DNA of 33,371 bases, taken from the IMG/VR virus record IMGVR_UViG_3300035703_000287, positions 1 through 33,371 of that record; one strand, 5' to 3'. The DNA comes from a virus. Numbering within the stretch: the first letter of the stretch is position 1; each line of letters begins with the position of its first letter. Shown one piece after another: positions 1 to 33,371 of this stretch. The position numbers and the translations under genes are program-made. A model generated the notes under the pieces. It did no database searches. It saw nothing but the letters and a program-made list of their open reading frames with translations, and had not been told where the DNA came from.

Positions 1-117
1 CTAGAGCCGGGTCACGTCACCGGCCACGGCTTGCGACCGGCGCAGGAATTGAAGGCGCTCGGCAACGGGGTCTGTCCTCAGCAAGCACTCTTGGCGCTTC
101 ATATGCTGCTTGATTAA
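1..117 (+). CDS. C-terminal end of cytosine-5 DNA methyltransferase (duplicate of window end)
   Basis: This fragment is open from base 1 to the stop at 117 and encodes the last 38 residues of the methyltransferase whose body lies at 32326-33361. It contains the motif X signature KALGNGVCPQQA. It is present twice only because of the terminal repeat. On the circular map there is one gene, and the replication gene at 186 follows it. Confidence 0.85.
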   Translation, partial: LEPGHVTGHGLRPAQELKALGNGVCPQQALLALHMLLD

Positions 118-127
118 AGAGCCGTGG
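1..127. repeat. Terminal direct repeat, left copy
   Basis: These 127 bases are identical to the last 127 bases of the window. The repeat lies inside the 3' end of the cytosine methyltransferase gene plus the first bases of the terminator stem. The length equals a common assembler k-mer size (127), so I infer a circular assembly overlap rather than a biological terminal repeat. Either way the map is circular or circularly permuted. Confidence 0.95.
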
Positions 128-160
128 CCCCCGCGAATCCGAAGACTCAGCGGGGGCCAC
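124..160 (+). terminator. Hairpin terminator after the methyltransferase
   Basis: GTGGCCCCCGC (124-134) and GCGGGGGCCAC (150-160) form a perfect 11-bp GC-rich stem with a 15-nt loop, starting 7 nt after the stop codon at 117. There is almost no T tract after it, as is usual for actinobacterial terminators. It separates the late end of one plus-strand operon from the replication operon. Confidence 0.75.
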
Positions 161-185
161 ATTGCAACCGGGGAGGATCGCAAGC

Positions 186-1202
186 ATGACGATATCTGTT
201 ATAGGATCGCAACACAAGAGAAAAGCGATCCCGCCAGCGCGGACCCACACGAACGCGCTAACGGGATCTAACGACTCGAAGGGTCGCTACATGAATTATA
301 ACGATCAGCAAGACGAAGAAGTAATTAGGTTTGAGATGATCCCTCATTGGATCTTCAAGCATCCCGGTATTACCTTGCCCGCCCTTCGGGTCTATCTGTC
401 ATTGAAAGAGCGCAGCAATGACCAGGAAGAATCCTGGCCGAGCCGTAGCACCATCGCTAAAGACTGCTCAATGAATATCAAGACTGTTGATCGTGCGATA
501 GATGTTCTGATAGAGATCAATGCCTTGCAGATTGAGCCTCGCATGACGGCTAAAGGCGATAGAACATCAAACCTTTATAGGCTGATTTGGGTTCCAAAGA
601 GTACCCCCAATGTTGACCGTACCCCCAACATTGACCGTACCCCCAATGTTGACCGTACCGTCACAAGTGTCCCTACCGTGGTCCCTTTAAGGGACAGGGG
701 TAGCGTCACAAATGTCCAGAGGGTGGCCCCTCAAATGGTAGAGGAACTTATACACAATGAACTTACACACATTGAACCTAGACAAATTGAACCTATACAA
801 AGAACGCGCATCGACAAATCAAAAACTGATGATCCATTCTTCACTGAGTTCTGGTCTGTCTATCCAAGGAGAGCAGGAAAGATCAAAGCGAGAGACGCAT
901 TTAGCAAAGTGCTAAAGACGACAGATGCGCAAACCGTCATCGATGGCGCAAAGCGTTACGCCGATGATCCGAATAGACAAGACGAATTCACGGCACATCC
1001 AACGACCTGGCTGAGGGAGGGACGTTGGGAAGATGACCCGCTACCTAGTCGCGGGACATCCGATCGCACTAAGGGCGAGATTCAAGATGACTACTTCCTG
1101 AAATTGATGCAGGAAGCTCGGCAATACGACGAGAGAGGAATGCATGATGACTTTTCAGGAGATCACGACTCTGCTCCATTTAATCAACTCACTGGACGCT
1201 AG
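186..1202 (+). CDS. Replication initiator / replisome organiser with helix-turn-helix
   Basis: The protein has 338 residues. Residues about 83-114 form a winged helix-turn-helix of the type in phage replication proteins (SWPSRSTIAKDCSMNIKTVDR). The middle is low complexity, with three TPNVDR-like repeats and HIEPRQIEPI repeats. The C-terminus (about 222-284) has the FWSVYPRRAGK and HPTTWLREGRWEDD signature often seen at the end of phage replisome organisers. I infer that it binds the origin, which probably lies in its own middle section (601-794), and recruits the helicase. ATG 186 has a strong Shine-Dalgarno (GGGGAGG, 170-176). ATG 291 (MNYNDQQ) is a shorter alternative with a weaker site. 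The gene overlaps the next by 59 nt. Confidence 0.75.
   Translation: MTISVIGSQHKRKAIPPARTHTNALTGSNDSKGRYMNYNDQQDEEVIRFEMIPHWIFKHPGITLPALRVYLSLKERSNDQEESWPSRSTIAKDCSMNIKTVDRAIDVLIEINALQIEPRMTAKGDRTSNLYRLIWVPKSTPNVDRTPNIDRTPNVDRTVTSVPTVVPLRDRGSVTNVQRVAPQMVEELIHNELTHIEPRQIEPIQRTRIDKSKTDDPFFTEFWSVYPRRAGKIKARDAFSKVLKTTDAQTVIDGAKRYADDPNRQDEFTAHPTTWLREGRWEDDPLPSRGTSDRTKGEIQDDYFLKLMQEARQYDERGMHDDFSGDHDSAPFNQLTGR
601..654 (+). repeat. Three 18-bp tandem iterons
   Basis: GTACCCCCAATGTTGACC occurs at 601-618 and 637-654, and GTACCCCCAACATTGACC at 619-636. The middle copy differs only by inverting TGT to ACA. The copies lie inside the replication gene and are in frame (TPNVDR repeats). Iterons inside an initiator gene are the classic layout of a phage origin, as in lambda O. 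Confidence 0.8.
660..794 (+). other. Rest of the candidate replication origin: second repeat set and palindrome
   Basis: GTCACAAGTGTCC (660-672) and GTCACAAATGTCC (705-717) flank the near-perfect palindrome GTCCCTTTAAGGGAC (681-695). They are followed by three copies of an ACACATTGAACCT-like 13-mer at 752, 767 and 782, exactly 15 bp apart. This last section is clearly AT-richer than its surroundings. Together with the 601-654 iterons the layout is iterons, palindrome, then an AT-rich repeated tract, which fits an origin with an unwinding element. Function is inferred. Confidence 0.55.
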
Positions 1203-1791
1203 GGTGCAAATCACGAAGGTTCGTATCGCAGCATGGGCCGAATTGCTCGGCGAGAAGGCTCAGGGACTCGCATTCGATGACGCTCGCAAGATCGTCATAG
1301 ATCACTACTCGGCAGGCGCTGAGATGCTCACGCCAGATATCTTCGTGGCGGCTCATAAGCGGATTCGTTCCATGCGCCAGAGCATCACGGCATCGAAGAC
1401 AGCGAAGGAACCGGATAAGCGAGTTCCTATGCCAGAGTGGTTCAAGGCAGCCGTTTACGACATGCAGCGCCCGCAGGTCGGCAAGGATGGCGAACCGATG
1501 AGCATCGGCGAGATCTTCAACGGCGCGGCAATGTTCGCAGGATCGAACACCGTCGCAGATCCACTAGATGCGCACTGCTACCGCGAAGGCTGCTCATGCG
1601 AACACACACGCTGCTATCGAGGATGGGTAGACAGCGACAGCGATGCGTCACCGTGCCGGATGTGTCGGCCAGGCTTGGCGCTAGTGCTTGACGAGATCGC
1701 GCCTCTCGGCTCGCGGCAGCCGCACGATCAGAAAGTGCTGGAGTCGATTGAGCATCGGCGGGAACTTCTCGGATGGAGCGGCATTAAATGA
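1144..1791 (+). CDS. Conserved phage protein with C-terminal zinc motif, possible helicase-loader partner
   Basis: The protein has 215 residues. The N-terminal 70 residues are helical (FDDARKIVIDHYSAGAEMLTPDIF), resembling helicase-loader N-domains. The C-terminus holds cysteines in the pattern CYREGCSC, then HTRCYRGW and PCRMCRP, which probably bind zinc. It directly follows and overlaps the replication initiator and has a GAGAGGA ribosome site. I infer a replication-accessory role from position; the fold is not certain. Confidence 0.55.
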   Translation: MMTFQEITTLLHLINSLDARVQITKVRIAAWAELLGEKAQGLAFDDARKIVIDHYSAGAEMLTPDIFVAAHKRIRSMRQSITASKTAKEPDKRVPMPEWFKAAVYDMQRPQVGKDGEPMSIGEIFNGAAMFAGSNTVADPLDAHCYREGCSCEHTRCYRGWVDSDSDASPCRMCRPGLALVLDEIAPLGSRQPHDQKVLESIEHRRELLGWSGIK

Positions 1792-2000
1792 ATTACGACG
1801 ATTGGAAACTCTCCGGCCCTCCTGAGGCTGATGAGGAATGGATTAATGCCGAATGCAACAATGAGGACGACGACGGCAACATCTGCTCATTCGATGGCCG
1901 GGTATCCGTTGAGATCTACGGGGACCGACTGACGTGGGATTGCCCTAAGTGCGATTGCAAGCATGAGGAATCAGCACGGGAGAGGTTCTCTGATGGCTAA
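1788..2000 (+). CDS. Small acidic zinc-ribbon-like protein
   Basis: This 70-residue acidic protein starts with an ATGA overlap to the upstream stop. It has cysteines at about 23 and 33 and a CPKCDC motif near residue 52, which may bind zinc. I do not recognise a family. It is part of the translationally coupled early operon. Confidence 0.6.
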   Translation: MNYDDWKLSGPPEADEEWINAECNNEDDDGNICSFDGRVSVEIYGDRLTWDCPKCDCKHEESARERFSDG

Positions 2001-2175
2001 TGCCTGGCATTGCGACGAACGGGGCTGCGATACATGGAGCCGGTCACCGTACACGGTTGGATTCTTGAAGATCGCTCCCGCTCGAGGTATGGAATTGCAT
2101 TTCTGTTGTTGGGATTGCGTGCTGAAGTACGCAGCGACGAAGACACCGTTGGAGGTAATGTCTAATGATCATTAG
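1993..2175 (+). CDS. Small cysteine-rich protein
   Basis: The 60-residue product begins MANAWHCDERGC. I chose ATG 1993 because GGGAGAGG sits 7 nt upstream; ATG 1963 has no such site. It has a C-x4-C pair near the N-terminus and a CCWDC motif in the C-terminal half, suggesting a metal-bound fold. It overlaps the previous gene by 8 nt. Function is unknown. Confidence 0.6.
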   Translation: MANAWHCDERGCDTWSRSPYTVGFLKIAPARGMELHFCCWDCVLKYAATKTPLEVMSNDH

Positions 2176-2524
2176 TGAGGAATTGACGGATTCAAAACAT
2201 CATGACTTGTGCTTCCTTTCGGAGGCTTGCGAGGAGATAGAGGAACCGCAGCACGGTTATTGCAATGGGCAGACAGACTTTTGCATTCATTGCTGCCGTG
2301 AATGCATCTGCGAGCGCCTACGGCAGGCAGGGAACATGGCAACGTTCGCGGCTAGGCATTTGACTGATGTTGATTCGTCCAACGAAGGCAGGCGGGAAGC
2401 CATCGCTGCTGCCGTGCAGCGGGTAGATGAGGCGATTGAGTACATCAGCACCATTGGCGTCACGCTGTCGTCCGTTGTCCCGAAGGCGCAGGCCATCGCC
2501 GCGATCAAGGGAGATCAGCCATGA
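2165..2524 (+). CDS. Mosaic-array protein 1 (Cys-rich N-part, AAAVQRV and AIKGDQP modules)
   Basis: This 119-residue protein is the first of seven overlapping genes that share modules. It has a cysteine/histidine-rich first half (CIHCCRECICERL) and then the shared segment AIAAAVQRVDEA and the shared C-terminal tail AIAAIKGDQP. The DNA coding the tail also provides the ribosome site (AAGGGAGA) of the next gene. No known function is recognised. Confidence 0.65.
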   Translation: MIISEELTDSKHHDLCFLSEACEEIEEPQHGYCNGQTDFCIHCCRECICERLRQAGNMATFAARHLTDVDSSNEGRREAIAAAVQRVDEAIEYISTIGVTLSSVVPKAQAIAAIKGDQP

Positions 2525-2766
2525 CTGACATCCAGCGGTGGGTCGTCTACGGCGACACCGACAACATGTATCCCGATCCCGAGGGTCAGGTGGTCCGCGT
2601 CGAGGATCACCTCGCTGCCTACGAGGACGTGAAGAAGCGCGCCTACTTGCACGGCCTTGAAGTGGGCCAGCGGGACGCGCTCGCACGGCTAGAGGCGTAC
2701 CTAGCAGGATGCAACTGCCCACACGTTGGCGGCGCTCTGGCAGCCATTAGGGGAGATCAGCCATGA
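2521..2766 (+). CDS. Mosaic-array protein 2 (MTDIQRW type)
   Basis: The 81-residue protein starts MTDIQRW, like the protein at 3041. It has the GLEVGQRDALARLEAY helix that matches GQRDAIAAAVQRVE in other members, a CNCPH motif, and the ALAAIRGDQP tail. Start and stop overlap neighbours by ATGA. It looks like a short helical protein; function is unknown. Confidence 0.65.
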   Translation: MTDIQRWVVYGDTDNMYPDPEGQVVRVEDHLAAYEDVKKRAYLHGLEVGQRDALARLEAYLAGCNCPHVGGALAAIRGDQP

Positions 2767-3044
2767 CCCATGACCCGCTATGCGAATGGTCAACACCATG
2801 CATACACGGCGAGAACCAGAAGCATTCCAGAGACACAGAGAACCCTTCAGTGCCCGACGCTACTTATTGTTGGGTGTGTGGCGCTGATTGCGAATGCGCT
2901 CTGATCGACCGGGTGATTGCTGCCGCCGTGCAGCGGGTGGAGGAACTGACAATTCCACATCACTTTCGTATGTCAGTGACCTCCTCCGTTTGGAATAAAG
3001 TAATCGGAGAATGCATCGTCGCGATCAATGGAGATCAGCCATGA
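2763..3044 (+). CDS. Mosaic-array protein 3 (MTHDPLC type)
   Basis: The 93-residue protein begins MTHDPLCEW and carries a CWVCGADCEC cluster, the shared AAAVQRVEEL segment and the AINGDQP tail. The MTHDPLC start is shared with the protein at 3517. The cysteine spacing (C-x2-C, C-x1-C) suggests metal binding. Function is unknown. Confidence 0.65.
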   Translation: MTHDPLCEWSTPCIHGENQKHSRDTENPSVPDATYCWVCGADCECALIDRVIAAAVQRVEELTIPHHFRMSVTSSVWNKVIGECIVAINGDQP

Positions 3045-3520
3045 CAGACATTCAGCGGTGGGACATGAATCATGTCCAAGGCGAGGTCTACATCGCCAAG
3101 AATCCCGAGGGCAGTTGGGTCACGTTTGCTGACGCTGAGGCCGCTATTGACGAGGCACGTTCGCAAGAAGCAAAGGTCCATGCGGCAACTGAGCGATGGT
3201 CACCACTTAGTTACTTGCAGGGCCAGCGGGACGTATTTGCTTATCACCCCGAATGGACCGTGACGGACATGTGCAAGCCCGACTGCTTGCCGTGTCAACG
3301 CCTGACCGAACTCATCACCGAGCGCGAGAAGGGCTATGAAGAGGGCCAGCGGGACGCCATTGCTGCCGCCGTGCAGCGGGTGGAGGCGATGACACCAGCC
3401 ATTTACACGCCAATCGGTCACCCACACGAAGGATGCCCAGACCCAAGCAGGCACATGACTTGGGAGCCGGCGTTCACCATCCCTGACATCCTCGCCGCGA
3501 TCAAGGGAGATCAGCCATGA
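3041..3520 (+). CDS. Mosaic-array protein 4 (MTDIQRW type, longest member)
   Basis: The 159-residue protein starts at ATG 3041, which overlaps the previous stop and carries the array's ribosome site. It combines MTDIQRW, a YLQGQRDVF helix, CKPDCLPCQRL cysteines, then EEGQRDAIAAAVQRVE and the LAAIKGDQP tail. It therefore looks like two shorter members joined. Function is unknown. Confidence 0.65.
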   Translation: MTDIQRWDMNHVQGEVYIAKNPEGSWVTFADAEAAIDEARSQEAKVHAATERWSPLSYLQGQRDVFAYHPEWTVTDMCKPDCLPCQRLTELITEREKGYEEGQRDAIAAAVQRVEAMTPAIYTPIGHPHEGCPDPSRHMTWEPAFTIPDILAAIKGDQP

Positions 3521-3819
3521 CCCACGACCCACTATGCCCGTGGTATCCCAACACGACTGAAGAGGTTTCATGCAGGATCTGCGATGTCATCGCCCGTGCC
3601 CGCGAGGACGAAAGCAAGTGGTACGTCGCCGCTGCGAAAGCGAATTGGGATGCCGCGTACGCCTTCGGCTTGAATGAGGCACGGCAAGCGATGCACTACG
3701 AAGAAAGGAGCATGATGAGGCTTAGGAAGGAACATTTCACCCTAGGTCTATGGACCGGCTGGGCGATTGGCACGTCGTTGATGGTCATTTCGCTAATTGT
3801 TTTGGCGGTGACTCGATGA
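3517..3819 (+). CDS. Mosaic-array protein 5 with C-terminal membrane segment
   Basis: The 100-residue protein has the MTHDPLCPW start and a CRICDVIARA motif of the array. It then departs from the pattern. Instead of the GDQP tail it ends in one hydrophobic segment, about residues 76-97 (LGLWTGWAIGTSLMVISLIV). I infer a membrane-anchored variant made by replacing the C-terminal module. Confidence 0.6.
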   Translation: MTHDPLCPWYPNTTEEVSCRICDVIARAREDESKWYVAAAKANWDAAYAFGLNEARQAMHYEERSMMRLRKEHFTLGLWTGWAIGTSLMVISLIVLAVTR

Positions 3820-4103
3820 CTGAGCATCTACCAGAGTGCAATTACGAGAAAAACCCCGAGCGTAATGCTTGCATCTGCCAACGGCTCCGTGCCTGCGAGG
3901 AGCGAATGCTTACCACCTACCTCGCTCGTGACAACTTCGAGTCTGGCCTGAACGCTGCGAGGGAAGCGGTAGGTAATATCGCTGAGCGGTGGGATCACTG
4001 GGAAGGTGAGCGCCGAATTTCCATGGAAATAGATGGGCAATTCATAGATCGTGACGATGCCCTCGCTGTTATTGACGCACTACGGAAGGACAGCCATGAC
4101 TGA
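3816..4103 (+). CDS. Mosaic-array protein 6 (MTEHLPEC type)
   Basis: The 95-residue protein begins MTEHLPEC, identical to the next gene over 22-23 nt of DNA. It has CICQRLRACEER, a GLNAAREAVGNIAERW helix and a DALAVIDAL tail that is a diverged form of the array C-terminus. ATG 3816 overlaps the upstream stop. Function is unknown. Confidence 0.65.
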   Translation: MTEHLPECNYEKNPERNACICQRLRACEERMLTTYLARDNFESGLNAAREAVGNIAERWDHWEGERRISMEIDGQFIDRDDALAVIDALRKDSHD

Positions 4104-4299
4104 GCATCTACCAGAATGCCCATGCGTGCATCATCCGAGCGAGGATCTCTGGTGCATCTGCTGGCGGCTGCGTGAATGCTCGACGCGCACCACCGCTGCT
4201 GCCGTGCAGCGGGTGGAGGCGCTGTTCCTTGGAAACCTCCATAGCAACGGATTCGTAAACGCGATCATCGCCGCTATCAAGGGAGACAGCGATGATTGA
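4096..4299 (+). CDS. Mosaic-array protein 7 (MTEHLPEC type)
   Basis: The 67-residue protein has MTEHLPECPC, then CICWRLREC, the TAAAVQRVEAL segment and an IIAAIKGDSDD tail. It is a minimal member holding the start, cysteine, helix and tail modules with little else. It overlaps both neighbours. Function is unknown. Confidence 0.65.
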   Translation: MTEHLPECPCVHHPSEDLWCICWRLRECSTRTTAAAVQRVEALFLGNLHSNGFVNAIIAAIKGDSDD

Positions 4300-4576
4300 G
4301 CGTAGGTGTGAAGCCTGCGAGGCAATCATGCACCTAGACGATGAATGCTACGAATGCTTGCTCGCTCAAGCCAGTGTGAGTAGAAGCGGGACCTCCGTCA
4401 GAACCAAATGTAAACACGGACATCCGTGGACGGAAGCAAACACATGTTTAAGACTTCACCGAGGAAGACAAATCCGAGAATGCCGAACATGCCATAGTGA
4501 GCGATCTCGTAAGTATTACCGGGCCAAAGGTCACTTAATCAAGAAAGAGAAATATGCCAAATCCAAGCAAGGATAA
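4292..4576 (+). CDS. Small zinc-finger / HNH-like protein
   Basis: The 94-residue protein has two cysteine pairs in the N-terminal third (CEAC, CYEC) and a CKHGHPWT segment followed by ECRTCHSERSRKYYR. The KCKHGHPW and CRTCxxE pattern is typical of small phage HNH-like proteins, but I see no complete HNH triad, so nuclease activity is uncertain. It overlaps the array and the resolvase gene. Confidence 0.55.
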   Translation: MIERRCEACEAIMHLDDECYECLLAQASVSRSGTSVRTKCKHGHPWTEANTCLRLHRGRQIRECRTCHSERSRKYYRAKGHLIKKEKYAKSKQG

Positions 4577-4904
4577 AGGAGATGCATATGAGCGAACCAT
4601 CGTTGACTATCTCCGAGGATGCGGCTTCCGAGCTGACCGCACTCGCGCTGGCTGGACTGATGACCGGGGAGACATTCACGGAATTAGCAGGCGTGATACT
4701 CCGTTCACTTTCGAATGCAAAAACCATCGACGCGACAACCTGCCAGGATGGATCGACGAACTGTGTCGAGAGATTACAAACGCTGAAGGACTTCTTGGGG
4801 CAGTGATCCATAAAAAGCACGGCGTGACTGATGCCGGCGGACAATACGCAACCATGCCGCTTTGGATGCTCACTCATCTCCTGAAGCAAGCGGGTTACGA
4901 ATGA
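4554..4904 (+). CDS. Holliday junction resolvase-like nuclease
   Basis: This 116-residue PD-(D/E)XK nuclease has the layout of actinophage Hjc/RecB-like resolvases. NPSKDKGDAYE carries the first-helix glutamate (E13), RGDIHG supplies D40, and FECKNH gives the E54-x-K56 pair. The C-terminal half (WIDELCREITNAEG, then an AVIHKKHG strand) matches the family. It probably cleaves branched DNA during replication or packaging. It starts 23 bp inside the upstream gene, and its coding pattern is clear despite a weak ribosome site. Confidence 0.75.
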   Translation: MPNPSKDKGDAYERTIVDYLRGCGFRADRTRAGWTDDRGDIHGISRRDTPFTFECKNHRRDNLPGWIDELCREITNAEGLLGAVIHKKHGVTDAGGQYATMPLWMLTHLLKQAGYE

Positions 4905-5242
4905 AGTTCAGCCGGACAGTGAAAGCAATCATTGATGAACGCTCGCAAGGAGACTGCGAGATCTGCAGACTCTCGGCACCTGACGGTCAGTACCACCATC
5001 GCAGGCCGCGAGGAATGGGCGGAACCAAACGCAGCGAGACAGGATCTCCCGTCAATGCGCTCTACCTCTGTCACGAATGCCACGCATGGATAGAGAGCCT
5101 CAGGTCGCACGCGCTACGCAATGGATGGCTGGTCAGTCAGCGTGAAGATCCCGCGCATACCCCCGTCAACTATCGAGGGAGGTTCTCGACGTTAACGAAT
5201 GACGGTAGAGTAATTCCTGTAATGCCGGAGCCATCCTCATAA
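4901..5242 (+). CDS. HNH endonuclease
   Basis: The 113-residue protein starts at ATG 4901, overlapping the resolvase stop. It has CEIC, then YHHRRPRGMGG (the first His pair), VNALYLCHECHAWIES (Asn and final His with the second Cys pair), which is the complete HNH/beta-beta-alpha-metal motif. It probably acts in recombination or genome processing with the resolvase. A long inverted repeat spans its stop codon. Confidence 0.8.
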   Translation: MKFSRTVKAIIDERSQGDCEICRLSAPDGQYHHRRPRGMGGTKRSETGSPVNALYLCHECHAWIESLRSHALRNGWLVSQREDPAHTPVNYRGRFSTLTNDGRVIPVMPEPSS

Positions 5243-5283
5243 GCGGGGCAGCGGTTGGGAAGCCAAAAGGCTCCGGCATTACA
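5218..5283 (+). other. Long inverted repeat across the HNH stop, upstream of SSB
   Basis: TGTAATGCCGGAGCC (5218-5232) and GGCTCCGGCATTACA (5269-5283) are perfect 15-bp complements separated by 36 nt. The left arm codes the last residues of the HNH protein, and the right arm ends 32 nt before the SSB start. No T tract follows. It could act as a terminator or attenuator, or as a protein-binding site controlling SSB. Confidence 0.6.
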
Positions 5284-5314
5284 TAACTATCAACACAACA
5301 AAAATGGAGACTCA

Positions 5315-5683
5315 ATGGCTGGGGAACCGCAAATCACAATCGTCGGACACGTCGGAAAAGATCCCGACCTGAAGATAACGAAGACAGGCGCGAGCGTGGC
5401 ATCCTTCTCAGTGGCCGTCACCCCTCGCAAGAAAGAAGGCGACGGATGGACCGATGGCGAGACAACATGGTTCAGGATCTCGGCCTGGCATCGAGACGGA
5501 GAGGCAGCAGTAGAAACCCTGAGGAAGGGTGATCGAGTCATCGTTCAGGGCAGATTCTTCACAAGCACATATGACAAAGACGGGACAACCATGACCGTTA
5601 ATGAAATCACGTCGGAAATAATCGGCGTGATCCCGAAGCCAGCGAAGCCGGCAGCCAAGCAGGAAGTGACCGCACCGTGGTAA
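5315..5683 (+). CDS. ssb: Single-stranded DNA-binding protein
   Basis: The 122-residue protein has an N-terminal OB fold: ITIVGHVGKDPDLK, then ASFSVAVTPR, TTWFRISAWHRDGEAAVETLRKGDRVIVQGRF split over strands. The tail is short (KPAAKQEVTAPW) and lacks the acidic DDDIPF-like tip of bacterial SSB. It coats single-stranded DNA during replication and annealing. GGAG precedes ATG 5315. The following gene starts at an overlapping GTG. Confidence 0.9.
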   Translation: MAGEPQITIVGHVGKDPDLKITKTGASVASFSVAVTPRKKEGDGWTDGETTWFRISAWHRDGEAAVETLRKGDRVIVQGRFFTSTYDKDGTTMTVNEITSEIIGVIPKPAKPAAKQEVTAPW

Positions 5684-6036
5684 ACCCATTCGAGATCCCG
5701 GAGATAGTAAACCCATTCGATGAACCAACGGGTGAAACATCCAACATCTACACGGATGCGCCAAGCAAACTCCACGCGGAACCATCACACGACACAGAAC
5801 AGTCATCAGAGCCTCTAGCAGAGCCTGAGACAGAAGAACACAGCGAACCGGTAGAGGAACTAGCAATCAACTACATCACTGCGCAAGAATCCGCAGACCT
5901 CCTCGGCATGAACATTAATCATCTACGGCAGCTCACCTTCCAAAAGAAACTGACAGTAGCCAAGCGAGAAGGAAGACGAAGCCTCTACTCGCTCACGGCC
6001 ATTAACGAATACAAGGAGAGTCATGCCAAGCCTTGA
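5677..6036 (+). CDS. Excisionase/MerR-type helix-turn-helix protein with acidic N-terminus
   Basis: The 119-residue protein starts at GTG 5677 inside the SSB stop region. Residues 1-63 are acidic and disordered, with two NPF motifs (VNPFEIPEIVNPFDEP). Residues about 67-119 form a helix-turn-helix of the excisionase class (YITAQESADLLGMNINHLRQL, then GRRSLYSL). The DNA target is unknown; with no integrase in the genome, a regulatory or accessory replication role is more likely than excision. Confidence 0.65.
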   Translation: MVNPFEIPEIVNPFDEPTGETSNIYTDAPSKLHAEPSHDTEQSSEPLAEPETEEHSEPVEELAINYITAQESADLLGMNINHLRQLTFQKKLTVAKREGRRSLYSLTAINEYKESHAKP

Positions 6037-6187
6037 CGACATCCGCAAGACAGCCGAGAAGATCTCAGGTAACCCAGACAACGGAACCATACGAACCTTC
6101 ATAGATGAACTGATGGACGCGCTAGCACCAGAGCAGCGAGACGCCATCCCGGTAACGGAGCAACGTGAGCAGCAGAGACTCCAGTAA
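6023..6187 (+). CDS. Small helical protein, 54 residues
   Basis: ATG 6023 is preceded by AAGGAG (6013-6018) with a 4-nt gap and overlaps the upstream gene by 14 nt. The product reads MPSLDDIRKTAEKISG at the start and is helical and charged throughout (PEQRDAIPVTEQREQQ at the end). I do not recognise it. Position just before the HNH and terminase genes and a strong ribosome site support it. Confidence 0.6.
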   Translation: MPSLDDIRKTAEKISGNPDNGTIRTFIDELMDALAPEQRDAIPVTEQREQQRLQ

Positions 6188-6458
6188 GCCAAGACGCTTC
6201 CCGATACCCTGCCTGGACTGCGGCACCCTCACAAGGAACGCTGCCTACTGCATCGCACACGAACGGCCAAAACTCTACGATCAAAACTATGCACAAGCCG
6301 CGAAGAACATCAGAGCAACAGCAACCATCTGCCACATATGCGGTAGAGGACCAGATCCCACAGACCCATGGACCGCTGACCACGTCATAGCAGGAGACAG
6401 GGCAAGCGAACTCAAGGCAGCACACCGGTCATGCAACAGTAGGAAAGGATCACGATGA
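6165..6458 (+). CDS. HNH endonuclease next to terminase
   Basis: The 97-residue protein starts at GTG 6165, behind CGGAG. It contains CLDCG, YCIAH, CHICGRGPD, then WTADHVIAGD and AHRSCNSRKG, which supply the Asp-His and Asn of an HNH fold held by two cysteine pairs. In HK97-like phages an HNH protein beside the terminase genes stimulates DNA cleavage at packaging; I infer that role here. Confidence 0.8.
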   Translation: MSSRDSSKPRRFPIPCLDCGTLTRNAAYCIAHERPKLYDQNYAQAAKNIRATATICHICGRGPDPTDPWTADHVIAGDRASELKAAHRSCNSRKGSR

Positions 6459-6598
6459 CCAAAAACCTCGCGCGCGTGCAAAAAAAAGGGGGAGCGGGGT
6501 CAAACTCGCGCACAAAACGCTACGCGCATACCCCATTAGGGGAGTGCGCCTCGCCGAAGTTCTATCGAAATTGGCCGCCTACCGTTTTGGCCGGTTGA
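6455..6598 (+). CDS. Small basic protein between HNH and terminase, possible packaging-site region
   Basis: An ORF of 47 codons starts at ATG 6455, overlapping the HNH stop, with AGGAAAGGA 5 nt upstream, and ends just before the terminase start at 6600. The product is basic (MTKNLARVQKKGGAG). The DNA is unusual, with an A8-G5 run at 6480-6492, CGCGCGCG and a CCCCATTAGGGG hairpin, as might be found at a pac/cos site. Whether the value is coding or structural is open. Confidence 0.4.
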   Translation: MTKNLARVQKKGGAGSNSRTKRYAHTPLGECASPKFYRNWPPTVLAG

Positions 6599-6599
6599 G

Positions 6600-7031
6600 A
6601 TGCCGAATCCTCCGAAGCCAATTGAGCGGAAGCGGAAGCTTGGGAATCCTGGCAAGCAGGCTTTGCCTGAGCAGATCATCATTGCTGAGCAGGTTCAGGG
6701 TGTGCCTGAGCCGTTGCGCCCGTTGGGTGTTGAGGGCATGGCGGCTTGGGTTCGGGTGTGGACTGCTGGCGCGTATTGGGTTTCGGGTTCTACTGATGTG
6801 CAGATCGTGCAGATGCTTTGCGAGTGTGAGGATGAGCGTTCTGTTTTGCGTGATCGTGTGATGACTGAGCATGACTGGCATGACCGTGTCGGGCTGCGTA
6901 ATTTGGAGGGTTTGATTCTTTCCATGTATTCGATGCTTGGGTTTTCGCCGGTTGATCGCGGGAAGATGGGCGTGGGGGAGGTTCGCGCTTCCTCAGTGTT
7001 GGATGAATTGAAGGCGCGTCGTGCGAAGTAG
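6600..7031 (+). CDS. Terminase small subunit (P27-like)
   Basis: The 143-residue protein begins with a PPKPIERKRKLGNPGK segment, matching the RPPKPTxLKxLxGNPGK start of P27-family small terminases. It continues with helices around WVRVWTAGAYWVSGSTDV. It recognises viral DNA and positions the large subunit. It overlaps the large-subunit gene by 11 nt. Its ribosome site is weak, so coupling to the upstream ORF is possible. Confidence 0.8.
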   Translation: MPNPPKPIERKRKLGNPGKQALPEQIIIAEQVQGVPEPLRPLGVEGMAAWVRVWTAGAYWVSGSTDVQIVQMLCECEDERSVLRDRVMTEHDWHDRVGLRNLEGLILSMYSMLGFSPVDRGKMGVGEVRASSVLDELKARRAK

Positions 7032-8535
7032 TTGGCCGCCTGCGATCCTTACTCCGGTTAGCCAGGTTGAGCGTGATGCGGGCGATGGGGCTGAGGTTGT
7101 TTCCTTCATTGAGGGTTTGTGTCTTCAGGTGAAGGATTCGGTGGGCGGCATGGCCGGTTCGCCGATGATCCTGCGTGATTGGCAGAAGGAGCTACTTGCT
7201 GACGTGTTTGCTCGGCGCGCGGATGGCCGGCGTAAGCATCGAACCGCAATCATCGGCATGGCTCGAAAGAATGGGAAGTCTGCTCTCGGTTCGGGCATCG
7301 CACTCCATGCATTAATGCTTGGGCCGACTGGTGGCGAGGTTTATTCGTGCGCCGCTGATCGTGATCAGGCGCGTATCGTGTTCGGTTCGGCTAAGAAGAT
7401 GATCGAACTCTCGCCGGAACTTAGTTCTGTCTGCACTATCTACAGGGACGTGATCGAAGTTGTTTCGACTGGTTCTGTCTACCGCGTGCTGTCGTCGGAA
7501 GCGTTCACCAAGGAGGGTCTTTCGCCTACTTGCGTGATCTATGACGAACTCCATAGCGCGCCGAACGATGATCTGTGGAACGTGATGACGCTCGCTCAGG
7601 CTGCTCGGCGAGATGCGTTAACGATTGCCGTTACGACTGCGGGCGTGCGGAGCGATACGACTGGGGGAGATTCGACCGCTTACCGGCAGTTCCTCTACGG
7701 CCAGCAGGTAGCGAGCGGCGAGATTGTAGATCCCTCATTCTTCATGGCTTGGTGGAAGGGCCAGGATTCGGCGAATCATCTAGATCCTTCATCGTGGCTG
7801 GACGCTAACCCCGGATTCGGGGATCTCTGCGATGCAGAAGACTTTGAATCAGCAGTGAAGCGCACACCTGAGAATGAGTTTCGAATTAAGCGCATGAATA
7901 GTTGGGTGAGTTCGCAGCACGCTTGGCTACCGGCTGCGTCTTGGGAGAATCTTCGCGCTGACCGTGTCGTTGATTCTTCAGTGCCGGTGGTGCTTGGCTT
8001 TGATGGTTCGTTCAACGGTGATGCTACGGCGTTGATCGGTTGCACCGTGGAGGCTGAGCCGTTCATTTGGGTGGAGGAAGTGTGGGAGAAGGGCCCGGGC
8101 GATCATGAATCGTGGCGGGTTCCGATCGCTGAGGTTGAGGCGCGCATCATGCAGGCTTGCGCCGATTACAACGTGCTAGAGGTAGCGTGCGATCCGTATC
8201 GCTGGCAACGCAGCATGGAGGGTCTCGCGGACGCTGGAGTGCCTATCTCCGAATACGCATCTAGCAGTCCTGCCCGTATGGTTCCCGCGACGGCGAAGTT
8301 CTATGACGCGGTTACCTCAGCGACGCTCTCGCATGATGGGAATGCGACGCTGAGAAGGCATATTGGGAATTGCGCGGTGAAGACTGACCGGCTCGGGCCA
8401 CGCATCGTTAAAGAGCATCGGGCATCTAGTCGGAGGATTGATGCCGCTGTCGCATCTGTCATCGCCTTTGATCGGGCGACAGCGAGGCGCGAAAATGTGC
8501 AAGAATTGGCCGTGCCGGGTTTCTGGGCTACGTGA
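7021..8535 (+). CDS. terL: Terminase large subunit
   Basis: The protein has 504 residues and starts at GTG 7021. The ATPase domain has Walker A GMARKNGKS (79-87), Walker B CVIYDE (171-176) and the coupling motif TTAG (205-208). The nuclease domain begins near 322, with LGFDGS (D328), a second acidic site at ACDPYRW, and DAAVASVIAFDRA near the end. It is the HK97-type motor and headful or cos nuclease acting at the portal. Length is typical for the family. Confidence 0.92.
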   Translation: MRSSWPPAILTPVSQVERDAGDGAEVVSFIEGLCLQVKDSVGGMAGSPMILRDWQKELLADVFARRADGRRKHRTAIIGMARKNGKSALGSGIALHALMLGPTGGEVYSCAADRDQARIVFGSAKKMIELSPELSSVCTIYRDVIEVVSTGSVYRVLSSEAFTKEGLSPTCVIYDELHSAPNDDLWNVMTLAQAARRDALTIAVTTAGVRSDTTGGDSTAYRQFLYGQQVASGEIVDPSFFMAWWKGQDSANHLDPSSWLDANPGFGDLCDAEDFESAVKRTPENEFRIKRMNSWVSSQHAWLPAASWENLRADRVVDSSVPVVLGFDGSFNGDATALIGCTVEAEPFIWVEEVWEKGPGDHESWRVPIAEVEARIMQACADYNVLEVACDPYRWQRSMEGLADAGVPISEYASSSPARMVPATAKFYDAVTSATLSHDGNATLRRHIGNCAVKTDRLGPRIVKEHRASSRRIDAAVASVIAFDRATARRENVQELAVPGFWAT

Positions 8536-8546
8536 GAGGATGAATC

Positions 8547-8687
8547 ATGGTTGTTATTTCACAGCTCGCCGGTCTTGCTTCTATTAATCTCGGTGTCTTC
8601 CTTCTCAACATTCCTGCGGGTTTCATCACGCTCGGTGCTACGGGCGTTCTCATTGGCCTAACGCTGGAGCGTATTGATGCTGGGTAA
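8547..8687 (+). CDS. Small hydrophobic membrane protein, 46 residues
   Basis: ATG 8547 has AGAGGA 7 nt upstream and ends overlapping the portal start. Nearly the whole product is hydrophobic (ASINLGVFLLNIPAGFITLG, then TGVLIGLTL), enough for one long or two short membrane helices. Small membrane proteins between terminase and portal recur in siphoviruses; the function is unknown. Confidence 0.65.
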   Translation: MVVISQLAGLASINLGVFLLNIPAGFITLGATGVLIGLTLERIDAG

Positions 8688-10026
8688 TCTTCTCCGTGGA
8701 CGCGAGGAGCGTGCAGTCTCTTTTCAGACGGTCTTCGCGAGCGGTGGCAATGTCGCGCAGCAAACGTACGCGGGAACCGTCATCACTCAGGATACGAGCC
8801 TGAAGATTGGCGCTGTCTATGCCTGCGTTCGGTTGCTCGCGGATACGATCTCTACCCTTCCTGTCGATACGTTCTACCGTGAGGGGGGAGCGCGCCGGCC
8901 GTTTAGGCCTAAGCCGCTTTGGGTGGAGAACCCTGACCTAGGGACCGCTAGGGAAGATCATCTGCAACAGGCGATGGTGTCGTTACTCCTTGACGGCAAT
9001 GTCTTCATTCGCATCTTCCGCAGCCGTACAGGCGAGATTGTCAGTCTTGTCGTTCTAGATCCGACCCGCGTGGACGTGCGACGTAATCCTGCGACGCGGG
9101 AAATTGAATACGTCCTTGACGGCGCTACGGATAAGACGCTTCGGGCTGACGAAGTTCTGCACATTACGGAACTTCGCAAGCCTGGCGCGCTGCGTGGAGT
9201 GTCGCGCATTGATGAAGTGAAGCAATCGCTAGGACTTGCCGCGGCGCTTGAGGAGTTCTCAGCGCGTTTCTTCGGGCAGGGATCAACAACTACGGGAATC
9301 ATTGAATGGCCCGGTAACCTCACGCGGGAGCAGGCGAAGGATCTCGCTTCAGGCTTTGAGGAGGGTCATAAGGGGCTGAAACGTTCTCATCGTCCGGGCG
9401 TACTGTTTGGTGGCGCGAGGTTCGTGAAGACTGGCGTAGACCCCAATGAAGCGCAAATGCTGGAGAGCAGACAATTTTGTGTGGAGGAGATAGCGCGAAT
9501 CTTCCGCTGCCCCTTGCATCTGTTGCAGGTGTCGACGCCGGGCGCGATGTCGTACGCGAGCGTGGAGCAGAACGCTATTCAATTCGCGCAATACACACTC
9601 CGACCGATCATCTCTAAGTTTGAGACGGCCTACTCCTCGTTGCTGCCCGGCCCGGCGTTCATTAAGTTTAATTTGGATGCGATCCTTCGCGGTGACATTC
9701 AGACGCGATTCGCTGCCTACTCCACTGGCCAACTCGCAGGTTTTTTGAGCGTCAACGACATCCACCTGCTCGAAGATATGCCACCCGCCCAAGGCGGAGA
9801 TGCCTACAGGGTGCCGCTCGCGAACGTAAACCTGTCAGCCGCAAATATCGTAGAGACTGACAGGAAAACCCAGATGCTTACCCGGTTGATCATGGCGGGT
9901 TTCGATCCTGCCGAATCCTTGAAGGCTCTTGATATGCCCGCGATCATGCACACTGGTATCCCTCCGACATCAGTGCAGAGCGTGGCATCTATTAATCCCA
10001 CCGATCCCGGGAGCGTGTACCCATGA
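8677..10026 (+). CDS. Portal protein (HK97 type)
   Basis: The 449-residue protein shows HK97 portal hallmarks: SLKIGAVYACVRLLADTIS near residue 40, LPVDTFYR, and HITELRKPGALRGVSRI in the core. It forms the dodecameric ring at the packaging vertex. I chose ATG 8677, which has GGAG upstream, over TTG 8674. It overlaps the membrane-protein gene upstream and the next gene by ATGA. Confidence 0.92.
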   Translation: MLGNLLRGREERAVSFQTVFASGGNVAQQTYAGTVITQDTSLKIGAVYACVRLLADTISTLPVDTFYREGGARRPFRPKPLWVENPDLGTAREDHLQQAMVSLLLDGNVFIRIFRSRTGEIVSLVVLDPTRVDVRRNPATREIEYVLDGATDKTLRADEVLHITELRKPGALRGVSRIDEVKQSLGLAAALEEFSARFFGQGSTTTGIIEWPGNLTREQAKDLASGFEEGHKGLKRSHRPGVLFGGARFVKTGVDPNEAQMLESRQFCVEEIARIFRCPLHLLQVSTPGAMSYASVEQNAIQFAQYTLRPIISKFETAYSSLLPGPAFIKFNLDAILRGDIQTRFAAYSTGQLAGFLSVNDIHLLEDMPPAQGGDAYRVPLANVNLSAANIVETDRKTQMLTRLIMAGFDPAESLKALDMPAIMHTGIPPTSVQSVASINPTDPGSVYP

Positions 10027-10298
10027 CGATCAGCCAAGCTCAATTCACGCTGGGCGCGGTAGCGGAATTAGTCGTGCCGCCCGACAGGAATCCTCAGCGC
10101 GCCTACATTCACAATCAGGAGACTGGAACGGCGAAGCTGATCTATTTCGGTAATAAGGATGTGACGATTAGCGACGGGGTACATCTTGACGCGGGCCAAT
10201 TTCTTTATCTGACGTTGAATCGTGGCGAGGCTCTCTATGCATTAAGCGAGCCTGCCGGTTACTCGCTGGGCGTGCTTCGGCAGAGAATGGATGAGTGA
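10023..10298 (+). CDS. Small beta-rich structural protein, unknown
   Basis: The 91-residue protein is mostly beta-strand (AELVVPPDRNPQRAYIHN, then LIYFGNKDVTISDG and LYALSEPAGYSLGVL). It looks like a jelly-roll or Ig-like domain and lies between portal and protease genes. A head decoration or head-associated role is possible, but I do not recognise the family. It is coupled to both neighbours. Confidence 0.6.
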   Translation: MTISQAQFTLGAVAELVVPPDRNPQRAYIHNQETGTAKLIYFGNKDVTISDGVHLDAGQFLYLTLNRGEALYALSEPAGYSLGVLRQRMDE

Positions 10299-11879
10299 AT
10301 GCCTTATTTCATTACGGACAAATCTCCCGACTGCCCATCATGGGCGACCGTGAAGGCTGACGGTGAAGTAATGGGATGCCATGAGACGAAGGATGACGCC
10401 GTGGCGCAGATGGTTGCGCTGTCCATTGATGAGGACATGGAGCCTGGTGGCGAACTTCGGATTACCGGAGAGATCCCCAGATACATTAAAGATGCCGCGA
10501 GCAAGGGCGTAGCACTCTATGAGGATGGCAAGGCAGGCGATGGTGTGACCGATGGGACGGTGCGCGAGGCTCGCCTGATGGCTTCAGGTTCAATCACTGA
10601 CGATAAGGCGATCAGGGCGAATGCTTGGGCTGCCCGTCATGCGGTAGATCTTGAGGCATCGAAGAATAATGATGCCGGTGACCCTGAGTTTCCGGGCGCT
10701 GGCGCTGTCGCGCATTATTTGTGGGGCATTGATCCGCTGAATCCTGAGCCGGCTCGTGCATGGTTCGCACGTCAGGCCGCGATCATTCAGGATGGACGGA
10801 AGATGACGCGCATTGCCGGTGGCGAGCCTGCCATCATCTGCGACATTGACGGGACCATCCTTAATGGTGATTCTCCTATCGCTGCAACGGTTCAATTCCT
10901 CGCGGAGTCGGAGGAGGAGATCTACATCATTACTGGTCGCAATGAGTCGCAGCGCGAGGAGACTGTCAGAGCATTAGCGGCTGCCGGTGTGGAGTATGAA
11001 GAACTCTTGATGAATCCGGGCGCAACGTCTGAGACGCTCAATTTCAAGCGTGCGATGGCTCAGAAATTGCTGGAAGAATACGACGTAATGTTAGCGATAG
11101 ATAATAATCCTTCAATGCGCCGGATGTATCGGGCTCTTGGGATTAAGGCCGTGACTGTTTCTGATTTGCCACCCGCTACGAGAAAGGCATCAACGACGAT
11201 GGAGACTCGCGCTCATTTCGTAGAGGATATGGAGATTCGCGCTGTCGGCGAGAAGATGACATTCCGCGGCTACGCTGCTGTCTTCAATTCAGATTCTGAG
11301 CCGCTCCCATTCATTGAGCAGATTCAGCCTGGCGCATTCACTCGCACGCTCAAGAGCCGGAACAATATCCGAATGTATGTCAATCACAATGATTCTGCTC
11401 TCCTTGCTTCAACGCGATCGGGCACGCTTCGGCTAAAGGAAGACTCTAAGGGTCTTCTCGCTGAGGCTGATCTGCCGATGACGACTGATGGCCGGAACAT
11501 GAGCATTCTCCTTGAGCAGCGCATAGTTGATTCAATGTCGTTCGGCTTCTCGGTTCCTCGCGGTGGAGACAAGTGGAGTCCGGATGGCTCGCGCCGCACG
11601 CTTACTGAGGTTCGTTTGCATGAAGTCTCCGTAGTGACTGGTCAGCCTGCCTACGCGGCTACCTCAGCGAACGTGCGCAAACTCGCTGAGCGCACGTCCA
11701 CCGATGAGCAAGTTCTAGCGGACGCGCTTACGCAACTTGAGAGCGGCGCAGAGTTGAACCTCGCTCAGGCTGACCTTATTCGCGGCATCGTCGATCAGCT
11801 GGCGCCTAAGGAGTCAAAGCCTGATAATTCCCTCATTGTCGCTAAGCAATTGCTGGCATTGATGGAGATGCAGTCTTAG
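10299..11879 (+). CDS. Multidomain prohead protease with HAD-phosphatase domain
   Basis: This 526-residue protein has four parts. Residues 1-50 hold a small CPSWATVKADGEVMGCH domain. Residues 55-165 form a helical domain (TVREARLMASG, WAARHAVDL, VAHYLWG). Residues 175-290 are a HAD-fold phosphatase with CDIDGT (D182, D184), IITGR (T212), K250 and AIDNN (D268). Residues 301-526 are an HK97-type prohead protease with TFRGYAAVFNS, H363, SMSFGFSVP (S413) and EVRLHEVSVV. The protease trims the scaffold and capsid during head maturation. All HAD catalytic residues look intact. An internal ATG at 11199, 10 nt after GAGAAAGG, could yield the protease alone. Confidence 0.88.
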   Translation: MPYFITDKSPDCPSWATVKADGEVMGCHETKDDAVAQMVALSIDEDMEPGGELRITGEIPRYIKDAASKGVALYEDGKAGDGVTDGTVREARLMASGSITDDKAIRANAWAARHAVDLEASKNNDAGDPEFPGAGAVAHYLWGIDPLNPEPARAWFARQAAIIQDGRKMTRIAGGEPAIICDIDGTILNGDSPIAATVQFLAESEEEIYIITGRNESQREETVRALAAAGVEYEELLMNPGATSETLNFKRAMAQKLLEEYDVMLAIDNNPSMRRMYRALGIKAVTVSDLPPATRKASTTMETRAHFVEDMEIRAVGEKMTFRGYAAVFNSDSEPLPFIEQIQPGAFTRTLKSRNNIRMYVNHNDSALLASTRSGTLRLKEDSKGLLAEADLPMTTDGRNMSILLEQRIVDSMSFGFSVPRGGDKWSPDGSRRTLTEVRLHEVSVVTGQPAYAATSANVRKLAERTSTDEQVLADALTQLESGAELNLAQADLIRGIVDQLAPKESKPDNSLIVAKQLLALMEMQS

Positions 11880-11886
11880 GTATACG
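11859..11886 (+). promoter_or_regulatory. Possible promoter upstream of the capsid gene
   Basis: TTGATG (11859-11864) and TATACG (11881-11886) are separated by 16 nt in the only non-coding gap before the capsid gene. Each box matches the sigma-70 consensus at four or five positions. An internal promoter would raise capsid levels. This is a weak match by eye. Confidence 0.25.
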
Positions 11887-11906
11887 ATTAACTTCAAGGT
11901 CGCTTC

Positions 11907-11981
11907 ATGGTTCCATGTTGCGATAGGTGCGGAGCCGCTCCACTAATCCTGCGAGCCAACTACATCTATCTAAGGAAATGA
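11907..11981 (+). CDS. Possible 24-residue leader peptide with CxxCG
   Basis: ATG 11907 is preceded by AAGG and ends one base before the capsid start, coding MVPCCDRCGAAPLILRANYI and four more residues. The CDRCGAA motif recalls the start of small actinobacterial zinc-ribbon proteins, so it may be a truncated remnant or a coupling leader. It is too short to be confident. Confidence 0.25.
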   Translation: MVPCCDRCGAAPLILRANYIYLRK

Positions 11982-11982
11982 C

Positions 11983-13179
11983 ATGGACGTTTTGAAGGCA
12001 CAGTTTGAGGCGAGGGCGAAGGATCTTGAGGTGGCTAAGGCCATCGTTAATACTTGCGCCAGCGAGGATCGCGCGATGACCGTTGATGAGCGGGTCGCGT
12101 TTGATCGTGCGAATGAGGAGTTTTCTCGCCGCACGAAGATGATTGACGAGATTAAGGCAATGTCCGCGCATGAAGCTGAGGTTCGCGCAGCGCAGGCCGG
12201 CCATGAGGATGAGGTTCGCCCGGTCATCCAGGTTGCTGCCCCGTCGAATGACGTTGAGACGATTCGGAGCCTTGCCCGTGGCGAGATTCGTTCGGCTGAG
12301 TTCGGCGTTGAGCGTCGCGACGTTACTAAGGGTTCGACTGGCGCGCCGGTTCCCACGTCGTTCTACGATCAGGTGATCATGCTTGCTCGCGCTGTTGGTC
12401 CGATGCTCAGTGTTGGTACTACTTTGAATACCACTGGGGGAGAGGCTCTTCAGCTTCCGCGACTCAGCACGTACAGCACTGGCACTGTCAATTCTGAGGC
12501 TGCCACGCTCGGCGAGTCTGATCCGGCATTCTCTGCGTTCATCACTCTCGGCGCATTCAAGTACGGGTTCCTCACTCAGGTTTCCCGCGAGCTTCTTGAG
12601 GATTCAGGCGTCAACGTGCTTGATCTTCTCGCGATGAACTGCGGTAACGCTCTCGGCGTCGCCGTGAATACCGCACTCACCACGGGAACCGATACGACTG
12701 AGCCGAACGGTATAGTTACTGCCGCAGGTTCGGGCGTTACTGGTGGAACCGGCGTGGCAGGCGCGTTCACTTACGCGAATCTGGTCAGCCTGTACTACTC
12801 GCTTGATCCCGCTGCACGCGCACTTCCGGGCACCGGCTTCATGGCGAAGGGTTCTAGCATCGCGGCAATGCGTACCCTTCAGGACGGTAACGGTGGATTC
12901 GTCTTCCAGCCGTCCATGAGCGAGTCCACCCCTGACCGTGTTCTGGGTGTCCCGTTGATCGAGAATCCGGCAATGGCTGCGGCTGCTACTAGCGCGAAGT
13001 CTGTCATTGCCGGTCACTTCCCGAGCTACTACGTCCGCACTGTTGGCGGCATTCGTCTGGATCGATCGGATGATTTCGCCTTCTCCGCTGATCTTGTTAC
13101 CTTCCGCTGCACGTTCCGAGTTGACGGCGATCTGCCGCAGTCCTCGCATGTGAAGTACTTTGTCGGAGCCGGTACCTGA
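11983..13179 (+). CDS. Major capsid protein (HK97 fold)
   Basis: The 398-residue protein has a helical N-terminal delta region (1 to about 105, rich in Glu, Lys and Ala) that should be removed by the prohead protease. It is followed by the HK97 core: VPTSFYDQVIMLARAVGPML, an AFKYGFLTQVSRELLEDSG segment, then GKSLVI-like SAKSVIAGHF and LDRSDDFAFSADLVTFR at the end. AAGGAA precedes the start. A strong terminator follows. Confidence 0.93.
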   Translation: MDVLKAQFEARAKDLEVAKAIVNTCASEDRAMTVDERVAFDRANEEFSRRTKMIDEIKAMSAHEAEVRAAQAGHEDEVRPVIQVAAPSNDVETIRSLARGEIRSAEFGVERRDVTKGSTGAPVPTSFYDQVIMLARAVGPMLSVGTTLNTTGGEALQLPRLSTYSTGTVNSEAATLGESDPAFSAFITLGAFKYGFLTQVSRELLEDSGVNVLDLLAMNCGNALGVAVNTALTTGTDTTEPNGIVTAAGSGVTGGTGVAGAFTYANLVSLYYSLDPAARALPGTGFMAKGSSIAAMRTLQDGNGGFVFQPSMSESTPDRVLGVPLIENPAMAAAATSAKSVIAGHFPSYYVRTVGGIRLDRSDDFAFSADLVTFRCTFRVDGDLPQSSHVKYFVGAGT

Positions 13180-13192
13180 TCTACCCATAGAC

Positions 13193-13240
13193 CCGATGTC
13201 GGGGGCTGCATTTATCGCAGGGTGCAGCCCCTGACATCGG
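13193..13240 (+). terminator. Strong hairpin terminator after the capsid gene
   Basis: Positions 13193-13210 pair with 13223-13240 over 18 bp, with a single G-U pair at position 9 of the stem and a 12-nt loop. A T tract is absent. It lies 13 nt after the capsid stop and before the glycosyltransferase cassette, so it should allow high capsid expression relative to downstream genes. Confidence 0.8.
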
Positions 13241-13263
13241 ATAACCTGCGAAAGGATTCTGCG

Positions 13264-14475
13264 ATGTCCAACAAGCGCAAGGCAAATGCGAGCAAGGCAA
13301 AGAAGCGAACCGAATCACGCGCAATACTCTGGAACTCCAATAGCCCGTGGAGCCGCACCGGGTACGGGGCACAGACCGCGCAAGCCATCACGCGGCTGCA
13401 AGCGGCAGGGCATAAGGTGGCCGTCTCATCTAATTACGGCCTAGAGGGAACTACTCTCGACTGGCAGGGAATCCGGCAGTATCCGCGCGGGTTCGATATG
13501 CATTCAAATGATGTCGTGCCGGCGAACTTTCAAGCCTGGCGACATGAGCATTCAGACTTAGATCCTCTCCTCGTCACTCTTTATGACGTGTACATCTTCA
13601 AGGGCAAACAGTGGGACGACGTGGAACAGATAGCGTCATGGGTTCCCATTGATCATTCTCCGGTTCCTCCTGACGTAGCGGCATGGTGCAGGCGTCCTAA
13701 TGTGACGCCTATTTCGATGAGCCGCTTCGGTGAGGCGATGCTGACGAATGCTGGCATTGACTGTCTCTACGTCCCGCACGCTATTGAAAAGATCTTCAAG
13801 CCTACGGAGTCCATTAACGCAGGCGGTAAGGATCTGACCGGGCGCGAGTTCATGGGCATTCCTGAAGATCGTTTCGTATTCGGAATGGTCAGCGCGAACA
13901 AAGGCGCTTACCCTCCTCGCAAGGCTTTCCCTGAAACCTTCCTAGCGTTCTCCATGTTCGCTAAGCATCATAAGGATGCAGTCCTCTACATCCACACTGA
14001 GGATCGCGGGGGCATGGGCGGTATAAATCTTCGCGAACTCGCTACGGCGTGCGGCATCCCTGATGATCAGATCGTCTTCGTTGATCAATACGTCTACCGT
14101 TCTGGGATCGGTAATGATCTTCTCGCTGCGATCTATTCGGCTATGGACTGCCTATTGATTGCTTCTATGGGCGAAGGATTCGGCGTTCCTCAGATTGAGG
14201 CTCAGGCTTGCGGCACTCCGGTTATCTGCACGAATGCGAGCGCGTCACCTGAATTGCTCGGTGACGGATGGCTAGTGGAAGGGCAGCCGTTCTGGGATTC
14301 TCCGCAGCGCGCTTGGATGATCACGCCCGGCATCCCTTCCCTGATCGAGGCTATGGAAGCGGCTTACGCCCGTGGCCGTGGTCGGTCAAAGCTGGCGCAG
14401 GATTTCGCTTCGCAGTATGACGCGGATTTCGTCTTCGCTAATTATTGGCTCCCGGCGATGGAGGCTTTGCGATGA
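13264..14475 (+). CDS. Glycosyltransferase, GT-B fold (family 4-like)
   Basis: The 403-residue protein has a basic N-terminus, then a Rossmann start (ILWNSNSPWSRTGYGAQ), WVPIDHSPVPP in the acceptor domain, and the family-4 donor-site motif GEGFGVPQIEAQACG with its E-x7-E pair. FVFGMVSANKGAYPPRK begins the C-terminal domain. It transfers a nucleotide-activated sugar. GAAAGGA precedes ATG 13264. Position after the capsid gene suggests virion proteins or the host surface as acceptor. Confidence 0.8.
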   Translation: MSNKRKANASKAKKRTESRAILWNSNSPWSRTGYGAQTAQAITRLQAAGHKVAVSSNYGLEGTTLDWQGIRQYPRGFDMHSNDVVPANFQAWRHEHSDLDPLLVTLYDVYIFKGKQWDDVEQIASWVPIDHSPVPPDVAAWCRRPNVTPISMSRFGEAMLTNAGIDCLYVPHAIEKIFKPTESINAGGKDLTGREFMGIPEDRFVFGMVSANKGAYPPRKAFPETFLAFSMFAKHHKDAVLYIHTEDRGGMGGINLRELATACGIPDDQIVFVDQYVYRSGIGNDLLAAIYSAMDCLLIASMGEGFGVPQIEAQACGTPVICTNASASPELLGDGWLVEGQPFWDSPQRAWMITPGIPSLIEAMEAAYARGRGRSKLAQDFASQYDADFVFANYWLPAMEALR

Positions 14476-15110
14476 TCCCTTGCATGATCGTCCCGATTCT
14501 CGCGGGGCCTGAGATTCTCTATCGGATGCTAGAGACGATTGACTACCCGGTGCGGAAGTTGATCATCATTGACAACGGGGACGCTCTGCGAGCGTCCGTA
14601 GGTTGGCCGGTTGAGCATGTTCAATCAACGAAGGTTATTAAGATGCCCGCGAATCTCGGTGTCGCGGGTTCATGGAATCTAGGGATTAAGGCTGATCCGT
14701 TCGCGCCATGGTGGCTCATTGCCAACTATGACGTTGAATGGCCCGCAGGCTCGCTGAGAGCGTTCTATGAGCAGGCCGGAGATGGAATCATGCTCGCTCA
14801 GTCTCCGCAGCCGTGGAGCGCTTTTGCGCTCTCTGAAGATGCCGTGAAGCGGATCGGGCTCTTTGACGAAGGATTCCACCCAGCCTACTTCGAGGACAAC
14901 GATTACGAATTGCGCGCGATGCTGGAAGGAGTGAAGATCACTCGCTCACAGATCCCTATCATCCATCACAATTCTTCTACCCTTAAATACTTCGGCGAGC
15001 GCAATAACGCTACTTATGCAAATAATGCCGACTACTGGCAGAGGAAGCGAGAGAAGCCGAATGAGGGCGGCTGGAGCCTAGAGCGAAGGCGCGTGAATTC
15101 GTGGGATTGA
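14472..15110 (+). CDS. Glycosyltransferase, GT-A fold (family 2-like)
   Basis: The 212-residue protein starts at ATG 14472 overlapping the upstream stop. It has an IVPILAGPEILYRML start, IDNGD, PANLGVAGSWNLGI (the NxGxAxxxNxG motif of family 2), LIANYDVEW as the metal-site DxD equivalent, and FHPAYFEDNDYELRAM with the catalytic ED pair. It is compact compared with cellular enzymes. It probably extends or adds a sugar together with the GT-B enzyme. Confidence 0.78.
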   Translation: MIPCMIVPILAGPEILYRMLETIDYPVRKLIIIDNGDALRASVGWPVEHVQSTKVIKMPANLGVAGSWNLGIKADPFAPWWLIANYDVEWPAGSLRAFYEQAGDGIMLAQSPQPWSAFALSEDAVKRIGLFDEGFHPAYFEDNDYELRAMLEGVKITRSQIPIIHHNSSTLKYFGERNNATYANNADYWQRKREKPNEGGWSLERRRVNSWD

Positions 15111-15766
15111 TGGCCGAGCAATATACCGATTTCAAGCGTCGGCACGCAGGCGAGACGATCTACGTCGTGGGATCTGGCGCAACACTCGACTATGTGCCGC
15201 GAGGATTCTTCGACGGCAAGCCGACAGTCTGCATCAATCGCTCAGGCGAGGCGCTCGGGCTGAAGGAGTTCTACTCGGTGACTCACTATCACCTAGACGC
15301 TCACATCCTCGCCGACGCTAGACCTGATCTTCCGGTGATCGTTCCTATGGTTGAGCAGGGTATTGGATATCCGGCGAAGACGCGCCCGGCTCAGCCGAAC
15401 GTGTTTTTCGTTGAAACTAATCCGCAGATGTATTCAGCGTTTGACACTGCCGAGCACTGGCCGACTCACGATGACCATCTCGTCTGCGGCCCTACCTCGC
15501 TTCATATGGGAATGCATTTCGCGGCCTACCTCGGGGCGCGGTTCATCATCCTTGCCGGCGCCGACTGCGGACTCTTGGACGAACGCGACGCAGTGAATGG
15601 TTACGCGCCAGGCGATCCGAAGCCTTACCCGGTGTGGGAGCAGCAATTACCTAAGGTGGCGAAGAAACTTCGATCAATGGGCGTCGGAGTGATGAGCCTT
15701 AATCCGTTCGTCACTCTCGCCCTTGAGGGTCATAGTTTCCGATCTCCTTCCGTCAGCATCAATTGA
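15110..15766 (+). CDS. DUF115/MptE-like Rossmann protein, third gene of glycosylation cassette
   Basis: The 218-residue protein starts with a TGATG overlap. ETIYVVGSGATLDYVPRG, followed by VCINRSGEAL, is the nucleotide-binding start of DUF115/MptE-like proteins, some of which are sialyl- or glycosyltransferase relatives. LVCGPTSLHMGMHFAAYLGA and FIILAGADCGL follow the fold, and the latter resembles the family's central strand. I infer a sugar-handling role from fold and neighbours. Confidence 0.6.
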   Translation: MAEQYTDFKRRHAGETIYVVGSGATLDYVPRGFFDGKPTVCINRSGEALGLKEFYSVTHYHLDAHILADARPDLPVIVPMVEQGIGYPAKTRPAQPNVFFVETNPQMYSAFDTAEHWPTHDDHLVCGPTSLHMGMHFAAYLGARFIILAGADCGLLDERDAVNGYAPGDPKPYPVWEQQLPKVAKKLRSMGVGVMSLNPFVTLALEGHSFRSPSVSIN

Positions 15767-15812
15767 TGAGAATCATGGATACACTTAGGCGATACCTGCG
15801 GAAAGGAACGGC

Positions 15813-16409
15813 ATGACTCTTTACGCGAGTACGGCGCAGATTAAGGCTGCGCTGAGAATTGTTGACAGCGTGGACGATGCGCTGATCAGCATGGCCGGGT
15901 CTGCCGCTTCTGATCTCATTGATGGTTACTGCGGTCGAACCTTTACGACATCGGGAACGGTTACGCGAGTATTCGCACCGGCTGACGAGTACATCATGCA
16001 GACTGATGACATCGCAGGCACGGCGGTAACGATCACTTCGTCAACCGGGGCGGATGGAGTCTTTGACGTGACGTGGAAGACGAGTGACTATCAGCTTGAG
16101 CCACTCAACGGCGTGAGCAACGGCCAGACAGTGCCGTATACGCGAATAAGGGCCATTCAGGACTACTTGTGGCCTGCGTTCGGTGGAGAGGCCACGGTCA
16201 GGGTTACCGGCGTGTATGGCTTCCCATCTGTTCCGATTGTCGTAACGCAGGCGGCTGTCCTGCAAGCCTCAAGGATCTTCACGCGGCTACAGAGTCCTCT
16301 CGGTGTCGCAGGATTCGGGGAGATGGGCGTCGTTCGCGTGACGCGAGCACTTGATCCTGACGTGGCTGCGTTAGTTGAGCCGTATCGGCGAATGGCCGGT
16401 ATCGCATGA
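15813..16409 (+). CDS. Head-tail connector (gp6-like adaptor)
   Basis: The 198-residue protein has an all-helical start (STAQIKAALRIVDSVDDALI, SAASDLIDGYCGRTF) followed by beta structure and a helical end (QAAVLQASRIFTRLQ). This is the usual layout of phage head-tail connectors that sit under the portal. GGAAAGGAA precedes the ATG. It heads the neck and tail block. Confidence 0.75.
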   Translation: MTLYASTAQIKAALRIVDSVDDALISMAGSAASDLIDGYCGRTFTTSGTVTRVFAPADEYIMQTDDIAGTAVTITSSTGADGVFDVTWKTSDYQLEPLNGVSNGQTVPYTRIRAIQDYLWPAFGGEATVRVTGVYGFPSVPIVVTQAAVLQASRIFTRLQSPLGVAGFGEMGVVRVTRALDPDVAALVEPYRRMAGIA

Positions 16410-16813
16410 CGGTAACTATCGGCACGCTGAGGAGTGGCATCGCTGCGAACCTGGCAACGATCTCAGGTCTGCGCACGTCGGCTACGGTTCCCGATTCGCC
16501 TACTCCTCCGCAGGCGGTTGTCATTCCTTCAACGATTCGGTATGACCGTTCGTTTCATCGCGGCCTAGATGAGTATCAGTTCATCGTGACCGTGATCGTT
16601 GGGCGCGCATCTGACCGTAATGCCCAGTCTTCGGTGGATGCATATTGCAATCCGACGGGGGCATCGTCCATTAAGACTGCGATCGAGTCCGATCGGACGT
16701 TGGGCGGCATCGCTCAATCGCTCCACGTTACGGAAATGCTCTCGTACGCTTCAACATCTATTGGCGATACAATTTATCTGACTGCGGACTTTTCAGTAAC
16801 CGTCTACGCATAG
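16406..16813 (+). CDS. Neck/tail terminator protein
   Basis: The 135-residue protein overlaps the connector by ATGA. LRSGIAANLATISGLR, then PPQAVVIP, and an IYLTADFSVTVYA strand at the end fit the small alpha/beta tail-terminator or head-closure proteins found between connector and major tail genes. The exact choice between these roles cannot be made from sequence. Confidence 0.65.
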   Translation: MTVTIGTLRSGIAANLATISGLRTSATVPDSPTPPQAVVIPSTIRYDRSFHRGLDEYQFIVTVIVGRASDRNAQSSVDAYCNPTGASSIKTAIESDRTLGGIAQSLHVTEMLSYASTSIGDTIYLTADFSVTVYA

Positions 16814-16825
16814 GGAGTAAGGAAC

Positions 16826-17233
16826 ATGGCTAAGTTCGTCGCAACTGACTATAAGGTCACGATCAACGGAACGGACTTTTCCACGTCCATTAATTCCGTA
16901 GATCTCAGCATCGAATCGGCAGAGGTAGAGACAACGGCTTTCGGCACGGGCTGGACGAGCCGTATCGGCGGGCTGCGGAGTGCAAGCATCACTATTGACT
17001 TTATGCAGGATTTTGGGTCGGCGTCCGTTGACAGTTTTCTATTTCCGCTCCTGAACTCGCTCGCTACGGTCGTTATCGTTCCCACGTCTGGCACGGTGTC
17101 GGCAACGAACCCGAGCTACACGGCTCTGTGTCTCGTGAATCAGTATCAGCCCTTCGCGTCCGCTGTTGGTGATCTTGCCACGCTGTCGGTTACCTGGCCC
17201 ACTTCGGGCACGGTTACTCGCGGCACTGTCTAA
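16826..17233 (+). CDS. Major tail protein
   Basis: The 135-residue beta-rich protein has ATDYKVTINGTDFS, EVETTAFGTGWTSRIGGLR and FMQDFGSASVDS, the pattern of short siphovirus tail-tube proteins. It polymerises around the tape measure to form the tail tube. It lies just before the tail chaperones, as expected. Confidence 0.85.
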   Translation: MAKFVATDYKVTINGTDFSTSINSVDLSIESAEVETTAFGTGWTSRIGGLRSASITIDFMQDFGSASVDSFLFPLLNSLATVVIVPTSGTVSATNPSYTALCLVNQYQPFASAVGDLATLSVTWPTSGTVTRGTV

Positions 17234-17250
17234 GAAGAAAGGCTCCTGCG

Positions 17251-17583
17251 ATGATTAAGCGGATTCCTCTAGAGATTTCCTACGTCGATGGCCGTACTGA
17301 GCGCGTGCTTTGTACGGGCGCTGACACGATTGCATTTGAACGCACTTACGATCTGCCGACGAATAAGATCGGCGAGCGTTTGGAGTACATCTGGTTTCTT
17401 GCGTGGGCGAGCCTGAAGCGCACGCAGAAGTTGGATACGGCGTTTGATGTGTGGATGGAATCCGTTGAACAGGTGGCGGACGATGAAAGCGCAGGACAGA
17501 CAGAGATCCTCCCTTTGGAGAGTCCAGCAGTCACTTCATCGTCTGCCACCTTGCCTACGAATACGGACTCGCTCCTTCTGTAA
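17251..17583 (+). CDS. Tail assembly chaperone, zero-frame product (gpG-like)
   Basis: The 110-residue product reads MIKRIPLEISYVDGRTERVL at its start and has helical YIWFLAWASLKRTQ, typical of tail chaperone G proteins. After codon 89 the zero frame has no family-like sequence, which fits a frameshift site at 17511-17517. It binds the tape measure during tail assembly. Confidence 0.8.
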   Translation: MIKRIPLEISYVDGRTERVLCTGADTIAFERTYDLPTNKIGERLEYIWFLAWASLKRTQKLDTAFDVWMESVEQVADDESAGQTEILPLESPAVTSSSATLPTNTDSLLL

Positions 17584-17675
17584 TTCTGGAAGAGTCTGAC
17601 CGTATGCAAATGACCATGCTTCGTTACCTGCGATGGAGACACACCGAGCAAGCGGCAGCGCAGAGGAAGCGGTAA
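17251..17675 (+). CDS. Tail assembly chaperone, frameshift fusion (gpGT-like)
   Basis: A -1 shift at CCCTTTG joins residues 1-89 to 52 residues read from 17517 to the stop at 17673-17675, giving 141 residues. The added part (HFIVCHLAYEYGLAPSVILE, then MTMLRYLRWRHTEQAA) matches the gpT-like domain found in many tail chaperones. The fusion is made in a minor ratio in known phages; the ratio here is unknown. Confidence 0.82.
17511..17517 (+). promoter_or_regulatory. -1 ribosomal frameshift site CCCTTTG
   Basis: The heptamer is C CCT TTG in the zero frame (codons 88 and 89), a perfect X-XXY-YYZ slippery site. Both tRNAs re-pair as CCC and TTT after the slip. It lies within the chaperone gene, and the -1 frame downstream encodes the expected second chaperone domain. 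Confidence 0.85.
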
Positions 17676-17679
17676 CGGA

Positions 17680-18225
17680 ATGGTGATGAAGGCTCAGGTG
17701 ACGGGCGAGCAACGGACTATCAAGTTACTTGAGCGTTTCGACCGCGACGCATATAACGAGATCGCTAAGGGCTTTAAGAAGGCTGGCGAAAAGGTTCGCG
17801 ATGAGGCAAGGATTAACACTCCTGCGGGCGCTGCCCTGAGTAATTGGGGTCGGTGGATCGCGGTTGATCGCGGTAGGGATCTCAAGTTCGTTGGAAGTGC
17901 TGTTCGTTCTAAGATCAGAGTGGATCTTAGACAGGATCAGCGCAAGTGGGGATATAACCTTTATATGGTGAAGATCGTCACGATGGACTGGGGCGGCGCT
18001 GTCTACACGTTGAGCGGTTCAAAGCAGAAGCGGTATGGCCAAGAGAAGTCCTATCGAGGGCGAACGTTCACTGATAATCTGAATAAGAAATATGCGGGCG
18101 ATCCTTACCCGCGTGGACTTCTGCGAGCCGTGATGACTAAGGGGCCGGATGCTCGCAAGGATCTAGAGCGCGTCATGGATCAGGCAACCGCATACGCTGA
18201 GCGCATCATCAATAGGCGGGCATGA
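17680..18225 (+). CDS. HK97 gp10-like tail/neck component
   Basis: The 181-residue basic protein contains IAKGFKKAGEKVRDEARINTPAG, the start of HK97 gp10-like tail completion proteins, here cut between residues to respect the family motif. It lies between chaperones and tape measure, an unusual place for this family. GAGGAAG upstream supports ATG 17680; ATG 17686 is close by. Confidence 0.55.
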   Translation: MVMKAQVTGEQRTIKLLERFDRDAYNEIAKGFKKAGEKVRDEARINTPAGAALSNWGRWIAVDRGRDLKFVGSAVRSKIRVDLRQDQRKWGYNLYMVKIVTMDWGGAVYTLSGSKQKRYGQEKSYRGRTFTDNLNKKYAGDPYPRGLLRAVMTKGPDARKDLERVMDQATAYAERIINRRA

Positions 18226-20390
18226 TGGCTCGCGGTGCTATCTCGGTCCAGATCACGGGCGAGTACAACAATCGTGACGTTAAGCGCGCCATCGCTGACC
18301 TTCAACTATTGGAGAAGCAAGGCGGCGTGGCTGCTGCCGGAATGTCGAAGATGTCCGGTGTCGCCGCCGGTATGGGTGCTGCTGTTGGCTTGGCTGCAAT
18401 TGAGGCCGTGCAGGCGGGCGCTCGCATGGCTCTGGAGTTCGGCGTTAACGGTGTCAAGGCGTTCCTAGATGATGAGGCTGCGGCGGCGAAACTCGCTCGC
18501 ACGATGGAGAATCTCGGACTAGCGCAGGCTACTGGCGCGGTTGAAGCCAACATAGACGCTCTCCAGCGTCAAACAGGCGTGGCTGATGATCTTCTTCGCC
18601 CGGCTTTTGATCGGTTAGTGAGAAGCCTAGGCAATGTCTCGGATGCGAATACCAATCTCCAATTGGCTTTAGATATTTCAGCGGGAACGGGTAAGAATCT
18701 TGATGCCGTCGTTCAAGCTTTGAGCAGGGGGTACGACGGAAATACTCAAGGGCTGTCACGGCTCGGAGCAGGCTTGGATAAAGCCACGCTCAAGACCGGC
18801 GATATGGATCTGATCACGCAGAAACTCGCTTCCACGTTCAGCGGCCAGGCAGCGGTTGCTGCAAATACTTTTCAGGGCCAACTAGATCGCGTGCAAATCG
18901 CAATCGGGGAACTTCAAGAATCCTTTGGTCGTGGGTTCATGTCAGGAGTGGTGCAGGGTTTCACGAACTCTGAGAATGCTGCCGATTCGCTTACGGCATC
19001 CATCAAACTTCTTGAGCCGACGTTCTATGAACTGGGCAAGCAGATAGGCGGTGTCGTTCAGTACATCCCGCAATTCATCGCTGGCATAAAACTCGTCATT
19101 AATGGAATGACGGTTATCCGCGAGACCACCTATCTGGCCGTGAAGGGTCTTATCGCTCTCGGTCAGGCATACGATCGAGATTTTGCCGGTGCAGCAAATA
19201 CGCTTACTGATGGAGTGGATCGGGTCAAACTCTCATTCGGCGCGATGCTTGAGGCAGGGGCAAACGTTGCCGGCCTTACCTTTAAGGAACCGCTTACGGG
19301 CGCGCAGAAACTCGCTATCGCTGCCGAGGATGCGCGTGATCGTATTACTGCCCTTCGCTATGAAGGCAACGCGACAGCAACCGCATTCGACCGTAGTAAG
19401 GAATCGGTAGACAATTACAGTGGCAGTGCATCTCGCGCGAGTGATGCTTCGCAAAGACTTGCCGATGCTCAGAAAGTCATTGCTGATGCGATTGCTAATG
19501 CTCAGCGAACGGTTACGAGTGCGATCCAAGAGTTTGACAAGTACAAGACGAAGATATCTGAGGGCATTTTCTCCGGGTTCGATTTCGCCGCAGCGCTTGA
19601 CGTGGTGAAGGAGAAGGGAACGAACCTGATCGACACTCTCGTGGCGCAGGCAGAGCGTGCTTCAGAGTTCGGTCGCAAGATGAGCCAACTTCTCGCGGCT
19701 GGTTTGAACCGGACGAGTTACGAGCAAGTGATCGCCCTCGGTGCTGAGCGCGGCATGGATGTTGCCGACGCTTTCATTGATGGGAACATCAGCGAGAACA
19801 TCAGCCGAGTGAATGAGGCCGCGAAGGGCGCTGTCGCGGTCGCTGACGGTGTTGGCGCGCAGTCTGCCACCGCATTCATGCAGGCCGGTATTGACATGGC
19901 TGTCGCCCTCGTGAAGGGTCTTCTGTCGGCACTGGGCGCGAAGGGTAAGGGTAGGCGTGCACTAGAGGCGATGATGGATGAGCTCGCTTCAGCGATGAGC
20001 AGGAACGCGAATATCTCCATGACGGTTACGGGTCCGGGTGGCGTTACTGCCACTAGCGAGGCTCCCGCTCCGGGTCCGTCTGCGATCAATGATTTCTTGG
20101 CCGGTGGAGTCGTCGGGTCTGATTACACGTTCCCAGGCTTCAGCCTCTCGGGCTTCGCTAACGGCGGTCCGGTAATGGGTGGTAAGCCGATCATCGTCGG
20201 CGAGAAGGGGCCAGAATTGTTCGTGCCGGGCAGTAATGGCGGCATCGTTCCGAATCATGCGATGGGCGGTAATACGTATCAGATCACTGTTCAGGCTGGC
20301 GTGGGAGATCCGCGCGCTATCGGTCAGCAGATAGTTGAGTATGTGAAAAGGTTTGAGCAGGCTAACGGCCCAGTATTCGCGGCAGCATGA
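18222..20390 (+). CDS. Tape measure protein
   Basis: The 722-residue protein has an N-terminal helical part with VAAAGMSKMSGVAAGMGAAV, a long central region with hydrophobic helices (IPQFIAGIKLVINGM), and a C-terminal glycine-rich tail with FANGGPVMGGKPIIVGEKGP and ELFVPGSNG, which is characteristic of tape measures. The tail would be of modest length, about 100 nm by the usual 1.5 angstrom per residue rule. It overlaps the upstream stop by ATGA. Confidence 0.9.
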   Translation: MMARGAISVQITGEYNNRDVKRAIADLQLLEKQGGVAAAGMSKMSGVAAGMGAAVGLAAIEAVQAGARMALEFGVNGVKAFLDDEAAAAKLARTMENLGLAQATGAVEANIDALQRQTGVADDLLRPAFDRLVRSLGNVSDANTNLQLALDISAGTGKNLDAVVQALSRGYDGNTQGLSRLGAGLDKATLKTGDMDLITQKLASTFSGQAAVAANTFQGQLDRVQIAIGELQESFGRGFMSGVVQGFTNSENAADSLTASIKLLEPTFYELGKQIGGVVQYIPQFIAGIKLVINGMTVIRETTYLAVKGLIALGQAYDRDFAGAANTLTDGVDRVKLSFGAMLEAGANVAGLTFKEPLTGAQKLAIAAEDARDRITALRYEGNATATAFDRSKESVDNYSGSASRASDASQRLADAQKVIADAIANAQRTVTSAIQEFDKYKTKISEGIFSGFDFAAALDVVKEKGTNLIDTLVAQAERASEFGRKMSQLLAAGLNRTSYEQVIALGAERGMDVADAFIDGNISENISRVNEAAKGAVAVADGVGAQSATAFMQAGIDMAVALVKGLLSALGAKGKGRRALEAMMDELASAMSRNANISMTVTGPGGVTATSEAPAPGPSAINDFLAGGVVGSDYTFPGFSLSGFANGGPVMGGKPIIVGEKGPELFVPGSNGGIVPNHAMGGNTYQITVQAGVGDPRAIGQQIVEYVKRFEQANGPVFAAA

Positions 20391-22207
20391 CAATTCGAGC
20401 GCAGATCGCCTTTGATCTTTCTTTGACTAGTGGAGTTAATTTCTTCACTCTCGATGATGTCGATAAGGGCGTATTAGATAACACGTCTTATGTGCTTGGT
20501 GGCGATGTTCTGGCGGATGTGTCTCAGTATGTTCGCGGGATCTCGGTTAAGCGCGGCAGGAGTCGCATCCTTGAGAAGTTCACGGCCGGGAACGCGAACC
20601 TCAGCCTCGACAACAGGAACCGCTATTTCGATCCGACTTACGGCCCGACGATCGGCGGGACGCGGACGAACCTCGTGACGAATCCGTCGTTCGAGGTCGA
20701 TACGGCTGGGTGGACGGCTCGCGGAACGATCACTGCTTCATCGGATTTCAGCGTATATGGAGCCAAAAGCCTTAAACACGTGAGTAGTGCAACACTTCAA
20801 ACAACCTACGTAAGAACGTCAACGACCTCACGCATAGCAGTAACAGAGGGCTCTACGTATTCCTTGAGCATTTACGTGCGCGCTGGCGACGCGAACACTG
20901 CAAGCCACCCTTTTCGGTGTTCTATCTATTGGTATGACGCGTCCGGCTCAATCATTCTCATTTCAAGTGGAGCATCCGAAAGCATTTCCGTTGGCGGGGG
21001 GTGGGTGGCGCTGCAAGTTGTAGGCACCGCTCCGGCAACCGCCGTTTCTTGTTTCTTGCAGGCTGCATCATCGACGGCAATGTCGTCTCAGACGTTCTAC
21101 TATGACGGCGCCCTCTTTGAGGAATCCTCCACCGTCGGCGCCTACTTCGACGGCACGACCGCCGACCCCTCGATCAGCGTGAACAGCCAGACGTGGAACG
21201 GGACCGCGAACGCATCCACGTCCACGCTCGTCTGGAACTCCGACCCCGGCTCTCCCTATTTCGGCTCGATCCTCCCTCGTAAGCAACTAGTGATCGACGA
21301 AGACGGGGAGGAAATCTTCACCGGCTTTGTTGAAGACTGGAACTTTAGTTATCCGCAATCAGGATTCGACGCCATCGCAGAAGTCTCCGCTAGTGATGGT
21401 TTCTCCATCCTCGCCCAGCAAACTCTGTCCGCCGGCACTGCTACCGCTCAACTGTCAGGCGCCCGTGTCACTGCCGAACTGGATGCTGTCGGATGGTCAG
21501 CAGTGAAGCGAGATATCGGCGTCGGACAGTCAACACTGGACGCTGACGTAATTCCAGCGAATACGAACGTGCTTCAATATTTGCAGAAGGTGGAGACTTC
21601 AGAGTTCGGCGCGCTATTCATTGATCGCGCTGGGGCTGTCGCGTTCCGTGATCGCGCAGAATTGCAGGCGTTCACTACCGGGGTCACGTTCTCCTCTAGC
21701 GGCATCCCTTATCGGGATATCGCTGTCGTGTGGGGAACGGAGGAGATGAAGAACAGTGTCTCCATTACCTACACGTCTGGCGGCTCTGTGGCAGGAACCG
21801 CTGTCGCGGATGACACGGCGGCGCAGACTGCGTACGGGATCATGGATGCGTCTTATGAGACGATTCTCAGCAGCCCGGTTGAAGCGTCTTCACTCGCATC
21901 CTGGCTGGTTGGACTTTATGCGCATCCGCAGTATCGCGTGGATTCGTTGACGGTGAGACTGCAAGCGATCAGCGAAGCAAATAAGGCAAGCGTGCTCGAT
22001 CTTGAATTAGGCGATGTAGTAAGAGTGGAGTTCACTCCTTCGAATATCGGCTCTGTTGTGTCGCAGATTGTCAGCATTGATCAGATCTCGCATGAGATCT
22101 CCGTCGATACTCATGACGTGACGTTTACTCTTTCGCAGGCGCTTGCAGCGTTCATTCTGGATGATGCTTTGTTCGGCGTGCTAGATGAAGATATCCTAGG
22201 TTTCTGA
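20387..22207 (+). CDS. Minor tail / distal tail hub protein with inserted carbohydrate-binding-like module
   Basis: The protein has 606 residues. The flanks form a distal-tail hub: ISVKRGRSR, LSLDNRNRYFDP, then SPYFGSILPRKQLVIDE and EEIFTGFVEDW, which normally adjoin. Between them, residues about 88-288 carry a jelly-roll resembling a CBM4/9-like module, starting NLVTNPSFEVDTAGW and ending YYDGALFEE, GAYFDGTTAD. The module may bind host surface sugars. The C-terminal part resembles other tail hub proteins. The insert has GC-rich edges and an AT-richer middle. Confidence 0.75.
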   Translation: MTIRAQIAFDLSLTSGVNFFTLDDVDKGVLDNTSYVLGGDVLADVSQYVRGISVKRGRSRILEKFTAGNANLSLDNRNRYFDPTYGPTIGGTRTNLVTNPSFEVDTAGWTARGTITASSDFSVYGAKSLKHVSSATLQTTYVRTSTTSRIAVTEGSTYSLSIYVRAGDANTASHPFRCSIYWYDASGSIILISSGASESISVGGGWVALQVVGTAPATAVSCFLQAASSTAMSSQTFYYDGALFEESSTVGAYFDGTTADPSISVNSQTWNGTANASTSTLVWNSDPGSPYFGSILPRKQLVIDEDGEEIFTGFVEDWNFSYPQSGFDAIAEVSASDGFSILAQQTLSAGTATAQLSGARVTAELDAVGWSAVKRDIGVGQSTLDADVIPANTNVLQYLQKVETSEFGALFIDRAGAVAFRDRAELQAFTTGVTFSSSGIPYRDIAVVWGTEEMKNSVSITYTSGGSVAGTAVADDTAAQTAYGIMDASYETILSSPVEASSLASWLVGLYAHPQYRVDSLTVRLQAISEANKASVLDLELGDVVRVEFTPSNIGSVVSQIVSIDQISHEISVDTHDVTFTLSQALAAFILDDALFGVLDEDILGF

Positions 22208-22221
22208 GAGGAAGGTTTTAC

Positions 22222-23394
22222 ATGGTTGCGTTCACTTCCGGGTCTGTCCTGACTGCGGCGAATCTTAATAGCGCGTTTAATGCGCTGACGATTCGCACGG
22301 TCACGGCGACTTCTGACACATTGGTCCTGGCCGATAATGGCGGGGCGGTGACGTATTCGAATGCGGCTGCGACGACGGTCACGGTGCCGCCGTTCTCGTC
22401 CATTGCTTATGCGACGGGCACGAAGATCGTCCTCGTGAATCTTGGCGCTGGCACTGTGACGGTGCAGGGCGGTGTCGGTGTGACGGTGAGCGGGTCGCCG
22501 TTGACGTTGGCGCAGAACTTCGGAGCATCACTGATTAAGACTGCGACGAATACTTGGTCGTTCCTCCCTTTTTCTAGTGGTGTCGGAGCAGCGGTGTACT
22601 CCGACGCCAATACGGGCACCTACACCGGATACGCATACAAGACGTTCACGGCATCGGGAACGCTCACGGTTACGACGGCAGGATTCGCTGACATCGTGGT
22701 TGTGGGCGGTGGCGCGGGAGGCGTTACGAATTCCAGCGCGTCAGGCGGTGGCGGTGGTGCTGGCGGTGCATTAGTTGTCACAAACGCGTACCTCCCAGTT
22801 GGAACACTTACCGTAACCATCGGAGCCGGGGGAGCAACGGCTACTGGCACGTTCAATTCAAAGCCGGGCAACAGTTCCCGCATCGGCAGTTATTACGGGA
22901 TCGGCGGCGGCCCCGGAGGCGGGCGTGATGGCAACGCTGCCAATGGTATGGCCGGTGGATCGGGCGGCGGCGGCGGCGGTAGTGATACTGGTGGCGGCAC
23001 GGGCGGTACTGGCATGTCAGGGCAAGGCAATGACGGTGGGAACGGGGTTACGAATAATGGGTCAGGCGGGGGCGGTGGCGCTGGCGCGGTTGGCGGGAAT
23101 GCGGTCACTACTGCGGGAGGCGCGGGCGGCGCAGGATCAACAACAACCATCGCTGGCACTACGCCATCTGGCGCTTACGTAGCCGGATCGTATGCGTTCG
23201 GAGGTGGTGGCGGCGGCGGCGCGAATGGCGGCGTTGCTGGCACTGGTGGATCGGGCGGCGGTGGCGCTGGTGCTACCGGGGCGGCGACTGCGACGGCAGG
23301 CACGGCGAATACTGGCGGCGGAGGCGGAGGCGGCGACAGCGGTTCAGGTAATAGTGGCGGCTCAGGCATCGTAATCGTGAGGGTGGCAGTCTGA
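22222..23394 (+). CDS. Glycine-rich tail fibre / receptor-binding protein
   Basis: The 390-residue protein has a beta-rich N-terminal half (to about 150) and a C-terminal half (about 150-385) of GGGGGG runs separated by short loops, ending GGSGIVIVRVAV. This matches glycine-rich adhesins that fold as polyglycine-II sandwiches, as in the tail-tip adhesin of S16-type phages. It probably decides host specificity. Ribosome site GAGAGGAAGG precedes ATG 22222. Confidence 0.75.
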   Translation: MVAFTSGSVLTAANLNSAFNALTIRTVTATSDTLVLADNGGAVTYSNAAATTVTVPPFSSIAYATGTKIVLVNLGAGTVTVQGGVGVTVSGSPLTLAQNFGASLIKTATNTWSFLPFSSGVGAAVYSDANTGTYTGYAYKTFTASGTLTVTTAGFADIVVVGGGAGGVTNSSASGGGGGAGGALVVTNAYLPVGTLTVTIGAGGATATGTFNSKPGNSSRIGSYYGIGGGPGGGRDGNAANGMAGGSGGGGGGSDTGGGTGGTGMSGQGNDGGNGVTNNGSGGGGGAGAVGGNAVTTAGGAGGAGSTTTIAGTTPSGAYVAGSYAFGGGGGGGANGGVAGTGGSGGGGAGATGAATATAGTANTGGGGGGGDSGSGNSGGSGIVIVRVAV

Positions 23395-23663
23395 TGGCTC
23401 ATTTCGCACGCATTGATAACGGCATCGTCCGAGAGGTCATCGTTATCTCGAATGCCGATTGCGGCGGCGGTGACTTCCCGGCATCCGAGCCCATCGGCCA
23501 GGCATTCATTACCGGGCCGCATCCCGACTGTCTCGCCATTGATGGCGAGTGGCGGCAGACAAGTTACAGCGGTTCGTTCCGAGGCTGTTTCGCGGGGCAA
23601 GGCTTCACATTCGACGGAACGAACTTCATTCCACCGGCAGCACCCGACGCACTAGCGCCTTGA
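23394..23663 (+). CDS. Small tail-fibre-associated protein
   Basis: The 89-residue protein overlaps the fibre stop by one base. It has MAHFARIDNGIVREVIVI, then WRQTSYSGSFRGCFAGQG and FDGTNFIPP, a pattern common in phage proteins next to fibres. It may be a fibre-tip or assembly protein. The role is inferred only from position. Confidence 0.6.
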   Translation: MAHFARIDNGIVREVIVISNADCGGGDFPASEPIGQAFITGPHPDCLAIDGEWRQTSYSGSFRGCFAGQGFTFDGTNFIPPAAPDALAP

Positions 23664-23707
23664 GTTTCACGTCCGAACATCAGAAGATCTAACGGGAGAA
23701 TGAGAAC

Positions 23708-24001
23708 ATGCCAACAGACCCGCTCGCATTCGTCGGGCTAGCCGTCGCACTCCTCGCGGGCCTGTTGTGGGTGATCAAAGCTCAGATCTCCATGAGTAAG
23801 CAGTTCGTCCCTAACGGCGGCTCATCACTCAAGGATGCGATCAACCGACTTGAGAGTGATGCTCAGGAGACACGACAGGAAATAAAGGAACTCCGGCATA
23901 AGGCAGAGGAACGAGACGAACGCTTGATTAATAGCGTAGGAAAGGTTCATGCCAGGCTAGATGAGCATGTCAGGGATCATCTGCAAGCGAAGGAGAAGTG
24001 A
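23708..24001 (+). CDS. Membrane protein with coiled coil, lysis cassette
   Basis: The 97-residue protein has an N-terminal membrane helix (FVGLAVALLAGLLWVI, about residues 8-23) and a long charged coiled coil (INRLESDAQETRQEIKELRH, and so on) to the end. This topology fits a holin-associated or spanin-like protein. It directly precedes the holin and is not given a more precise role. Confidence 0.6.
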   Translation: MPTDPLAFVGLAVALLAGLLWVIKAQISMSKQFVPNGGSSLKDAINRLESDAQETRQEIKELRHKAEERDERLINSVGKVHARLDEHVRDHLQAKEK

Positions 24002-24226
24002 ATGAGGACGAAAACCTTCTGGATAGATGCGGGCGAGCGAACTATCAGGACGATTGCTCAGTCCCTTCTTGCGCTGATGGGGACGGATGCGCTCGGGATC
24101 GTTGGCTTAGATTGGACGCAGATGTTCAGCGTTGCGATTGGCGCGGGACTTATGTCAGTTCTCACTTCCATCGTTGCGACTGGCGTAGGCGATAAGGGAA
24201 CCGCTGAGATAGTGAGGAAAAAATGA
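24002..24226 (+). CDS. Holin, r1t family
   Basis: The 74-residue protein begins MRTKTFWIDAGERTIRTIAQ, followed by a hydrophobic stretch (LLALMGTDALGIVGL) and a second one (MFSVAIGAGLMSVLTSIVA), ending in DKGTAEIVRKK. The FWxDAGERxxRTxAQ start is the r1t holin signature. It makes membrane lesions that release the endolysin. It starts directly after the upstream stop. Confidence 0.85.
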   Translation: MRTKTFWIDAGERTIRTIAQSLLALMGTDALGIVGLDWTQMFSVAIGAGLMSVLTSIVATGVGDKGTAEIVRKK

Positions 24227-24327
24227 GCGTACTGTTTGAGGATCAGATTCCGGTGGAGCCGGTTGACGGTGGACCGTTCGTTGATATCGAGGAGGCTGGC
24301 GAAGATGGCCAAGAAGTACCTTTCTAG
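24223..24327 (+). CDS. Small acidic protein, 34 residues
   Basis: ATG 24223 overlaps the holin stop and GAGGAAA lies upstream. The product MSVLFEDQIPVEPVDGGPF and the remaining acidic 15 residues have a net charge near -10. It overlaps the endolysin start by 23 nt, so it may couple endolysin translation to holin. Function is unknown. Confidence 0.5.
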   Translation: MSVLFEDQIPVEPVDGGPFVDIEEAGEDGQEVPF

Positions 24328-24727
24328 AAACGTCAACGAAGTCATTACGTGGTCGCGGAATCAGGTAAAGAATCCGACGCAGGATTGGACGGGTCTTTGC
24401 CAGAGCCATTGCCGGCAGGCGTACGGCGTTCCGGCATGGGCTCCTTCTGCTATCAAAGCGTGGGAGCGCATCCCGGAGGCGCAAAAGCACATCGGCGGGA
24501 AGCCGAATGATGCTCCTCGCGGCGCTCTGCTCTACTACTCGGGTGGGAAGTTCGGTCACGTTGCTATCGCGGTCGGGAAGAAAACGAATACGAACTGCCT
24601 CAGTAATGACTACGTGCGTGCGGGTGAGATCGATTCATGCTCGCGAGAGTTCCCGCGCTGGGGGCTGAAATATCTTGGCTGGTCAGCTTTTACGCCCTAT
24701 GGCAGTCTTCGCCTAGATCCGAAATAG
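24305..24727 (+). CDS. Endolysin, NlpC/P60 or CHAP-like cysteine peptidase
   Basis: The 140-residue protein has WTGLCQSHCRQAYG (catalytic C32), then PRGALLYYSGGKFGHVAIAV (H85) and LSNDYVRAGEID, the layout of actinophage NlpC/CHAP-like peptidases that cut peptidoglycan cross-peptides. There is no visible cell-wall-binding domain and no signal peptide, so export depends on the holin. GAGGAGG lies upstream of ATG 24305. Confidence 0.8.
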   Translation: MAKKYLSRNVNEVITWSRNQVKNPTQDWTGLCQSHCRQAYGVPAWAPSAIKAWERIPEAQKHIGGKPNDAPRGALLYYSGGKFGHVAIAVGKKTNTNCLSNDYVRAGEIDSCSREFPRWGLKYLGWSAFTPYGSLRLDPK

Positions 24728-24730
24728 GGA

Positions 24731-24763
24731 ATGCCCCGCAGAGCGTCAATCTCTGCGGGGCAT
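24731..24763. terminator. Bidirectional terminator between endolysin and minus-strand operon
   Basis: ATGCCCCGCAGAG (24731-24743) and CTCTGCGGGGCAT (24751-24763) form a perfect 13-bp stem with a 7-nt loop. CTCTTTGT follows on the plus side and TTCCCTATTT on the minus side. It lies between convergent genes ending at 24727 and 24774 and should stop both transcripts. Confidence 0.9.
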
Positions 24764-24773
24764 CTCTTTGTCC

Positions 24774-24989
24774 CTAGTCGTTCTCAGGATCTCCCATATT
24801 CGCTGAGATAGCCGCTGAGGCGTACTTGTGAAGTGTCATCCGGCTAATACCGCTCAGTTCAGCAATGCGCGTGATGCTCATTCCGTTATCTCTGGCCTTC
24901 ATTGATTCAGCGATGAGATCCGCATAGGCGAGATTCGTTTGCTTGACTAATGACTGATGCCTTCGTGCGGCATCCTCTAGGCGGCTCAC
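24774..24989 (-). CDS. Small helix-turn-helix protein
   Basis: The 71-residue protein has a helix-turn-helix at about residues 36-56 (GMSITRIAELSGISRMTLHK) preceded by a helical charged region. It overlaps the prim-pol gene start-to-stop by 4 nt and closes the operon. It resembles the DNA-binding tails of resolvases or small regulators. It could give prim-pol its DNA specificity or repress the operon. Confidence 0.65.
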   Translation of the reverse strand: MSRLEDAARRHQSLVKQTNLAYADLIAESMKARDNGMSITRIAELSGISRMTLHKYASAAISANMGDPEND

Positions 24990-25447
24990 TTCAGCACCAA
25001 CGCAGCGAGGCTCGCGGGAAGCGTGATCGGGTCCATGCTGTCCATGTCGTGATAGGCGATGCCTTCAGGATGAATGCTCGGGGGAGCGACTACGTAGCCG
25101 TTGTACTTTACGTCGATGCCGTCACCGAGCTTTCCACGCACTGGCCCTAATTGCTCGGTGCGGTAGTAGAGGTGGAATCCGTCAGCGGTCCCTACTGCGT
25201 GCGTTGCCGGAAGGGAATTGACTAAGGCGAGATCCGGCTGATTGCGGTAGTCAACGTCAATGATGATCAGGCCGGACGGTGCGCAGGCAATGCCGAGATT
25301 CCCACCGTCAGGCCAGGAATCAATGACTCCGTGATCCTTCGTCGCGCTCTTGTAACCGGCTGGAGCGTAGCGCGGGTTCGGTTGCTTGCTATGCGGTGCG
25401 AGCGGGAAGACAAGCCATCCGCGCTCTGCGTAGTCGTGTGCGTTCAT
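24986..25447 (-). CDS. Stand-alone prim-pol (bifunctional DNA primase/polymerase N-domain)
   Basis: The 153-residue protein has the AEP/prim-pol motifs: YAERGWLVFPLAPHSKQP at the start, IIIDVDYRN with D64 and D66, DGFHLYYR with H92, and GIDVKYNGYVVAPPSIHP with D112. Many relatives are fused to a helicase, while here the catalytic domain stands alone. GGGAGGA precedes ATG 25447. A T-arm-like element sits just upstream. It may prime phage DNA synthesis or serve another template-dependent role. Confidence 0.82.
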   Translation of the reverse strand: MNAHDYAERGWLVFPLAPHSKQPNPRYAPAGYKSATKDHGVIDSWPDGGNLGIACAPSGLIIIDVDYRNQPDLALVNSLPATHAVGTADGFHLYYRTEQLGPVRGKLGDGIDVKYNGYVVAPPSIHPEGIAYHDMDSMDPITLPASLAALVLK

Positions 25448-25472
25448 TCTGTTCCTCCCTAGTTATGTTACG

Positions 25473-25520
25473 TTGCGTGCGCTCTGCGGAGTCGAACCGC
25501 AGCGGGGACCGTCAGCGCGA
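25473..25520 (-). ncRNA. T-arm-like structured element, copy 1
   Basis: On the minus strand GCGCT pairs with AGCGC, enclosing an 11-nt linker (GACGGTCCCCG) and a hairpin with stem CTGCGG/CCGCAG and loop TTCGACT. The hairpin has the canonical tRNA T-loop GTTCGAxTC. It lies 5 nt after the stop of the upstream gene and before the prim-pol ribosome site. It is one of three equally long copies (48 nt) at intergenic junctions. Confidence 0.75.
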
Positions 25521-25525
25521 GATGA

Positions 25526-25723
25526 TCAGCGACGTTCCGCTGACCATTCGGCATTTGCTCGGTTGCGAGCCGTTGCAAGATTGTTGTGGCGCGAGATCGT
25601 CACATACTTGCACTGCTCATTCATTCGGATGACGCTATAAACCTCTGACTGCTCAATGATGCCGATCCTGAAACCATGGCCAGTCTCGGCGCTCTTGATG
25701 AGTCGAATACCGTTTGCGTTCAT
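25526..25723 (-). CDS. Small protein, first gene of prim-pol operon
   Basis: The 65-residue protein starts MNANGIRLIKSAETGHGFRI. I chose ATG 25723 because GGGAGGA lies 6 nt upstream, where an earlier in-frame ATG has no such site. It is alpha/beta and without recognised motif. The promoter is about 40 nt upstream. Confidence 0.6.
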   Translation of the reverse strand: MNANGIRLIKSAETGHGFRIGIIEQSEVYSVIRMNEQCKYVTISRHNNLATARNRANAEWSAERR

Positions 25724-25759
25724 TTGGTTCCTCCCGGTTGCTGTCGTTGTCATGTCTTA

Positions 25760-25788
25760 ATTATGAGTTCCTAGACATAGGGTGTCAA
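25760..25788 (-). promoter_or_regulatory. Promoter of the prim-pol operon
   Basis: On the minus strand TTGACA (25783-25788) and CATAAT (25760-25765) are 17 nt apart, a near-perfect sigma-70/SigA promoter. The same TGTAAATGGCTTGACA and TAATTAAGACAT blocks recur at the second minus promoter (27404-27451), so both are probably controlled together. The reverse reading TGTCAAG resembles the end of the cluster A mycobacteriophage stoperator. Confidence 0.8.
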
Positions 25789-25803
25789 GCCATTTACAAG
25801 GAT

Positions 25804-26232
25804 TCATGGAACTAAATTATTGCAGCCATGGCCGCCCGACCAATGGCGCCAGCCGCGAGGAATGAGGATCACGAAGACGAATGCGGCATCCTGATACTTC
25901 TCAGCCCAACGCTTTATCGGCTTGGAATGAAGCTCGCTGAGGATCGCCATAGCCTCTCTACGGGGCATCCCTGCGTCACGCAGACGTGCGTAGACGTTCC
26001 AGCCTGCGCCATGTCTCCAATGATTATCGAGGAATTGATACTTTCCCTGTGCGCTACTGACCGGGTTCTGCGCTTTAGGGTTCCCGTGGCTCTCGCGATT
26101 CGCGACACATTCAGCGAACGGACGCCATCGAACGGGGATCTCTGCCGCCTGGCTGATCGCTCTGGCTGGGAGGCTTGCGGGTGCTTCTCTGGGGATCATC
26201 ATTGCTGCTGCGAAGACTAGATTCTCAATCAT
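25804..26232 (-). CDS. Lytic transglycosylase / Rpf-like lysozyme-fold protein
   Basis: The 142-residue protein has a short hydrophobic start (MIENLVFAAAMMIPREAPAS), possibly a signal. It then has FAECVANRESHGNP with E47 as the likely catalytic glutamate, SSAQGKYQFLDNHW, and RGWRHWSGGHGC near the end, typical of actinobacterial Rpf/transglycosylase-like domains. It may act on host wall at entry or lysis. Its start is ambiguous (ATG 26232 or GTG 26247). It lies apart from the plus-strand lysis cassette, in the control region. Confidence 0.65.
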   Translation of the reverse strand: MIENLVFAAAMMIPREAPASLPARAISQAAEIPVRWRPFAECVANRESHGNPKAQNPVSSAQGKYQFLDNHWRHGAGWNVYARLRDAGMPRREAMAILSELHSKPIKRWAEKYQDAAFVFVILIPRGWRHWSGGHGCNNLVP

Positions 26233-26282
26233 GATTTGTCCGATCACTCGGGGACAGGGACGGCGCACGATGGGCGCAAGAG

Positions 26283-26345
26283 CCGGAATCGCACCGGGTC
26301 AACTGAAATGACCATACCATCATCCTGTGGGATGGTTCATGCTTG
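26283..26345. other. Hairpin-rich leader between transglycosylase and whiB
   Basis: The divergent gap 26233-26387 holds three adjacent inverted repeats: CCGG/CCGG around AATCGCA, GGTCA/TGACC around a 7-nt loop, and ACCATC/GATGGT around 9 nt. On the minus strand the middle one mimics a tRNA anticodon arm (loop TTTCAGT) and the first one a short T arm. Arm lengths do not add up to a real tRNA. A regulatory leader or operator is possible. No clear promoter boxes were seen. Confidence 0.35.
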
Positions 26346-26387
26346 CTGAATTAATCATCTGTGTTGTCCTCCTGACGATGGCAGCGC

Positions 26388-26639
26388 GTGGCCGTGGCTA
26401 AGCTCAAAGATCTTTGGATCGAGCGAGCCGCGTGCATAGGGAGTGATCCCGAAATGTGGTTTGACCATGAGCCGCAATCAGCAGCGCACAAGATGGCGGT
26501 AGTTATCTGCCTACGTTGCGAGGTTCGCCGGCAATGCTACGTCTCAGCGATAGAGCGGCGTGAACGCTACGGTATCTGGGGTGGCATGGACTTCACTCAC
26601 CTTGATCGCAGGCGCAGAAAAGCCCCGATCAATTTCTGA
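26388..26639 (+). CDS. whiB-like: WhiB-family transcriptional regulator
   Basis: The 83-residue protein has the four WhiB cysteines (C16, C41, C44, C50; spacing C-x2-C-x5-C in ICLRCEVRRQC) that bind a [4Fe-4S] cluster, followed by the GIWGG turn and a basic C-terminus (RRRRKAPINF). WhiB proteins are known only in actinobacteria and their phages, where they bind the main sigma factor and redirect transcription. Start is GTG 26388 or 26394; neither has a strong ribosome site. It is convergent with the minus operon. Confidence 0.9.
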   Translation: MAVAKLKDLWIERAACIGSDPEMWFDHEPQSAAHKMAVVICLRCEVRRQCYVSAIERRERYGIWGGMDFTHLDRRRRKAPINF

Positions 26640-26649
26640 CCGGGGCTTT
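26619..26649. terminator. Bidirectional terminator between whiB and minus operon
   Basis: AAAGCCCCG (26619-26627) and CGGGGCTTT (26641-26649) make a perfect 9-bp stem with a 13-nt loop. The left arm overlaps the whiB 3' end. On the minus strand the stem is followed by TTTTCTG, so it terminates the minus operon as well. It separates genes ending at 26639 and 26657. Confidence 0.8.
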
Positions 26650-26656
26650 CCTTCTG

Positions 26657-26815
26657 CTACTTGAAGTTGATCACTTCAACCCTGAGGCCGAGCGACTCGA
26701 AATCCTGGCGCAACTTGCCGAACCTCTTGAGTGAGGTTGAGAGCTGCGTAAACGGGATCTCAGTCTTCGGCATCGCGAGGGTGAAGATGACTGTCTTCTG
26801 ATTTTTCTTGCTCAT
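26657..26815 (-). CDS. Small basic protein, 52 residues
   Basis: ATG 26815 has AAGGAG upstream on the minus strand. The product starts MSKKNQKTVIFTLAMPKTEI and ends LRVEVINFK, basic and without recognised motif. It is the last gene of the distal minus operon and follows element copy 2. Function is unknown. Confidence 0.6.
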   Translation of the reverse strand: MSKKNQKTVIFTLAMPKTEIPFTQLSTSLKRFGKLRQDFESLGLRVEVINFK

Positions 26816-26840
26816 TGCGTTCTCCTTTTTGGTCGGGATG

Positions 26841-26888
26841 TTGCGTGCGCTCCGGAGAGTCGAACTCCGGCGAAGACCGTCAGCGCGA
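26841..26888 (-). ncRNA. T-arm-like structured element, copy 2
   Basis: GCGCT/AGCGC encloses the linker GACGGTCTTCG and hairpin CCGGAG/CTCCGG with loop TTCGACT. Relative to copy 1 the T-stem differs, with pairing kept, and the loop, outer stem and trailing ACGCAA are unchanged. It lies 6 nt after the stop of the upstream gene and before the AAGGAG site of the next. Confidence 0.75.
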
Positions 26889-26894
26889 GCCTTT

Positions 26895-27080
26895 CTAGTC
26901 GTTGATGATGTGCGGCCCGAAATCCGTTCGGGAGGGGCAGTCAAACCCGCTCAGGCCGCTTTCGGTAGTACCGCCGTTGCCCTTCGCGGTGTCGAACAGT
27001 GCGCCATCCTCGGCGAGATCGGCCATAAGGTTTGCTCCGCAATCGACGCAGACTAGATCGGTGATGATGTTGTAATTCAT
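26895..27080 (-). CDS. Small cysteine-motif protein, 61 residues
   Basis: ATG 27080 has GAGGAG upstream. The protein has CVDCGANLMADLAEDG, with a C-x2-C-G knuckle at residues 11-14, and a third cysteine at about residue 48 in FDCPSRTD. It may bind zinc. It is the middle gene of the distal operon. Function is unknown. Confidence 0.6.
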   Translation of the reverse strand: MNYNIITDLVCVDCGANLMADLAEDGALFDTAKGNGGTTESGLSGFDCPSRTDFGPHIIND

Positions 27081-27108
27081 TGCTGTCTCCTCTGTGTAGT
27101 TGGGTTCC

Positions 27109-27156
27109 TTGCGTGCGCTTCAAGGAGTCGAACCTTGACTGAGACCGTCAGCGCGG
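27109..27156 (-). ncRNA. T-arm-like structured element, copy 3
   Basis: GCGCT/AGCGC encloses linker GACGGTCTCAG and hairpin TCAAGG/CCTTGA with loop TTCGACT. This stem shares little sequence with copies 1 and 2 yet pairs perfectly. It lies 6 nt after the stop at 27163 and before the GAGGAG site of the next gene. Length is again 48 nt. Confidence 0.75.
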
Positions 27157-27162
27157 GTGGTG

Positions 27163-27372
27163 CTATGAAGCGAAATATTGTTTAGCGCCCTCGCACTCCT
27201 GATCTACGTTGAACCGCTCTGAGTTGGGGATACGTCCGCAGGAGATGCAGCTCTCAACGAGCAGGCAGTTACCGACTGAGAACGGGCCACCGCAGGGGGC
27301 GAGGCCCTCGCAGGTGGGGCAGTAGTGGCCGTGGACGGTGGGGATGATTGCGGCGGTGGTGGTGGTGTTCAT
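27163..27372 (-). CDS. Small cysteine-rich protein, 69 residues
   Basis: The product starts MNTTTTAAIIPTVHGHYCPT and contains CPTCEGLAPCGG and CISCGRIPN, so it likely binds zinc through C-x2-C pairs. It is the first gene behind the second minus promoter. AAAGGAT lies upstream of ATG 27372. Function is unknown. Confidence 0.6.
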   Translation of the reverse strand: MNTTTTAAIIPTVHGHYCPTCEGLAPCGGPFSVGNCLLVESCISCGRIPNSERFNVDQECEGAKQYFAS

Positions 27373-27411
27373 TTGGGGATCCTTTGGTCGGTTGCTCTCT
27401 CTTATGTCTTA

Positions 27412-27441
27412 ATTAAAGCATCCCCGGACTAGGGATGTCAA
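27412..27441 (-). promoter_or_regulatory. Promoter of the distal minus operon
   Basis: On the minus strand TTGACA (27436-27441) and TTTAAT (27412-27417) are 18 nt apart. The flanks TGTAAATGGCTTGACA and TAATTAAGACAT match the promoter at 25760-25788. The gap to the plus gene at 27553 (27442-27552) also holds a GTCCTAC/GTAGGGAC imperfect hairpin (27509-27534), possibly plus-strand control. Confidence 0.75.
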
Positions 27442-27552
27442 GCCATTTACAGGTATTCCCGTAATTATTTTTCGGGGGTCAGACTAGACAACTCTCGGTC
27501 AGGGGAGTAGCGTCCTACCTGTCCCCAAAGTAGGGACTCAACTAGGGAGGAA

Positions 27553-27960
27553 ATGATGAGCAATCCATTAGCACTCGATCCCTGCCCGAGCTGCGAGCAG
27601 ATAGATCAATGCTACGAACCCGCGTGCATCTGTCCGGTTTGCAAGGATGACCCCCGAGCATTCCCGGCGTGGGAAGCATTAGCGCCAGTCATGCGACGAC
27701 TCAACGGTGCAGGCATACACTGGAATTGGGGCATCGACTCAATACATCTTGACGGCCCGGCTCGTCACTATCTGGAAATCAATGGCCGCGACATTTGGTA
27801 TGAAATCCACTTAAAGGCGGATCGTTCATTCATCGTCGAAAAGGTCTTTATTACCAAGGCATTCAATTCGGCCGGCGAAGTTGATTCAAAGATCGTATAC
27901 GACGGTTCATCAGATGTGCTCGCGGCTATCGCCATCGACTTTGAGGAGGAATCATGCTGA
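27553..27960 (+). CDS. Cysteine-rich small protein, first gene of the recombination block
   Basis: The 135-residue protein starts MMSNPLALDPCPSCEQIDQC and then has CICPVCKDD, giving three cysteine pairs in the first 30 residues, likely a zinc finger. The rest is alpha/beta (HYLEINGRDIWYEIHL). AGGGAGGAA lies just upstream. It heads the plus-strand block of recombination and modification genes. Confidence 0.6.
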   Translation: MMSNPLALDPCPSCEQIDQCYEPACICPVCKDDPRAFPAWEALAPVMRRLNGAGIHWNWGIDSIHLDGPARHYLEINGRDIWYEIHLKADRSFIVEKVFITKAFNSAGEVDSKIVYDGSSDVLAAIAIDFEEESC

Positions 27961-28049
27961 CGAGATTCGGCCAGGCAATCGTGATCACAACCGTATTGCT
28001 GGGCTTCTTGCTGGTGCTCGGTTTCTGTGGATATGTGGAAGGGCTCTAA
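27954..28049 (+). CDS. Single-helix membrane peptide, 31 residues
   Basis: ATG 27954 has GAGGAGGA 4 nt upstream and overlaps the previous gene's end. The product MLTRFGQAIVITTVLLGFLL is almost one membrane helix. The stop overlaps the next ATG (TAATG). A good ribosome site and coupling at both ends support it. Function is unknown. Confidence 0.6.
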   Translation: MLTRFGQAIVITTVLLGFLLVLGFCGYVEGL

Positions 28050-28222
28050 TGTCAAACGTGGAAGTGCTGCTAACTCGTAGCGATGTCGCCGCCTACACGG
28101 GGCTGACGATTGAGACGATCAAGACGTATCGGCGTGATGGCGTGATGCCAGAGCCGGATCACATTTACGACCAAAAGCCGCTTTGGAAGCGTTCAACGAT
28201 TGACGCATGGAGGAACAAATGA
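28049..28222 (+). CDS. Small excisionase-like HTH protein
   Basis: The 57-residue protein has LTRSDVAAYTGLTIETIKTY and KPLWKRSTIDAWR, the AlpA/MerR-type (HTH_17) fold of excisionases. No integrase is present, so it is probably a regulator or recombination accessory. It overlaps both neighbours. Confidence 0.7.
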   Translation: MSNVEVLLTRSDVAAYTGLTIETIKTYRRDGVMPEPDHIYDQKPLWKRSTIDAWRNK

Positions 28223-28848
28223 GCGAGATCTATACGCGGCTATCCGACGTTATGAACGAGATTTCAAGCGTCAGCAAGGATGAACGGAACGCAGGCCAAG
28301 GCTTCAACTTCCGGGGCATTGATGCTGTCGTCAATGCGGTCGGACCGGCGCTTCGCAAGCATTGCGTGATCGTTGTTCCGCGCGTGCAGTCTTGCGATTA
28401 CTCGACAATCGAGATCGGCGAGAAGCGCAAGGCTACCGCTCACGTTCGCGTCATCGTTGAGTATGTCTTCTACGCTGGCGATGGTTCCTCAGTCTCCTGC
28501 ACCACCGCAGGAGAGGCCATGGATCAGGGAGACAAGGCAACGGCTAAGGCAATGAGCGTGGCATTCAGAATCGCTCTCCTTCAGGCGCTCGCGCTTCCGA
28601 CATCTGAGCCTGACCCTGATGCGTCATCGTACGAACGTTCATCAGCAAGGGTTCCTGTCATGGCTGACAAGATCCTCGGAGCCAAGATTCATGCGGACAT
28701 TCTCGCCGCTGTTGATCAGGCATCGCTCAAGCTGATTTGGGACGCGCTGAAAGATAACGATTCGCTGGAGTCATCGTGGGCCGATGGTTCGCCTACCTTC
28801 GCGGCATTGATCGGCGAGCGGGTCGCTGAGATGAAGGCTGCGAAGTGA
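28219..28848 (+). CDS. erf: ERF-family single-strand annealing recombinase
   Basis: The 209-residue protein has the ERF signatures: YTRLSDVMNEISSVSKDERN, FNFRGIDAVVNAVGPALR, GEAMDQGDKATAKAMSVAFR and ALLQALALPTSEPDPDA. ERF proteins pair complementary single strands in recombination and replication. I chose ATG 28219, overlapping the HTH stop. The downstream nuclease and SSB would complete such a pathway. Confidence 0.88.
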   Translation: MSEIYTRLSDVMNEISSVSKDERNAGQGFNFRGIDAVVNAVGPALRKHCVIVVPRVQSCDYSTIEIGEKRKATAHVRVIVEYVFYAGDGSSVSCTTAGEAMDQGDKATAKAMSVAFRIALLQALALPTSEPDPDASSYERSSARVPVMADKILGAKIHADILAAVDQASLKLIWDALKDNDSLESSWADGSPTFAALIGERVAEMKAAK

Positions 28849-29132
28849 TCACCGAAGCTGACCTTTCGCGGATGTCCTGGCCGGCACGTCGCAAGCATGA
28901 GCAGCGGATGAGGGAGAGCCGTCATCGGGCCTTCAAGTATTTTCGGCAGTGCGGGGATCTCTCAGCCGCTACGAAGGCTTTGCATGATGCTCGGGCCGAT
29001 GTCATTCGGCTTGCGAGGATTAAGCGGTGCACGGGCTGCGGTGGATGGATCTACAGCCCTGAGCCGGACCCGCGTTACAACGTCGAACAGAAGCCATGCA
29101 TTACTTGCACGCTATTTGGGGAGGGAAAATGA
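28845..29132 (+). CDS. Small zinc-finger protein, likely recombination-associated
   Basis: The 95-residue basic protein starts at GTG 28845 overlapping the ERF stop. The N-terminal half is helical (WPARRKHEQRMRESRHRAF) and the C-terminus has CTGCGGWIYSP and PCITCT pairs. It may bind DNA as an accessory to ERF. Function is inferred from position. Confidence 0.6.
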   Translation: MITEADLSRMSWPARRKHEQRMRESRHRAFKYFRQCGDLSAATKALHDARADVIRLARIKRCTGCGGWIYSPEPDPRYNVEQKPCITCTLFGEGK

Positions 29133-29494
29133 CTGACACGATTCTGCCGGCACACGTTGACCGGAGACTGATCACGCTCAGCAAGGATCTTGATCAGGCT
29201 ACTACTTGGCTAATGGATGCTGAGGAGGGTTATATGGCTGCGAAGACTGCGCATGATCTCGCAGCGGCAACTAATCGGATGAGGATCAAGCAGCGGATGA
29301 TTGAGAACGGCGAGAAGCCGACAGTGCAGGAAGTTGAAGACCGGGCGCTCATTGCTTCTCGGGAGGAACTGACAGCGCTGAATGCCGCGGAGGGAATCGT
29401 CAAGGCTGCTAGGGCGAATAGCGCACGGCTCAGGGTTCAGATTGATATCGCCCGGAGTGTCGGGGCATCGGTGCGTGCTGCGATGGATATGTGA
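29129..29494 (+). CDS. Coiled-coil protein of recombination block
   Basis: The 121-residue protein is almost entirely helical with heptad-like leucines and alanines (DRRLITLSKDLDQATTWLMD and further). There is no cysteine motif. Start ATG 29129 overlaps the previous stop, and GAGGGAAAA lies upstream. I do not recognise a family. Confidence 0.6.
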   Translation: MTDTILPAHVDRRLITLSKDLDQATTWLMDAEEGYMAAKTAHDLAAATNRMRIKQRMIENGEKPTVQEVEDRALIASREELTALNAAEGIVKAARANSARLRVQIDIARSVGASVRAAMDM

Positions 29495-30798
29495 TGACTT
29501 CATACGAGGAGTTTCTAGCGAAGAAAATACAAGACGCGCCGCCTATAGGCAGGATTGTCAAGACCGATGACATCGCCGAACGCTTGCATGACTGGCAGAA
29601 GGAAATAGTCGCGTGGGCGATTGCTACAGGTCGTGCGGCGATATGGGCTGACACTGGCCTAGGCAAGACATTGATGCAGATTGAATGGGCCAGACTGAGC
29701 GGTGATACGTCGCTCATCGTTGCTCCGCTCGCGGTATGCACGCAGACAGTCCGAGAGGCATCAACCGTCGGAATCTCCGCCAAGTACGTGCGCGATCCTT
29801 CGGATATTGATGGTCCTGGTGTCTACGTCACCAATTACGAGATGGTAGGACACTTTGATCCCTCCACCTTCGATGCTGTCGTACTAGATGAGGCTTCCAT
29901 TTTAAAGCAATCTGACGGGAAGACGCGGACAAAACTAATCGAGCATTTTAAGAATGTTCCGATGAGATTGGCTTGCACCGCGACTCCGGCGCCGAACGAT
30001 ATTGAGGAACTCACAAATCAGGCTGAGTTTCTCGGAAGGTCCACGCGAGTGAACATGCTTGCAGCATATTTCGTTCATGATGACGAGGGATGGAGGCTAA
30101 AGGGTCACGCGCACGGTCCGATGTTTAAATGGATGACTACTTGGGCAATTGCATTGCGCCGTCCGTCGGATCTCGGATATTCGGATGATGGCTATAACCT
30201 TCCTGGGCTAGAGATTGTGTCTCATCTTCTGCCGGTTGACGTTGATGTAGAGGGCCAATTGTTCGCTACTGATCTCGGTGGAGTGGGAGGGCGCGCTAAG
30301 GTCAGGAAACAAACACTTGATGCAAGATGCGAGGAAGCGGCTCGGCTTGTCGCTGAGGAATCATCGGAGCCGTGGCTTATCTGGTGCGGATTGAATGACG
30401 AAGCCGTAAAACTTGCTAAGTTGATACCGGGAGCCGTGAACGTTCATGGAGGCATGACAGCCGAACAGAAGGCAGATGCTTTGCTCGGATTCGCGGACGG
30501 CAATATTCAAGTTCTCATCACGAAGCCGAGCATCGCGGCATTTGGGCTCAATTGGCAGCATTGCGCGCGGATGGTGTTTGTCGGCTTGAGCGACTCTTAC
30601 GAGGCTTATTACCAAGCCATCCGCAGGTGTTACCGCTACGGACAGAAAAGGGTAGTAATTGCGCACGTAGTCCTCTCCGAATTGGAGGGACAGATCGCGG
30701 TGAACATCGGCCGCAAGGAATCGGATGCTTCGATCATTACGGCTGGAATGGTTAAGGAAATGCAAGCAACCGGAACTATCTACAAGGGGAGATTATGA
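29494..30798 (+). CDS. SF2 (SNF2-like) helicase
   Basis: The 434-residue protein has Walker A ADTGLGKT (52-59), DEAS (132-135), TATPAPND (162-169) and a late motif VI region QAIRRCYRYGQKR. It translocates on double-stranded DNA using ATP. Length is short, with no extra nuclease domain. It overlaps the methyltransferase gene that follows, a pairing often seen in phages. Confidence 0.85.
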   Translation: MTSYEEFLAKKIQDAPPIGRIVKTDDIAERLHDWQKEIVAWAIATGRAAIWADTGLGKTLMQIEWARLSGDTSLIVAPLAVCTQTVREASTVGISAKYVRDPSDIDGPGVYVTNYEMVGHFDPSTFDAVVLDEASILKQSDGKTRTKLIEHFKNVPMRLACTATPAPNDIEELTNQAEFLGRSTRVNMLAAYFVHDDEGWRLKGHAHGPMFKWMTTWAIALRRPSDLGYSDDGYNLPGLEIVSHLLPVDVDVEGQLFATDLGGVGGRAKVRKQTLDARCEEAARLVAEESSEPWLIWCGLNDEAVKLAKLIPGAVNVHGGMTAEQKADALLGFADGNIQVLITKPSIAAFGLNWQHCARMVFVGLSDSYEAYYQAIRRCYRYGQKRVVIAHVVLSELEGQIAVNIGRKESDASIITAGMVKEMQATGTIYKGRL

Positions 30799-31688
30799 GC
30801 GTCGAGGATCTGTACATGGAAGATAACGCGAGCGGGATCAATTGGGATCTTTGGATGGGAGATTCATGCAAGAGGATGTCCGAGATCCCTTCGGATTCAA
30901 TCGGAATGAGTGTCTATTCGCCTCCTTTCGCTAGCCTTTTTACGTATTCGCCATCGCCTCGCGATCTAGGCAATTCTGCGAGCCGAGCTGAGTTCTTCGA
31001 GCATTACGCATTCATCATCAATGAGAACCTTCGTATCACGATGCCTGGTCGGATCTGCTGCGTCCACGTTCAGCAATTGACGACGAGCATGGCAATGCAC
31101 GGAGTCACCGGTCTAACCGACTTTCGCGGAGAGGTTATCCGCGCCTACATGGATGCCGGATGGATCTTCCACGGTGAGGTGACGATAGACAAGGATCCGC
31201 AGGCACAGGCAATCAGAACTAAGGCGCAAGCATTGATGTTCGCGACGAAGAATCGGGACTCATCTGCGACGAGGCCCGGATTGGCTGACTACTTGCTGCT
31301 GTTCAGGAAGCCGGGACAGAACGCGGTTCAAATTAAGAATGATGTTTCCAATGATGAGTGGATCGGATGGGCTAGGCCGGTATGGCTTGACATTCGCGAG
31401 ACGAATACCCTCAACGCTAGATCCGGCAGGGAGTCATCGGACGAGCGGCATATCTGTCCTCTGCAATTGGACTTCATCGAACGTTGCATTCGATTGTGGA
31501 GCAATGTCGGCGAGACTGTCTTCACTCCTTTCGCCGGCATCGGATCCGAGGTCTATTCAGCCGTGAAGCTGAATAGGCGAGGATTAGGTATTGAACTAAA
31601 GCCGTCGTATTTCAAGTCTGCCGTTAAGCATTTGCAGGAACTTGAATATGAGATGGAAGCGCCATCATTGTTCGATGGTGATGCCTGA
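30795..31688 (+). CDS. DNA adenine/cytosine-N4 methyltransferase (SPPF type)
   Basis: The 297-residue protein has catalytic SPPF (S42-F45) early and SAM-binding FAGIGSE (F246-E252) late, the beta-class order of amino-methyltransferases; SPPF often indicates N4-cytosine. YSPSPRDLGNSASRAEFFEH between them is typical of phage enzymes beside helicases. It probably modifies phage DNA against host restriction. The target site is unknown. Confidence 0.8.
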   Translation: MSVEDLYMEDNASGINWDLWMGDSCKRMSEIPSDSIGMSVYSPPFASLFTYSPSPRDLGNSASRAEFFEHYAFIINENLRITMPGRICCVHVQQLTTSMAMHGVTGLTDFRGEVIRAYMDAGWIFHGEVTIDKDPQAQAIRTKAQALMFATKNRDSSATRPGLADYLLLFRKPGQNAVQIKNDVSNDEWIGWARPVWLDIRETNTLNARSGRESSDERHICPLQLDFIERCIRLWSNVGETVFTPFAGIGSEVYSAVKLNRRGLGIELKPSYFKSAVKHLQELEYEMEAPSLFDGDA

Positions 31689-32329
31689 TGGAGATCTCTG
31701 AGGTTCTGGAAATCATCGGCAGAGCAAAGACTGCTCGGGATCATCAAGTGGAGGTAGGTCCGTCTGAGATAGGCGGTTGCCGTCGCAAGGTCTGGCATCG
31801 TCTTCAGCAGACTCCGGCGATGAATGAAACCTTTGGGCTGGCCGCCTGGATGGGTACGGCGATCCATAAGGCAATCGAACGGGCGTTCGATGTAGCGGAC
31901 CCGTTCAGCGAGCGTTATCTACGCGAGGTAGAGGTTACGTCCGCAGGATTAATGGGCCACGTTGATTTGTACGACATTGATGCTAGGACGGTGACTGACT
32001 GGAAGACGACGACCAAGAAGAATCTTCGCTACTTCCCTTCTCAGCAGCAGCGGACGCAACTTCACCTTTACGGATATCTACTCTCGCAGAATGGCTACCC
32101 GGTGGAGACTGTCCAACTGATCGCAATCGTGCGCGATGGGAATGAGACTGACGTGCGTCAGCACAGCGAGCCCTATGACGTTGGCATGGCGCTAGATGGC
32201 ATTGCTTGGCTTGCGGATGTTCAAGCCTCACAGAGCCCTCCTGAGCCTGAGAAACGGGTTTCGTTCTGCCGGGACTACTGCGAGTTTTGGAGTCTCACGA
32301 ATGATGATGGTTGCCGGGGGATGCCATGA
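31688..32329 (+). CDS. Cas4/RecB-like PD-(D/E)XK exonuclease
   Basis: The 213-residue protein has GPSEIGGCRRKVWH with C31, H60 in GTAIHKAIE, GHVDLYD (D93), TDWKTT (D104, K106) and QQQRTQLHLYGY, the full nuclease core. C31, C194, C198 and C209 fit the four cysteines of a Cas4-type [4Fe-4S] cluster. It degrades DNA ends and likely produces single strands for ERF. It is coupled to both neighbours. Confidence 0.82.
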   Translation: MEISEVLEIIGRAKTARDHQVEVGPSEIGGCRRKVWHRLQQTPAMNETFGLAAWMGTAIHKAIERAFDVADPFSERYLREVEVTSAGLMGHVDLYDIDARTVTDWKTTTKKNLRYFPSQQQRTQLHLYGYLLSQNGYPVETVQLIAIVRDGNETDVRQHSEPYDVGMALDGIAWLADVQASQSPPEPEKRVSFCRDYCEFWSLTNDDGCRGMP

Positions 32330-32556
32330 AGATAGGGAGCCTATTTTCTGGATACGGCGGTCTCGATTCTGCCTGTCAGCAGTATTTCGGAGGAGATCTC
32401 GCCTGGTATTCGGAAATCGAACCGGCAGCCTGCAAGATCCTCGCGGCGCATCATCCGGGCGTTTCGAATCTAGGAGACATTACTACCGTTAATTGGGAAG
32501 GAGTAGCCCCCGTTGACATCCTCACCGGGGGCTACCAACCCATGCCAACCGTTTAG
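32326..32556 (+). CDS. Cytosine methyltransferase, N-terminal fragment
   Basis: This 76-residue fragment holds the SAM-binding motif I (LFSGYGGLDSA) and motif II/III (WYSEIEPAACKIL, NLGDITTV) but ends at a TAG before the catalytic cysteine. ATG 32326 overlaps the nuclease stop. Alone it cannot methylate. Confidence 0.75.
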   Translation: MKIGSLFSGYGGLDSACQQYFGGDLAWYSEIEPAACKILAAHHPGVSNLGDITTVNWEGVAPVDILTGGYQPMPTV

Positions 32557-33361
32557 CCACGCGGGTAAAAGGGAAGGGAAGAATGATGAAAGACATCTCT
32601 GGCCATTCGTTGCCATTGCCATCGATGCGCTTCGACCTAGAGTCGTCGTCTTGGAGAACGTGCGAGGCCACCTCACTCTGGGATTTGGAGATGTCCTCGC
32701 CGACCTTTCCCGAATGGGGTATGACGCGAGGTGGGGAGTTGTTCGAGCTGCCGACGCCGGAGCGCCCCACAGTCGCGCACGGATCTTCATCGTTGCCAAC
32801 CCCTCACGCGGGATTGGGCGAGAGGGGACGAGATGGGGTGTACCCGAATCCTCGCGGGCAGCAGGACTTGCAGCACGCTATCTCTTCCCTGTTGCCGACT
32901 CCAGTAGCCGACCACTCACGGGGTCTAGCGCAACCGGGGACGGATTCCTCATCACTTCCGAACGTTGCAATATCGCTCCTACCCACTCCAACGGTGATGG
33001 ATATGGGCAGCAACTACACACCGGAGGAATGGGAAGCATGGAAACTGAAGCAGAAGGAAGCGCACCGGAACGGGAACGGCCACGGGGCGAGCCTGACTCA
33101 GGAAGCGTTATCGATTGGGGCAAGTATTCAGGCGCGATTATTCGATGGGAGCGAGTCTTAGGAAGATCAGCACCTGAGCCGACCATTCCCGGAACGAATG
33201 GACGGCCACGCCTGAGCCCTTATTTTGTTGAATGGATGCAAGGCCTAGAGCCGGGTCACGTCACCGGCCACGGCTTGCGACCGGCGCAGGAATTGAAGGC
33301 GCTCGGCAACGGGGTCTGTCCTCAGCAAGCACTCTTGGCGCTTCATATGCTGCTTGATTAA
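32513..33361 (+). CDS. Cytosine methyltransferase, catalytic and C-terminal fragment
   Basis: The 282-residue frame holds the catalytic PCQ, ENVRG, motif VIII and the final WMQGLEPGHVTG, LRPAQELKALGNGV segment. TTG 32513 has AAGGAG upstream. Its variable region (about 33000-33110) is low complexity in this frame (EAEGSAPERERPRGEPDSGS) while another frame looks better formed there. Confidence 0.65.
   Translation: MTSSPGATNPCQPFSHAGKREGKNDERHLWPFVAIAIDALRPRVVVLENVRGHLTLGFGDVLADLSRMGYDARWGVVRAADAGAPHSRARIFIVANPSRGIGREGTRWGVPESSRAAGLAARYLFPVADSSSRPLTGSSATGDGFLITSERCNIAPTHSNGDGYGQQLHTGGMGSMETEAEGSAPERERPRGEPDSGSVIDWGKYSGAIIRWERVLGRSAPEPTIPGTNGRPRLSPYFVEWMQGLEPGHVTGHGLRPAQELKALGNGVCPQQALLALHMLLD
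32583..33161 (+). CDS. Overlapping ORF with repeated LPTP motifs inside the methyltransferase gene
   Basis: A 192-residue frame starts at ATG 32583 behind GGGAAGGGAAG, a strong ribosome site. It has a SSSWRTCEATSLWDLEMSSP start, FPEWGMTRGGELFELPTPE, three SLPTP/LLPTP units, and YTPEEWEAWKLKQKEAHRNG near the end. I recall similar LPTP-rich proteins in actinophages next to cytosine methyltransferases. The LPTP units are the alternate-frame reading of the methyltransferase motif VIII region, so this may be a true overlapping gene or a by-product. Confidence 0.45.
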   Translation: MMKDISGHSLPLPSMRFDLESSSWRTCEATSLWDLEMSSPTFPEWGMTRGGELFELPTPERPTVAHGSSSLPTPHAGLGERGRDGVYPNPRGQQDLQHAISSLLPTPVADHSRGLAQPGTDSSSLPNVAISLLPTPTVMDMGSNYTPEEWEAWKLKQKEAHRNGNGHGASLTQEALSIGASIQARLFDGSES

Positions 33362-33371
33362 AGAGCCGTGG
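33245..33371. repeat. Terminal direct repeat, right copy
   Basis: Identical to bases 1-127. The methyltransferase stop at 33361 corresponds to 117 in the left copy, and the terminator stem begins in the last bases. This closes the circle. Confidence 0.95.

Follow-up and report, generated by a model that had tools for sequence, protein, structure and literature searches.

The RNAs closest to the phage elements reported here are mascRNA and menRNA, which form the tRNA-like 3' ends of the eukaryotic nuclear lncRNAs MALAT1 and NEAT1. They are about 58 nt long and include a D-hairpin, an anticodon-like stem, and a 7-bp acceptor. mascRNA is the tRNA-like site at which RNase P ends MALAT1, and its elbow, which consists of two guanines and the T-loop, is read by both RNase P and RNase Z (PMC11693755). 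In mascRNA and menRNA, the guanines are docked in a UUCRA-type T-loop, RNase P cuts on the 5' side and ends the upstream RNA, and maturation through RNase P, RNase Z, and the addition of CCA has been demonstrated.

The mini-tRNA elements described here share with these RNAs a tRNA-like shape lacking a working anticodon. They contain the same pieces of the elbow, which probably dock in the same manner, and we propose for them the same role in ending the upstream RNA. In contrast to mascRNA and menRNA, they are 40 nt long, have neither of the two additional arms, and are repeated between protein genes. No family in Rfam 15 matches them at threshold. The nearest model is mascRNA-menRNA (RF01684), which scores 26.2 bits with a copy from phage Joe and 15.9 bits with a copy from the window (the whole 33,371-bp stretch of DNA that was analysed), compared with a gathering threshold of 42.5; a resemblance and not membership is claimed.

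Several other systems are similar in part. Synthetic RNase P minihelices also consist of an acceptor stacked on a T-stem with a T-loop, and lack D and anticodon arms (PMC11143913). However, these constructs carry a 3' CCA and no linker GG, whereas the natural phage element retains the GG and avoids CCA. In the tRNA punctuation of polycistronic mitochondrial transcripts and with plant mitochondrial t-elements, tRNA-shaped elements at gene junctions also set mRNA ends; the t-element and the mirror tRNA are cited in PMC4919922. Those systems are organellar and rely on real tRNAs or on larger RNAs of tRNA-like shape, whereas the phage element is minimal, is not a tRNA, and belongs to DNA phages. 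We take the tRNA-like domain of tmRNA to be another similar structure, in which a D-loop-like GG segment docks to the T-arm without a D-stem, and which is an RNase P substrate. Unlike tmRNA, the phage element is tiny and has no mRNA-like domain, tag reading frame, or CCA, and a tmRNA model matched just its 17-nt T-arm (13.7 bits).

Nor do the elements have the layout of a tRNA gene, because a linker of 10-11 nt stands in place of the D-stem and anticodon arm. ARAGORN found neither a tRNA nor a tmRNA in the window, and its calls overlap only 8 of 308 hits of our structural scan over all loci, most of the 8 being real tRNAs. tRNA callers nonetheless sometimes misread these elements, and one copy in phage Endor2 is annotated as tRNA-Arg. 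Among known phage repeats, stoperators, SAS/ESAS, and the 18-bp repeats of Microbacterium phages are likewise multicopy, intergenic, and oriented with transcription (PMC3029335, PMC7302621), but they are short DNA or ribosome-site motifs without a tRNA fold, and none has been described as tRNA-like. We found no paper or Rfam 15 family that describes the elements in a search that left bioRxiv preprints and most subscription journals outside its reach. The elements are real, structured, and widespread and, as far as this search shows, undescribed, although an earlier description is possible.

Structure and covariation of mini-tRNA elements

The window is an IMG/VR virus record that encodes terminase and HK97-type capsid genes, and its terminase region has no match to phages by blastn. 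We inspected positions 25000-27600 of the minus strand. This strand of the window contains three exact matches to the pattern GCGCTGACGGTC-N10-TTCGACT-N6-AGCGC (Table 1), for which the chance expectation is 0 (100 dinucleotide-preserving shuffles). In each element, an outer stem of 5 bp is followed by an 11-nt linker whose GG is invariant, and then by a T-stem of 6 bp that ends in a canonical T-loop, UUCRANY. The original prediction, made from this DNA alone, described three copies without indels in which GCGCT/AGCGC is constant and the T-stem sequence differs yet pairs; indeed, the match is exact at all three sites, and all three T-stems are fully paired. Both stems are present in the minimum-free-energy fold of 3/3 copies, and these folds are not more stable than those of shuffled sequences (z = 0.79, 0.07, and -0.04). 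Because the folding energy is ordinary, the case rests on conservation and covariation and not on stability.

Table 1. Coordinates of the three mini-tRNA elements and neighboring features in the window
Feature	Position	Strand	Details
Copy 1, mini-tRNA element	27115..27154	-	Exact pattern; model R2 E 2.8e-7
Copy 1 outer arms	27154-27150; 27119-27115	-	GCGCU; AGCGC; tail ACGC next
Copy 1 linker	27149-27139	-	GACGGUCUCAG
Copy 1 T-stem	27138-27133/27125-27120	-	UCAAGG/CCUUGA
Copy 1 T-loop	27132-27126	-	UUCGACU
Copy 2, mini-tRNA element	26847..26886	-	Exact pattern; model R2 E 4.1e-8
Copy 2 outer arms	26886-26882; 26851-26847	-	
Copy 2 linker	26881-26871	-	GACGGUCUUCG
Copy 2 T-stem	26870-26865/26857-26852	-	CCGGAG/CUCCGG
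Copy 2 T-loop	26864-26858	-	
Copy 3, mini-tRNA element	25479..25518	-	Exact pattern; model R2 E 1.2e-7
Copy 3 outer arms	25518-25514; 25483-25479	-	
Copy 3 linker	25513-25503	-	GACGGUCCCCG
Copy 3 T-stem	25502-25497/25489-25484	-	CUGCGG/CCGCAG
Copy 3 T-loop	25496-25490	-	
Gene upstream of copy 1	27163..27372	-	69 aa; no Pfam/PHROG match
Gene between copies 1 and 2	26895..27080	-	61 aa; no Pfam/PHROG match
Gene after copy 2	26657..26815	-	52 aa; no Pfam/PHROG match
Gene upstream of copy 3	25526..25741	-	71 aa; no Pfam/PHROG match
Gene after copy 3	24986..25447	-	Primase/polymerase N-terminal domain (Prim-Pol), PF09250, E 9.1e-28
Promoter-like site TTGACA-17-CATAAT	25760..25788	-	11/12 consensus positions; consensus match only

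Relatives were collected with the pattern GACGGTC-NNNG-NNNN-GGTTCGANTCC, which leaves free every pair of the outer stem and four of the six in the T-stem, and which matched 65 IMG/VR loci and 20 GTDB loci. Pooled with the matches of a narrower pattern, these yielded 87 distinct cores, and both stems were judged to be present in 79. The 8 non-folding cores (background or tRNA-like) were left out, as were cores with a one-base insertion, for the sake of a clean alignment; 42 diverse sequences remained. Among these, pairing is found in 99.0% of cells in the outer stem and 100% in the T-stem, and two-sided compensatory changes occur at all 9 pairs left free by the pattern. The covariation score is 0.844, in comparison with 0.172 in shuffled alignments and no more than 0.197 after the pairing partners are shifted by 1-3 columns, and because the totals include two flanking, usually unpaired columns, these figures are conservative. 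Selection on RNA structure, which had been proposed from the three copies, is thus strongly supported by covariation in two stems.

An independent search agrees. Covariance model R2 was built from 29 sequences with the window's linker class excluded, and yet its hits in the window are exactly the three copies (E values in Table 1), with no further match below E = 10. The three elements are genuine and belong to a large family of phage-borne structured RNAs. This family does not behave as DNA repeats would. Small phage genes might be shuffled by recombination sites or mobile repeats, and these too could be multicopy at gene boundaries in mosaic phage regions, but nearly every stem base differs between copies while pairing is kept, and the orientation of the elements tracks transcription; this explanation is largely refuted, and we give it next to no weight.

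The linker reveals a second constraint. A structural scan that required the T-loop (UUCRANY), the T-stem, and the outer stem, and that left free a linker of 7-20 nt, was the sole use made of the loose-pattern matches listed, which are very noisy. Its distinct hits number 174 for linkers of 11 nt, every one of which contains GG, and 98 for linkers of 10 nt, of which 95 do, with at most 16 hits for any other length; because the scanned loci were fetched by patterns with fixed linker lengths, these counts are not a census. Linkers fall into the classes GAYGGUCNNNG (that of the window), RAYGGCAUACG, AYYGGCAGRCA or AGNGGCACACA, and AAYGGUUYUNG, of which the third is absent from every search pattern used. 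The GG and T-loop stay constant while the remaining linker switches class, although UUCRANY in every element is partly a matter of the scan, which required it. The earlier ideas of a canonical T-loop and of a GG that completes an elbow are therefore both strongly supported, and docking of the GG into the loop is the probable structural explanation.

In tRNA, the acceptor and T-stem together comprise 12 bp. Of 128 non-redundant elements, 77 have a helix that reaches 12 bp and the other 51 one that stops at 11 bp when its extension is limited to 12 bp; without this limit, lengths of up to 13 bp occur. A coaxial helix resembling acceptor and T-stem, proposed at 11 bp, is thereby strongly supported at 11-12 stacked bp. 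The stem sequence is unconstrained across elements, and several flanking positions are not. In the same 128 elements, R73 is found in 87 and C74 in 102 (p about 1e-36), whereas C75 is depleted (12; p about 2e-6), CCA at 74-76 occurs in just 2, and the nucleotide at -1 is A or C in 92. Five named phages also have a second, sequence-variable hairpin 2-6 nt past the helix in 33 of their 42 copies; the excess is weaker over a wider set of elements, and the window has no such hairpin.

Location at gene junctions and distribution in phages

In the window, the first paired base lies 8, 8, and 7 nt past the upstream stop codon, and the next ATG lies 34, 31, and 31 nt past the element, for copies 1, 2, and 3, respectively. 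The original placement at gene junctions thus stands, but the proposed distance of 5-6 nt from the stop becomes 7-8 nt, the copies as first drawn having begun 2 nt further out. A promoter-like site (Table 1) precedes the two-gene unit that contains copy 3.

The same arrangement recurs among relatives. Among 104 distinct elements, 55 begin 5-12 nt past the end of a same-strand ORF, compared with 2.6% of random positions, and 4 lie at this distance from the end of an antisense ORF. Deposited gene coordinates of phages Joe, Send513, Konstantine, and Caliburn allow gaps to be compared: 37 copies are on the coding strand and 0 on the opposite strand, and of the gaps listed, elements occupy 34 of the 48 that measure 70 nt or more and 0 of the 51 that are shorter. 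In these four phages the distance from stop codon to element is clustered at 6-16 nt (median 9), although some copies are more than 100 nt past the upstream stop, and the distance from element to start codon is mostly 25-58 nt. Multicopy loci have all copies on a single strand in 52 of 53 cases; the one other locus is that of Gordonia phage Morgana, whose genes lie on both strands. Distances show no preference for a reading frame (20/16/15), and read-through of the stop codon or translation of the element was rejected. An excess of UAG stops in the redundant set disappeared once redundancy was removed.

A GC-rich structure soon after a stop codon might also be an intrinsic terminator or attenuator that lacks a U-tract. 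U-less terminators have reportedly been found in the early region of phiC31, but the phiC31 genome has no copy of the element, and a relation between the two was rejected. Moreover, a terminator has no need of an invariant T-loop, GG, or linker length. The elements have no U-tract (0-3 T in the 10 nt past the element) and were not called by a terminator scan, and most downstream genes start within 25-58 nt, which leaves little space for a new promoter. Termination at gene ends is therefore an improbable function.

More than 100 IMG/VR contigs carry relatives, and so do about 150 actinophages that have been isolated, among them Streptomyces phages Joe and Caliburn and Mycobacterium phages Send513 and Konstantine. 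One region of a relative matches 165 phage records, nearly all of Streptomyces phages. By blastn, single elements match 142 and 152 phage records, with hosts Streptomyces (113), Mycobacterium (24-25), Microbacterium (9), Gordonia (4), and Arthrobacter (1), and among the matches listed there is almost never an annotated feature under the element. The elements are unannotated in the phage records that we checked. Joe has nine copies and Send513 twelve, all on the transcribed strand. This generality beyond the three copies in the window is new in the present analysis.

Models R1 and R2 rarely match cellular genomes, and a bacterial or archaeal host gene was rejected as the source. With strict filters, each matches 3 of 397 Actinomycetota genomes; among 297 genomes of Bacteroidota, and likewise among 197 from the Natronomonas phylum, R1 matches a single one, the seed genome. 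The lone haloarchaeal hit has both stems and is only a candidate for a viral copy.

A possible role as RNase P substrates

We propose that the element is a mimic of the tRNA elbow that directs cleavage of polycistronic phage mRNA by RNase P, and assign this reading a probability of about 0.62. The original prediction was the source of the RNase P hypothesis, which is now considerably strengthened, though unproven. The outer stem, serving as acceptor, would stack on the T-stem to form the 11-12 bp helix, and the linker GG would dock into the T-loop, so that the tRNA elbow is rebuilt with neither a D-stem nor an anticodon arm. The RNase P of the host might then recognize the elbow and the helix length and cut on the 5' side of the outer stem, which would leave the upstream mRNA with an end 6-10 nt past its stop codon and the downstream mRNA with a structured 5' end, the mini-tRNA. 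After cleavage by RNase Z, the downstream mRNA would instead begin beyond the element. RNase Z may cut on the 3' side of the element and eject a mini-tRNA of 40-44 nt; avoidance of C75 and the second hairpin of several phages would fit such a cut, and this hairpin could shield the new 5' end.

Known properties of RNase P are consistent with this proposal. The enzyme reads the elbow and measures from it to the cut site (PMC4919913), and the elements have the 11-13 bp coaxial helix capped by an elbow that is expected of its natural substrates. RNase P RNA cuts acceptor/T hairpins, and a hairpin with just these two arms is a proven substrate (PMC11143913), in agreement with the original prediction. 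The RNase P protein contacts nucleotides -8 to -3 of the leader, and mycobacterial pre-tRNAs often have C at -1 (PMC12710915). The spacing between stop codon and element would supply a single-stranded leader of about 8 nt for these contacts, and a spacing of about 6 nt or more would place the helix just outside a ribosome terminating at the stop. Elbow and length, on which RNase P relies, are thus kept, whereas the anticodon, D-stem, and CCA have been lost; what synthetases read is dropped. Other observations count against the proposal. Bacterial substrates of RNase P have a 3' RCC(A) motif, of which the elements retain just a part, with C74 conserved but C75 avoided. Some copies lie more than 100 nt past the upstream stop, the folding energy is ordinary, and the window has no second hairpin.

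Recognition of the elbow is not peculiar to RNase P; RNase Z and other factors share it (PMC11693755, PMC4919913). The mimic might instead serve RNase Z alone, the CCA-adding enzyme, an enzyme that modifies tRNAs, the ribosome, or an RNA-binding protein encoded by the phage through which the genes on either side are controlled in their stability or translation. Any such elbow binder would select the same shape, avoidance of C75 and CCA is as expected of an RNase Z substrate, and a place about 8 nt past stop codons and 31-53 nt ahead of start codons could serve translation. However, C74 is strongly conserved and is not needed by RNase Z, no aminoacylation or CCA end is encoded, and phages of unrelated hosts carry the element, which argues for a universal host factor and against a single phage protein. 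On balance, recognition by such a factor in place of RNase P is rather unlikely. Perhaps the freed mini-tRNA acts in trans by occupying host tRNA-handling enzymes, with punctuation as a side effect, since mascRNA is freed as a stable tRNA-like RNA (PMC11693755) and phages have up to about a dozen copies. A trans-acting RNA, though, has no need of such tight placement in gene gaps, and many loci have a single copy, which makes a decoy very improbable.

An extension of the RNase P proposal is more tentative, and we consider it somewhat less likely than not to hold in full. It posits mRNA punctuation across phyla of DNA viruses, namely in unrelated phages of Actinomycetota and Bacteroidota and perhaps in haloarchaeal viruses (one hit), by a minimal 40-nt elbow mimic at junctions between early genes. 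Cuts on both sides, made by RNase P and RNase Z of the host, would eject mini-tRNAs and leave one mRNA with defined ends per gene.

Implications for phage gene expression

If cleavage by RNase P is indeed the function, phages use a nuclease that every bacterium must keep, by way of minimal tRNA decoys, to cut their operon transcripts. The elements would then be the counterpart in bacterial viruses of mitochondrial tRNA punctuation and of 3'-end formation of MALAT1. They would also account for gaps of about 90 nt that bear no annotation in some 150 sequenced phages, laboratory phages of M. smegmatis and S. coelicolor among them, and would provide hundreds of natural minimal RNase P substrates with which the requirements of the enzyme could be probed.

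Possible terminator and upstream sequences of the window gene groups

The mini-tRNA element, a 40-nt RNA at phage gene junctions, occurs in two gene groups of the window. The small-gene group with copies 1 and 2 is followed, 3' of its third small gene, by a strong GC hairpin and TTTTC that by eye resemble an intrinsic terminator; this hairpin suggests that the unit ends there. An ohsC_RNA match at the hairpin is sub-threshold. Both element-bearing groups are preceded by a similar minus-strand stretch, TGTAAATGGCTTGACA...AATTAAGACAT. The PF06737 match of the ORF between them is weak (E 3e-4, under the cut-off).

Features in the window and in other element-bearing loci (L-numbers)
Feature	Location	Strand	Basis
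GC hairpin, then TTTTC	window 26616-26680	-	by eye; GCCCCGGTCAGAAATTGATCGGGGC
Upstream stretch, first	window 25797-25753	-	sigma-70-like promoter match, 11/12
Upstream stretch, second	window about 27450-27400	-	resembles first stretch
ORF between gene groups	window 25804-26226	-	PF06737, transglycosylase-like
tRNA-Arg over element	L321 3470-3552 (Endor2 MT711979 44378-44460)		existing annotation
tRNA-Ser over element	L031 1231-1314		ARAGORN
Candidate element	L075 3756-3795		GG linker, both stems present

Elements in other contigs

In 33 of 42 copies from Joe (L320), Send513 (L322), Konstantine (L325), Morgana (L326) and Caliburn (L327), a second hairpin begins 2-6 nt past the mini-tRNA helix. 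Its sequence varies, and in these five phages it lies directly 5' of the ribosome site; the window has no such hairpin. Long GGCRNGGC-like arrays (GGCAAGGCATGGC...) adjoin the element in one group of GC-rich virus contigs (L030, L031, L039, L044, L045, L051, L061 and L063). The sole haloarchaeal match is the candidate in a contig of Natronomonas sp. CBA1123 (L075). The tRNA-Arg and tRNA-Ser calls that overlap elements look like false tRNA genes.
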